The notes beneath the pieces were generated by a model, which had not been told where the DNA came from, made no database searches, and saw only the letters and a list, made by a program, of their open reading frames with translations. Shown in pieces: positions 1 to 45,574 of a stretch of 45,574 bases of DNA. The translations under genes were made by a program, and so were the position numbers. Within the stretch, counting starts at the first letter, position 1. Each line of letters starts with the position of its first letter. Source of the stretch: Deltaproteobacteria bacterium HGW-Deltaproteobacteria-19 (GTDB lineage: Bacteria; Desulfobacterota; Syntrophia; Syntrophales; PHBD01); NCBI GenBank assembly GCA_002841865.1, contig PHBD01000028.1, positions 1 to 45,574 of the forward strand, read 5' to 3'.

Positions 1-309
1 TTCAAGATCCCCACGGAATACGACTCGATGATGGTCAAAATGACCGTCCGGGGGCTGAACTGGGAACAGGCGATCCAGCGGCTGAAAAGGGCCCTTCAGG
101 GATTCCTCATCGTGGGACCCAAGACCACGATCCCCTTTTACCTGGCCATCTGCGACGAGCCCGACTTCCAGGCGGGGCGGTTCGATACGAGTTACCTGGA
201 GACGCACCCGGAGATTTTCGAATACCCGGAGCCTGAGCGCGAGGTGGCGAAACTGGCGGAACTGATCGCGGAAATCCATGCCCGCAAGATCAACCCTTAC
301 GCATACTGA
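1..309 (+). CDS. Biotin carboxylase-type subunit (pyruvate carboxylase subunit A / AccC-like), C-terminal part
   Basis: The frame is open from the first base, so the gene begins outside the window and only about the last 102 residues are seen. They match the C-terminal domain of ATP-grasp biotin carboxylases: a YDSMMVKM segment, then WEQAIQRLKRAL and GFLIVGPKTTIPF, which correspond to the usual 'yDsllaKl..reeAi.r..raL.e..i.GvkTti' pattern. The family carboxylates biotin on a carrier protein using ATP and bicarbonate. The gene ends 63 bases before a carboxyltransferase gene that carries its own biotin domain. The pair therefore resembles two-subunit pyruvate carboxylase (A plus B). AccC of acetyl-CoA carboxylase is the alternative, but the neighbour argues against it. 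Confidence 0.85.
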   Translation, partial: FKIPTEYDSMMVKMTVRGLNWEQAIQRLKRALQGFLIVGPKTTIPFYLAICDEPDFQAGRFDTSYLETHPEIFEYPEPEREVAKLAELIAEIHARKINPYAY

Positions 310-372
310 GTATCCCGGTTCCGGCTGCGGCAACCGGAACGGCCGCCCGGGAAAGGGAGACAGGGAGGAACC

Positions 373-2322
373 ATGCTGACAAATATTTCCCAGAACCTGC
401 TCGACGAACGGATTACCCCGAAAGACCTCCGGGAACGAGGGGTAAAGTTCGTGCTGGACAAAATCCGGCAGGCCGAGGGGTACTATCTGACCAATACCGA
501 GCGGGACCAGTCCCAGTCGGACTTCAAGAACCGAATCATGCCCCATACCCAGCTCCTCGTGAGCCGGCCGCGCAATGACGCGGGCTACCTGTCCCTCGAG
601 ATCACGGGCGGGGCCTCCGTCCACGTGGACATGCTGCGCAAGCAGATCAACCCCCTGGAGAAGCTCCAGGTGCTGAGCGAGCGCATGCCCGACACCATGT
701 TCCAGACACTCTGCCGGGGAATCAACCTCTTCGGCTACCGTCCCTACCCGGAAAACGTGGTCCGCCTGACGGTGCGGACCTTTGCCCGTTACGTCCACGT
801 CTGGCGGGTGTTCGATTTTCTCAACTACATTCCGAACATGCGGGCGGTGTTCGAGGAAGTGCAGGCGTCGGGATGCATTCTGGAGCCGTCCATCTGCTTC
901 TCTACCGGGCCCGAGCACACCGACGAATACTACGTGGGGAAAGTTGGGGAAATCCTCGACGTGACAGGCCCGGACATCCTCCTGTGCATCAAGAATCACG
1001 GCGGCCTCGGGACATCCAAGCGAATCGGGGACCTGGTGCGGGCCATCCGGGACAGGTACCCGGAGCTCATCATCCACTACCACGGCCACAACACCGACGG
1101 GAACGACATCGGCAGGATCGTCGAGTCGGTGCGCAACGGGGCGAAGATCGTCGATGCGGCGGACCATGCCTTTACCGGGTTTTACGGGCCCCCGCCGCTG
1201 CTCACGGTGATCGAAACCATGGAAGAGTACGGCCATCGGGCCATGGGCATCGACAAGCAGTCCGTTCTCGACACGTCCAGCATGCTCCGGCCGGAGCGGG
1301 AGTTCTACAAGGATCTCGAATCCCAGTTCCTGGGATTCGATCCCTCCGTCCAGGTCCACAAACTTCCCGGCGGGGCCACGGGCTCGAGCTTCGAGCAGGC
1401 CGTCAAGGGCGGGTTCCTCCATCGGATGCCGGAGATCCTCCAGCGGGAGCTTCCCCGCGTTCAGACGGAACTGGGGAACTGGTGGAGCGTGACTCCGGGA
1501 TCCCAGATCCTCTGGACCACGGCGGTGAACAATGTCCTGAAAGGCGTCCGGTACAAAGACGCCAACGACGACCTGAAGAGCCTGATGCTCGGGCGGTACG
1601 GCGACCTGCCGTTTTACTGGCCTTCCGACGATATCTACCGGGCCGTCTTCGGTCCCGACTGGAAAGAGATCCGGGAGTGCGACACCTGTTACCAGCGCAT
1701 CGAGGACGTGGATCTCGACGTGGAGAAAAAGGTCCTGGAGAAGCGCCTGGGCCGACATGCCACGGAAGACGAACTGGTGCTCTACCTGCAACACCCGAAC
1801 GACGCCGTCAACTTCCTCAAGTTCGAGACGAAATTCGGGAAGACGTGGGTCCTGTCGCCGAAGATCTGGTTCAACCGGGGAGGTTTCTCGCAGGGCGAGA
1901 AGTTCGATTTCCCGGACGCCTTCGGCCGGCTCCATACCATCGAGATCGGCCCGCAGCGGAAAACCAAGGCGGGCGACATGGTGACCTACATGGTCATCGA
2001 CCATCATACGGAGCCCGTCCTCACGGTGCTGGAGCAGGAGGGGAACGAGCAGGCGAAGAAAAAGATGACCCTTTCGGCCAAGGAGATCGGTGAACTGGCC
2101 AAAAAGGGCGATATCCGGTCCCACATCAGCGGAACCGTCAACGAGATTCCTGTGACGGAAGGGGCCGAGGTCGAGCCGGGACAGGTCCTGATCATCCTGG
2201 AGGCCATGAAAATGCTCAATAACGTGGCGTCCGACCTGAAAGGGCAGGTAGTGGAAATCCGGGTGTCCCCCGGTGACAAGGTCGAGGTGGGAGATCCCCT
2301 GATGACCGTCCGGAAGGAATAG
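373..2322 (+). CDS. Pyruvate carboxylase subunit B-like carboxyltransferase with C-terminal biotinyl domain
   Basis: The 649-residue protein has an HMG-lyase-like carboxyltransferase barrel (about residues 30-330), a conserved carboxylase domain, and a biotinyl/lipoyl domain (about 575-649). The biotin attachment motif is EAMKML, with Lys613 as the acceptor. Barrel landmarks are RDQSQS (family RDxxQS, metal-binding Asp) and FQTLCRGINLFGYRPY (family 'MLlRGqNlvGYr.y'). A Lys sits in IKNHGG where relatives have IKDMAG, and the metal pair appears in HYHGHNTDG (family HTHxTSG). The HxH pair and the lysine are kept, but the surroundings are divergent. The ATG at 373 follows a GGGAGACAGGGAGGA stretch. 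With its upstream partner it should move CO2 from carboxybiotin to a 2-oxoacid, most probably pyruvate, giving oxaloacetate. 2-Oxoglutarate carboxylase or an oxaloacetate decarboxylase alpha subunit cannot be excluded. Confidence 0.82.
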   Translation: MLTNISQNLLDERITPKDLRERGVKFVLDKIRQAEGYYLTNTERDQSQSDFKNRIMPHTQLLVSRPRNDAGYLSLEITGGASVHVDMLRKQINPLEKLQVLSERMPDTMFQTLCRGINLFGYRPYPENVVRLTVRTFARYVHVWRVFDFLNYIPNMRAVFEEVQASGCILEPSICFSTGPEHTDEYYVGKVGEILDVTGPDILLCIKNHGGLGTSKRIGDLVRAIRDRYPELIIHYHGHNTDGNDIGRIVESVRNGAKIVDAADHAFTGFYGPPPLLTVIETMEEYGHRAMGIDKQSVLDTSSMLRPEREFYKDLESQFLGFDPSVQVHKLPGGATGSSFEQAVKGGFLHRMPEILQRELPRVQTELGNWWSVTPGSQILWTTAVNNVLKGVRYKDANDDLKSLMLGRYGDLPFYWPSDDIYRAVFGPDWKEIRECDTCYQRIEDVDLDVEKKVLEKRLGRHATEDELVLYLQHPNDAVNFLKFETKFGKTWVLSPKIWFNRGGFSQGEKFDFPDAFGRLHTIEIGPQRKTKAGDMVTYMVIDHHTEPVLTVLEQEGNEQAKKKMTLSAKEIGELAKKGDIRSHISGTVNEIPVTEGAEVEPGQVLIILEAMKMLNNVASDLKGQVVEIRVSPGDKVEVGDPLMTVRKE

Positions 2323-2496
2323 GACACCGGCAAACATCTGCAGGCTTGAACGGAAAATCCGGCCGGGAAACTGCGGACGGCCAACGGAGGTTTCCCATGT
2401 TTCCCGATTCTGCGATTGTACCCGTTCCGGTTACGGCGTTCAAGGACATAACAAATTGACATAAAAGGAGAAACGGGCGGATTCTGGATTTCTGTC

Positions 2497-2524
2497 TTGA
2501 CTTTCCCGGCATCCATGGTACTGT
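2497..2524 (+). promoter_or_regulatory. Possible sigma-70 promoter upstream of the M23 peptidase gene
   Basis: TTGACT at 2497-2502 and TACTGT at 2519-2524 are separated by 16 bases, about 150 bases before the peptidase start. They lie in the 349-base gap 2323-2671, which otherwise holds only a GGGAAAC/GTTTCCC inverted repeat (2365-2371 and 2390-2396) without a T tract. The -10 is weak. Confidence 0.35.
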
Positions 2525-2671
2525 TTCGCTCCTTTTTTAGTCCCGGTATCCATCGGTTCCAATCTCATTCCGCTCGCGCTCCGGTGATCCGCCCGCATCC
2601 GACTCGAAAGAGGCATGCTCATATGCCTTCGGCCGGCGGCCGGACGGGAAGAGGAACAGCAAGGAGTCAGG

Positions 2672-3580
2672 ATGGCGAAACGCGGCTTTACTCTATTGAT
2701 CATTCCCCGAAGGGACGGTCCCGTCCATACCTTCGGGCTTCCCGGATCCCTCCTGGCGGGACTGGCCGCTGTCCTGGCCTTCGTAGTTCTCCTTTCCCTT
2801 TACCTGACCTATGACTATATTTCCGTCCGCCGGGATGCCTCCGAACTGGCGCGCTTGCGGGCAGTTACGGGGAATCAGGAAAAGCAGATCGTCGATCTCG
2901 CCGGCCGCCTGGAGCGGTATAGTGCCAGGATCGACGAATTGAATGCTTTCGACCGAAAAATCCGGATCGCCGCCAATATTGAGAGCAACCGCGACAAGCA
3001 GGAAATCCTCGGGATCGGCGGCGCCGTACCGGACGAGGGGCTCACGCCGTCCCGTCTGGACGGAGACCGGCAGGCCATCCTGAAGCAGGTCGTCCGGGGT
3101 GTCGACCGGCTGGAACAGGAGGCGGCCTTACAGGAGAAAAGCTTTGTCCAGATCCTGCAGTTCCTGAACCGCCAGCGGTCGGTCGTAGCGGCGACGCCGT
3201 CCCTCTGGCCGGTGCGGGGGCTTGTGACCTCCGAATTCGGCACCCGCTCCTCCCCCTTCGGTGGAGCCCGGGAGTTTCACGACGGCATCGACATCGCCAC
3301 GCAGCATGGGACGCCCATCCGCGTGCCCGCAGACGGAGTGGTGCTCGAGGCGTCCATGCAGAGCGGTTTTGGAAACATGGTCAAGGTCGATCACGGCCGG
3401 GGACTCTCGACGCTCTACGGCCACATGTCCCGGATCGCCGTCCGGCAGGGAGCGATCGTCCGACGCGGGGACGTCATCGGATACGTCGGGAACACCGGCC
3501 GCAGCACCGGCTCCCATCTGCACTACGCGGTCCATTTCAGCGGGGTTGCCGTCAATCCCCGGAGTTACCTGCGTCAATAG
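2672..3580 (+). CDS. Membrane-anchored M23-family metallopeptidase
   Basis: The start at 2672 (MAKRGFTLL) is chosen because AAGGAGT sits 4-5 bases upstream; an in-frame ATG at 2615 lacks this. The 302-residue product has a short basic N-terminus, one membrane helix (about residues 24-48), a charged coiled-coil-like stretch (about 55-170) and a C-terminal LytM/M23 domain. The zinc-binding pattern is visible as HDGIDI (HxxxD) and HLHY (HxH), with [12 protein letters not shown] and YGHM blocks between. The family cleaves peptide cross-links in peptidoglycan or activates amidases in the periplasm. The order transmembrane helix, coiled coil, M23 resembles MepM/EnvC-like regulators of cell-wall hydrolysis. 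A terminator lies between it and secA, so it is probably a single-gene unit. Confidence 0.88.
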
Positions 3581-3624
3581 GGGGATTCCGTTCCGTCCTC
3601 CTGTCGGCGGCCGACTTTCTGACA

Positions 3625-3646
3625 CCGGTGCGACACCGGTTTTTTT
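3625..3646 (+). terminator. Intrinsic terminator after the M23 peptidase gene
   Basis: CCGGTG (3625-3630), loop CGA, CACCGG (3634-3639), then seven Ts (3640-3646). It ends 14 bases before the secA start, so secA must be transcribed by read-through or from a promoter I could not identify. Confidence 0.75.
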
Positions 3647-3660
3647 ATTGGATATTCATC

Positions 3661-6183
3661 ATGTTTGAAGCCATCCTGAAGAAAATCGTTGGCAGCCAGA
3701 ACGACCGCGATCTCAAGCGTCTGTCGTTCATTCTGGACGAAATCAACGCTCTGGAACCGGCCATGCTGGCCCTGAGCGACGCCGATCTCCGGGCAAAGAC
3801 GCCTTATTTCAAGGAGAAGCTGGAAAACGGCGCCTCCCTGGAGGACATCCTGCCGGAGGCCTTTGCGGTCGCGCGGGAGGTGTCCCGGCGGACCCTCCTG
3901 ATGCGTCCCTTCGATGTGCAGGTCATCGGCGGCATCGTCCTTCACGAGGGGAAGATCGCCGAGATGAAGACCGGAGAGGGAAAAACCCTGGCGGCGACCA
4001 TGCCGATGTACCTGAACGCGCTGTCGGGCAAAGGTGCCCACCTGGTCACGGTGAACGACTACCTGGCCCGCCGCGACGCCGCATGGATGGGGCCCATATA
4101 CAACTTCCTCGGTCTGACCGTGGGTGTCATTGTCCACGGCATGGACGACACCGAGCGGAGAAAGGCCTATCTGTCGGACATCACGTACGGAACGAACAAC
4201 GAGTTCGGGTTCGACTATCTCCGGGACAACATGAAGTTCACCCTGGACGACTACGTTCAGAGGGATTTCAACTATGCCATCGTCGACGAGGTGGACAGCA
4301 TCCTCATCGACGAGGCCCGGACGCCGCTCATCATCTCCGGACCGTCCGACGAATCGACGGACAAGTACTACCGGATCAACCAGATCATCCCGCGCCTTCA
4401 CAAGGACACGGACTACACGATCGAGGAAAAGAGCAAGACCGTGGTGCTGACGGAGGAGGGAGTCGCCCGCGTTGAGAACCTCCTGAAGGTCCAGAACCTT
4501 TACGAGCCCGCGAACATCGAGATCGTCCACCACGTGAACCAGGCCCTCCGGGCGCACACACTGTTCAAGCGGGACGTGGACTACATGGTGAAGGACGGAG
4601 AAGTCATCATCGTCGATGAATTCACCGGCCGGCTGATGCCGGGGAGGCGTTACAGCGACGGCCTGCACCAGGCCCTGGAGGCGAAGGAAAAAGTCAAGAT
4701 CGAGCGGGAGAACCAGACCCTGGCGTCCATCACCTTCCAGAACTACTTCCGCATGTATGACAAGCTGGCGGGCATGACCGGCACCGCCGACACGGAAGCG
4801 GAGGAGTTCAAGAAGATCTACGGCCTCGAGGTCGTGGTCGTACCGACGAACATGCCAATGATCCGGAACGATTCGGGGGACGTGGTCTACAAGACGGAGG
4901 AGGAGAAATTCAACGCCGTCATCGAGGAGATCAAGGAGATGCACCGGAACGAACGGCCCGTGCTGGTGGGTACGATCTCCATCGAGAAATCGGAACACCT
5001 GAGCAAAGTTCTGTCCCGTTCGGGGGTGAAGCACCACGTCCTCAACGCCAAGCAGCACGACAGGGAGGCGGAGATTGTGGCCCAGGCGGGCCAGCGGGGC
5101 ATGGTGACCATCTCCACGAACATGGCGGGGCGCGGAACCGACATCAAGCTGGGGGACGGCGTGGCGGAGCTGGGCGGCCTTCACATCCTGGGAACGGAAC
5201 GCCATGAGAGCCGGCGGATCGACAACCAGCTCCGGGGACGTTCGGGACGCCAGGGAGACATGGGGTCTTCCCGTTTCTACCTCTCACTCGAGGACGACCT
5301 GATGCGCATCTTCGGGGGCGAGAAGATCTCCTCGATCATGGACCGGATCGGCCTCGAGGAGAACCAGCCCATCGAGCACCGGATGATCTCCAAGGCGATC
5401 GAGAACTCGCAGAAGCGCGTGGAGGGGCAGAACTTCGAGATCCGCAAACATCTCCTGGAATACGACGACGTCATGAACCGCCAGCGGCAGGTCATCTACG
5501 AGCAGCGCCGCAAGGTCCTCAAGGGAGGCGAAGGCCTCTGGTCGGACCTGGAGGAGATGCTGGAGGATGTCCTGGACGACCTCATTCCCGGGTTCATCGA
5601 CGAGAAGGGCCATGCGGAAGAAGAGGACCTCAAGGGGCTGGAGGACATGGTCTTCAAGCAGTTTTCCCTGAAGATGAACTTCTCCGCCCGGGAGGACCTG
5701 CGGCCCGCCGTGATCCACGACGAGATCCGCGAAGCCGTGATGGGGCTCCTGAAGGGGAAGGAAGCGGAATTCGGGGCGGAGTTGATGGAGTATCTCCTCC
5801 GGGTCATCATGCTGAACGCCATCGATACCCAGTGGAAGGATCACCTGTTGGCCATGGATCACCTCAAGGAGGGGATCGGCCTCCGGGGATACGGCCAGAA
5901 GGATCCGGTCCGGGAGTACCAGAAGGAAGGGTACGACATGTTCATGGAGATGATCCACCGGATCAAGATGGACAGCCTGGAGAAACTCTGCATGGTCCGG
6001 ATCCAGAGGGAGGACGAGGTCGAGCGGATCCAGCGGCGGCAGGAGCAGGAGTACGTCATGAGCCGGGGAGGGGACGGGGCGGCCACGACCCCGGTGAAAC
6101 GGACCGGCGAGAAAGTCGGCCGGAACGATCCCTGCCCCTGCGGGAGCGGAAAGAAATACAAGAAATGTTGTGGCGCAAATTGA
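3661..6183 (+). CDS. secA: Protein translocase subunit SecA
   Basis: The 840-residue motor ATPase drives Sec-dependent export through SecYEG. I start at ATG 3661 ([11 protein letters not shown]), which matches the usual SecA N-terminus; the upstream in-frame start at 3628 would add residues encoded by the terminator. Walker A MKTGEGKT lies at about 102-109 and the DEAD-type DEVDS at 209-213, with [12 protein letters not shown] following. Helicase motifs [10 protein letters not shown] and [11 protein letters not shown] are in the second motor domain. The C-terminal zinc/SecB-binding tail [17 protein letters not shown] is complete. The length is a little under that of E. coli SecA (901). No clear Shine-Dalgarno is visible upstream of 3661. 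Confidence 0.97.
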
Positions 6184-6240
6184 AAAAGCGGCCACATTTA
6201 ATGTTTCCGGTACTGTGTTGCGGTGGGAGAAGGCTGGAGG

Positions 6241-7437
6241 ATGAGTAAAGACGCAAGCTTGACGGTCCCCGGTTTCCGGGCGGCGGGGATCGCCTCGGGG
6301 ATCAAGGAGGACGGGAGGAAGGATCTGGCCCTCATCGTTTCGGACGAACCGGCCGCGGCGGCCGGTTTGTTCACAACCAACGCCTTCAAGGCCGCCCCGG
6401 TGATCGTGGACATGGAGCGCATCCGGTCCGGTCGGGCCCAGGCCATCCTGACCAACAGCGGCAACGCCAACGCCGCCATGGGACCCGACGGCATTGCCGA
6501 TGCCCGGGCATCCTCCCGGGCTGTCTCGGAGGTCCTGGGCATCCCGGAAGACCTGATCCTGGTGGCCTCCACGGGGGTCATCGGCCGGCGCCTGCCGGTC
6601 GAGAAGATCCTGTCCGGCGTCCGTCCCCTCGTTGGGGCTCTCCGGACCGACGGGATGGAAGAGGCCCAGGAAGCGATGCTGACAACGGACCGCTTCCCCA
6701 AGACGGCCGTGCGCGTGGAGGACATCGACGGCAGGCCCGTGACGGTCCTCGGTATGGCCAAGGGGGCGGGCATGATCCAGCCGAACATGGCGACCATGCT
6801 CTCTTACGTCCTCACCGACGCTGCCGTGGAGCCCCGTCTCCTGGACACCCTGCTCCGGGAGGGGGTGGCCCGGAGCTTCAATGCGATCTCCGTGGACGGC
6901 TGCATGAGCACCAACGACACGGTCCTGATCCTGGCGAACGGCCGGGCGGGGAACCGCCCCTTCCGGAAGGGCGGCCGGGACGGGCGGATGTTCCGGAGCA
7001 TGCTGTCTGCCGTTCTGGAGGAGATGGCCCTGGCCATGGTCCGCGACGGGGAAGGGGCAACCAAGATCGTTACACTGGAAGTCTCGGGAGGAAGAACGAA
7101 GGCGGAGGCCCGGAGAGTGGCCTATGCCGTGGGAAACTCGAACCTGTTCAAGACGGCCTGCTTCGGGGGCGACCCCAACTGGGGACGGGTAATCGGGGCC
7201 GTCGGGGCGGCCGGCGTGCCGGTGAATCCCGATGCTGTCGAGGTGTCCTTCGGCGGGGAGGTCGTCTTCTCGGGCGGGCGGGGCATTCCCGCGGCGACGG
7301 CAGAGCTGGCCCGGGTGATGGCCTCCGACCGGATCCACGTCCGGATCGACCTGGCCGCGGGCAGGGGGGCGTTTGTTCTTCACACCTCCGACCTGACCTT
7401 CGATTACGTCAAGATCAACGCCCATTACACGACCTGA
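6241..7437 (+). CDS. argJ: Bifunctional glutamate N-acetyltransferase / N-acetylglutamate synthase ArgJ
   Basis: The 398-residue enzyme of the cyclic arginine pathway moves the acetyl group from N-acetylornithine to glutamate; the bifunctional form also uses acetyl-CoA. The self-cleavage site is intact: KGAGMIQPNMAT begins at Lys174, and Thr185 is the expected N-terminal nucleophile of the beta chain. NSNLFKTACFGGDPNWGR and the early TNSGNANA block are also typical. ATG 6241 is preferred, with GGAGAAGG seven bases upstream; GTG 6223 is an alternative. The gene stands between secA and rpsB with no other arginine genes in view, so pathway partners must lie elsewhere. Whether it is mono- or bifunctional cannot be read from sequence alone. 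Confidence 0.95.
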   Translation: MSKDASLTVPGFRAAGIASGIKEDGRKDLALIVSDEPAAAAGLFTTNAFKAAPVIVDMERIRSGRAQAILTNSGNANAAMGPDGIADARASSRAVSEVLGIPEDLILVASTGVIGRRLPVEKILSGVRPLVGALRTDGMEEAQEAMLTTDRFPKTAVRVEDIDGRPVTVLGMAKGAGMIQPNMATMLSYVLTDAAVEPRLLDTLLREGVARSFNAISVDGCMSTNDTVLILANGRAGNRPFRKGGRDGRMFRSMLSAVLEEMALAMVRDGEGATKIVTLEVSGGRTKAEARRVAYAVGNSNLFKTACFGGDPNWGRVIGAVGAAGVPVNPDAVEVSFGGEVVFSGGRGIPAATAELARVMASDRIHVRIDLAAGRGAFVLHTSDLTFDYVKINAHYTT

Positions 7438-7512
7438 GCGGGGATCCCGTTGTCGGGGTGCGGGGGCTGTCACGACGGCTGTTGCACCTGCGGAAGAACT
7501 GAAAGAAGACAG

Positions 7513-7606
7513 GGTTTTCCCTTGCCAAGGGGGAACCTTTATGCTAGTGGCCAACAGATTTCGCACATCCCCGGACCGGCGGGGGGTTGCTTTTCCCCAG
7601 GAAAAG
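7513..7606 (+). promoter_or_regulatory. Two hairpins in the argJ-rpsB gap: possible rpsB leader or argJ terminator
   Basis: The 228-base gap holds an 11-bp hairpin (7513-7523 with 7527-7537, loop GCC, two G-T pairs), followed by only three Ts. A second hairpin follows (7590-7596 CTTTTCC with 7600-7606 GGAAAAG). A TATGCT at 7540-7545 could be a -10 box but has no good -35 partner. S2 is known to repress its own mRNA through a leader in other bacteria, so these could serve that role; equally the first could terminate argJ. Confidence 0.35.
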
Positions 7607-7665
7607 TTCCCCGGCGGGATGAAGGGGGTGGAGGAAAAAACCACGGTAGGAAAAGGAGATAGACT

Positions 7666-8455
7666 ATGGCAGCATTGATTTCCATGAAGCTCCTGCTCGA
7701 GGCGGGAGTCCACTTCCTACATCTTCGGCGCCCGGAACGGCATCTACATCATCGACCTTCAGCAGACCGTCGAGATGTTCCACAAAGCCTATGACTTTAT
7801 CGTGAACACAGTGGCGAACGGGGGTACCATCCTGTTTGTGGGAACGAAGAAGCAGTCCCAGGAATCGATCCGCGAGGAATCGGAGCGGTGCGGCATGCCC
7901 TATGTGAACCAGCGCTGGCTCGGCGGGATGCTGACCAATTTCACGACCATCAAGAAGAGTATCGATCGCCTCAACATGCTGGACAAAATGTTCCAGGACG
8001 ACAGCGTCCGGGCGTTTCCGAAGAAGGAGATCATGAAGCTCCAGAAGGAGCGGGACAAGCTCATCAAGGTTCTCGGCGGAATCCGGACGCTCAAGGGTCA
8101 TCCGGGCGGCCTGTTCATCGTGGACCCGAAACGGGAGGACATCACCGTACAGGAAGCCCGTAAGCTGGGAATCCCCATCACGGCCATCGTGGACACGAAC
8201 TGCAATCCCGATCTGATTGACTACGTGATTCCCGGCAACGACGACGCCATTCGGGCCATCAAGCTCTTCTCCTCCCGCGTTGCCGACGCGGTCCTGGAAG
8301 GAAAGAGGCGCTTCGAAGAAAAACTTCAGGCGGAGAGCGACAAGGATGCCCGTGCGGAGGCCCCAGTCGAAGAGGCCGAGCCGGATGTCCCGGAAAGCGT
8401 GGAGCGGAAGGAGAGCCCCGAGGGACAGGCCGGAGCGACGGAAGCAACTGCATGA
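7666..8455 (+). CDS. rpsB: 30S ribosomal protein S2, reading frame broken near the start
   Basis: ATG 7666 follows AAAAGGAGAT and encodes [17 protein letters not shown] (7666-7716), the normal S2 N-terminus. The next base is a lone C (7717). The S2 frame then resumes one phase later at 7718 as [18 protein letters not shown] and continues to the stop at 8455, including [19 protein letters not shown] and [12 protein letters not shown]. Between HF and YIF, S2 proteins have about 13 residues (GHQTR.WNPKMK.), so about 38 nt are missing. Translated as given, the product would be a short out-of-frame peptide; the longest intact piece starts inside at 7775. The C-terminal tail is Glu-rich. S2 is essential, so a sequencing or assembly error, or a second copy elsewhere, is more likely than true loss. 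The gene heads the rpsB-tsf-pyrH-frr cluster. Confidence 0.92.
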
Positions 8456-8486
8456 TTCCAAAGATATAAGGATGGAGGTTTGAGCA

Positions 8487-9092
8487 TTGGAAATTACATC
8501 CGGAATGGTAAAAGAACTGAGAACGAAAACAGGCGCCGGGATGATGGACTGCAAGGAGGCCTTGCAGGCCTCCGACGGCGATTTTGAAAAGGCGGTCGAC
8601 TTTCTGCGCAAGAAGGGCATGTCGGCAGCGACAAAGCGCTCCTCCAAGGCTGCCAAGGACGGCGCCGTCGGGTCCTACATCCACATGGGTGGAAAGATCG
8701 GCGTTCTGGTGGAAGTGAACTGCGAGACCGACTTCGTGGCGAAGACCGACAATTTCATGAACTTCGTCAAGGACATCGCCATGCACGTTGCGGCATCGAA
8801 CCCCCTGTACCTGAAAAGTGACGAGATCCCCGAGGCCGACCTGGAACGGGAGAAGGCCATCTATCGCGATCAGCTCGCCCAGGAGAAGAAGCCCGAGAAG
8901 ATCTGGGACAAGATCATCGAGGGGAAACTCCGGAAATACTATGAGGATGTGTGCCTCCTGGATCAGAAGTTCATCAAGAACACCGACATCACGGTGAATA
9001 CGCTTATGAACGAGATGATCGCCAAGACGGGGGAGAACATCGTCATCCGTCGCTTCGCCCGGTTCCAACTGGGAGAAGAGTTGAAGGGCTGA
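8487..9092 (+). CDS. tsf: Elongation factor Ts
   Basis: EF-Ts exchanges GDP for GTP on EF-Tu. The start is TTG 8487, supported by GGAGG seven bases upstream and by agreement with the family N-terminus ([25 protein letters not shown]). The conserved CETDFVAK motif follows in the core. At 201 residues it is the short form lacking much of the second half of the E. coli dimerisation region. It lies 31 bases after rpsB. Confidence 0.96.
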
Positions 9093-9093
9093 T

Positions 9094-9810
9094 TTGGAAC
9101 GGCCTGTCTTTCACAGGGTTCTCCTGAAACTCAGCGGCGAAGCCCTTGCCGGCGGCAAGGGCTTCGGCTTCGATTTCGAGGTGATCGAGGGGATCGCCCG
9201 GGAAGTCAAGTCGGTCGCGGCGCTGGGAGTCCAGATGGGCCTCGTCATCGGCGGCGGCAACATCTGGCGTGGCGGCGTTGCCGCTGCCCGAGGCATGGAC
9301 CGGACGGCGGCGGACTACACGGGAATGCTCGCCACGGTCATCAACTGCCTGACCATGCAGAGCGCCCTGGAGGCCCAGGGGGTTCCGGCCCGTGTCCTGT
9401 CCGCCCTGGACGTCAAGGGGGTGGCCGAACCCTACATTCAGAGGCGGGCCATTCGTTACCTCGAGGAGGGGCGCGTTCTTCTGCTGGCGGGAGGGACAGG
9501 AAACCCGTTTTTTACGACAGACACTGCGGCGGCACTCCGAGCCGTTGAGATCAAGGCCGATGTTCTCCTGAAGGCCACGAAAGTGGACGGCGTCTATGAC
9601 CAGGATCCCGTCAATCATCCGGAAGCGGTCTTTTTTGAACGCATCGGTTATGCGGACGTCCTGGCGAAGGACCTGAAAGTGATGGACGGCACGGCCGTTT
9701 CTCTCTGCCGGGAGAACGGCATGCCGGTGATCGTCTTCAACCTCCAGAAGAGTGGAAACATCAAGCGGGTACTCTGCGGGGAACCGGTGGGGACCCGGTT
9801 AGGAGCGTAA
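9094..9810 (+). CDS. pyrH: Uridylate kinase (UMP kinase)
   Basis: The 238-residue amino-acid-kinase-family enzyme phosphorylates UMP to UDP in pyrimidine nucleotide synthesis. The start is TTG 9094, one base after the tsf stop, with GAAGGGC upstream. The N-terminal [11 protein letters not shown] phosphate-binding segment, [19 protein letters not shown] and the [18 protein letters not shown] block are all diagnostic. Its position between tsf and frr is the standard bacterial arrangement and implies co-transcription. Confidence 0.96.
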
Positions 9811-9813
9811 ATC

Positions 9814-10371
9814 ATGAAAGAGAAGGTATTTGCCACGCTGAAGGAAGATTTGGAACGGTCCGCAGGAGCCTTGGAGAAGTCGTTCAGCAAGGTCCGGACG
9901 GGCCGTGCCTCCCTGGCGCTTCTGGACGGGATCAAGGTCGATTACTACGGGGTGCCCACGCCACTGAACCAGGTGGCCAACCTCTCGATCCCGGAGAGCC
10001 GGATGATCCTGATCTCTCCCTGGGACACCAGCGTCATCGGGGCCATCGAAAAGGCAATCCAGAAGGCAGATATCGGCCTCACGCCCACCAATGACGGAAA
10101 GCTGGTGCGCCTGGCCATTCCGGCGCTCACGGAGGAGCGCCGGAAGGAACTGGTCAAGGTCGTCAAGAAGATGACCGAGGAATGCAAGGTCAAGCTCAGA
10201 AACGCGCGCCGCTATGCCAACGAGGAGTTCAAGACCCTGAAGAAGGACAACAAGATCTCCGAGGACGAGATGTTCACCCAGCAGGAGGAAGTGAAAAAGC
10301 GCATGGACAAGGCCATCGAAAAGGTGGATGCCCTCCTGGCTGCGAAAGAAAAGGAGATCATGGAAATCTGA
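9814..10371 (+). CDS. frr: Ribosome recycling factor
   Basis: The 185-residue factor works with EF-G to split post-termination ribosomes. Typical segments are KVRTGRASLALLDGI, YYGVPTPLNQVANL and the C-terminal three-helix-bundle repeats ending in VDALLAAKEKEIMEI. The length is that of the family. It starts three bases after pyrH, with GGAGCG as ribosome site. An intrinsic terminator follows 90 bases later, so frr closes the rpsB operon. Confidence 0.97.
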   Translation: MKEKVFATLKEDLERSAGALEKSFSKVRTGRASLALLDGIKVDYYGVPTPLNQVANLSIPESRMILISPWDTSVIGAIEKAIQKADIGLTPTNDGKLVRLAIPALTEERRKELVKVVKKMTEECKVKLRNARRYANEEFKTLKKDNKISEDEMFTQQEEVKKRMDKAIEKVDALLAAKEKEIMEI

Positions 10372-10460
10372 AGGGGCAGCTTGCGAACGCATCGCTCAGA
10401 GGAAGGTTTCCGGCGATTATGGGTTGATAGGGTTTCCGGTCCCGCAGGGCCGGCATTGAA

Positions 10461-10486
10461 AAGGGAGCAGAGGCTCCCTTTTTTTT
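10461..10486 (+). terminator. Intrinsic terminator of the rpsB-tsf-pyrH-frr operon
   Basis: Stem AAGGGAGC (10461-10468) with GCTCCCTT (10473-10480), loop AGAG, and eight Ts (10479-10486, the first two shared with the stem). This is a strong canonical structure. Confidence 0.9.
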
Positions 10487-10492
10487 ATCAGA

Positions 10493-10609
10493 CGGTTGAA
10501 ATGGGGCTGTCTGCTGCGTTCCCCTCGTCCCTCGCCATTCGACGTACCAGGAAGTACGCCTCATGGCTCGTGACTTTGGGAGCCTTGCATCCAACCTCTT
10601 TTGAACAGC
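10493..10609 (-). repeat. Interspersed repeat with terminal inverted repeats, copy A
   Basis: Read on the minus strand, this 117-bp segment aligns along its whole length with 11604-11719. Shared blocks are CTGTTCAAAA at one end, GGATGCAAGGC, TACGTCGA.TGGCGA and GAACGCAGCAGAC near the other. It contains an inner CGTAC-N6-GTACG hairpin. Together with the terminator it fills the 329-base frr-uppS gap; nothing else is evident there. Confidence 0.75.
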
Positions 10610-10700
10610 TTGGGAAGTTGATTGAGTTCCTGCGGGGACGTGCGATTGCATTCGACCGGGGGATGTGTTACGGCCGGAAGCAAGGGGGAAGAGTCTATCC

Positions 10701-11438
10701 GTGAGCGATTTCAACGAGATCGATTCGAAAAATCTACCGGGGCATATTGCCGTGATCATGGACGGCAACGGTCGTTGGGCAAAGAAGCACGCCATGGGAA
10801 GGATAGCCGGGCACCGGAAGGGGGCCGAGGCGGTTCGGACCACGGTTCGGACCTGTCGGGAACTCGGCATCAAGTGCCTGACGCTGTATGCCTTTTCTGT
10901 GGAGAACTGGCTGCGGCCGGCCCGGGAGGTATCGGCCCTGATGGACCTGCTGGTGGACTATCTGCAGTCGGAATCACGGGAGCTTCAGGAACAGGGAATC
11001 CGCCTTCAGACAATCGGAAACACCGGTGCACTGCGGGAACCGGTGCAGCGCTTTCTCCGGGAAACGATGGAGGCCACGAAGGAGAACCGGGAGATGGTCC
11101 TGATCCTGGCGCTGAGCTACGGCGGCCGGGACGAGATTCTCCAGGCTGCCCGCGCTCTGGCCGGAAAATGTTCGGCCGGACTCCTTGCCCCCGGAGACAT
11201 CTCGAAAGACTTGTTCGAAGAACACCTCCAGACCGCCGGGATTCGCGATCCGGACCTGCTGGTCCGGACCAGCGGCGAATTCCGGATCAGCAATTTTCTC
11301 CTCTGGCAGATGGCCTACACGGAGTTCTATTTTACCGACGTCCTGTGGCCGGATTTCGACCGCAATGAGCTCCTGAAGGCGATTGCCGCTTATCAGCAGC
11401 GGGAGAGAAGGTTTGGGTTGACGTCCGAACAACTCTAG
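10701..11438 (+). CDS. uppS: Undecaprenyl diphosphate synthase (cis-isoprenyl transferase)
   Basis: The 245-residue enzyme adds isopentenyl units to farnesyl diphosphate to give the C55 lipid carrier for peptidoglycan. GTG 10701 is preferred (GGGGGA upstream, product MSDFNEIDSKNLPGH); GTG 10665 is the alternative. HIAVIMDGNGRWA carries the catalytic Asp21. GHRKGAE, TLYAFSVENW, LALSYGGRDEI and DLLVRTSGEFRISNFLLWQ are all present. The gene begins an isoprenoid/envelope block, but repeat copies separate it from its neighbours on both sides. Confidence 0.96.
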   Translation: MSDFNEIDSKNLPGHIAVIMDGNGRWAKKHAMGRIAGHRKGAEAVRTTVRTCRELGIKCLTLYAFSVENWLRPAREVSALMDLLVDYLQSESRELQEQGIRLQTIGNTGALREPVQRFLRETMEATKENREMVLILALSYGGRDEILQAARALAGKCSAGLLAPGDISKDLFEEHLQTAGIRDPDLLVRTSGEFRISNFLLWQMAYTEFYFTDVLWPDFDRNELLKAIAAYQQRERRFGLTSEQL

Positions 11439-11446
11439 CGGGCGGG

Positions 11447-11463
11447 CTGTTGAAAAACGCTCG
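11447..11463 (-). repeat. Isolated end of the interspersed repeat
   Basis: CTGTTGAAAAACGCTCG matches the terminal inverted repeat of copy B (11703-11719 read in reverse) at 16 of 17 bases, but the following sequence does not match the repeat body. Its terminal sequence lies only nine bases after the uppS stop. Confidence 0.55.
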
Positions 11464-11603
11464 CCTGCATCTCGGTATGACTGTGGGACGGTGAATCGGA
11501 CTCGTTCCCCGTGGAAACATCCCGGCTCGATGCACGGGATCGCCGGCAAGGAACGGAGGATTATTCGCCCATCGGTAAACAGCTGAATAGGTATTCAACC
11601 GGG

Positions 11604-11719
11604 CTGTTCAAAAATGCCCGGATGCAAGGCCCCCGAAATCCTGAGCCGCGAGTCGTACCCGTTCGTACGTCGAGTGGCGAAGGATGAGGGAAACGCAGCA
11701 GACGGGCGTTTTTCAACAG
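11604..11719 (+). repeat. Interspersed repeat with terminal inverted repeats, copy B
   Basis: The 116-bp element has a left end CTGTTCAAAAATGCCCG (11604-11620) and a right end CGGGCGTTTTTCAACAG (11703-11719) that are inverted copies with two mismatches. Similarity extends a few bases outward. An inner CGTAC-N6-GTACG hairpin is shared with copy A. Its right end abuts the ribosome-binding site of cdsA. It has no coding capacity and resembles a MITE. Confidence 0.8.
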
Positions 11720-11731
11720 ACCGGAGGTGTC

Positions 11732-12541
11732 ATGGCGAGTTCACACTTACAACGCTGGCTCACGGCGATCGTTGCCGTGCCGATCCTGTTCGCCCTGGTT
11801 CTTTTCGGCGGGGAGATACTCTTCTTCCTGCTGATCCTGGCCGTCGTCCTCCTCGGGATGGAGGAATACACCCGCATGTCCTTCGGGGAAGGGCATCCCT
11901 GGGAGCGATGGGAGGGGCTTCTCTTTGCCGGCGCGGTCTGCCTGGCCGCCCGGACCGGCGATCCCCGCGTCCTGATGGCCGTGGTCGCCTTCTCAATCCT
12001 GATTGCTTTCATGACATATCTGCCCCGGATCCGGGAGGAACACTTCGACATCCTCCCGGTGCAGAAGCTTGCCTTCGGCATCCTTTACATCCCCCTGATG
12101 ATGTCCCACATCATCATGGTCCGCCAGGCCCCGGACGGGGTCCTGTGGATCTTTTTCGTCCTTGTTCTGGCATTTTCGGGAGACGTGGCGGCCTATTACG
12201 TGGGCCGGACCTTCGGTCGGGGCAAGCTGCTCCCGCTCGTAAGCCCCGGGAAGACCGTCGAGGGGACCCTTGGACTGTTCGCCGGGAGCATCGTCTGCTG
12301 CCTCATCTACCGGCACTTTTTCCTGCCGGCCCTGCCGGTGGGGCACACGGTGGCCCTGGCCCTGGCCGGTAGCGTCATCGGGCAGCTGGGCGACCTCTGC
12401 GAGTCGGCCCTGAAGAGGGCCTCGGGAACGAAGGATTCGGGAACGCTCCTCCCCGGTCACGGAGGCTTCCTGGACCGCCTGGACTGCCTCATCTTCATCG
12501 GGCCGTTCGTCTACTACTACAAGCTGTTCCTTCTACCATGA
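11732..12541 (+). CDS. cdsA: Phosphatidate cytidylyltransferase
   Basis: The 269-residue multi-pass membrane enzyme makes CDP-diacylglycerol from phosphatidate and CTP. ATG 11732 is chosen because GGAGG lies 4-5 bases upstream; an in-frame ATG at 11684 lies inside the repeat and would add a repeat-encoded leader. Several hydrophobic helices are visible. The C-terminal family signature (S...KR...KD......PGHGG..DR.D) is complete as SALKRASGTKDSGTLLPGHG followed by GFLDRLD. It overlaps dxr by four bases (ATGA), which indicates coupled translation. Confidence 0.95.
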   Translation: MASSHLQRWLTAIVAVPILFALVLFGGEILFFLLILAVVLLGMEEYTRMSFGEGHPWERWEGLLFAGAVCLAARTGDPRVLMAVVAFSILIAFMTYLPRIREEHFDILPVQKLAFGILYIPLMMSHIIMVRQAPDGVLWIFFVLVLAFSGDVAAYYVGRTFGRGKLLPLVSPGKTVEGTLGLFAGSIVCCLIYRHFFLPALPVGHTVALALAGSVIGQLGDLCESALKRASGTKDSGTLLPGHGGFLDRLDCLIFIGPFVYYYKLFLLP

Positions 12542-13698
12542 AAAAACTGTCGATTCTCGGATCCACCGGATCCATCGGAACCAACTCCCTGGACGTGGTG
12601 CGGCGGAACCGTGACCGCTTCGACGTGGTTGCCCTTGCCGCGGGCCGCAACCTGAATCTGCTGAAAGAGCAGATCGCGGAGTTCGATCCGGAGGTTGTCT
12701 CCGTCATTGACGATGAACATGCCCGGCGCCTCCGGGAGATGGCTGGTCCGATTCGGGCGGACATCCTCTCCGGTACGGAAGGCTATTGCCAATGCGCCTC
12801 TGTCACGGGTGCGGACATGGTCCTGTCGGCCCTGGTGGGCGCGGCCGGGCTTCTCCCGACGATAGCGGCCATCGAGGCGGGAAAGGACATCGCCCTGGCC
12901 AACAAGGAGACCCTCGTCACTGCCGGGTCCCTGGTCATGGAGCGGGTCCGGGCGAAGGGAGTCCGGCTGCTTCCCGTGGACAGCGAGCACAGCGCAGTCT
13001 TCCAATGCCTCGAAGGGCAGCAGCACGGGGCTGTGCGGCGAATCGTGCTCACGGCATCGGGGGGGCCGTTTCTCCACCACAGCCGGGAGCAGATGGCGGC
13101 CGTCACCCCTGCGGAGGCCCTGAAGCACCCGAACTGGACCATGGGCCGCAAGATCACCATCGACTCGGCCTCCATGATGAACAAGGGGCTGGAAGTCATC
13201 GAGGCGCGGTGGCTCTTCGATGTGGATTACGACCGGATCGATGTGGTCATCCATCCCCGGAGCATCGTCCACTCCATGGTGGAGTTCCGGGACGGCTCCA
13301 TCCTGGCCCAGCTGGGCGTGCCGGACATGAGGATCCCCATCGCTTATGCGCTGACCTGGCCGGAGCGGATCCCCCAGCCGGGCTCTCTCCTCGACCTGAC
13401 CCGGGCGGGCGTTATCGAATTCCTGGATCCTGATCGGGAACGCTTTCCGAGCCTGGAGCTGGCCTATGCCGCCGGTCGGACAGGCGGGACCGCCCCGGCG
13501 GTCCTCAACGGGGCCAACGAGGTCGCTGTGGAGGCTTTCCTGAACGGAAGAATTCGCTTTACAGACATGGCGGCGACGATTAAAGAGGTTCTCTCCAGCC
13601 ACACAAAGGAGGACATCCGGACCGTCGAAGATGTCCTCCGGGCGGACCGCTGGGCCCGGGAAGAGGCCCAAACCATCATCGAGAGGCAAGGCGCTTGA
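12538..13698 (+). CDS. dxr: 1-deoxy-D-xylulose 5-phosphate reductoisomerase
   Basis: The 386-residue enzyme catalyses the second step of the MEP isoprenoid pathway, making 2-C-methyl-D-erythritol 4-phosphate with NADPH. The N-terminal GSTGSIGTNSLDVV is the nucleotide-binding loop. ANKETLV, VDSEHSAVFQCL, TASGGPF, NWTMGRKITIDSASMMNKGLE and ATG/NGANEVAVEAFL equivalents are present. The length is normal. It sits in the common uppS-cdsA-dxr-rseP order. ispG of the same pathway is at 22601. Confidence 0.97.
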   Translation: MKKLSILGSTGSIGTNSLDVVRRNRDRFDVVALAAGRNLNLLKEQIAEFDPEVVSVIDDEHARRLREMAGPIRADILSGTEGYCQCASVTGADMVLSALVGAAGLLPTIAAIEAGKDIALANKETLVTAGSLVMERVRAKGVRLLPVDSEHSAVFQCLEGQQHGAVRRIVLTASGGPFLHHSREQMAAVTPAEALKHPNWTMGRKITIDSASMMNKGLEVIEARWLFDVDYDRIDVVIHPRSIVHSMVEFRDGSILAQLGVPDMRIPIAYALTWPERIPQPGSLLDLTRAGVIEFLDPDRERFPSLELAYAAGRTGGTAPAVLNGANEVAVEAFLNGRIRFTDMAATIKEVLSSHTKEDIRTVEDVLRADRWAREEAQTIIERQGA

Positions 13699-14804
13699 TC
13701 GGCATCAGCATCATATCGGTCATTGTTCTCCTGGGTGTTCTCATCTTCGCCCACGAGCTGGGACATTTCCTGGCGGCCAAATGGGCCGGCGTCGGAGTCC
13801 TGAAGTTTTCCCTGGGCTTCGGCCGGAAGCTCTACAGCCGGAAAATCGGGGAGACGGAGTACCTGCTCTCCCTCGTCCCCCTGGGGGGATACGTAAAGCT
13901 CATGGGGGAATCGGAGGCGGAGCTTCTGCCGGAGGAAGAGCGCCATCGCTCCTTCTCGAACAAGTCCGTCTGGGTCCGGATGGGCATCGTCCTGGCCGGC
14001 CCGGTCTTCAACTTCATTCTGGCCATCCTGATCTTTACCGCCATTTACATGGCCGGCGTGCCGACCCTGACCAGCACGATCGGGTCCATCCAGGAAGGCT
14101 CGGCGGCCCTGGAAGCGGGGATGCTGCCGGCGGACACTGTGGTGGCCATCGACGGGAAGCCGGTACGCAAATGGGAGCACCTGGCGGAGATCATCAGTGC
14201 CAGCGGAGGCCGGACGCTCCGGATCACCGTGGATCGGGCAGGGATTCAGCAGGAGCTTTCCGTCACGCCCCGTTCGATGAAGGCAAAAAACCTCTTCGGA
14301 GAGGAGGTCGATTCCTGGAAGATCGGCGTCACACCTGACCCGAAGATCATGACGGAACGGCTGAATCCGGCCGAAGCGTTCTGGGTCGGCCTGAAGAAAA
14401 CATGGTACCTGAGTGAACTCACCCTGGTGAGCATCGTCAAGATCTTCGAAGGGGTCATCTCCCCGAAGACCCTGGGAGGCCCGATCTTCATCGCCCAGCT
14501 TGCCGGTGCCCAGGTCAAGGAAGGGCTGGTTCCCTTTTTCCTCCTGATGGCGCTGTTGAGCATCAACCTGGGAGTTCTCAACCTCCTGCCGATCCCGATT
14601 CTCGACGGCGGGCATCTCCTGTTCTATGTCATCGAAGCGGTCATTCGGCGGCCGGTGAGCATGAAAATTCGCGAAATCGCCCAGCAGGTGGGTTTTGCCT
14701 TTCTCATTCTCCTGATGGTCTTCGTGTTCGGGATGGACATCGATCGGCTCCTGGGAGACAACCCGATTTACGAAGGCTTCGTGCGCTTCTTTACCGGTAA
14801 ATAA
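13695..14804 (+). CDS. rseP: RIP metalloprotease RseP (site-2 protease family)
   Basis: The 369-residue inner-membrane zinc protease carries out regulated intramembrane proteolysis, typically releasing sigma factors by cleaving anti-sigma factors. Its start is TTG 13695, overlapping the dxr stop by four bases. HELGH at residues 20-24 is the catalytic zinc site. A PDZ domain occupies about residues 115-200 (GSIQEGSAALEAGMLPADTV). The second metal motif NLLPIPILDGGH lies in a C-terminal helix. It has one PDZ domain, as in many non-enteric RseP proteins. Confidence 0.94.
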   Translation: MIGISIISVIVLLGVLIFAHELGHFLAAKWAGVGVLKFSLGFGRKLYSRKIGETEYLLSLVPLGGYVKLMGESEAELLPEEERHRSFSNKSVWVRMGIVLAGPVFNFILAILIFTAIYMAGVPTLTSTIGSIQEGSAALEAGMLPADTVVAIDGKPVRKWEHLAEIISASGGRTLRITVDRAGIQQELSVTPRSMKAKNLFGEEVDSWKIGVTPDPKIMTERLNPAEAFWVGLKKTWYLSELTLVSIVKIFEGVISPKTLGGPIFIAQLAGAQVKEGLVPFFLLMALLSINLGVLNLLPIPILDGGHLLFYVIEAVIRRPVSMKIREIAQQVGFAFLILLMVFVFGMDIDRLLGDNPIYEGFVRFFTGK

Positions 14805-15526
14805 TGAAGATCCTGGCGCTGGACACGGCAACCAAGTCGGCTTCCGCGGCCCTCCTGGAGGATGAACGGGTCCTGGCGGAGGGGTACGCAGACCTGGGCC
14901 GCCACCACGCAACCGTTGTCCTTCCCTTCGTCCAGTCCATCCTCGATCTTGCCGGCATTCCCATCGAGGAGATCGATCTCCTGGCCGGAACGGCCGGTCC
15001 GGGTTCATTCACGGGACTTCGCATCGGGGCGGGAACCCTCAAGGGGCTGGCGCTGGCCACGGGAAAACCGATCGTGCCCGTCTCCACCCTGGAGACACTG
15101 GCCATGAATGCCGCCGGGGGCGGCATTCCCGTCTGCCCACTCCTCGACGCTCGCAAGGGACAGGTCTACGGAGCCATCTACCGTTTCGGCGAGACCGGCC
15201 TTCCCCATGCCGTGATCGCTGATGCAACGGTGCTCCTCGCGGATCTCCTGGACAAGATTTGCGAACCGGTCCTCTTTCTGGGCGAAGGGGCGGTCGTCCA
15301 TGCGGAGGCGATCCGGGAGAGGCTTGGCGAGAAAGCCTGTTTCGGCCCGCCCTTGCTGAACGGCATCCGGGCCTCCGCGGCTGGTTGGCTGGCGTTTCAC
15401 TACTATCGCGCGGGACGCTCCGCCGACCCGCTGACGTTCATCCCCGCCTATCTGCGACAGTCCGAAGCGGAAACGAAAGCTCCCCCGCCGGGTCATGGGG
15501 CGGGAGAGTGTGCGCTTCCCAAATGA
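14804..15526 (+). CDS. tsaB: tRNA t6A threonylcarbamoyltransferase complex subunit TsaB
   Basis: The 240-residue protein has an ASKHA fold: ILALDTATKSASAAL at the N-terminus, LAGTAGPGSFTGLRIG, and DARKGQVYGAIY. TsaB partners TsaD and TsaE in adding threonylcarbamoyl to A37 of ANN-decoding tRNAs. It starts inside the rseP stop (TAATG), so the five genes uppS to tsaB may share one mRNA apart from the repeat-filled uppS-cdsA gap. The last 20 residues look like an unconserved tail. Confidence 0.92.
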   Translation: MKILALDTATKSASAALLEDERVLAEGYADLGRHHATVVLPFVQSILDLAGIPIEEIDLLAGTAGPGSFTGLRIGAGTLKGLALATGKPIVPVSTLETLAMNAAGGGIPVCPLLDARKGQVYGAIYRFGETGLPHAVIADATVLLADLLDKICEPVLFLGEGAVVHAEAIRERLGEKACFGPPLLNGIRASAAGWLAFHYYRAGRSADPLTFIPAYLRQSEAETKAPPPGHGAGECALPK

Positions 15527-15560
15527 TCGCAGCGACAAGGCTCGCCGGGCCGGAACTCCG

Positions 15561-15587
15561 TTGACATCCGGGCTGATCTCGGATAAT
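15561..15587 (+). promoter_or_regulatory. Probable promoter of psd-pssA
   Basis: A perfect TTGACA (15561-15566) is followed by GATAAT (15582-15587) after 15 bases, or ATAATA after 16. This lies about 50 bases before psd in the 111-base gap after tsaB. The spacing is short for the best -10. Confidence 0.45.
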
Positions 15588-15637
15588 AGGCAAATCACAG
15601 TCCGGGTTTGGCCGTCACTTGTCGGGAGAGTGGATTC

Positions 15638-16276
15638 ATGAGCCGAAACAGTATCATCGTGCCGGAAGGCATCCCTTTTATCGCAGTCCCGGCCATTTTT
15701 GCCCTTACCTCCTGGTTTGCCGGTTACCCCGTCTCTGCGACCCTGCTCACGCTCATTACCGCCTTCGTCCTCTGGTTTTTCCGGAATCCCGAAAGAAAGA
15801 CCCCGGATGCACCGGGCCTCGTGATTTCTCCCGCCGACGGGAAGGTCATCTTCATCGGCGAGGCGGAAGAGGCGGATATCCTGAAGGGCCGAGCAAAGAA
15901 GATCTCCATCTTCATGAACGTGTTCAACGTCCACGTGAACCGCATTCCCTGTTCCGGGACGGTGGAGGGGATCCGCTACTACAAGGGGAAGTTTCTCGTG
16001 GCGAGCCTGGACAAGGCTTCCTCGGACAACGAGCGCAACGCCGTCCTGATCAGGACCGAGGACGGAAAAAAAATCCTGACGATTCAGATCGCCGGGTTGG
16101 TAGCCAGGAGGATCGTCTGCTGGCTGAAAGAGGGAATGAACGTAACCCGCGGCGAGCGTTTCGGGCTCATCCGGTTCGGCTCGCGGCTGGACGTCTTCCT
16201 GCCCCTGGAGTCCGCCATCTCCGTGAAAGTCGGAGACGTGACCCGGGCCGGGGAGACCCCCCTGGGGGTGCTTTAG
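15638..16276 (+). CDS. psd: Phosphatidylserine decarboxylase proenzyme (short type)
   Basis: The 212-residue short-form enzyme converts phosphatidylserine to phosphatidylethanolamine. The start at 15638 has GGGAG about ten bases upstream; the in-frame 15608 start lacks support. The self-processing site is RFGSRLD, with Ser182 the expected precursor of the pyruvoyl group. The VISPADGKVIFIGEAEE and FMNVFNVHVNRIPCSG blocks agree with the family. The next gene overlaps by one base and makes its substrate. Confidence 0.94.
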   Translation: MSRNSIIVPEGIPFIAVPAIFALTSWFAGYPVSATLLTLITAFVLWFFRNPERKTPDAPGLVISPADGKVIFIGEAEEADILKGRAKKISIFMNVFNVHVNRIPCSGTVEGIRYYKGKFLVASLDKASSDNERNAVLIRTEDGKKILTIQIAGLVARRIVCWLKEGMNVTRGERFGLIRFGSRLDVFLPLESAISVKVGDVTRAGETPLGVL

Positions 16277-17070
16277 TGAATGAGAAATCCGGTCGTATGC
16301 GCGACGGAATGAAGAAGGGAATTTACGTCCTCCCGAACCTCTTCACGACGGCCAGCATGCTGTGCGGCTTCTACTCTGTGGTTGTCTCGACCCACGGCCA
16401 GTTCGAAACGGCCGCCTGGGCGATTATGGCGGCCCTCGTCCTGGACGGCCTGGATGGCAGGATCGCCCGGATGACGAACACGACCAGCAAGTTCGGAGCC
16501 GAGTATGATTCCCTGGCGGACCTGGTGGCATTCGGTGTCGCACCGTCCATTCTGGCCTATACCTGGTCTCTCTCTGCCTTCGGCAAATGGGGATGGCTGG
16601 CGGCCTTCCTGTTCGTCACGTGCGGGGCACTGCGACTCGCCCGGTTCAACATCCAGATCGGCATCGTCGAGAGCAAGGTGTTCAACGGGCTGCCCATTCC
16701 GGGAGCGGCATCCGTGGTCGCAACGGGGGTTCTTCTTTACCACTACCTGGGATTCCAGGGGATGTTCCCCAATGCCGGAGTCCTGGTCGGCGTCATCTGC
16801 CTGTCGCTGTTCATGGTGAGCAGCATCAAGTACTACAGCTTCAAGGATCTGAATTTCTTCGCCCGAAAACCGTTCATATCCTTCGTAGTGATCGTGATCG
16901 TCCTGGTCATCGTCGTCGCGGAGCCCCAGATCATGATCTTCACGTTCTTTACAGGATACAGCCTCTCCGGCCCGGCATGGCTCATCTATAAGCTGATCCG
17001 GAGGGTGATTTACGGCGCAGGGGCCAATAATAAGGGTTCCGCCGAACCGCATCATATGACAAAGAAGTAG
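16276..17070 (+). CDS. pssA: CDP-diacylglycerol-serine O-phosphatidyltransferase
   Basis: The 264-residue integral membrane enzyme makes phosphatidylserine from CDP-diacylglycerol and serine. The start is GTG 16276, overlapping the psd stop (TAGTG); the open frame runs further upstream but only as a shadow of psd. The CDP-alcohol phosphotransferase motif DGxxAR(x8)Gx3Dx3D is complete from Asp57: DGLDGRIAR, then KFGAEYDSLADL. Several hydrophobic helices follow. With cdsA (CDP-diacylglycerol) and psd (next step) it completes phosphatidylethanolamine synthesis within this window. Confidence 0.95.
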   Translation: MNEKSGRMRDGMKKGIYVLPNLFTTASMLCGFYSVVVSTHGQFETAAWAIMAALVLDGLDGRIARMTNTTSKFGAEYDSLADLVAFGVAPSILAYTWSLSAFGKWGWLAAFLFVTCGALRLARFNIQIGIVESKVFNGLPIPGAASVVATGVLLYHYLGFQGMFPNAGVLVGVICLSLFMVSSIKYYSFKDLNFFARKPFISFVVIVIVLVIVVAEPQIMIFTFFTGYSLSGPAWLIYKLIRRVIYGAGANNKGSAEPHHMTKK

Positions 17071-17160
17071 CAGCCATCAGGAAGGGTAGGCGCAAAGGAA
17101 AGCGGCGGTATGCCCCGTTCCGGAGCTCTGCCCTTTTACTTTGTTCGGAAGGGGTTTGTT

Positions 17161-18174
17161 ATGAATACGTGGAGTGTCGCAGTGGTTGGCGCCACCGGCG
17201 CCGTAGGCAATGAAATGATCCGGATCCTGGAGGAGCGCAACTTTCCCGTGGGCAAGCTGAAGCTCCTGGCTTCAGAGCGATCCCTGGGCAAGTCCCTCGA
17301 GTTCCGGGGGAAGTCTTATCCCGTGGAGGTCCTGAAGGAGGATTCCTTCGGCGGTGTACAGATCGGGCTTTTCTCCGCCGGCGGGAGCATCAGCGAGAAG
17401 TTTGCCCCCATCGCGGCCCAGGCGGGTTGTGTCGTGGTGGACAACACGAGCGCCTTCCGCATGGTGCCGGAGATTCCCCTTGTCGTTCCAGAGGTCAACC
17501 CGGAGGCGATCGCTCAGTACAAGAACCGGGGAATCATCGCGAATCCGAACTGTTCCACCATCCAGATGATGGTTGCCCTGAAGCCGATTCACGATGCGGT
17601 CCGGATCAAGCGAATCGTCGTCTCCACCTATCAGGCCGTCTCGGGTACCGGCAAGAAGGCCATCGAAGAACTGGAGCAGCAGACCCGGGCGCTTCTGGCC
17701 TGCCAGGAACCGACCGTGAAGGTCTATCCTCACCAGATCGCCTTCAATTGCCTGCCCCAGATCGACGTCTTCGTGGAGAACGGATACACAAAGGAAGAGA
17801 TGAAGATGGTCAACGAGACGAAGAAGATCATGGACCCCTCCATCGCGGTGACCGCCACGACGGTCCGGGTGCCCGTGTTCTACAGCCATTCGGAATCGGT
17901 GAACATCGAGACGGAGAGGAAGATCACCGTCGCCGGGGTAAAGGAACTCCTCGCCAAGGCGCCCGGGGTAAAGCTGGTGGACGATCCCGCGAACCGGCAG
18001 TATCCCCTCGCGATTCACGCCGCCGGGAAGGACGAAACCTTCGTGGGGCGGATCCGGGAGGACGAGTCGATCGCCAACGGGATCAACCTCTGGGTCGTCT
18101 CGGACAATCTTCGGAAGGGAGCGGCCCTCAACGCCGTCCAGATCGCCGAGATCCTGATCCAGAAGTACCTGTGA
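17161..18174 (+). CDS. asd: Aspartate-semialdehyde dehydrogenase
   Basis: The 337-residue NADPH enzyme reduces aspartyl phosphate to aspartate semialdehyde for lysine, threonine, methionine and diaminopimelate. ATG 17161 is preferred, with GGAAGGGG six bases upstream; an in-frame 17110 start is unlikely. The N-terminal VVGATGAVGNEM is the cofactor loop. SAGGSISEKF, DNTSAFRM and NPNCSTIQM carry the family pattern, with Cys131 as the catalytic thiol. TYQAVSGTGKKA and the C-terminal GRIREDESIANGINLWVVSDN are also typical. Confidence 0.96.
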   Translation: MNTWSVAVVGATGAVGNEMIRILEERNFPVGKLKLLASERSLGKSLEFRGKSYPVEVLKEDSFGGVQIGLFSAGGSISEKFAPIAAQAGCVVVDNTSAFRMVPEIPLVVPEVNPEAIAQYKNRGIIANPNCSTIQMMVALKPIHDAVRIKRIVVSTYQAVSGTGKKAIEELEQQTRALLACQEPTVKVYPHQIAFNCLPQIDVFVENGYTKEEMKMVNETKKIMDPSIAVTATTVRVPVFYSHSESVNIETERKITVAGVKELLAKAPGVKLVDDPANRQYPLAIHAAGKDETFVGRIREDESIANGINLWVVSDNLRKGAALNAVQIAEILIQKYL

Positions 18175-18247
18175 GAAGCCGGGCGGAGCGCCGGACAGGC
18201 CCGGGCGGCGAGCCGATCAACATCGGATGACCGGGGAGGCGGGGCGG

Positions 18248-18820
18248 ATGAGGGTGATCGGCGGCATTTCCCGCGGGAAGCGGCTCTTCGTCCCGAAGGG
18301 AAACCTGGCAAGGCCGACTTCCGACCGGATCCGGGAAGCCCTGTTCAACATCCTTCGGGATGTCCGGGGATTTGCCTTTCTGGATCTCTATGCCGGTTCC
18401 GGGGCCGTCGGCATCGAGGCCCTGAGCAGGGGAGCCGCCCGGTCGGTTTTCGTGGAGCAGGACCTGCGGATGGCGGAGTCCCTGAAGAGAAACATCAGGG
18501 AATGTGGTTTTGACAGAGCGTCGGAGGTTCTCGAAACCGACGCCCGCACCGGCATCCGGCGGCTCTCCCGACGGGGGGAGCGTTTCGACCTGGTATTTGC
18601 CGATCCGCCCTACGCCGCGAACCGGGTCGGCGACATCCTGAAGGAAACGGCCGAGTGGCCGCTCCTGGTCCCGGAAGGGCTGCTGGTGATTCAGCATTCG
18701 GTAAGGGAAGAACAGGTGGGTACGGCGGCGGGGGGTTGGAACTGTTCGGACACAAGACGGTACGGAGACACGGTACTGTCCTTCTATGAAATGACTGCGC
18801 GCGGAGAAAATTACGCATGA
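18248..18820 (+). CDS. rsmD: 16S rRNA (guanine966-N2)-methyltransferase
   Basis: The 190-residue SAM-dependent enzyme methylates G966 of 16S rRNA. I start at ATG 18248 because MRVIGGISRGKRL matches the usual RsmD N-terminus and GGGGAGG lies nine bases upstream; ATG 18227 is possible. PTSDRIREALFNIL, DLYAGSGAVGIEALSRGA (SAM loop) and the catalytic DPPY at 119-122 are present. It overlaps coaD by four bases, a very common pairing. Confidence 0.94.
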   Translation: MRVIGGISRGKRLFVPKGNLARPTSDRIREALFNILRDVRGFAFLDLYAGSGAVGIEALSRGAARSVFVEQDLRMAESLKRNIRECGFDRASEVLETDARTGIRRLSRRGERFDLVFADPPYAANRVGDILKETAEWPLLVPEGLLVIQHSVREEQVGTAAGGWNCSDTRRYGDTVLSFYEMTARGENYA

Positions 18821-19314
18821 AAAAGATCGCTGTTTATCCCGGTTCATTCGATCCCATCACGAACGGCCATATCGACATCATCGAACGGGGGCTCCGGATT
18901 TTCGACGAACTGGTGGTCCTTGTGGCGTACAACCCCAACAAGGCATCCCTCTTCACCGTCCAGGAGCGGATGGACCTGATTCATGAGGTTCTCAAGGAAT
19001 CGGTCCACGACTGGGAGCGGGTCCGGGTGGACAGCTTCGCGGGACTGCTGGTCGATTATGCCCGCAACACGGGCGCCGGTGTGATCCTGAGAGGCCTCCG
19101 GGCCGTGTCCGACTTCGAGTACGAGTTCCAGATGGCCCTCATCAACCGCCGCCTCAACCGCGACGTCGAGACGGTCTTCCTCATGACGGGCTACAAATGG
19201 TTCTACACCAGCTCCAACCTCATCAAGGAGGCGGCCAGCCTGGGCGGTTCCGTTCGGGGCCTGGTGCCGGATCTCATCCACAGGAAACTGCAGGAAAAAT
19301 TTGCCAAGAAATAG
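18817..19314 (+). CDS. coaD: Phosphopantetheine adenylyltransferase
   Basis: The 165-residue enzyme makes dephospho-CoA from 4'-phosphopantetheine and ATP. YPGSFDPITNGHIDII contains the nucleotidyltransferase TxGH-type motif (Thr15, His18). GLRAVSDFEYEFQMALINRRL and YKWFYTSSNLIKEAASLGG are diagnostic. It overlaps rsmD by an ATGA junction. Confidence 0.97.
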   Translation: MKKIAVYPGSFDPITNGHIDIIERGLRIFDELVVLVAYNPNKASLFTVQERMDLIHEVLKESVHDWERVRVDSFAGLLVDYARNTGAGVILRGLRAVSDFEYEFQMALINRRLNRDVETVFLMTGYKWFYTSSNLIKEAASLGGSVRGLVPDLIHRKLQEKFAKK

Positions 19315-19326
19315 GGAACGAAAACC

Positions 19327-20520
19327 ATGAAATTGTCACCTCGAGCAACACTCATCAAACCGTCTCCGACTTTGGCCGTAACGGCGAAAGCGGCGGCCCT
19401 CAAGGCGGCCGGCCGGGACATCGTCGGTTTCGGAGCGGGAGAACCCGATTTCGATACGCCCGAGCACATCAAGCAGGCCGCCGTGGAGGCCATCCGGGCT
19501 GGTTTCACGAAATATACTCCCGTGGGGGGGATCGATGACCTGAAAGATGCCATCATCGCCAAGCTGATCCGCGACAATGGTCTGGCATACGGCCGTCCAG
19601 AAATCATGGTCTCCTGCGGGGCGAAACACAGTCTATACAACGTAGCCCAGGTCCTCTTCGGCGACGGGGATGAGGTGATCGTGCCGGCGCCCTACTGGGT
19701 GTCCTACCCGGATCTGGTGGTCCTGGCGGGGGGTACGCCGGTGATCCTCCCGACGGAAGAGAAGGACGGCTTCAAGGTTCGCCCGGAAGCGCTCCGGAAA
19801 GCCGTCACGGCAAAGACGAAGGCCCTCATCCTGAACAGCCCCTCCAACCCGACGGGCTCGGCCTATACGGAGGCGGAGCTGAAAGCCCTGGCGGAGGTTG
19901 TCCTGGCAACGGGAATCCTGGTGATCACCGACGACATCTACGAGAAGATCCTTTACGACGAGCGGAAGTTCGCCAACATCGTCAGTGTTGACGGACGCCT
20001 GAAGGATCAGGCCATCGTCGTGAACGGCGTGTCAAAGGCGTACGCGATGACGGGCTGGCGGATCGGCTATGCCGCAGGCCCCCGGGAAGTCATCAAGGCG
20101 GCGACGGACCTCCAGAGCCAGAACACGTCCAATCCGACCTCCATTGCCCAGAAGGCCTCGGTGGCGGCCCTGAACGGCGATCCGTCCGTGGTGGACGCCA
20201 TGGTGGTGGAATTCCAGAAACGGCGCGACGTCATTGCCGCCGGGCTGAACGCGGTTCCGGGCGTGTCCTGCCGCCTGCCTGAGGGCGCCTTCTACGTCTT
20301 TCCAAACGTGGAAGGACTATTCGGCCGCGCGTGGCGGGGCAAGACCCTCGGAAGCTCCACCGACGTAACGGAATTCCTGCTGGAGGAGGCGAACGTGGCG
20401 GTGGTGCCCGGGATCGCCTTCGGCGATGACCGGTTCATCCGCCTTTCCTATGCCACCTCCATGAAAAACATCGAGGAAGGGCTGCGCCGGTTCGCCAAGG
20501 CCGTCGCGAGCCTCGGCTGA
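19327..20520 (+). CDS. Pyridoxal-phosphate aspartate aminotransferase (class I/II)
   Basis: The 397-residue fold-type I aminotransferase begins 12 bases after coaD. PLP-binding landmarks are GAGEPDFDTPEHIK, NSPSNPTGSAY, ITDDIYEKILYDE and SKAYAMTGWRIGYAAGP, with Lys237 as the Schiff-base lysine. The C-terminal RLSYATSMKNIEEGLRRF supplies the substrate-carboxylate Arg. These are the features of subgroup Ib aspartate aminotransferases, which make aspartate from oxaloacetate. Some members also accept prephenate or other acids, so specificity is inferred. Confidence 0.9.
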   Translation: MKLSPRATLIKPSPTLAVTAKAAALKAAGRDIVGFGAGEPDFDTPEHIKQAAVEAIRAGFTKYTPVGGIDDLKDAIIAKLIRDNGLAYGRPEIMVSCGAKHSLYNVAQVLFGDGDEVIVPAPYWVSYPDLVVLAGGTPVILPTEEKDGFKVRPEALRKAVTAKTKALILNSPSNPTGSAYTEAELKALAEVVLATGILVITDDIYEKILYDERKFANIVSVDGRLKDQAIVVNGVSKAYAMTGWRIGYAAGPREVIKAATDLQSQNTSNPTSIAQKASVAALNGDPSVVDAMVVEFQKRRDVIAAGLNAVPGVSCRLPEGAFYVFPNVEGLFGRAWRGKTLGSSTDVTEFLLEEANVAVVPGIAFGDDRFIRLSYATSMKNIEEGLRRFAKAVASLG

Positions 20521-20529
20521 ACAAAACTC

Positions 20530-20576
20530 GGGGGGCAGATGTTCGTCTGTCCTCCGCACCTTTCCCCTCTTTTTTT
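20530..20576 (+). terminator. Possible terminator after the aminotransferase gene
   Basis: A ten-pair hairpin with two G-T pairs (20530-20539 with 20546-20555, loop TGTTCG) is followed after 14 bases by a seven-T run (20570-20576). The delay between stem and T tract makes it imperfect. Confidence 0.45.
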
Positions 20577-20659
20577 CCCTTCCAGACGCAGGCATTCGCC
20601 AGGAGCATTGTGTAACTCAGTTCTACTGTTCCCTTGTGTTTTTCCTTGCTTTGAGCGTC

Positions 20660-20683
20660 CTGTCACGGGGGCTGTCACGGGGG
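20660..20683 (+). repeat. Two tandem 12-bp units
   Basis: CTGTCACGGGGG is repeated exactly (20660-20671 and 20672-20683) in the noncoding gap between the aminotransferase and metK genes. Confidence 0.6.
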
Positions 20684-20802
20684 TTCCCGCCGTCGCGGCC
20701 ATTTTTCCGCGATCCGCCGTTGATGGCCACTCAGGCAGGAGGGATGGAAAAATGTCCTAATCGCTCCTCTGGGAACCCCCGGCCGCGCCCCCGCGGATGG
20801 CG

Positions 20803-20980
20803 GGGAGTGGGGCTTCCCGGAGCGCGAATAGAGGCTTTTTCGGGGCACCCTGCCGTCGCAGTGCAGCGCCCGCAAAGTCATCTGTCTGAGCGCCGCCAGG
20901 CGCGAGTTATGACTTTGCAGCGGAGCGAGACGCTGCAGGGTCGAAAAAACTCTTCTGAGCGCGAGGGAAGCCCCTCTCCA
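20803..20980. repeat. Nested imperfect inverted repeat of about 180 bp
   Basis: Two arms of roughly 85-90 bases face each other around a GCCA loop (20895-20898). Matching blocks from the outside in are GGGGCTTCCC (left arm, from 20809) with GGGAAGCCCC (right arm); a TTTTTCG block with CGAAAAA; ACCCTGC (from 20847) with GCAGGGT; GCAAAGTCAT (20872-20881) with ATGACTTTGC (20909-20918), perfect; and GCGCC (20890-20894) with GGCGC (20899-20903), perfect. It lies between convergent genes and encodes nothing convincing. It could be a degenerate transposon-derived MITE or a structured transcript. Confidence 0.7.
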
Positions 20981-21030
20981 GGCTGACCGACAAAAGGCGA
21001 TCCGGCTGGTGGGGGAGAAAAGGAAAAAGG

Positions 21031-21095
21031 AAGGGGGCGGATTCGAAAATCCGCCCCCTCGGAAAGGGGTGGGGAACAGGCTCTTGCCTGTCCCC
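21031..21095 (-). terminator. Terminator hairpins downstream of metK
   Basis: Read on the minus strand, metK is followed by a hairpin with one bulge (21071-21081 with 21086-21095). A perfect 12-bp stem follows (21032-21043 with 21048-21059, loop of four), and then a pyrimidine-rich tract with a run of five Ts (+ strand 21015-21031). The second stem is the likely terminator. Confidence 0.65.
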
Positions 21096-21103
21096 TCAAT
21101 CGG

Positions 21104-22285
21104 TTAGATGCCTGCGTCTTTCTTCAGCTTCTTTGCCAGGTCCGTCTTTTCCCAGCGGTAATTGTCCATGAACAGGGTCACGGGGATCTTCCGGTAGACG
21201 TTCCCGCTCAGGAGGTCGAACCGCTCGATCATCCCGGCGGGGGTCAGATCGAAATTGCTCTCGACGATCTTTTCGAGTTTCCTGCTCGGAACCTTTCCTG
21301 TTCCGAACGTGTCGATATAGATCGAGAAGGGCTTCGCGATGCCGATGGCGTAGGCAAGCTGGACGGAGCATTTTGCAGCCAGGCCGGCGGCGACGATGTT
21401 CTTGGCCACGTACCGGGCGCCGAAGGCGGCGGAGCAGTCCACCTTTTCCGGCGACTTGTTCACCACGGAGCCGCCGCCCAATTGGGCTCCCGGATAGCCG
21501 CCGTAGAACTGGACCACGAGCTTGCGGCCCGTCACACCGGAATCGGCGGCGCTGCAGGAATTGATCGCCTCCCACTCCCCGGTGGGGTTGCAGAGGAATT
21601 CCGTCTTCTTGTCCACCCAGTCGGCGAGGCAGTCGAAGGCAATCTTTTTCGCCCTGGTCTCCACGGCCGATTTTTTCCCCTTCACAAAGCGGTAATCGAT
21701 GGCGTTGGACATCAGGACCTTGGCGAGCCTTATCGGCTTCCCCGTTTTGTCGTCGTATTCAACGGAGACCTGGCCCTTCCCGTCGGGGGCGAAGATGGGG
21801 TCCTTCAGCGCTTCGAAGGTACGCATCATCCGGCTGACGAGGACATAGGGAAGGGGGAGCAGCTCCGGCGTCTCGTCACAGGCGAATCCGTACATGATGC
21901 CCTGGTCGCCGGCCCCGATTTCCTTGTGTTTCCCGAGATCGCCCCGGGTGCCGATGTTGATGTTGGGAGACTGGGGGATGATGGCGTTCATGATTCCCAT
22001 GGAGTTCCCGTTCAGGCCGACGGCGGCGTCGTTGTATCCCAGGCCCAGGACGGTCTTGCGGACTACTTTGTCGATATCGATGTAGACCCGGGTGCTCACC
22101 TCGCCCCCGACGACGCAGAGTCCCTTGCCGAGAAACACCTCGACGCCGCAGTGAGGCATGGTGTTGATGTCCATCTTCTTCCGTTCCTTCTCCGCGTCCA
22201 GAATCTCCGCGATGATGTGGGCGGCGATCATGTCCGCCACGATATCGGGGTGTCCAACCTTGATGCTTTCCGATGAAATCTGCAT
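21104..22285 (-). CDS. metK: S-adenosylmethionine synthetase (divergent form)
   Basis: The 393-residue enzyme makes SAM from methionine and ATP. Recognisable landmarks are SSESIKVGHPD (His12, Asp14), GAGDQGIMYGFA, GKGQVSVEYDD, GVTGRK, VNKSPEKVDCSAAFGARYVAKNIVAAG, FGTGKVP and the C-terminal YRWEKTD. The active-site Lys, Arg and Asp residues I can align are kept. Several positions differ from typical bacterial MetK: GHPDI for GHPDK, NSCSAADSGVTGRK for GPxGDxGLTGRK, and DCSAA for DRSAA. It is therefore a distinct lineage of the family. The gene is monocistronic on the minus strand, opposite its neighbours. Its leader carries a riboswitch-like element with a terminator. Confidence 0.9.
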   Translation of the reverse strand: MQISSESIKVGHPDIVADMIAAHIIAEILDAEKERKKMDINTMPHCGVEVFLGKGLCVVGGEVSTRVYIDIDKVVRKTVLGLGYNDAAVGLNGNSMGIMNAIIPQSPNINIGTRGDLGKHKEIGAGDQGIMYGFACDETPELLPLPYVLVSRMMRTFEALKDPIFAPDGKGQVSVEYDDKTGKPIRLAKVLMSNAIDYRFVKGKKSAVETRAKKIAFDCLADWVDKKTEFLCNPTGEWEAINSCSAADSGVTGRKLVVQFYGGYPGAQLGGGSVVNKSPEKVDCSAAFGARYVAKNIVAAGLAAKCSVQLAYAIGIAKPFSIYIDTFGTGKVPSRKLEKIVESNFDLTPAGMIERFDLLSGNVYRKIPVTLFMDNYRWEKTDLAKKLKKDAGI

Positions 22286-22356
22286 GTTTTCTTATCCTTT
22301 CTTCTGTCAGGTTCCGTAGTTCCCAAACCAATGAGCCCGGGGGCTTTTGAACGGCC

Positions 22357-22385
22357 AAAAAAAAGCCCACGCTGAAGCGCAGGCT
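22357..22385 (-). terminator. Intrinsic terminator inside the metK leader (attenuator)
   Basis: On the minus strand AGCCTGCGC pairs with GCGTGGGCT (+ strand 22364-22385; nine pairs including two G-T; loop TTCA) and is followed by eight Ts (+ strand 22357-22364). It sits between the aptamer-like element and the metK start, about 70 bases upstream of the gene, which is the expected place for a transcriptional off-switch. Confidence 0.75.
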
Positions 22386-22400
22386 GAAACGGACGGATTG

Positions 22401-22455
22401 GTTCGGCGCTTTAGCACATTTGTATAGCGGAGCAATTTACCTTTAAATTCCCGCT
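22401..22455 (-). promoter_or_regulatory. Candidate SAM-II/SAM-V type riboswitch aptamer upstream of metK
   Basis: On the minus strand a stem AGCGG/CCGCT (+ 22451-22455 with 22426-22430) encloses a loop containing AATTTAAAGGTAAATTGCT. It is followed by ACAAATGTGCTAAAGCGCC. SAM-II and SAM-V aptamers have the same order: a stem, a loop with a TTTAA..GTA.TTGC-like segment, then (T)AAATGT(A)GCTAAA, which folds back as a pseudoknot. Here GG of the loop could pair with CC at the 3' end. The element lies at the predicted transcript start, upstream of an intrinsic terminator and a SAM synthetase gene. The class call is by eye. Confidence 0.6.
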
Positions 22456-22464
22456 GTCGCGGAT

Positions 22465-22493
22465 GCCGTATCGCACAAGAGGGGATGTGTCAA
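22465..22493 (-). promoter_or_regulatory. Promoter of metK
   Basis: On the minus strand a perfect TTGACA (+ 22488-22493) is followed after 17 bases by TACGGC (+ 22465-22470). Predicted transcription would begin about 22457, immediately before the aptamer-like stem. The -10 is poor but the -35, spacing and position agree. Confidence 0.5.
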
Positions 22494-22527
22494 GGAAAAA
22501 GAGCCTGACCCGGGGGAAAATGGCCGG

Positions 22528-22556
22528 TTGATCGGCGCACCCCTTCGTGTTATAAG
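22528..22556 (+). promoter_or_regulatory. Promoter of ispG
   Basis: TTGATC (22528-22533), 17 bases, then TATAAG (22551-22556), about 40 bases before the ispG start. It is divergent from the metK promoter. Confidence 0.6.
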
Positions 22557-22600
22557 AAAACCCTCCTTCATTTAGGCAGTTTCATTCCCGGAGTCCGTCC

Positions 22601-23677
22601 TTGGAGAGATCCATCAGAAGAAGGCAAACCCGTTCCGTCTTGATCGGCGGTGTGCAAATCGGTGGAGATGCGCCGGTGGTCGTCCAGTCCATGACCTCGA
22701 CGGACACCCGCAATGTGGAGGCAACGGTCCGGCAGATCGGCGCCCTTCAGGAGGCCGGGTGCGAGATCGTACGAGCGGCCGTGCCGGACGAGGAGGCCGC
22801 CCTGGCCCTGAAGGCGATCCGCGAGCGGATATCGCTGCCCCTGGTTGCAGACATCCACTTCGACCACCGGCTGGCCCTGGCGGCCATGGAAAGCGGCGCT
22901 GACGCCATCCGGATCAATCCCGGCAACATGAAGCGGGAGAAGCTTCCCGAAGTTGTGCGCGCGGCGGGGGAGCGTGGGATTCCAATCCGTGTCGGCATCA
23001 ATGCCGGCTCCCTGGAGAAGGACCTGCTGGACCGGTACGGCGGTCCCGTGGCGGAGGCCCTGGTGGAGAGCGCCCTCCGAAACGTGCGGCTGCTTGAAGA
23101 TCTTGGATTTACAGCCATCAAGGTGTCCCTCAAGTCCTCCGACGTGCCGACCATGATCGAGGCCTACCGGGAGATCTCACGCCTTACGGACTATCCGCTC
23201 CACGTGGGCGTCACCGAGGCGGGGACGCTGCTCAATTCCGCCGTCAAGTCCGCCATCGGCATCGGGACGCTGCTCTACGAGGGCATTGGCGACACGATCC
23301 GGGTGTCCGTCACCGGGGACCCGGTCCCGGAGGTCCGCATCGCCTACGGAATCCTCCGTGCCCTGAACATCCGGGCCGTCGGCCCCGACATCATTGCCTG
23401 CCCCACCTGCGGGCGCTGCGAGATCGACCTCCTGTCCGTCGCCGAGGAGGTGGAGCGGCGGGTTGCCGGCATGCGGGAGCCCCTGAAGATCGCCATCATG
23501 GGCTGCGTCGTCAACGGTCCCGGAGAGGCAGCGGAAGCGGATATCGGCATTGCCGGCGGGAAGCGGGCCGGTATGCTCTTCAAAAAGGGAAAACCCGTCC
23601 GGAAGGTTGCCGAGGGAGACCTGGTAAAAGCGCTCCTGGAGGAACTGGCCGCCATGACCGGCCGCCGGACGCTCTGA
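22601..23677 (+). CDS. ispG: 4-hydroxy-3-methylbut-2-en-1-yl diphosphate synthase
   Basis: The 358-residue iron-sulfur enzyme catalyses the penultimate step of the MEP pathway. The start is TTG 22601, with GGAG about nine bases upstream; no suitable ATG precedes VLIGGVQIGG. VVQSMTSTDTRN, DIHFDHRLA and RINPGNM are TIM-barrel landmarks. Cluster ligands are visible as Cys267 and Cys270 (CPTCGRC), Cys302 (MGCVVNGPGE) and Glu309. It is the compact two-domain bacterial form. The electron donor is not encoded nearby. Confidence 0.95.
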   Translation: MERSIRRRQTRSVLIGGVQIGGDAPVVVQSMTSTDTRNVEATVRQIGALQEAGCEIVRAAVPDEEAALALKAIRERISLPLVADIHFDHRLALAAMESGADAIRINPGNMKREKLPEVVRAAGERGIPIRVGINAGSLEKDLLDRYGGPVAEALVESALRNVRLLEDLGFTAIKVSLKSSDVPTMIEAYREISRLTDYPLHVGVTEAGTLLNSAVKSAIGIGTLLYEGIGDTIRVSVTGDPVPEVRIAYGILRALNIRAVGPDIIACPTCGRCEIDLLSVAEEVERRVAGMREPLKIAIMGCVVNGPGEAAEADIGIAGGKRAGMLFKKGKPVRKVAEGDLVKALLEELAAMTGRRTL

Positions 23678-23728
23678 TCGCAGTTGTTCTTTCGTGCCGA
23701 GGCACAAACAACCATACGAGGAGGATCC

Positions 23729-25450
23729 ATGCGTTATTCCAATATGTTTCTGCCCACGGTCCGGGAGGTTCCGTCCGATGCGGATGTCATCAGCCATCAG
23801 CTCATGATCCGGTCGGGCTTGATTCGCAAGCTAACCAGCGGCGTTTACACGTATCTTCCCGTGGGATACCGCGTCATCCGGAAATTCGAACAGATTGTCC
23901 GGGAGGAGATGAATCGTGCCGGGGCCCAGGAGGTCTTCATGCCCACCGTGCAGCCGGCGGAACTCTGGCAGGAGTCGGGCCGGTGGGTCCACTACGGCAA
24001 GGAGCTTCTCCGTTTCCGGGACCGTCATGACCGGGAGTGCTGCCTCGGGCCGACCCACGAGGAGGTCATCACCGACCTGGTGCGGAACGAGATCAAGACC
24101 TACCGCCAGCTCCCCCGGAACCTCTACCAGATCCAGACGAAATTCCGGGACGAGATCCGCCCTCGCTTCGGCGTCATGCGCTGCCGCGAATTCGGCATGA
24201 AGGACGCTTACAGCTTCGACATCGACAGCGAGGCGGCCGATCTCAGCTACCAGAAGATGTTCGACGCCTACAACCGGATCTTCGCCCGCTGCGGCCTGAA
24301 ATTCCGGCCTGTCGAGGCCGATTCGGGGGCCATCGGCGGAAGCTTCTCCCACGAGTTCCTCGTCGTCGCCGACACGGGCGAGGACGGAATGGTCTACTGC
24401 GAATCCTGCAGCTATGCAGCCAACCTGGAGAAGGCGGAGATTGCGCGGCCGGCCGAGCCGGCGCCCGTGGCCTCTGCAAAGGCCGTCGAGGAGGTCCACA
24501 CGCCGGACGTCCGGACCATCGAGGAGGTCTGCGCCTTCCTGAACGTGACCCCCCGGGAGGTCGTCAAGACGCTCATCTACACTGCCGACGGCAATGCCGT
24601 TGCGGTCCTGATCCGGGGCGACCACGAGGTGAACGAGATCAAGGTGAAGAACCTCCTGGGCTGCGACTCCCTGGAGATGGCCATGGAGGACATGATCGTC
24701 GAGGTGGCAAATGCCCCCCGCGGCTTCGTCGGCGCCGTCGGCATCCGGTGTCCCGTCTACGCCGACTATTCCCTGATCGGGATGGCAGACTTCGTCATGG
24801 GGGCCAACAAGGAGGACCACCACCTCCGGAACGTCAACATGGGGCGGGATTTCTCCGTGAAGGCCTTCGCGGATCTCCGGACCATCCGTGACGAGGACCC
24901 CTGTCCGCGTTGCGGAAAGACCCTGCATTTTGCCCGGGGCATCGAGGTCGGCCACGTCTTCAAACTCGGCCTCAAGTACAGCAAGGCCATGCGGGCCGTC
25001 TACCTGGACCGGAACGGCAAGGAACAGTTCATGGTCATGGGCTGCTACGGCATCGGCATCGGACGGACGGTGGCGGCCACGATCGAGCAGAACAACGACA
25101 CCGCGGGGATCGTGTGGCCCATGCCGCTGGCGCCCTACCAGGTCATCGTCACGCCGACGAACGTGAACGACGGGGCTCTCGCCAAGGCAGCCGAGAAGCT
25201 TTACGACTCCTGGATTGCCCGGGGGATCGAAGCGATCCTGGACGATCGGGACGAGCGGGCGGGGGTCAAGTTCATGGATGCCGACCTTATCGGCATTCCC
25301 CTCCGGGTCACGGTGGGGCCGAAGCGCCTGGCCGAGGGGAAGGTGGAGGTGCGGTTCCGCCGGACCGGCGAGGTCCATGTCCTGCCCCTGGACGAGGCCG
25401 TTGAATTTGTCGTCCGCGCCGTCCAGGATGGAATGAAGGCTCCGGAGTGA
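23729..25450 (+). CDS. proS: Prolyl-tRNA synthetase (bacterial type, with editing domain)
   Basis: The 573-residue class II synthetase charges tRNA-Pro. ATG 23729 follows CGAGGAGGAT. The N-terminal catalytic half has LGPTHEEVITDLVRNEI and RDEIRPRFGVMRCREFGMKDAYSFD (motif 2). A YbaK-like editing insertion spans about residues 230-385 (VKTLIYTADGNAVAVLIRGDHEVNEIK). Motif 3 is CYGIGIGRTVAATIEQ, followed by the anticodon-binding domain. The cognate tRNA-Pro(UGG) is at 29951. Confidence 0.97.
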   Translation: MRYSNMFLPTVREVPSDADVISHQLMIRSGLIRKLTSGVYTYLPVGYRVIRKFEQIVREEMNRAGAQEVFMPTVQPAELWQESGRWVHYGKELLRFRDRHDRECCLGPTHEEVITDLVRNEIKTYRQLPRNLYQIQTKFRDEIRPRFGVMRCREFGMKDAYSFDIDSEAADLSYQKMFDAYNRIFARCGLKFRPVEADSGAIGGSFSHEFLVVADTGEDGMVYCESCSYAANLEKAEIARPAEPAPVASAKAVEEVHTPDVRTIEEVCAFLNVTPREVVKTLIYTADGNAVAVLIRGDHEVNEIKVKNLLGCDSLEMAMEDMIVEVANAPRGFVGAVGIRCPVYADYSLIGMADFVMGANKEDHHLRNVNMGRDFSVKAFADLRTIRDEDPCPRCGKTLHFARGIEVGHVFKLGLKYSKAMRAVYLDRNGKEQFMVMGCYGIGIGRTVAATIEQNNDTAGIVWPMPLAPYQVIVTPTNVNDGALAKAAEKLYDSWIARGIEAILDDRDERAGVKFMDADLIGIPLRVTVGPKRLAEGKVEVRFRRTGEVHVLPLDEAVEFVVRAVQDGMKAPE

Positions 25451-25499
25451 GCCCCCGGAGCAGAGACGCCAGGGACGTGAAGATCGGAACGGACGGTTC

Positions 25500-27647
25500 A
25501 TGATCCGCATCACCGACATTCTGGACCGGGTCCAGGCCTACATGACGCCGGATGAGCAGGAGCTCATCCAGAAGGCCTACGTGTTCTCCGCCAGCGTCCA
25601 TCAGGGACAGGTCCGCCTGTCGGGGGAGCCCTACCTCATCCATCCGATGGAAGTGGCGGGGATGCTGACGGACATGCGGCTCGACTGTTCTACGGTCGTG
25701 ACGGGCCTGCTCCACGACACCGTGGAGGACACCCTGGCAACGCCCCAGCAGATCGAGGCGGCCTTCGGCAAGGACGTGGCTTTCCTGGTCGAGGGACTGA
25801 CGAAGATCAGCCGGATCACCTTCAGCAGCCGGGAAGCGCAGCAGGCGGAAAACTTCCGGAAGATGATCCTGGCCATGTCGTCGGACATCCGGATCCTCAT
25901 GGTGCGCCTCGCCGACCGGATCCACAACATGCGGACCCTCCAGTACCATCCTCCGGACAAGCAGCAGCGCATCGCCAGGGAGACGCTCGATCTCTATGCC
26001 CCCCTGGCGAACCGCCTGGGAATCTACTGGATGAAGGTGGAGTTGGAGGATCTCGCCTTCAAGTATCTCGAGCACAACGCATACAACGAACTGAACTTCC
26101 GGGTCTCGCAGAAGCAGGAAAAGCGGGAGCATTACACCGAGGAGGTCACCCGGATCATCCGGGAGGAGCTCAGGAAGGCCGACCTCGTGGCGGAGGTGGA
26201 AGGACGCGCCAAGCACCTCTGGAGCATCCACAAGAAGATGCAGGCCCAGCACATCGAGTTCGACGAGGTCTACGACCTGATCGCCTTCCGGATCATCCTG
26301 GCGTCCGATACCGTGCGGGAATGCTACGCGGCCCTGAGCATGATCCACTCCCTGTGGAAGCCGGTTCCGGGACGCTTCAAGGACTACATCGCCATCCCCA
26401 AGGCCAACAATTATAAGTCCCTCCACACGACCGTCATCGGCCCTTACGGGGAACGCATGGAGGTCCAGATACGCACCCGGGCCATGCACGAGTGGGCCGA
26501 AGAGGGGATCGCCGCCCATTGGCGGTACAAGGAGCGGCGCTCCACCGACGGTGGGGAGGACGAACAGATCAAGAGGCTCCGGGAACTCCTGGAGGTCCAG
26601 CAGGAAGTGGACAATCCCCGGGAGTACATGTCCACCCTGAAGATGGCCCTTTTCCCCGACGAGGTGTACGTCTTCACGCCCAACGGCGACGTCAGGGCCT
26701 TCCCGAAGGGGGCGACGCCCATCGATTTCGCCTACAGCGTTCATTCCGACGTCGGCCACACCTGCATCGGCGCCAAGGTGAACCGAAACATCGTTCCCCT
26801 GAAGTACCAGCTCCAGAACGGCGACCGGGTGGAGATCACCACGCAGGCGGGCCACCACCCCAGCAAGGACTGGCTCAAGTACGCCGTCACGTCCCGGGCC
26901 CGCTCCAAGATCAAGAACTGGGTCAACACGGAGGAACGGAACCGGAGCATCGTCCTGGGCCGCGAGCTCCTGGAAAAGGAATTCCGCAAGCACGGTTTGA
27001 AGTTCAGCCTCTTGGGCAAGCCGGAGACGCTCAAAAAAATCTACGAGGAAAACCAGGTCCGCACGCAGGACGACCTGATGGCCGCGGTGGGTTACGGCAA
27101 GCTCTCGCCAAAGCATGTCGTCCAGCATTTCGTACCGGAAGAGCCGAAGGCGGAAGAGCCTGTTCCAGAGAAGGCGAAGAAAAAAACCCCCGAGGTTTCC
27201 ACCGTCGGCATCTCCCTGACCGGGATCGAAGACGTGATGGTGCGGTACGCCAAGTGCTGCACCCCCATCCCCGGGGACGAGATCGTGGGCTATATTTCCC
27301 GGGGACGGGGCATCGTCGTTCACACGAGTACCTGTTCGAACACCCGGGATATGGAGGCGGACCGCCTTGTGGACGTGGAATGGAATGTGAAGGAAAGGCA
27401 CACCTACCCTGTCCACATCCGGGTTGTCTGCCGGGACCGCAAGGGGGTTCTGGCGGATGTGAGCAGTGCGATCTCCGCCCATGACGTCAACATCAGCAAC
27501 GCCCAGGTAGACACCAACAACCCGGATATGCAGGCCGTCTGCGACTTCAAGATCGACGTCAACGACCTGAACGAACTCAACAAGGTGGTGACGTCCATCA
27601 AGAAGCTGGATTGCGTGATGTCGGTGGAGCGCCTCCGGCAGCTGTGA
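25500..27647 (+). CDS. Bifunctional (p)ppGpp synthetase/hydrolase (RelA/SpoT family)
   Basis: The 715-residue stringent-response enzyme begins MIRITDILDRV. The N-terminal hydrolase domain is intact, with HQGQVRLSGEPYLIHP and HD at 72-73 in LLHDTVEDT, so hydrolysis is predicted. The synthetase domain has RFKDYIAIPKANNYKSLHT and EVQIRTRAMHEWAEEGIAAHW. A TGS domain (VYVFTPNGDVRAFPKGATPIDFAY) and a C-terminal zinc-finger-like/ACT region (KCCTPIPGDEIVGYI) follow. The single long Rel type fits a genome with one bifunctional enzyme. The ribosome site is weak (GGACGG). A repeat copy starts six bases after the stop. Confidence 0.95.
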   Translation: MIRITDILDRVQAYMTPDEQELIQKAYVFSASVHQGQVRLSGEPYLIHPMEVAGMLTDMRLDCSTVVTGLLHDTVEDTLATPQQIEAAFGKDVAFLVEGLTKISRITFSSREAQQAENFRKMILAMSSDIRILMVRLADRIHNMRTLQYHPPDKQQRIARETLDLYAPLANRLGIYWMKVELEDLAFKYLEHNAYNELNFRVSQKQEKREHYTEEVTRIIREELRKADLVAEVEGRAKHLWSIHKKMQAQHIEFDEVYDLIAFRIILASDTVRECYAALSMIHSLWKPVPGRFKDYIAIPKANNYKSLHTTVIGPYGERMEVQIRTRAMHEWAEEGIAAHWRYKERRSTDGGEDEQIKRLRELLEVQQEVDNPREYMSTLKMALFPDEVYVFTPNGDVRAFPKGATPIDFAYSVHSDVGHTCIGAKVNRNIVPLKYQLQNGDRVEITTQAGHHPSKDWLKYAVTSRARSKIKNWVNTEERNRSIVLGRELLEKEFRKHGLKFSLLGKPETLKKIYEENQVRTQDDLMAAVGYGKLSPKHVVQHFVPEEPKAEEPVPEKAKKKTPEVSTVGISLTGIEDVMVRYAKCCTPIPGDEIVGYISRGRGIVVHTSTCSNTRDMEADRLVDVEWNVKERHTYPVHIRVVCRDRKGVLADVSSAISAHDVNISNAQVDTNNPDMQAVCDFKIDVNDLNELNKVVTSIKKLDCVMSVERLRQL

Positions 27648-27652
27648 CGGGC

Positions 27653-27768
27653 CACTGAAGCACGCCTGTCCGCTGCGTTCCTCTCATCCTCGTCCTTTCG
27701 GCGCAAAGAGAATCTCGACTTCCGGCCCATGATTTCAGGAGGTCGGCATCCGGGCATTCCCGAACGGC
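27653..27768 (-). repeat. Interspersed repeat, copy C (degenerate)
   Basis: Read on the minus strand it aligns with copy B: GTTCGGGAATGCCCGGATGC, TCCTGAAATCATGGGCCG, GGATGAGAGGAACGCAGCGG. Both ends have drifted. It occupies most of the relA-amidase gap. Confidence 0.65.
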
Positions 27769-27894
27769 CCGTGAGAAATGGTTCCCGGCAGACAGGTTGA
27801 TAAGGGACAACCGGCGGTTGGCGGTTGACACGAATATTCCACTGCGGTATGAACCCGCAGCCCAGTCATGGATATTTCCAACAAGGGATGGATG

Positions 27895-28578
27895 ATGAAG
27901 CGGCTGCTCCTGATGACGTTTGTTGCGATTCTTACGGTATTTTCCCTGTCAGCGCCGATTCCTGCCGGTGCCCAGTCCGCCAGGCGGGTTATTCTCATCG
28001 ACCCGGGGCACGGGGGATCGGATGCGGGGGTCAAGATCGGGGAAAAGGCGTCCGAAAAGGATGTGACCCTGGCTGTTGCGCTCCTGATGAAGAAGGCCTT
28101 GTCCGGCGGAGGCTACGACGTGCTCCTCACGAGAACCACCGACGCCTCCCTGTCCGCGGCGGACCGGGTGAAGGCCGCCGCGAGCGCCAGGCCGGACCTC
28201 GTCCTTTCGCTCCATGTCAATGCCGGCTTTGACAAGAAGGCCTCCGGATTCGAGGTCTGGTTCCCCGGCTTTCAGGCTGCGGCCGGGAACGGTGGGGGCT
28301 CTAAGGCAATCCTGAAAGACATGGCGAAGAACACGTATCTGAACGAAAGCGTGCGGCTGGCGCGGGCCATCGAGAAAAATCTCTCCACCGTTTTCCCGAA
28401 AGCGAGCCGGGGCCTCCGGGAGGCGCCCGTTCCCCTGCTGGAAGGCCTGACCGTACCGGCCGTGATCGTGGAGATCGGGTTCGCCACGCATCCTGAAGAC
28501 CGCAAGAAACTCCTCGATGACGGGACCCGGCAGGCCGTCGCTGCCGCCCTGGCGAAGAGCATTCGTGAGGTCCTCTGA
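27895..28578 (+). CDS. N-acetylmuramoyl-L-alanine amidase (Amidase_3), exported
   Basis: The 227-residue zinc amidase cleaves the bond between N-acetylmuramic acid and L-alanine in peptidoglycan. I choose ATG 27895, with AAGGG seven bases upstream; 27892 and 27868 are in-frame alternatives. A signal peptide is clear (basic MKRLL, a hydrophobic run, then AGAQS). Zinc and catalytic residues are visible in IDPGHGG (His39), SEKDVTLA (Glu), LSLHVNA (His) and VIVEIGF (Glu). There is no AMIN or SPOR domain, so it is a bare catalytic enzyme. Confidence 0.92.
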
Positions 28579-28619
28579 GAAGAGGAACGGCGGAAAGAAC
28601 CGGTGGTAACGAATTGAAT

Positions 28620-29342
28620 ATGCGAGCAGATGGCAGAAAACTCCTTGAATTGCGTCCGGTCCGCATGACCGTCGGCTACCTGGCCCACGCGGAGGGCTCC
28701 GTGCTCATCGAGATGGGGGCCACGAAGGTCCTCTGTACGGCCTCCCTGGAGGACGGCGTCCCGCCGTTCCTGAGGAACACCGGGAAGGGCTGGCTCACCG
28801 CCGAGTATGCGATGCTCCCCATGGCCGGGACCACCCGGACACCCCGCGAGTCTTCCCGCGGCAAGGTCGGCGGGCGCACCCACGAGATCCAGCGGCTCAT
28901 CGGCCGGTCGCTCCGGGCCGTGACCGACCTGGACGCCTTCGGGGAGCGCACGATCTACATCGACTGCGATGTTATCCAGGCCGACGGCGGAACCCGCACC
29001 GCCTCCATCACGGGGAGCTTCGTGGCCCTGGTGGAGCTGTTCCGGAAGATGAAGGAGCGGGGGCTGGTGGACCGTATCCCCGTTGAAGATTCTGTCGCGG
29101 CGGTCAGCGTGGGCGTGCGGGATGGCGAGATTCTCCTGGACCTGAACTACCCCGAGGACTCCCGGGCGGACGTGGACATGAACGTCGTGATGACCGGAAA
29201 CGGGCGATTCATCGAGGTGCAGGGAACCGCGGAAGAGTCCCCCTTCGAGCGGGAGCTTCTGGACCGCATGCTGGAAGCGGCCTCCGGCGGAATCCGGGCG
29301 CTCATCGCCGAGCAGCGGGCCGCCCTCGGAGAAGTCCGTTGA
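28620..29342 (+). CDS. rph: Ribonuclease PH
   Basis: The 240-residue phosphorolytic 3'-5' exoribonuclease trims tRNA precursors. [67 protein letters not shown] and [16 protein letters not shown] are diagnostic. ATG 28620 gives the usual N-terminus, but GGTGG is seven bases from TTG 28614, so two more residues are possible. It overlaps rdgB by four bases. Confidence 0.95.
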
Positions 29343-29941
29343 AGACCGTCGTTTTCGCGTCCCGCAACCGGGGGAAGATCCGGGAAATCCGGGCCCTCCT
29401 GGAAGGGCTCCCGATCTCGCTTCGCTCCCTGGATGATTTTCCCGATGCCCCGGACGTGGAGGAAGATGGCGATACCTTCTGGGCGAATGCCCGGAAAAAG
29501 GCCCTCGCCATCGCCCGCCACACCGGATGCGCAGCCCTGGCCGACGATTCCGGCCTGACAGTGGCCGCCCTCGGCGGCGCCCCGGGGGTCCACTCGGCCC
29601 GGTATGCCGGGGAGAATGCCGACGATGCAAAGAACATCGACAAGCTGCTCCGGGTGATGAAGGACATTCCGAAGGAGAGAAGAAACGCCGCCTTCCGTTG
29701 CGTCCTCGTCCTCTGTGAGCCCGACGGTTCCTGCGAGTCTTTTGAAGGTGCCTGGGATGGGCGGATCGCGGAGACGCCAGACGGAGATGGGGGATTCGGG
29801 TACGATCCGGTATTTTATGTTCCCGCCCTGGGGAAAACGGTGGCTCGCCTGTCTCTGGAGGAAAAGAACCGCCTCAGCCATCGGGCCCGGGCCTTCGGCA
29901 GATTCAGGGAGGCCCTTGAGAGGCGGTTTCAGAACCGATAG
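29339..29941 (+). CDS. rdgB: RdgB/HAM1 family non-canonical purine NTP pyrophosphatase
   Basis: The 200-residue enzyme removes dITP, ITP and XTP from the nucleotide pool. TTG 29339 overlaps the rph stop. [39 protein letters not shown] and the C-terminal LSHRARAF block match the family. The rph-rdgB pair is common, sometimes as a fusion. A tRNA gene follows after nine bases. Confidence 0.95.
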
Positions 29942-29950
29942 TGAATACAT

Positions 29951-30027
29951 CGGGGCGTAGCGCAGCTTGGTAGCGCGCCTGCTTTGGGAGCAGGATGTCG
30001 CAGGTTCAAATCCTGCCGCCCCGACCA
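29951..30027 (+). tRNA. tRNA-Pro (anticodon TGG)
   Basis: The 77-base cloverleaf has acceptor CGGGGCG/CGCCCCG, a D-arm with GCGC stems, and anticodon stem CCTGC/GCAGG. The loop is TTTGGGA, giving TGG at 29985-29987. The T-arm is GCAGG-TTCAAAT-CCTGC, followed by encoded ACCA. It is intact even though an island is inserted at its 3' end, because the element restores that end. Confidence 0.97.
30003..30027 (+). repeat. Left attachment site (attL), within tRNA-Pro
   Basis: The last 25 bases of the tRNA are repeated exactly at 37953-37977; identity ends at the next base on both sides. Confidence 0.9.
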
Positions 30028-31179
30028 TTATTTATCTTTAATATTCAGTAGGTTGGCTGTTTTGGAGGAGGCCTTTTTCGTTACCAAAGCGTTACCAGTT
30101 TCATAGATGGAACGGACCTCGTCCGATTCCACCCGGAAGTACCGCTCGAAGGCCTTCGATGTGCTGTGCATGGTGGCTCGTTTGATTTGCTCCGGTGAGA
30201 AACGGGCTCTCAATGCACGTGCCGAAGAATGGCGCGTTCCTCCGTAAAGATCCACGCCTTCAACGCCGAGATTTGCACAGGCTCGTTTCCACCAGTTGTA
30301 AAGAACGTGCTGGCCGAACGGTGTACCCTCCTTGAACCCCGATCCCTTGACGTGGCGAAAGAACGGAATGTCCGGTTTGATCGCCTTCGGGAATTGACCA
30401 AGTAGTTCAATGTCCTCCTGGATCAACGGGACCGATTTGAACCGCTTCTCTTTGGGGTGCGGGAAGTATAGATAGCCGTTGCCCAGGTCGATGTTTCCTT
30501 CTTCGAGAGAAATCATTTCCCCCGGGCGGACTGAAATGTAGGTGCAAAGGAATTTGATCGCCAGCCATATTTTAGGATTGTAGCTTGAGATCCGGCGTAT
30601 TTCTTCCACTATCGCCGTCTGCATCTCCTTATCCACCGTTTTCCTGTACCCGAGTTCGGGGGTGTCCAAAGGAAATTTTGGGATGGGGATTCCGGTTGTA
30701 TCGCTGGCCCAGGACCAGAAAGCTCTCAATGCGCGGATGTAATTTTCTTTCGTCTTTGCTGCACAGGTCAGGGAAAATTTGAAATCCTCCAGCTCTGCAT
30801 AACCAATCTCACGGATATTTCGGTTTCCCCATCTGTCCGATGTCATGCGGGCTACCAACTCGAGTATTTTGATGTAGCCGTGCTTCCGATCCGCCGCCTT
30901 CTTTCGCTCGATCCACTTTTCAATCAGATTGCTGAATCCGAGCGGTTTATCCTTCCGGTAATCCTTGTCGTCAAAAGATCCTTCATCCGTTTTGAAGCGA
31001 AGGCCTGTCAGGAACCTGCATGCCGCATCGTATGATTTAAAACGCTGGTGGACCTTCCCGAACCGCACCGAAAATTTTGTTGCTCTGTGACGACAACAGA
31101 CAAGGCCGTCCCTGTGATTGTCAACGAATTTCCCCCCACATGAGGGGCACCGCTCATCAGAGTAGATTCCGCCTTTCAT
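30028..31179 (-). CDS. Tyrosine recombinase / integrase with N-terminal zinc finger
   Basis: The start at 31179 has GGAGGTGAT upstream; the frame continues to 31233 but without such support. The 383-residue protein begins with CPSCGGKF...LVCCRH, a likely zinc finger (Cys11, Cys14, Cys28/29, His31). A SAM-like core-binding region follows (about 75-170), then the catalytic domain. Catalytic candidates are Arg218 (SVRPGEM), Arg316 (GGTRHSS), His338 and Tyr347 (MHSTSKAFERYF). The His normally three before the second Arg is replaced by Gly. The stop codon TAA directly abuts the attL core, so the gene ends exactly at the element boundary. It should catalyse integration at, and excision from, tRNA-Pro. 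Confidence 0.9.
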   Translation of the reverse strand: MKGGIYSDERCPSCGGKFVDNHRDGLVCCRHRATKFSVRFGKVHQRFKSYDAACRFLTGLRFKTDEGSFDDKDYRKDKPLGFSNLIEKWIERKKAADRKHGYIKILELVARMTSDRWGNRNIREIGYAELEDFKFSLTCAAKTKENYIRALRAFWSWASDTTGIPIPKFPLDTPELGYRKTVDKEMQTAIVEEIRRISSYNPKIWLAIKFLCTYISVRPGEMISLEEGNIDLGNGYLYFPHPKEKRFKSVPLIQEDIELLGQFPKAIKPDIPFFRHVKGSGFKEGTPFGQHVLYNWWKRACANLGVEGVDLYGGTRHSSARALRARFSPEQIKRATMHSTSKAFERYFRVESDEVRSIYETGNALVTKKASSKTANLLNIKDK

Positions 31180-31277
31180 GCACAAATCACCTCCGTTAAA
31201 GAGGTGGGTATCATTTCGCACGGCTGAAATCAATGGACGGCACCTTGAACGCGGATTTGCTTACCCTTTCCCTTTCT

Positions 31278-31634
31278 TCATTCTTCCCAGGCCAACATGT
31301 ATACGATCCCTCGCTCCGGTTTCTCCGGGAGGTCAGAAAATGATGCTTTCACGCTTTCCCACGGCTGGCTATCTATCACGTAATCCCCCTCACAATCAGG
31401 GTACGGGCAGAAAAGCATTTCATATGCATCCGTCACGTTGTATTTGAACGATCCCGTCGGATACGCTCGCCAACAATGCTCGCAATGCTTCCATTTACCG
31501 GGTTCATCACCCTCAGAACCCCCTTTGATTTGCTGATACATGTGATGATTGAAACCCGATTCAACGAACCGCCAGCCTTTCTCTTTCTCTCTCCGCGCCT
31601 TTCTTCTCTGAATCCTCGATGTTCCTCTCTTCAT
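31278..31634 (-). CDS. Small zinc-ribbon protein of unknown function
   Basis: The 118-residue product starts at 31634, with AGGAGGA seven bases upstream. The N-terminus is very basic (KRGTSRIQRRKARREKEKG). A later CEHC...MLFCPYPDC arrangement suggests a zinc ribbon, so nucleic-acid binding is plausible. I do not recognise the family. It lies between integrase and rep on the same strand, so it may act in replication or excision control of the island. Confidence 0.65.
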   Translation of the reverse strand: MKRGTSRIQRRKARREKEKGWRFVESGFNHHMYQQIKGGSEGDEPGKWKHCEHCWRAYPTGSFKYNVTDAYEMLFCPYPDCEGDYVIDSQPWESVKASFSDLPEKPERGIVYMLAWEE

Positions 31635-31700
31635 TGCTAATCCTCCTGTAATTGTTTGATTTAGCACACGATGTGCTTTGATTCCGTTTTCCTTCATCGA

Positions 31701-33071
31701 TTAGTGAACCACCCCACAACGGACCCTATCAGCTGTCATCGGGGATTCGGCCTGATCAAAGACCCGCTCCCAATGGACCCACCGTGCAAGCTCCTCAAGG
31801 AGGCCCAGGGCTTTTGCCGTCATCCGGCACTGATAGCCCTGGCCCTCGACATATACGGGATTATAAAGGGCTCTGGTGGCTTCAAAGGGTACTTCCACGA
31901 TCATGCCCAGGCGCCTACCGTTGATATCGGCCTGGACATAGGTTCTCTGTCCACAGCCGTCCAAAATGGCTTCATAGCTGAACGGTTTCTTTGCGCTCTT
32001 CAAATCCGTGACTTGCTCGTCCGAATTTGCTTTTGCGATCTCCTCGAAAAATCCCGCCACTTCCCGGAACGCTTCCTCTTCATCCACGATCTCCTCCGTT
32101 CCGTTGTCCCTGATCTCCTCATGGGCTCCATCTGCCGGGCAGGGATAGAAGACCATCCGACGGACGCGCCGTTTCAGGTTCTTCTTCATGTCTTCGGGAA
32201 GCTCCGTCTGATATTTCTTCCCCTTCTCGAAGTACCCCTTTTCGGCAAAGTAGCCGGCAATGCTGTTCCAGTGCTTTTGATCCCTGAAATACGTTTCCTT
32301 CACGATCCCGTGCGGCCAGGCCCAATGAAGCCGCTTTCCTCCGATCATTCCTTCCCGGCCTTCGCTCTTGACCTCGATCAACAGGTGCCAATGGGGATAA
32401 CCATCCCGGTAGAATTCCAGGACAGACATGACTTTCGTGATCTTCACCGGCTCGTGCTCATAGGCCCATCTTCCGCCCAGCTTGACCTTTCGCCCCTCCC
32501 TCAGTTTGCGCACGAATGCCGACACGCTCTTTTTGTCCCGGATCGTTTCCAGGGCATCAAGGCCGCTGCTGAATTTCTCGCGATCGACGGTGAGGATTAC
32601 GTGGCGGGTTCTTGCGTAATCGAACGTACGGATTTGCTGCTTATACCGGGGAACGTAGAAGAGCTTGTGACAGCTGGGACACCAGACGGACCTGCACCGG
32701 CAATTTCCGACCTTGACCGGCAACCGGGGTTCCGTCGATCCGGTGACGTCCTCGATTAAGGAATCAAGGACTTCTTTTCCATCTCTCTGCCCGCAGTCTC
32801 TGTTTAAAGCAAGAATAGGGGGCCGATACGGAGCGATCCTTGCCCATTCCGGATCCTGCGGGCGGTTCTCCTTTTGAACCAGTTTCGCAACGGGCTTGCC
32901 GCCCTTGTTTTCAATGACTTCGACAAGGTTTTCGTTGGTGTTGCTTCCGAGAGCAGAAATACCCTCAATGTCATCGGGGATTACCCATCTGCTCTTGCGC
33001 GCGCCCGCCTGCGGCCGCTCCACCGCCGCGGCCGCGGCCGCGATCCCTTCCAAACGATCTCTTACAGACAT
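31701..33071 (-). CDS. HUH-type rolling-circle replication initiator (Rep)
   Basis: The start at 33071 is favoured by AGGAGAGG upstream; the frame runs to 33107. The 456-residue protein has a CRCRSVWCPSCH zinc cluster (Cys124, 126, 131, 134). The HUH motif is in GYPHWHLLIEV (His227, His229), and about 45 residues later comes AGYFAEKGY with Tyr274, Lys278 and Tyr280 as nicking-tyrosine candidates. This order (Cys cluster, HUH, Tyr-Lys) is that of rolling-circle plasmid and phage Rep endonucleases. It should nick an origin in the element and start replication after excision. The acidic stretch GTEEIVDEEEAFREV follows. I cannot tell whether one or two tyrosines act. Confidence 0.82.
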   Translation of the reverse strand: MSVRDRLEGIAAAAAAVERPQAGARKSRWVIPDDIEGISALGSNTNENLVEVIENKGGKPVAKLVQKENRPQDPEWARIAPYRPPILALNRDCGQRDGKEVLDSLIEDVTGSTEPRLPVKVGNCRCRSVWCPSCHKLFYVPRYKQQIRTFDYARTRHVILTVDREKFSSGLDALETIRDKKSVSAFVRKLREGRKVKLGGRWAYEHEPVKITKVMSVLEFYRDGYPHWHLLIEVKSEGREGMIGGKRLHWAWPHGIVKETYFRDQKHWNSIAGYFAEKGYFEKGKKYQTELPEDMKKNLKRRVRRMVFYPCPADGAHEEIRDNGTEEIVDEEEAFREVAGFFEEIAKANSDEQVTDLKSAKKPFSYEAILDGCGQRTYVQADINGRRLGMIVEVPFEATRALYNPVYVEGQGYQCRMTAKALGLLEELARWVHWERVFDQAESPMTADRVRCGVVH

Positions 33072-33201
33072 AAAAAACCTCTCCTGGTTGTTCCAGAAGA
33101 GGTTCATTGACAGACGCTGCTCTGTACGGTACTTGATGCACAGATCCTTTCCGGTGTGTCGTCCCTGCCAGGGGTTTTGACTCTTCTGGAATGTGATTCA
33201 G

Positions 33202-33234
33202 AAAGTCCGGCATGCGCCAACATGACCGGGCTTT
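33202..33234. repeat. Imperfect palindrome between rep and the RHH gene
   Basis: AAAG-T-CCGG-CATG (33202-33214) pairs with CATG-A-CCGG-G-CTTT (33221-33234), loop CGCCAA. On the plus strand a TTTCGTTTTT tract follows. It is either a terminator for plus-strand transcripts entering the rep region or a candidate nick-site hairpin for Rep. Confidence 0.5.
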
Positions 33235-33241
33235 CGTTTTT

Positions 33242-33511
33242 CTATTTGTTGACCTTCCAATCCCCCTTCTTGTTCAGCGTCAGCCTGCCGCCCACGATAT
33301 CCGTAAGAAACTTTTCGCGGACATATCGTTCGATCTTCGCCACTTTCATGAGAGGCGTTTTGTTGAGGATTTCCGCATCCTCAAGACCAGTCATGATCAG
33401 GTTGCGCATGAGCTGGCTTCGGCTCAAGTCCATTTCCGCCGCCAGGCGGTCAATCCTTTCGATCACATCGTCTTCGATTTGGACGGTGTATTGCTTGCGC
33501 GGTCTTTCCAT
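33242..33511 (-). CDS. Ribbon-helix-helix (CopG-like) transcriptional regulator
   Basis: The 89-residue protein follows an AAGGAGGA ribosome site. Residues 6-45 (KQYTVQIEDDVIERIDRLAA, then EMDLSRSQLMRNLIMTGLED) form the strand-helix-helix pattern of Arc/CopG dimers. It is the first gene behind the consensus promoter at 33544-33571, upstream of rep. CopG-family proteins repress rep in rolling-circle plasmids, so copy-number or excision control is a reasonable inference. The C-terminus is basic. Confidence 0.82.
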   Translation of the reverse strand: MERPRKQYTVQIEDDVIERIDRLAAEMDLSRSQLMRNLIMTGLEDAEILNKTPLMKVAKIERYVREKFLTDIVGGRLTLNKKGDWKVNK

Positions 33512-33543
33512 TTCGTCCTCCTTCGTCTCCTGTGTTGTGGAGG

Positions 33544-33571
33544 ATTATACTTTCATTGAATCCATTGTCAA
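33544..33571 (-). promoter_or_regulatory. Consensus sigma-70 promoter of the RHH-rep-int module
   Basis: On the minus strand TTGACA (+ 33566-33571) and TATAAT (+ 33544-33549) are both perfect, 16 bases apart. GGATT and AATCC form an inverted repeat spanning spacer and -10, a possible operator for the RHH protein. Confidence 0.8.
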
Positions 33572-33607
33572 GTATTTTTCGTTCCCCCCCGCCTTGCGCC
33601 GCCTTGT

Positions 33608-33687
33608 AGCAAGAGCGCCCCGCACGTCAAGGCTTCCCCTTCGGGCTCGCTTCGCTCGGCCTTGACTTGCGGGTCTTGCTCTTGCTG
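33608..33687. repeat. Large imperfect palindrome behind the rep-module promoter
   Basis: AGCAAGAGC, CCCGCA and GTCAAGGC on the left (33608-33633) pair with GCCTTGAC, TGCGGG and GCTCTTGCT on the right (33659-33686). That gives 23 pairs with small internal loops and a 25-base C/T/G-rich loop. GC-rich flanks (CCCCCGCC near 33587, GGCGGGG near 33712) could extend it. I see no gene in 33512-33927. It may be a replication origin or another structural element of the island. Confidence 0.6.
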
Positions 33688-33927
33688 GTTGGAAATCAAC
33701 GACGGCGGGGAGGGTGCGACAAGAACGCTCAGACAAAGAGGGTTTTGCTGTTGTACTTTGGTGTCCACTCTCGGTGGTGGCCCTGCCTTAAGCTCTTCTT
33801 GAAGTTAGTAGATCTGAATGTGTTTAGTGATTCAGGTTTTCAAAAGGTAATTTGGGCACATAATTGTCTTGCGTTTTTTGACTCGACTCCCTACCATCGA
33901 CCCACCTTTTCTTATAGGAAGATCGCG

Positions 33928-34263
33928 ATGAGATTTCCGCAGTCGATTAGCGTCAGGATGTTGCTTTTTTTTCTTCTGTTCGCATTCCTGGCGTCGATCT
34001 TCGCAGAAAGCCTGAACGAATTCAGCAGTAGATTCGTCAAGGTTAAGGCTATCGTTAATCACGCCCAGTCTGGGAATGTTTCTGCCGAAGGTGGCCTTCG
34101 TTTAAAATGCGATTATCTTGACAAGGCTCTTCAAGATCGTTGGCGATTCGACAATTCGCAGATTGCCGTATATTCATTGCTTTCCTTAGGGTCTGGAAGT
34201 CCCAAAGAAACCCGCCTTCCCACCAAGTCAGACCGCGCACCTCCGGAAGCCTCTCTTTCGTAA
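33928..34263 (+). CDS. Possible small exported protein, unknown
   Basis: An ATG at 33928 with AGGAAGA upstream opens a 111-residue frame. It starts MRFPQSISVRMLLFFLLFAF and continues LASIFAES, a good signal-peptide shape, and then has no recognisable domain. The open frame extends upstream to 33667 through the palindrome flank, which is unlikely to be coding. Overlapping minus-strand frames exist, so coding status is uncertain. From 34264 to 34543 I see nothing definite. Confidence 0.3.
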   Translation: MRFPQSISVRMLLFFLLFAFLASIFAESLNEFSSRFVKVKAIVNHAQSGNVSAEGGLRLKCDYLDKALQDRWRFDNSQIAVYSLLSLGSGSPKETRLPTKSDRAPPEASLS

Positions 34264-34543
34264 GCAGCCCCAACTGAACATCCATCAACTGCCCCGGGTG
34301 CATCATTCCGGCTGGTTGTCTCGGACGAATTGACACGCATGCGTGACACTGTCCACAGGGATGTTTACACGATAAAACCCCCGCTCCACATATGAACATT
34401 TTCCATTGCCCGAAGCTAAGGGATGGACAGAATGGAGAGAAAACGTAAGCTGCTTAAGAAACGGCGAGCAGCGTCAGAAGACGCTATGAAGAGGATTGAT
34501 CCTAAACTTTAAATTTAAATGTATACAAGGAAGGAGATAAACC

Positions 34544-34732
34544 ATGGATGGAACCATTTCCGAGATGATTGTTCTTCTCGTCATTGCTCTGATTATTGTC
34601 GCCGTCGTCATCATACCCAGTTCGAAGAAAAAGGCGGGAAATGAGAGAAAGATTTTAAACCAGGGGAAGGAAGAAGCATCATCCAAAGTGGTGGAATCGC
34701 AGGATCCAGCAAACCGCAAGAAGAAGGGATAG
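34544..34732 (+). CDS. Small single-pass membrane protein
   Basis: The 62-residue protein has a strong ribosome site (AAGGAGAT). An N-terminal membrane helix (about residues 5-26, SEMIVLLVIALIIVAVVIIP) is followed by a highly charged Lys/Glu tail ending in KKKG. There is no recognised family. It is the first gene of the cargo side and lies 418 bases before the antiporter. Confidence 0.6.
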   Translation: MDGTISEMIVLLVIALIIVAVVIIPSSKKKAGNERKILNQGKEEASSKVVESQDPANRKKKG

Positions 34733-34913
34733 TTGGTGTTATAGCTTTTGATTAACTCTGGCACTTGTGGAAATCAGACAACAGCAGGGATCATACTATG
34801 AGATAATTCAGACAAAGAGACTGCCACATCAGGTGTCTTGGACAATTTGAGATCTCCTTAGGAGTAATCTTCAAGATCGTGCCTCAGTCAGAAATCCACG
34901 GGGTCCATTTCCC

Positions 34914-34942
34914 TTGACACGCAAAACTGTCCATCCTATCTT
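34914..34942 (+). promoter_or_regulatory. Probable promoter of the antiporter-Usp pair
   Basis: TTGACA (34914-34919), 17 bases, TATCTT (34937-34942). It lies in the 418-base gap 34733-35150 and implies a leader of about 200 bases. I see no terminator or further gene in that gap. Confidence 0.6.
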
Positions 34943-35150
34943 GCACAATAAGATCAAGATATTCAGCAAGATTAGGTGCTGGTGACAGGTACACTGATTC
35001 GCGGTCGTTACGACACAATTGAAGAGAGAAAGGGCAGGACGGTCCTATTCTAAAAAACACCGGAAAGAGGGATTTTCAGCTGCCGATGATTAATCAATGA
35101 CGATTCGCTGTTTGTATTAAGAGATACGCCGCTCATGGAAGGCGGAAACG

Positions 35151-36836
35151 ATGAATGAATTGAACATACTTATTACATTCGCCGGAGGCCTTGCAGCGGC
35201 CCTGGTATTTGGCTATATCGCCCACCACCTGAAAATTCCCCCCCTCGTGGGTTACCTTCTGGCAGGTATTCTCGTAGGTCCCCACACTCCGGGCTTCGTC
35301 GCTAACCGCGAGGTGGCAGAGCAGTTCGCCGAAATCGGCGTCATTCTGTTACTCTTTGGAATTGGCCTGCGTTTTCACTTGCGTGAGTTGTATGCCGTCT
35401 GGCGGGTGGCCGTGCCTGGTGCTTTGATCCAGAGCACAATGTCAACGGTCACACTGATGCTGTTGCTTTACCTAATGGGTTGGAACTGGATCTCCGGACT
35501 GATTCTTGGAATGGCGATCTCGGTTGCCAGCACAGTTGTCATGGCCAGGGTTTTGGCCGAGTGGCATGATCTCCATGCCCAGATCGGACACATAGCAATC
35601 GGCTGGACAGTCGTCGAAGACATCCTCACAGTTCTCATGCTCTTGCTCTTGCCCATCATCTTTGCCACGGGCGGCACCACGAGTCACAGCATCGGGTATG
35701 TTCTTGGACTTGCAGCTCTGAAGGTCGCCGGTTTGGTAGCTGTCGTTGTCGTTCTAGGACTGTGGGTCATTCCCTGGGCGTTGGAGCGTATCGAAAAGAC
35801 CCATTCCCGTGAACTCTTCACCCTGGCAGTACTAGTCCTGGCCGTAGGGATCGCCGTCAGTTCCGCTAAGTTCTTTGGCGTGTCGATGGCTCTCGGAGCG
35901 TTCCTTGCTGGGCTTGCTGTTGGTCGCTCAGACTTTGCCGCTCGGGCGGCTGGTGATGCTGTGCCGATGCGCGACGCCTTCGCTGTTCTTTTCTTCGTAT
36001 CGGTCGGCATGCTCTTCGACCCCCGGAGTCTCCTCCAATCACCACTGGCTATTGTCATGGTGCTGGTCGTGGTGATCATCATCAAGCCATTGGCCGCCAT
36101 GTTGACCGCTCGCATTCTTGGCAAACCCATGATGATAGCCGGTCCGGTTGGGGCAGCATTTTCACAGGTGGGTGAATTCAGCTTTATCCTGGGCGTGGTC
36201 GCTCTCCAATTGGAACTGCTCAACGATACTGGATGGAATGCCCTAGTGACTGCATCAATCATCTCGATAGCCCTGAATCCGTTTATCTATCGTTGGGCTC
36301 GCCTCAGGTCTACAAGGGTGGCAAAGATCCCGATTACCCAAAAGGCACGACCCAGGATCGAACCAAACAACTGCATTCTAGTCGGCTATGGACCGGTGGG
36401 AAAGATCGTATATGAAATTCTCTCCGAACGCGGCACCGACGTCACAGTGATCGATCTCAATCTGGACACGGTCCGCCGGCTGCGAGCCGACGGGAAAAAG
36501 GCACTGTATGGCGATGTTCTACGGCCGGATACATTGGATGAAGCCGGTATCGCGTCGGCAGGTCGTTTTATTCTCAGTACAGATGTAGAGAATGCAGCGG
36601 AAATCATCAGGCAAGCGCGTCTCCTGAACCCGGACCTTAAGGTTCTTGCACGTTGCGCCCATCTACGTGATGCAGCCTCACTGAGGCATGCTGGTGCCGA
36701 GATCGTCGCTGCGGGTGAAGCCGAAGTGGGGGTCGCTCTGGCTGAAGCGCTGGCGGATGAGGACGAGATGGCTTGCGGTGTTACCTCCGCTAATAGAGAA
36801 GCCATTCGAAATGCCCTTTATGATATACCAGGGTGA
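35151..36836 (+). CDS. Monovalent cation:proton antiporter, KefB/YbaL type with TrkA-N domain
   Basis: The 561-residue CPA2 transporter has about 12 hydrophobic helices (residues 1-385), including VGYLLAGILVGPHTPG, FGIGLRFHLREL and SVASTVVMARVL. A cytosolic Rossmann RCK/TrkA-N domain follows (about 400-520) with ILVGYGPVGKIVYEIL and VIDLNLDTVRRLRADGKKALYGD. Length and architecture match E. coli YbaL more closely than KefB/KefC. It should exchange K+ or Na+ for H+, gated by a nucleotide bound to the RCK domain. GGAAGG precedes the ATG. The stress-protein gene follows after 25 bases, so they are probably co-transcribed. Confidence 0.9.
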   Translation: MNELNILITFAGGLAAALVFGYIAHHLKIPPLVGYLLAGILVGPHTPGFVANREVAEQFAEIGVILLLFGIGLRFHLRELYAVWRVAVPGALIQSTMSTVTLMLLLYLMGWNWISGLILGMAISVASTVVMARVLAEWHDLHAQIGHIAIGWTVVEDILTVLMLLLLPIIFATGGTTSHSIGYVLGLAALKVAGLVAVVVVLGLWVIPWALERIEKTHSRELFTLAVLVLAVGIAVSSAKFFGVSMALGAFLAGLAVGRSDFAARAAGDAVPMRDAFAVLFFVSVGMLFDPRSLLQSPLAIVMVLVVVIIIKPLAAMLTARILGKPMMIAGPVGAAFSQVGEFSFILGVVALQLELLNDTGWNALVTASIISIALNPFIYRWARLRSTRVAKIPITQKARPRIEPNNCILVGYGPVGKIVYEILSERGTDVTVIDLNLDTVRRLRADGKKALYGDVLRPDTLDEAGIASAGRFILSTDVENAAEIIRQARLLNPDLKVLARCAHLRDAASLRHAGAEIVAAGEAEVGVALAEALADEDEMACGVTSANREAIRNALYDIPG

Positions 36837-36861
36837 GATAAGATGAAAAGAGAGGGTAGTA

Positions 36862-37680
36862 ATGAAGAACAGATTTATCGTATTGATTGATTTCTCAGCT
36901 TATTCAAAACACCTCATTCAATTTGCCTATGACTGGAGTCAAAGAGCGAATGCTGAAATACTTCTGGTTCACCATGTTGTTGCATTATATCCAGTCATGA
37001 CACCTTATGAAGTCAAGATTAAACTTATAGGTGATGCCACCAGAAAAGCTGGGGAAAAGTTAAAAAAGTTGATTAAAGCCGTTCTTCCAGAAGGAACAGC
37101 AGTCAGATCAATTGTTTCTGACAGCAATCTAATCGTGATTTTGAAACAGTTGCTTGGAGAACCATACAACAATTTATTGTTTCTTGGCATCAAGGGAACG
37201 GGTTTGATGAAGAAGATATTCATTGGGAGTCAGGCTGTAGAAATAATAAACTATATTAACAACTTGATCGTGGTCATGCCTGAAAATGCCGCCTGTTGTG
37301 CTCCGAATGTTATCCATGTCGCAGTTCAAAGAGATTATCCGCTGAACATTGATGAATTCAATAATTTCTTGGGCTTTCATACAGAAAAATCAAGCAGGCT
37401 TGTCTTCTTCTCCGTTATGATGCCCGGCGACGACCAATACTCAATTGAACAATATTTGAAAGAGTTGACGGAACTATACGTCGATAAATTCAATGTATCT
37501 CATGAACTGTACTTAGGAAAAAAAGCATTGAAATCTCTCAGAGAAGTGATTCTAAAAAAGCAGAATGAATTCGTTGTAGTTCAAAGAGGATCGAGAATGT
37601 TGTTGACGGATGTCTTTAGAAAATTTCTGATCAATGAACTTGTTTATGAAGGGAATACGCCATTAGTTATCGTGCCGTGA
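36862..37680 (+). CDS. Universal stress protein with two tandem Usp domains
   Basis: The 272-residue protein starts MKNRFIVLIDFSAYSKHLIQ, the typical Usp N-terminus. The first domain holds the ATP-binding G2xG9xGS motif in LGIKGTGLMKKIFIGSQA. The second, degenerate domain runs from about residue 145 to PLVIVP. Codon use is strikingly AT-rich compared with the core genes, so this gene was recently transferred. Usp domains often regulate linked transporters. Joint cargo with the antiporter suggests sensing of ATP or stress to control ion flux, an inference from context only. Confidence 0.85.
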   Translation: MKNRFIVLIDFSAYSKHLIQFAYDWSQRANAEILLVHHVVALYPVMTPYEVKIKLIGDATRKAGEKLKKLIKAVLPEGTAVRSIVSDSNLIVILKQLLGEPYNNLLFLGIKGTGLMKKIFIGSQAVEIINYINNLIVVMPENAACCAPNVIHVAVQRDYPLNIDEFNNFLGFHTEKSSRLVFFSVMMPGDDQYSIEQYLKELTELYVDKFNVSHELYLGKKALKSLREVILKKQNEFVVVQRGSRMLLTDVFRKFLINELVYEGNTPLVIVP

Positions 37681-37871
37681 AGAAAGAAACCATCACGATG
37701 GACGGATCATCGCCGGCAAATGAATTCAATACCGTTTTCCTGGTTTCGCTCCTTGGCATGGGATTGCTAAAGGGTTCGAATTCTGATGTCAAATAACGAG
37801 TCCTCGTGCTTTTGTCAGTTCTTTGTCATTATCAATAACATACATGTATAATCAATAGGTTATGCTGTCGT

Positions 37872-37892
37872 GTGCGGGTTCGACTCCCGCAC
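37872..37892 (+). other. tRNA T-arm-like fragment near the right end of the island
   Basis: GTGCGGG-TTCGACT-CCCGCAC is a perfect seven-pair stem with a consensus T-loop, followed by CCACTTTACCA. No D-arm or anticodon arm is found upstream, so it is not a complete tRNA. It differs from the tRNA-Pro repeat 60 bases further on. It may be the scar of another tRNA-targeted insertion. Confidence 0.45.
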
Positions 37893-37952
37893 CCACTTTA
37901 CCATTTTATTACCAGAACCACAGCTAAGGCAGATTTGACGGGTCATGTAAGG

Positions 37953-37977
37953 GGTTCAAATCCTGCCGCCCCGACCA
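37953..37977 (+). repeat. Right attachment site (attR)
   Basis: Exact 25-bp copy of the tRNA-Pro 3' end (30003-30027). The surrounding sequence cannot form a tRNA. Confidence 0.9.
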
Positions 37978-37987
37978 GACATTTCAG

Positions 37988-38017
37988 AAGGCTGTGAGGC
38001 GACTTGCAGCCTTTTTT
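37988..38017 (+). terminator. Intrinsic terminator beyond attR, probably the native tRNA-Pro terminator
   Basis: AAGGCTG (37988-37994) pairs with CAGCCTT (38007-38013), and six Ts follow (38012-38017). It lies ten bases from the attR core. Before island insertion it would have lain just after the tRNA CCA. Confidence 0.75.
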
Positions 38018-38065
38018 CATGGAGCGAGGTGAGATTCCTTGCCTTTTCCCGTCGCGTTCTGTAGG

Positions 38066-38095
38066 TTGCCGGCAATATCAGCAAAGGGTTACAAT
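38066..38095 (+). promoter_or_regulatory. Probable promoter of the lipoprotein gene
   Basis: TTGCCG (38066-38071), 18 bases, TACAAT (38090-38095). It lies only about 20 bases before the start codon, so the leader would be very short. Confidence 0.4.
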
Positions 38096-38113
38096 CTTTT
38101 ACAGGAGGAGATC

Positions 38114-38515
38114 ATGAAGATCAGAACCATTGGTTTATCGGGATGGGTTTTCGCTGTTGCCGCATTCTGTTTCCTTTTCATCCAGGGATGCGCGCAGGAT
38201 ACCCGCCCCAAGTTCCAGACGGAATACCAGGCAATCATGCTGGCGGGCGGCCAGGCTGTGTTCGGGAAGGCGGAATACGTGGGAAAGGACTACATCCTGC
38301 TGAAGGACGTTTTCTACATCCGCAGCCAGGTCAACCAGGAAACGAAGCAGGTAACGAACATCCTGATCAAAAAGGGCCAGGAACTGCACGGGGCGGAGCA
38401 GATGTACATCAATACCCGCCACATCGCCGTGATCGAGCCGGTCTCCCCGGAATCGCAGGTAGCCAAGCTGATCAAGGAGAAGAAGGCTCAGAGTCCGGAG
38501 GGGCAGAAGCCGTAG
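38114..38515 (+). CDS. Small putative lipoprotein, unknown function
   Basis: ATG 38114 follows AGGAGGAG; the frame extends upstream to 38039 without support. The 133-residue product begins with a basic and hydrophobic signal peptide ending FLFIQGCAQD, a plausible lipobox with the lipidated Cys about residue 26. The mature part is soluble and Lys/Glu-rich at its end (LIKEKKAQSPEGQKP), with no family I recognise. An IS256-like remnant begins just after the stop, so the C-terminus could have been altered by that insertion. Confidence 0.75.
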   Translation: MKIRTIGLSGWVFAVAAFCFLFIQGCAQDTRPKFQTEYQAIMLAGGQAVFGKAEYVGKDYILLKDVFYIRSQVNQETKQVTNILIKKGQELHGAEQMYINTRHIAVIEPVSPESQVAKLIKEKKAQSPEGQKP

Positions 38516-38526
38516 GTTGTGTCAAG

Positions 38527-39113
38527 AATCTTTCGCTTTTATAGTGGCAGTGCCCATCGGGGTTCTAGATCGCCTCTGCTATTTCGATATCCTGATTCAG
38601 GCCCTGTTCTTTGAGCAGATCCATGTTCAGGTACCGTCGTGATCCCCATTGGGTTCCGGCCACGTGCCGGAGCCGGGCCGCGCAGAGCATGAGAGCGGGA
38701 TGACCACCGGGGAAGGCGCCCACAACCCGGGTGCGTCGCCGGATCTCCTTCATGATCCTCTCCAGGGCATTGTTGGTCCGGATCCGGATTCGGTGCTCCC
38801 GGGGAAAGTCGTAGAACGAAAAGGTCTCCAGAATCGATTCCCGAACCTTCTTCGCCGCTTCCCTGAGCTTCAAGGCCTCCAGCTTGTCCGCCTCCGCTTC
38901 CAGCAGAGGATTCAGTGTCTTTTCCTCCGTGCTCCGCACCATCTCCCCCATGTGGCTCTTGATCGCCCCTTCATTTAACCGGATGATTTCCCCTTGTTAT
39001 TGTGTATAATTCTTCTCCACGGCAGTCTCCTTCCTTCGGCAGGTTGTGTTGTCGTGACGTTAATCCGACCCGTGTTGGGCACTGCCGTGCTACTTCAAAA
39101 AAGCGAAAGATTT
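38527..39113 (-). mobile_element. Internally deleted IS256-family element
   Basis: Inverted ends AATCTTTCGCTTTT (38527-38540) and AAAAGCGAAAGATT (39100-39113) are exact. Just inside them are GGCAGTGCCC and GGGCACTGCC. The true tips probably lie a few bases further out (GTGTCAAG on the left). The interior carries only a deleted transposase. Confidence 0.75.
38565..38951 (-). pseudogene. IS256 (mutator-type) transposase, catalytic core deleted
   Basis: Full IS256 transposases are about 400 residues. Here 128 remain. GEMVRSTEEKTLNPLLEAEADKL, which matches the family N-terminus, is joined directly to KLREAAKKVRESILETFSFYDFP and the C-terminal RTNNALERIMKEIRRRTRVVGAFPGG with RLRHVAGTQWGSRRYLNMDLL. 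The DDE core between is missing. A stop codon lies in frame about 16 codons upstream of the ATG. The product cannot be an active transposase. Confidence 0.85.
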
Positions 39114-39232
39114 TTACGTTATCAAAAAAATCAATATAGACGGCTGGTTTCACCGATCGGGAATCGGATGGAGGGAGCGGGCGCATGGTGACGCACCGGC
39201 CGGCAGTGTGGATCGCATAGGGAGGACATCCA

Positions 39233-42200
39233 GTGGCGGATCGGGATCTGCTCGAAGAGAACGCCCTGTTGAAGCAGAGGATCAGGGAGCTGGAACAGTC
39301 GGAATCCGTTCTCCGGAAGGCGGAGGAAGCGCTCCGGTCGTCGGAGGCCCGGTTCCGCATGCTGCACCGGAGCATGATCGACGCCTTTGTCACGGTCGAC
39401 ATGCAGGGCCATATCCTGGAGTTCAACGAATCCTTTTTTCGCATGCTCGGCTATGCACCCGAAGAGATCCGCGGGCTCACCTACGAGGACATCACGCCCG
39501 AAAAATGGCATGCCATGGAAAGGGCCATCATCGAAAAAGAGGTGCTCACCCGGGGATATTCGGAGGTCTATGAAAAGGAGTACCGCAGGAAAGATGGGAC
39601 GGTCTTCCCGGTGGAGCTGCGGACCACGCTCCTGATGGATGCGGATGGCGCCCCTTCCATCATGTGGGCCATCGTCCGCGACATCACTGGGCGCAAGCGG
39701 ATGGAGGAAGCGCTCAGAAGCAGCGAGGAACAGTACCGGACACTCGTTGATAAGATGCAGGATGCCGTTTTCCGCTCGGATCTGAAAGGAAACCTCACCT
39801 TTATCACACCCTCTGCGGCCCGGATCCTTGGCTATTCGTCCGTGGAGGAAATGATTGGCTTGAATATCGGTAACCATTTTTATCATGATCCGGAAGAAGC
39901 GCGAAGGCACGGGAAAATGCTTCGAGAGAAAGGCATCCTCACGCAATACGAAGCCACCCTCAAGCGTGCCGATACCGGACAGCTTGTTGCCGTGTTGGCA
40001 AACAGCCAGTTTTTCCGTGACGGGGAAGGAAACGTCATCGGGATCGAAGGTGTTTACAGCGATATTACGGATCGAAGGCGGGCGGAGGCGACGCTCCTCG
40101 AAAGCGAGGCGAAGTTCTCCCGCGTGTTCCGCATGAGTCCCGACATCATGACCATCACCCGGCTCAGAGACAGCGTCTATGTCGATGTGAATGACGAGTT
40201 TACGAGGCAGACCGGTTATGAGAGGGAAGAAGCCATCGGCAGGACCCCCTTTGACCTTGCCGTGTGGATCGATTATTCGGACCGCGAACGTATACTGGAA
40301 AGCCTGCTTGCCAATGAAGAGCTGAAGGTCCAGGAATACCGCTTTCGCAGAAGGAACGGAACGGTCTTCACCTGCGAGATGACGGCCCGCATCATCACGA
40401 TCGGCGGTGAGCGGTGCCTCCTCGGCATGTACCGCAACGTCACGGAAAAGATCGAGGCGCAGAGAGCTCGGCAGGAAAGCGAGGAAAAATTCCGCTCCGT
40501 GGTCGAAAGGTCCCTGGTCGGAATCGCCATCATCGACGACGCCTCCCGGTATGTATACGTGAATGATGAATTCTGCCGTCTTTCCGGATATCCGGAACAG
40601 GAATTGCTGGGCAGGCACTCCGATTTTTCACTGACGGAAGAAAGCAGGAAAATGATGACAGAGCGTTTTCTGCGCCGTCGTCATGGGGAAGACGTCCCTT
40701 CCCATTACGAATTTTCTTTTTTGCGAAAGGACGGTGAAGAACGTACGGGTGAGGTCCGCAGTGCGCTGTATGCCGATTCGTCGGGCAGGGTGAGAACCAT
40801 CATTCAGGTCATCGACATCACGGACCGCAAGAAAACGGAGGATTCACTCCTCCTGATGCAGTTCGCGATGGATAACGCCCCGGACAGCGCCCTCCTGGTG
40901 GGTGACAAAGGCACCATCGAATACGCGAACAACGCCGCCTGCATGTCCATGGGCTACACCCGGGAAGAGCTGATGGGGATGAAGGTGTTCGATATCGACC
41001 CGGATTTTCCCGTTGAGGGTTGGGAGCAGCACAAGATGGACGTCAGGCGCCTGGGCAGAATGACGTTCAACGGGCGCCACCGCACAAAGGACGGAAGGCT
41101 GTTTCCCGTCGAAGTGACCACGAATTATTTTAATTACAAGGACCATTTTCTTACCATCGCCTTCGACCGGGACATCACGGAGCGCCTGCAGGCGGAGGAG
41201 GAAAAGCGCAGCCTGGAGGAGCGCCTGAACCGTGCCGAGAAGATGGAGGCCCTGGGAACTCTGGCGGGCGGCGTCGCCCACGACCTGAACAACACCCTGG
41301 GCGTTGTCATCGGTTACACGGAGCTGCTTCTGAACACGCTTGACGCCGAAAGCCCGATCCGACCCCGGCTCACAAGTATCATGCAGGCCAGCGGGCGGGC
41401 AGCGGCCATCGTCCAGGATCTTCTGACCCTGGCGAGGAGAGGGGTGACCAGGAAAGAAGTGCTGAATCTGAACGGGATCGTGACCGATTTTCATAAATCC
41501 CCCGAGTTTGAAAAGCTGGTCTCCCACCATCCCTCCGTCCGGTTTGCATTCGAACTTGAGCCGGATCTCCTGAATCTCTCCGGGTCGCCGGTGCATCTCG
41601 TCAAGACCCTCTTCAACCTGGTCTCGAACGCCGTCGAGTCCATGCCGGAAGGCGGCCCGCTGATGGTCAGGACGGCCAACCGATACCTCGACAAGCCGGT
41701 TCACGGATATGACCATGTCCGGGAGGGGGACTATGTGGTCCTTTCCGTGTCCGACAGGGGGGAAGGGATCCCGGCTTCCGACATGCCGCACATCTTTGAA
41801 CCGTTTTATACGAAGAAGGTCATGGGGAGAAGTGGGACGGGCCTGGGGCTGTCCGTGGTCTGGGGCACGGTGAAAGATCACAGCGGGTACATCGATGCCC
41901 GGAGCGAAGAGGGGAAGGGCAGCACCTTTACCCTTTATTTCCCCGTGACGAGGGAGGAACTGCCGGCCGCAGCCGTCTCCACGTCCGTTTCGGAATACAT
42001 GGGAAGGGAGGAGTCCGTCCTGGTGGTGGATGATGTCAAAGAGCAGCGCGATTTGGCGGCGGAGCTGCTGAGAGGGCTCCATTACAACGTGGAAACTGTC
42101 TCAAGCGGAGAAGAGGCGGTGGCCTATCTCCAGGATCATCGTGTGGACCTGATCCTCCTGGATATGATCATGGACCCCGGTATGGACGGGCTGGACACCT

Positions 42201-42376
42201 ACCGGCACATCCTGGAGATCAACCCGAAGCAGAAGGCGATCATCGTGAGCGGCTTTTCGGAGACGGATCGCGTCAACAAAGCCCAGGCCCTCGGCGCGGG
42301 CGAATATGTCCGCAAGCCCTATGTCGTCGAGAAGCTCGGCCTGGCGGTCAGAAAGGAGCTTGAGCGGACCGTCTGA
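39233..42376 (+). CDS. Soluble hybrid histidine kinase with five PAS domains and a receiver domain
   Basis: The 1047-residue protein starts at GTG 39233, with GGGAGG eight bases upstream. A short coiled coil (1-40) leads into five PAS/PAC modules (about 42-165, 166-285, 286-410, 411-535, 536-660), several ending in the D.T.RK/R type PAC signature. HisKA follows with GGVAHDLNN (His683), then HATPase with NLVSNAVESMPEGG, DRGEGIP and GTGLGLSVVWG. The C-terminal receiver has VLVVDD and the phospho-acceptor Asp977 in LLDMIMDPG. There are no membrane helices, so it senses a cytoplasmic signal, perhaps redox or a small ligand through PAS cofactors. No partner regulator lies next to it. Confidence 0.93.
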   Translation: MADRDLLEENALLKQRIRELEQSESVLRKAEEALRSSEARFRMLHRSMIDAFVTVDMQGHILEFNESFFRMLGYAPEEIRGLTYEDITPEKWHAMERAIIEKEVLTRGYSEVYEKEYRRKDGTVFPVELRTTLLMDADGAPSIMWAIVRDITGRKRMEEALRSSEEQYRTLVDKMQDAVFRSDLKGNLTFITPSAARILGYSSVEEMIGLNIGNHFYHDPEEARRHGKMLREKGILTQYEATLKRADTGQLVAVLANSQFFRDGEGNVIGIEGVYSDITDRRRAEATLLESEAKFSRVFRMSPDIMTITRLRDSVYVDVNDEFTRQTGYEREEAIGRTPFDLAVWIDYSDRERILESLLANEELKVQEYRFRRRNGTVFTCEMTARIITIGGERCLLGMYRNVTEKIEAQRARQESEEKFRSVVERSLVGIAIIDDASRYVYVNDEFCRLSGYPEQELLGRHSDFSLTEESRKMMTERFLRRRHGEDVPSHYEFSFLRKDGEERTGEVRSALYADSSGRVRTIIQVIDITDRKKTEDSLLLMQFAMDNAPDSALLVGDKGTIEYANNAACMSMGYTREELMGMKVFDIDPDFPVEGWEQHKMDVRRLGRMTFNGRHRTKDGRLFPVEVTTNYFNYKDHFLTIAFDRDITERLQAEEEKRSLEERLNRAEKMEALGTLAGGVAHDLNNTLGVVIGYTELLLNTLDAESPIRPRLTSIMQASGRAAAIVQDLLTLARRGVTRKEVLNLNGIVTDFHKSPEFEKLVSHHPSVRFAFELEPDLLNLSGSPVHLVKTLFNLVSNAVESMPEGGPLMVRTANRYLDKPVHGYDHVREGDYVVLSVSDRGEGIPASDMPHIFEPFYTKKVMGRSGTGLGLSVVWGTVKDHSGYIDARSEEGKGSTFTLYFPVTREELPAAAVSTSVSEYMGREESVLVVDDVKEQRDLAAELLRGLHYNVETVSSGEEAVAYLQDHRVDLILLDMIMDPGMDGLDTYRHILEINPKQKAIIVSGFSETDRVNKAQALGAGEYVRKPYVVEKLGLAVRKELERTV

Positions 42377-43365
42377 TGCCGGGAGCACTCACGCCTGCCT
42401 GCCTTCCTCCATGGAACACTGTTTTGCGGAAAGTTGGTGTGTTACGGGGTCGGCGAGGCGTCCGGCAGGTTCCAATCCTGCTGCTTCCCCGTCCCGCGTG
42501 ACGGCAAGCCGACAGGGACTCAGAGGGTGATCAGAAAAAACATGATGGTGAAATATACGTACTTAATCATGGTTAGAAAGGCAGCCCCCTTTTCAAAACA
42601 GGTTTCGTCCCATGGCGGTCGGACTCCACGCGACCACGGATCCAAGCCATGGTTTTTCTGACGTTCTGAAGCAGAGCCCATTGCAGGATGTCGATGTCGG
42701 TCTGGTAACTGTGGAACAGAATGTCGTTCCCGTGCACATCCCGGTAACGGATCCTGGCCTTGATGTCATCGCCGCTGCAGGCACTGTCCCTGATCCCGGC
42801 CATGTTGGTTTGCCAGATCGACTCCCTGTCTGTCGCCAGTTTTCCCGCCATTCGCATTCACCTGTTTCCCGCCCGATCGCCATCCAAACCCTTGACGCCG
42901 GCGCATTCCGTCCCTGGAGGCCTTGGATGCCCGGGAAGACGGGATTTGTGCGGCTGGTTCCGTCACAATGCCATCCGGCTTGACGGCCCGTGCCGCCGAT
43001 CTTGGACCGCATCGGCCATTCCGGAAAGATTCCCTGGAGGATCTGCACCCTTGCCCCGCTAACCCTTTCGGCTCGAAAGCTCGATAACTTGAATGATGTC
43101 GATCCTTCTTTACGGCCTGATTTCTTCTGCCGCCGGCATTGAAGGACATGTAACAAGCCGATATCAGTAGTAATGATATGATCCTGCAAGAATTTGCTTG
43201 ACCGGCAGGCCATCTTTTTATATTTGGCAATTGGTAATACCACAAGCTTGGTAACATGGTACGACAAACAAAAGATGTCCTGCAAGGCATCACCGGTTCC
43301 ATCGTCCATCGGCTGCAACAGGAGAAATCAACTAAGGACACGAAATCATTGCAGGAGGCAATCAC
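42377..43365. other. About 1-kb stretch with little coding signal
   Basis: Apart from one small minus-strand frame I find no convincing gene. A possible promoter for the next gene is TTGACC (43198-43203) with TATTTG after 17 or TATATT after 15 bases. A GCAGGTTCCAATCCTGC T-arm-like hairpin at 42471-42487 lacks the rest of a tRNA. Base composition falls toward 43100-43300. Confidence 0.5.
42573..42857 (-). CDS. Possible small protein, unknown
   Basis: The 94-residue frame has AGGTGA just upstream (better spaced for the second ATG, 42851). It encodes a mostly polar protein with segments such as GDDIKARIRYRDVHGNDILF and ILQWALLQNVRKTMAWI that look like ordinary folded protein rather than a shadow frame. 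I do not recognise it. A longer frame on the same strand (to 43318) overlaps it and looks less protein-like. Confidence 0.35.
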   Translation of the reverse strand: MRMAGKLATDRESIWQTNMAGIRDSACSGDDIKARIRYRDVHGNDILFHSYQTDIDILQWALLQNVRKTMAWIRGRVESDRHGTKPVLKRGLPF

Positions 43366-44865
43366 ATGGCGGATTACGATGTCATCGTCATCGGCGCCGG
43401 CTGCGGCGGCCTGAGCGCGGGGGCGCTCCTGGCCAGGCAGGGCCGCAGGGTGCTTGTGGTCGAGCAGAGCGGCATCATCGGGGGATGCTGCTCGACCTTT
43501 GAAAAGGAAGGATTCCGGTTCGATCTCGGCGCATCCCTGATCGAAGACGCCGAGGTGATCAACTGGTGCTTCGAGCGCCTCGGGACGTCCCTTCCGCAGG
43601 AAGTGGACCTGGTGTCCTGCGACCCCGTTTACGACGTCATCCTCAAGGACGGCACCCGGCTCAAATACCCCATCTCCAGCGAGGAATCGGCAAAGAGCAT
43701 CGGCGCCGTCGCACCGGGCGACGTCAAGGGCTGGCATGCCTACGCCGAGTACATGCAGGGGTTCCTCGACGCCGCCCTGAAGGGATTCTTCGTGGCGCCG
43801 GCAAACAGCAACGCCGACCTTGTCCGGCTGTTCCGAAAGACCCCCGAGCTCCTCCGCTACGGTCCCATGTTCGTAAGCAGCTACCAGGGTGTGATCGAGA
43901 AGTACTTCAAGGATCCGCGCATCCGGGAGTCCATCGCGTTTCAGAGCTTTTTCGGCGGCCTGCCTCCCAACACCTGCCCGGGCTATATTGCCATGGTCCC
44001 ATGGTCGGAACATGCCGGGATCTACTACAGCAAGGGAGGCATGATCGGCATTCCCCGCGCCCTCGAGCGCTGCGGCGGGAAACACGGCATGACCGTCCGC
44101 CTGAAAACGCGCGTGGACAGCGTGATCGTCCGGAACCGGCGCGCCCTGGGTGTGGTTCTTGCCGACGGCACTGAGATCACCTCCGATCTGGTGGTCTCGG
44201 ACATCAACGCCAAGCTGCTCTACCTGGAGATGATCGGGGAGGAGCACCTGCCCTGGCTGGCGCGCGTGGGAATCAAGAGTTACGAATACTCCATGGCGAC
44301 GCCCATGCTGTATCTCGGCGTGGATTACACACCTCCCCTGGAAGGGCATCACACCCTGATCACCCGGCCGATGGAGGAGCTGAACGACTACTGGTGGAAC
44401 GTCTACAAAAAGGGTCGTTTCGGAAACGAGCATTTCGGCATCGTCAGTTGGACCTCGCATTCCGATCCCGGACTGGCCCCGGAGGGCCACCACGTTCTCG
44501 TCCTGACCCTCCAGCCCGGTCCCTACCGGCTCCGGGGAACCGGCTGGGACGATTGCAAGTCCGCCCTGACCGAACAGATCATCCGGTACATGTCGGACCG
44601 CTATATCCCCGGCCTGGCCGACCACGTCAAAGTGGCCGAGCTTTCCACCCCCCTCGACTTCGAGCGGCGCCTGCTGTCTCCCGAGGGGGCCATCTATGCC
44701 CTGCGGCAGGATCTCACCAGCGGCGTCGCCTTCCGCCCCGCGGCGAAATCCAAGAGCATCAAGGGTCTGTACCTGGTCGGCGCCTCCACGCACCCCGGCG
44801 GCGGCGTCCCGACAACCATCGCCTCGGGGATGATCGCGGCCGACCTGATCCAAAAATACGAGTAG
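43366..44865 (+). CDS. FAD-dependent phytoene desaturase-like (CrtI family) oxidoreductase
   Basis: The 499-residue protein follows GCAGGAGG. The N-terminal dinucleotide-binding loop is VIVIGAGCGGLSAGALLA, followed by VVEQSGIIGGCCSTFEKEGFRFDLGAS. The C-terminal FAD motif is GLYLVGASTHPGGGVPTTIASG. These define the CrtI/carotenoid isomerase-like flavoprotein group. The family desaturates, isomerises or saturates polyenes and retinoids. No carotenoid synthase or prenyltransferase lies in view, so the substrate is unknown. A 44-residue membrane protein and a paralogue follow on the same strand. Confidence 0.88.
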   Translation: MADYDVIVIGAGCGGLSAGALLARQGRRVLVVEQSGIIGGCCSTFEKEGFRFDLGASLIEDAEVINWCFERLGTSLPQEVDLVSCDPVYDVILKDGTRLKYPISSEESAKSIGAVAPGDVKGWHAYAEYMQGFLDAALKGFFVAPANSNADLVRLFRKTPELLRYGPMFVSSYQGVIEKYFKDPRIRESIAFQSFFGGLPPNTCPGYIAMVPWSEHAGIYYSKGGMIGIPRALERCGGKHGMTVRLKTRVDSVIVRNRRALGVVLADGTEITSDLVVSDINAKLLYLEMIGEEHLPWLARVGIKSYEYSMATPMLYLGVDYTPPLEGHHTLITRPMEELNDYWWNVYKKGRFGNEHFGIVSWTSHSDPGLAPEGHHVLVLTLQPGPYRLRGTGWDDCKSALTEQIIRYMSDRYIPGLADHVKVAELSTPLDFERRLLSPEGAIYALRQDLTSGVAFRPAAKSKSIKGLYLVGASTHPGGGVPTTIASGMIAADLIQKYE

Positions 44866-44875
44866 GAGGACGGGA

Positions 44876-45010
44876 ATGAAAAAAAAGCTTCTCATCGCCG
44901 GCGTTGCCCTGGCCGTCATCGTCTACCTGAAGCAGCCGGAGCGGAAAAAGCGCTTCCTGAAGGAAATTCTGCGGCAGGTGCCGTTTCTCATCCCGCGCTA
45001 CTATGCGTGA
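44876..45010 (+). CDS. 44-residue membrane-associated protein
   Basis: A short gene with a strong AGGAGG site, ten bases after the oxidoreductase stop. The product starts MKKKLLIAGVALAVIVYL (one membrane helix) and continues with a basic amphipathic tail (KQPERKKRFLKEILRQV) ending FLIPRYYA. Tight spacing suggests co-expression, perhaps anchoring the flavoprotein at the membrane. The family is unknown. Confidence 0.65.
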   Translation: MKKKLLIAGVALAVIVYLKQPERKKRFLKEILRQVPFLIPRYYA

Positions 45011-45139
45011 AACGCGGTCTCCTTCACTCCAGCATGATTCCCCGGGCGGTGCGCGACGCGGGCCGCCGGTCGCGGCATTTCACGGCATGCGAGATCGAAG
45101 GTCCGTGCAAGATCCTATTGGAAAGGAGTTTCAGACATT

Positions 45140-45574
45140 ATGGCAGATTATGACGTAATTGTGATTGGTGCCGGACTGGGTGGCCTCTCCTCGGGGGCGC
45201 TCCTGGCCCATCATGGACTGAAGGTCCTGGTTTTGGAACAGAGCGACCGCATCGGCGGATGCTGTTCCACCTTTGAAAGGGACGGTTACCGTCACGATGT
45301 CGGGGCCTCCATTGTGGAGATCACGCAGCCCATCGAGCTGGTATTCAAAAAGCTGGGGACCCGGTTCGACAAGGAAGTGGAGCTGGTTCCCTGCGATCCC
45401 ATGTTCTCGGTCATGTACCGCAACGGCGAGCGCATCACGATCGAGAAATCCATCGAGGCCACGGGAAGGGTGATCGCCTCCATCTCGCCGGAGGACGGGC
45501 GGCGCTGGTTCGACTTCTGCGATTACTGCAGCGACATGATGGACGTCCTCCTGGACACCATTCTGTGCAGCCCC
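45140..45574 (+). CDS. Second CrtI-like FAD oxidoreductase, truncated by the window end
   Basis: 145 residues are visible. MADYDVIVIGAGLGGLSSGA and VLEQSDRIGGCCSTFERDGY are nearly the same as in the gene at 43366, then the two diverge (VEITQPIELVFKKLGT against IEDAEVINWCFERLGT). It is therefore a tandem paralogue with a probably different substrate or role. AAGGAG precedes the ATG by about 11 bases. The rest lies beyond the window. Confidence 0.88.
   Translation, partial: MADYDVIVIGAGLGGLSSGALLAHHGLKVLVLEQSDRIGGCCSTFERDGYRHDVGASIVEITQPIELVFKKLGTRFDKEVELVPCDPMFSVMYRNGERITIEKSIEATGRVIASISPEDGRRWFDFCDYCSDMMDVLLDTILCSP

Follow-up and report, generated by a model that had tools for sequence, protein, structure and literature searches.

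The stretch of DNA analysed here (hereafter the window) is a contig of 45,574 nucleotides from Deltaproteobacteria bacterium HGW-Deltaproteobacteria-19, and it carries an island that is probably an integrative rolling-circle element, that is, a plasmid-like mobile element lodged in a tRNA gene at its 3' end. Comparison with related loci points to small mobile elements that form a family and mix and match their parts. A preliminary description of this DNA had already recognised the island; what the present analysis adds, as read from sequence, is a pair of apparently interchangeable Rep families, a predicted exchange of cargo, and a conserved hairpin at the border between cargo and backbone.

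Insertion site and gene content of the island

The target gene, tRNA-Pro(TGG) (29951..30027, plus strand; ARAGORN and Rfam RF00005), has kept its own 3' end, and exact 25-bp copies of that end border an island of about 8 kb (30028-37977). The attL copy lies at 30003..30027 and the attR copy, an exact direct repeat, at 37953..37977 (both plus strand), 7950 bp apart; this repeat accounts for all six 20-mers that are duplicated in the window. The GC content of the island is 0.50, versus 0.61 in the remainder of the window. A genome of the same genus (G020) has an empty tRNA-Pro site, in which a terminator-like inverted repeat directly follows the tRNA gene; in the window the same repeat (37988..38017, plus strand) is displaced beyond attR. 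With its integrase, its att repeats and this empty site, the element has its own integration module with precise ends, a criterion for integrative and mobilizable elements (IMEs), and the preliminary description, which had placed an att-bounded element in tRNA-Pro and proposed looking for empty sites in relatives, was right on this point. Just inward of attR lies a T-arm-like relic of a tmRNA or tRNA 3' end (37872..37898, plus strand), which scores 16.6 bits against the Rfam tmRNA model, far under the gathering threshold of 47. We rejected an origin as a copy of a tRNA of the same genome or class, as no second copy was found at up to 2 mismatches in 155 class genomes. A former tmRNA site is a possible source, because the relic core CGGGTTCGACTCCCGC also occurs in the tmRNA att repeats of three related elements (L007, L048, L051).

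The backbone genes, in the order RHH-Rep-(CxxC protein)-Int, all lie on one strand and abut attL, while the cargo occupies the attR end. The tyrosine integrase (30028..31233, minus strand; start codon uncertain) carries an N-terminal CxxC motif and is recognised by phrog_1 (E 8e-23), although it reaches only 19.1 bits against Pfam Phage_integrase, under the cut-off of 27.1; it shares 57% identity with its counterparts in G106 and G107. Beside it is a 139-aa protein (31278..31697, minus strand), earlier called a zinc-ribbon protein: CxxC motifs are visible by eye, but it has no family match, nor was a homologue found among the other loci compared. The first gene of the backbone operon encodes a ribbon-helix-helix (CopG-like) regulator (33242..33511, minus strand; RHH_1 above cut-off), with homologues in elements of both Rep types. 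As cargo, the element carries a KefB/YbaL-type CPA2 antiporter with a TrkA_N domain (35151..36836, plus strand), for which Na_H_Exchanger and TrkA_N both match above cut-off and the best NCBIfam model is YbaL (430 bits, under the cut-off of 700). It is followed by a protein (36862..37680, plus strand) in which one Usp domain is recognised above cut-off and the second half is unrecognised; the two halves show no detectable resemblance (96 of 500 shuffles reach the same score), and the tandem arrangement once proposed for it is not supported. A 62-aa open reading frame with a hydrophobic stretch (34544..34732, plus strand) gives weak matches under cut-offs only and is an uncertain gene. Among the window ORFs tested there was no match to a family of phage structural or conjugation proteins, in agreement with the preliminary description, whose integrase, initiator, CopG-like regulator and antiporter likewise hold up.

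The predicted initiator itself (31701..33107, minus strand) is HUH-type and REP_ORF2-G2P-like, and we refer to it as Rep type 1. Its match to Pfam REP_ORF2-G2P (E 2e-4; 22.1 bits) stays under the cut-off of 27.8, and the assignment is supported by relatives and by a structure model. The stretch P238-H-W-H241, with the HUH motif at H239-W-H241, and the downstream tyrosines Y286/Y292 are invariant across five relatives. The model has a mean pLDDT of 50.6 as a whole, with a core (161-280) mostly at 71-92. Compared with a viral structure library, it gave 19 matches at E <=0.001, the named ones being ORF2/G2P or replication-associated proteins; against the PDB the best match was the wheat dwarf virus Rep (E 0.024). 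With VIA-align, the top match 2x3g (Z 7.8) and the Helitron structure 7lcc (Z 6.0) fall under the tool's trust level, with S6-type folds close behind. Phage and plasmid records contained no match to Rep, and IMG/VR yielded pattern matches but no confirmed relative, by single protein or by alignment. That both Rep and integrase score under their Pfam cut-offs was counted against the reading of the island as a rolling-circle element.

Related loci and the conserved hairpin

Searching 155 class genomes for the integrase family returned 28 matches, spread over 23 genomes; 8 short fragments were dropped, leaving 20 loci. Exact repeats of 25-32 nt, spaced 3.9-8.0 kb apart, bound eight of these, at tmRNA, tRNA-Pro, tRNA-His or tRNA-Val. 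A Rep of type 1 or 2 lies just upstream of the integrase at 11/20 loci, including every repeat-bounded one (8/8), and the cargo differs, comprising elsewhere Dcm/HNH/Vsr, TrkH or a ParA-like ATPase; the search for the int-rep set beside other tRNAs, proposed with the preliminary description, was thus positive. The 9/20 loci with neither Rep were counted against our main reading. The same applies to the phylum at large, where 17 integrase matches were reduced to 13 further loci from its other parts by setting aside the window's own, one fragment and two that had been examined before: Rep type 2 was present in only two of the 13 and type 1 in none. Rep type 2 has weak matches to Rep_trans/Phage_CRI and to phage replication initiation proteins, all under cut-offs. 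Treating both types as one family was rejected, since profile comparison gave a probability of 0; they are unrelated at this sensitivity.

The modules appear to travel separately. One TrkH cargo is found again at a different tRNA, on an element whose integrase is unrelated (L049 and L139); identity there is 77% for TrkH and 68% for 4HB_MCP, versus 40% for Rep2 and 20% for the integrases. In the integrase tree, the window's protein (Rep1) forms a pair with that of L049 (Rep2), both at tRNA-Pro, with support of 98/93. Rep labels cluster only modestly on this tree, whose bootstrap had not converged (values as low arose in 32 and in 27 of 500 shuffles), and this was counted against our main reading.

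At the cargo/backbone border stands a conserved three-tier hairpin of about 79 nt (33608..33686, minus strand, the strand of rep). Its pairing is backed by compensatory changes, with both sides altered in 8 of 27 pairs (0 of 500 shuffles). Strong matches in the class lie upstream of a same-strand Rep, within about 1.2 kb, in 12 of 13 cases, or 6 of 7 once the six model sequences are removed, and this association spans both Rep families. Counted against our main reading are the absence of the hairpin from L103, L112 and two of the eight class elements with bounding repeats (L051, L059), and its lower specificity beyond the class: the phylum search gave 14 non-window matches, 11 of them within the 10 regions examined, of which two have Rep2 (both in one genome), one has a relaxase, and six contain no mobile gene recognised with the profiles used. 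A related hairpin lies upstream of the same-strand rep in staphylococcal RepL plasmids (pT48, 51.5 bits; pSAM1, 37; pSK3, 35.6); pT181 and pC194 gave no match. The hairpin patterns had 0 hits in IMG/VR, and its exact letters, searched as text in part of the PMC literature, were not found. Five phage records gave blastn hits of 20-23 nt, which we treated as chance; four of the records are of Halorubrum virus, where the match falls within an ORF.

As to function, a second-strand priming or promoter site, or part of the Rep origin, would be most likely. Identity with ssoA was rejected: in pT48 the stretch resembling pT181, presumably ssoA/palA, lies at 184-351 and the hairpin at 1659-1736. Nor is the hairpin a usual intrinsic terminator, because neither flank has a T-run in the six model elements; a terminator scan flagged a 5-pair site within its span, the region as a whole giving 4 sites versus 2.3 expected. 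A packaging signal became less probable because the inovirus loci compared (L010, L015, L081-L084) lack the hairpin, as does L103 (E up to 10), and RepL plasmids have a related one.

One could also imagine that the hairpin acts on double-stranded DNA, as an operator or promoter structure or a transcription insulator rather than a single-strand replication signal, a credible alternative that we hold to be somewhat less than probable. It lies a short way ahead of the backbone operon, and between it and the RHH gene is a sigma-70-type promoter-like site with 12/12 consensus matches (TTGACA-16-TATAAT; 33544..33571, minus strand), a consensus match only, in a region where the scan found 3 such sites versus 1.8 expected. 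After the -35-like TTGAC of the 3' arm, the -10-like hexamer scores 4.07 on average (n 14), versus 2.35 on the mirror side (n 17) and 2.55 in the null; this test used 18 sequences, however, 4 of them without a forward -35 match, and 11 of the 14 'TG' matches stem from the conserved stem itself. Solitary hairpin copies without Rep fit a double-stranded role, whereas the absence of flanking T-runs speaks against termination of the usual kind. The orientation of the hairpin to Rep is constant in the 12 class cases with Rep, which is compatible with both readings.

Known systems and competing explanations

The closest analogues come from other phyla, and the element most likely resembles non-canonical IMEs and Tra-less AICEs. 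The excerpts consulted describe, under the name of non-canonical IMEs, streptococcal integrated elements that have initiators of rolling-circle type and few conjugation genes or none (PMC5704250, PMC5357655); these share with ours a tyrosine integrase, sites at gene 3' ends including tRNA genes, modular exchange, and initiators of Rep_trans and further rolling-circle families. Ours differs in its phylum, in its REP_ORF2-G2P-like Rep type 1, in the hairpin common to the elements at the cargo border, and in that no TcpA/FtsK-like or relaxase-named match occurred among the window ORFs tested. Actinobacterial AICEs of the pSAM2 type, as covered in part of PMC3218068, are comparable integrated elements that combine a tyrosine integrase with a rolling-circle initiator, target tRNAs, have the order att-cargo or tra-rep-int-att and exchange rep and int modules; they do carry Tra, whereas no FtsK/SpoIIIE Tra match was found among the window ORFs tested, and their Rep is unrelated and their phylum another. 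The preliminary claim that this is not a named class therefore needs qualifying: no paper naming this family was found in the part of PMC searched, including the portions seen of PMC5703833 and PMC10378824, but the elements are akin to these two groups.

Staphylococcal replicons offer partial parallels. Plasmids of the pSN2 family (RepL) have a related hairpin before a same-strand rep, but the window has no RepL match and the plasmids' listed features include no integrase. In the DSO-gene-SSO cassettes (qacC, lnuA), cargo also sits beside a replication signal and is exchanged between replicons, although there, according to the part of PMC5037232 consulted, it lies between two origins on free plasmids, and here between an att site and a hairpin that is a putative signal.

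A strict non-canonical IME, in which Rep is a relaxase, a helper's conjugation pore mobilises the element and replication is secondary, has an appreciable chance of being right, though we would not call it probable, and is partly a sub-case of the rolling-circle reading rather than its opposite. In the portion of PMC5704250 consulted, 118 of 144 streptococcal IMEs have relaxases related to rolling-circle initiators (Rep_trans/MobT, Rep_2, PHA00330, Viral_Rep), 35 of these 118 without a coupling protein, and in L164 a PF03432 relaxase follows the hairpin; against it, a VirD4-type coupling protein (PF02534) was not found in the element's own genome. As that genome also lacks Zot, no resident helper of either kind was found.

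The main rival to an integrative rolling-circle element is an inovirus-derived satellite or a capsid-less inovirus, whose Rep would stem from an inovirus, whose morphogenesis genes would have been replaced by cargo and whose single-stranded circle a helper inovirus would package with the hairpin as signal; we consider it improbable. The Rep type 1 family does extend to inovirus-type loci: a relative about a third identical lies in G140 at a locus whose secretin and Zot genes score above Pfam cut-off, L015 (Smac51) has a Zot-like neighbour by eye, and L010 has an RHH relative. Locus L103, moreover, joins the same integrase family and Rep2, between 34-nt repeats at tRNA-Pro(GGG), to a weak coat-B-like 50-aa protein and, by eye, a pIII-like/pVI-like pair, with no Zot-like ORF seen; yet the coat match is under cut-off and is not that protein's best E-value. 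The window, unlike inoviruses, has no structural genes, the hairpin has a relative in RepL plasmids and is absent from the inovirus loci compared, and with Zot in only 4 of 155 class genomes, the window's not among them, a helper inovirus in the host was not found. Finally, a dead island, once mobile but since fixed in place with its ion-transport and stress genes, would account for the single copy without sign of recent movement, for the T-arm-like relic and for the truncated transposase in the 1.1 kb beyond attR that is likewise missing from G020, but is doubtful in view of the intact frames of int, Rep, RHH and cargo and the identity of the att repeats over all 25 bp.

Proposed mechanism and implications

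For the integrative rolling-circle element we envisage a cycle in which RHH would repress the backbone promoter, the integrase would excise the element as a circle, and Rep would nick an origin and drive rolling-circle replication, as its family relationships suggest, possibly doubling as relaxase for a helper. Once folded, the hairpin would act on the exposed single strand, and the circle would integrate into a tRNA or tmRNA gene of a new host. With the hairpin as the dividing line, new combinations would arise when cargo is exchanged on its one flank and the Rep and int modules on its other. Most far-reaching, and in our view tentative and rather unlikely as a whole, is the proposal of an unnamed family in this phylum with interchangeable att/int, at least two unrelated Reps and cargo arranged around one conserved hairpin, which would be both a Rep-independent second-strand start (a folded ssDNA promoter) and the joint for cargo swaps, in an outline common to staphylococcal rolling-circle plasmids.

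The hairpin offers a handle by which such elements can be found with no prior knowledge of Rep or integrase, and enables a direct test of cargo exchange and of second-strand start in ssDNA elements. Small integrated elements with neither phage nor conjugation genes are easily dismissed as junk islands. Those described here bring along genes for potassium transport, restriction-modification and stress and are found across several families of the class, and could therefore be a main route of gene flow in hard-to-culture anaerobes.

The island at tRNA-Pro and its empty counterpart

The sole tRNA of the window called by ARAGORN is a tRNA-Pro(TGG) at 29951-30027, whose last 25 bases are found a second time, without mismatch, at 37953-37977, a spacing of 7950 bp; apart from these att repeats (attL and attR), no 20-mer in the window is duplicated. 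GC content is 0.50 within the island and 0.61 elsewhere in the window. On the attL side lies a minus-strand backbone, consisting of a tyrosine integrase (Int, 30028-31233) that abuts the tRNA-Pro, a 139-aa protein with CxxC motifs, the initiator Rep (31701-33107) and a ribbon-helix-helix (RHH) regulator (33242-33511). The cargo, on the plus strand, comprises an antiporter (35151-36836) followed by a Usp protein (36862-37680), in whose second half no Usp domain was recognised.

We compared this region with G020, the sole genome of the same genus in the set compared, whose left flank is 89% identical to that of the window. Downstream of the tRNA-Pro, G020 has a terminator-like inverted repeat and, beyond it, sequence homologous to the window from 39125 on. 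The same inverted repeat is found in the window at 37988-38017, directly right of attR and about 7950 bp away from where it originally lay, and because of this displaced terminator, insertion at the tRNA-Pro is the plain reading. From this comparison, either the window's lineage acquired the block or G020 lost it precisely. Window 38040-39124, which encodes a 158-aa protein and a truncated Mutator-family transposase, is likewise missing from G020, and this is a difference separate from the island.

Inside attR, at a distance of 55-80 bp, we also observed a T-arm-like relic (37872-37898) that resembles a tmRNA 3' end and shares its core with the tmRNA att repeats. No second copy with two or fewer mismatches is present across the 155 class genomes. 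Possibly the relic is an older att site, as if the cargo end formerly adjoined another site.

Relatives at other sites and exchange of modules

Matches to Rep occur in 5 of the 155 class genomes. An Int-Rep pair adjoins the tmRNA in G106 and G107 (the G107 contig stops within Rep); G106 also has the RHH gene, a 28-nt repeat with copies 7744 bp apart, and cargo unlike the window's. With the integrase profile, 28 matches were obtained across 23 of the 155 genomes, and of the 20 loci examined, eight carry exact repeats with copies 3904-7950 bp apart, Rep lying directly upstream of Int in all eight. Three of these have the REP_ORF2-G2P-like HUH-type initiator (Rep type 1), namely the window (tRNA-Pro), L007 and L048 (both tmRNA). 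The other five have an unrelated, Rep_trans/Phage_CRI-like initiator (Rep2): L049 (tRNA-Pro), L050 (a tRNA-Pro 3'-end sequence where no tRNA is called), L051 (tmRNA), L057 (tRNA-His) and L059 (tRNA-Val). The Rep_trans, Phage_CRI or phage-initiator matches of Rep2 are weak and every one is below cut-off, with no Pfam match of this kind for L057 and L063. Rep is upstream of Int also in L008, L055 and L063, where repeats were not found; at nine of the 20 loci neither Rep type is. A wider phylum sample contained the integrase in 16 of 395 genomes, and two of 13 further loci there combine Rep2 with repeats: L103 (tRNA-Pro GGG; 34 nt, 8161 bp apart) and L112 (tmRNA; 25 nt, 3926 bp apart).

Judging from sequence comparison, modules appear to be exchanged between these elements. 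In the integrase tree the window's integrase groups with that of L049 (support 98/93), which carries the other Rep type, and well-supported branches require the Rep label to have changed at least twice. The labels show modest clustering on this tree (32 and 27 of 500 shuffles as low), for which the bootstrap had not settled. Cargo ranges from a C-5 methylase with an HNH protein and Vsr (L048) to TrkH with a 4HB_MCP protein (L049) and a ParA-like ATPase (L051); the proteins tested from L050 and L057 matched no family. The TrkH/4HB_MCP pair recurs, 77% and 68% identical, in L139, a locus beside tRNA-Arg located via its hairpin, whose integrase is unrelated to that of L049 (20%) and whose Rep2 is 40% identical. 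L141 carries Usp, a fused C-5 methylase/BsuBI-PstI enzyme and, by eye, a Vsr-like protein. The loci L136, L137 and L139, with their different integrase, have in common a ~330-aa protein (p330) before Rep2 and a ~499-aa protein without Pfam match after it.

A conserved hairpin before the backbone

A hairpin at 33608-33686 (minus strand) separates backbone and cargo, and a fold scan identified a similar one in six of ten bounded elements (window, L007, L048, L049, L050 and L057), always directly before the first backbone gene. Folded as DNA, the window region has a z of -3.60, a level also reached by 1 of 200 shuffles. Across the aligned hairpins 93.2% of cells are paired, a share favoured by the structure having been picked from the same sequences, and 8 of 27 pairs are changed on both sides; of 500 shuffles, none was as high for four of the five measures and 49 were for the fifth, and pairing was 28-46% in slid controls. 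The tip core is GCGAAGC or ACGAAGT, and d(GCGAAGC) is an unusually stable DNA mini-hairpin.

A covariance model of the hairpin matched in 10 of the 155 class genomes at E 0.01, with no hairpin in L051, L059, L103, L112 or the inovirus-type loci searched. A same-strand Rep lies within about 1.2 kb at 12 of the 13 class loci with E <=2e-11, these 12 being the six model sequences and six of seven new loci (L135-L139 with Rep2, L141 with an L048-like Rep); the one exception, L140 in G074, is a solitary hairpin without Rep beside tRNA-SeC. The window's own genome holds a partial second copy (L143 9150-9274, contig C25), also beside tRNA-SeC and 90% identical over 125 bp to window 33622-33746. The wider phylum sample gave matches in 9 of 395 genomes at E 1e-4. 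Among 10 hairpin regions examined from it, two (one genome) precede p330 and Rep2, one precedes a PF03432 relaxase and one is near integrase-like genes, while six have none of these. The hairpin is therefore tied to rolling-circle elements within the class, and not clearly beyond it.

A blastn search with one hairpin matched 160 plasmid records, 149 of them from Staphylococcus, none covering more than 80% of the query. Since the plasmids scored were chosen via these matches, their scores are no independent draw: 51.5, 37 and 35.6 bits for three staphylococcal plasmids in which the hairpin lies upstream of RepL and on its strand, 39.5 for R. palustris pRPA and 30.6 for a Paraburkholderia plasmid. 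That the hairpin is a stretch shared with pT181 was rejected, as it lies elsewhere. Passages of PMC5703833 describe dso and ssoA as recognisable in pSN2 plasmids, and an sso as functioning in one orientation only.

Proposed working and place among known elements

At the level of sequence, the architecture, precise insertion and modular relatives are established. Int would excise the element, RHH would control the strong promoter-like site (TTGACA-16-TATAAT) that reads the backbone, Rep would drive rolling-circle replication, and the hairpin would play a strand-specific role. Being common to two unrelated Reps, the hairpin is unlikely to be solely a Rep-specific nick site; a host-recognised second-strand start fits best. 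Its 3' arm has a -35-like TTGAC followed by a better -10 than on the mirror side, an asymmetry that is suggestive only. Of possible transfer helpers, Zot and PF02534 both gave no match in the window's own genome.

Inovirus-type loci with Zot were seen in G030, G037, G035 and G140 (L081-L084, respectively); in three, the neighbours resemble, by eye, a DNA polymerase III alpha gene and a dnaJ-like gene, which suggests a preferred insertion place. On the Smac51 chromosome (L015) an inovirus-like block seemingly occurs twice in tandem, with repeated ORFs at ~10 kb spacing. L103 (7602-15763), repeat-bounded and with the same integrase family, Rep2 and coat-like genes (a Zot-like ORF was not seen), is possibly a link between inoviruses and integrative Rep elements. 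Compared with known integrated rolling-circle-type elements, the window's element family itself is set apart by its phylum, its Rep type 1, its lack of Tra and its hairpin.
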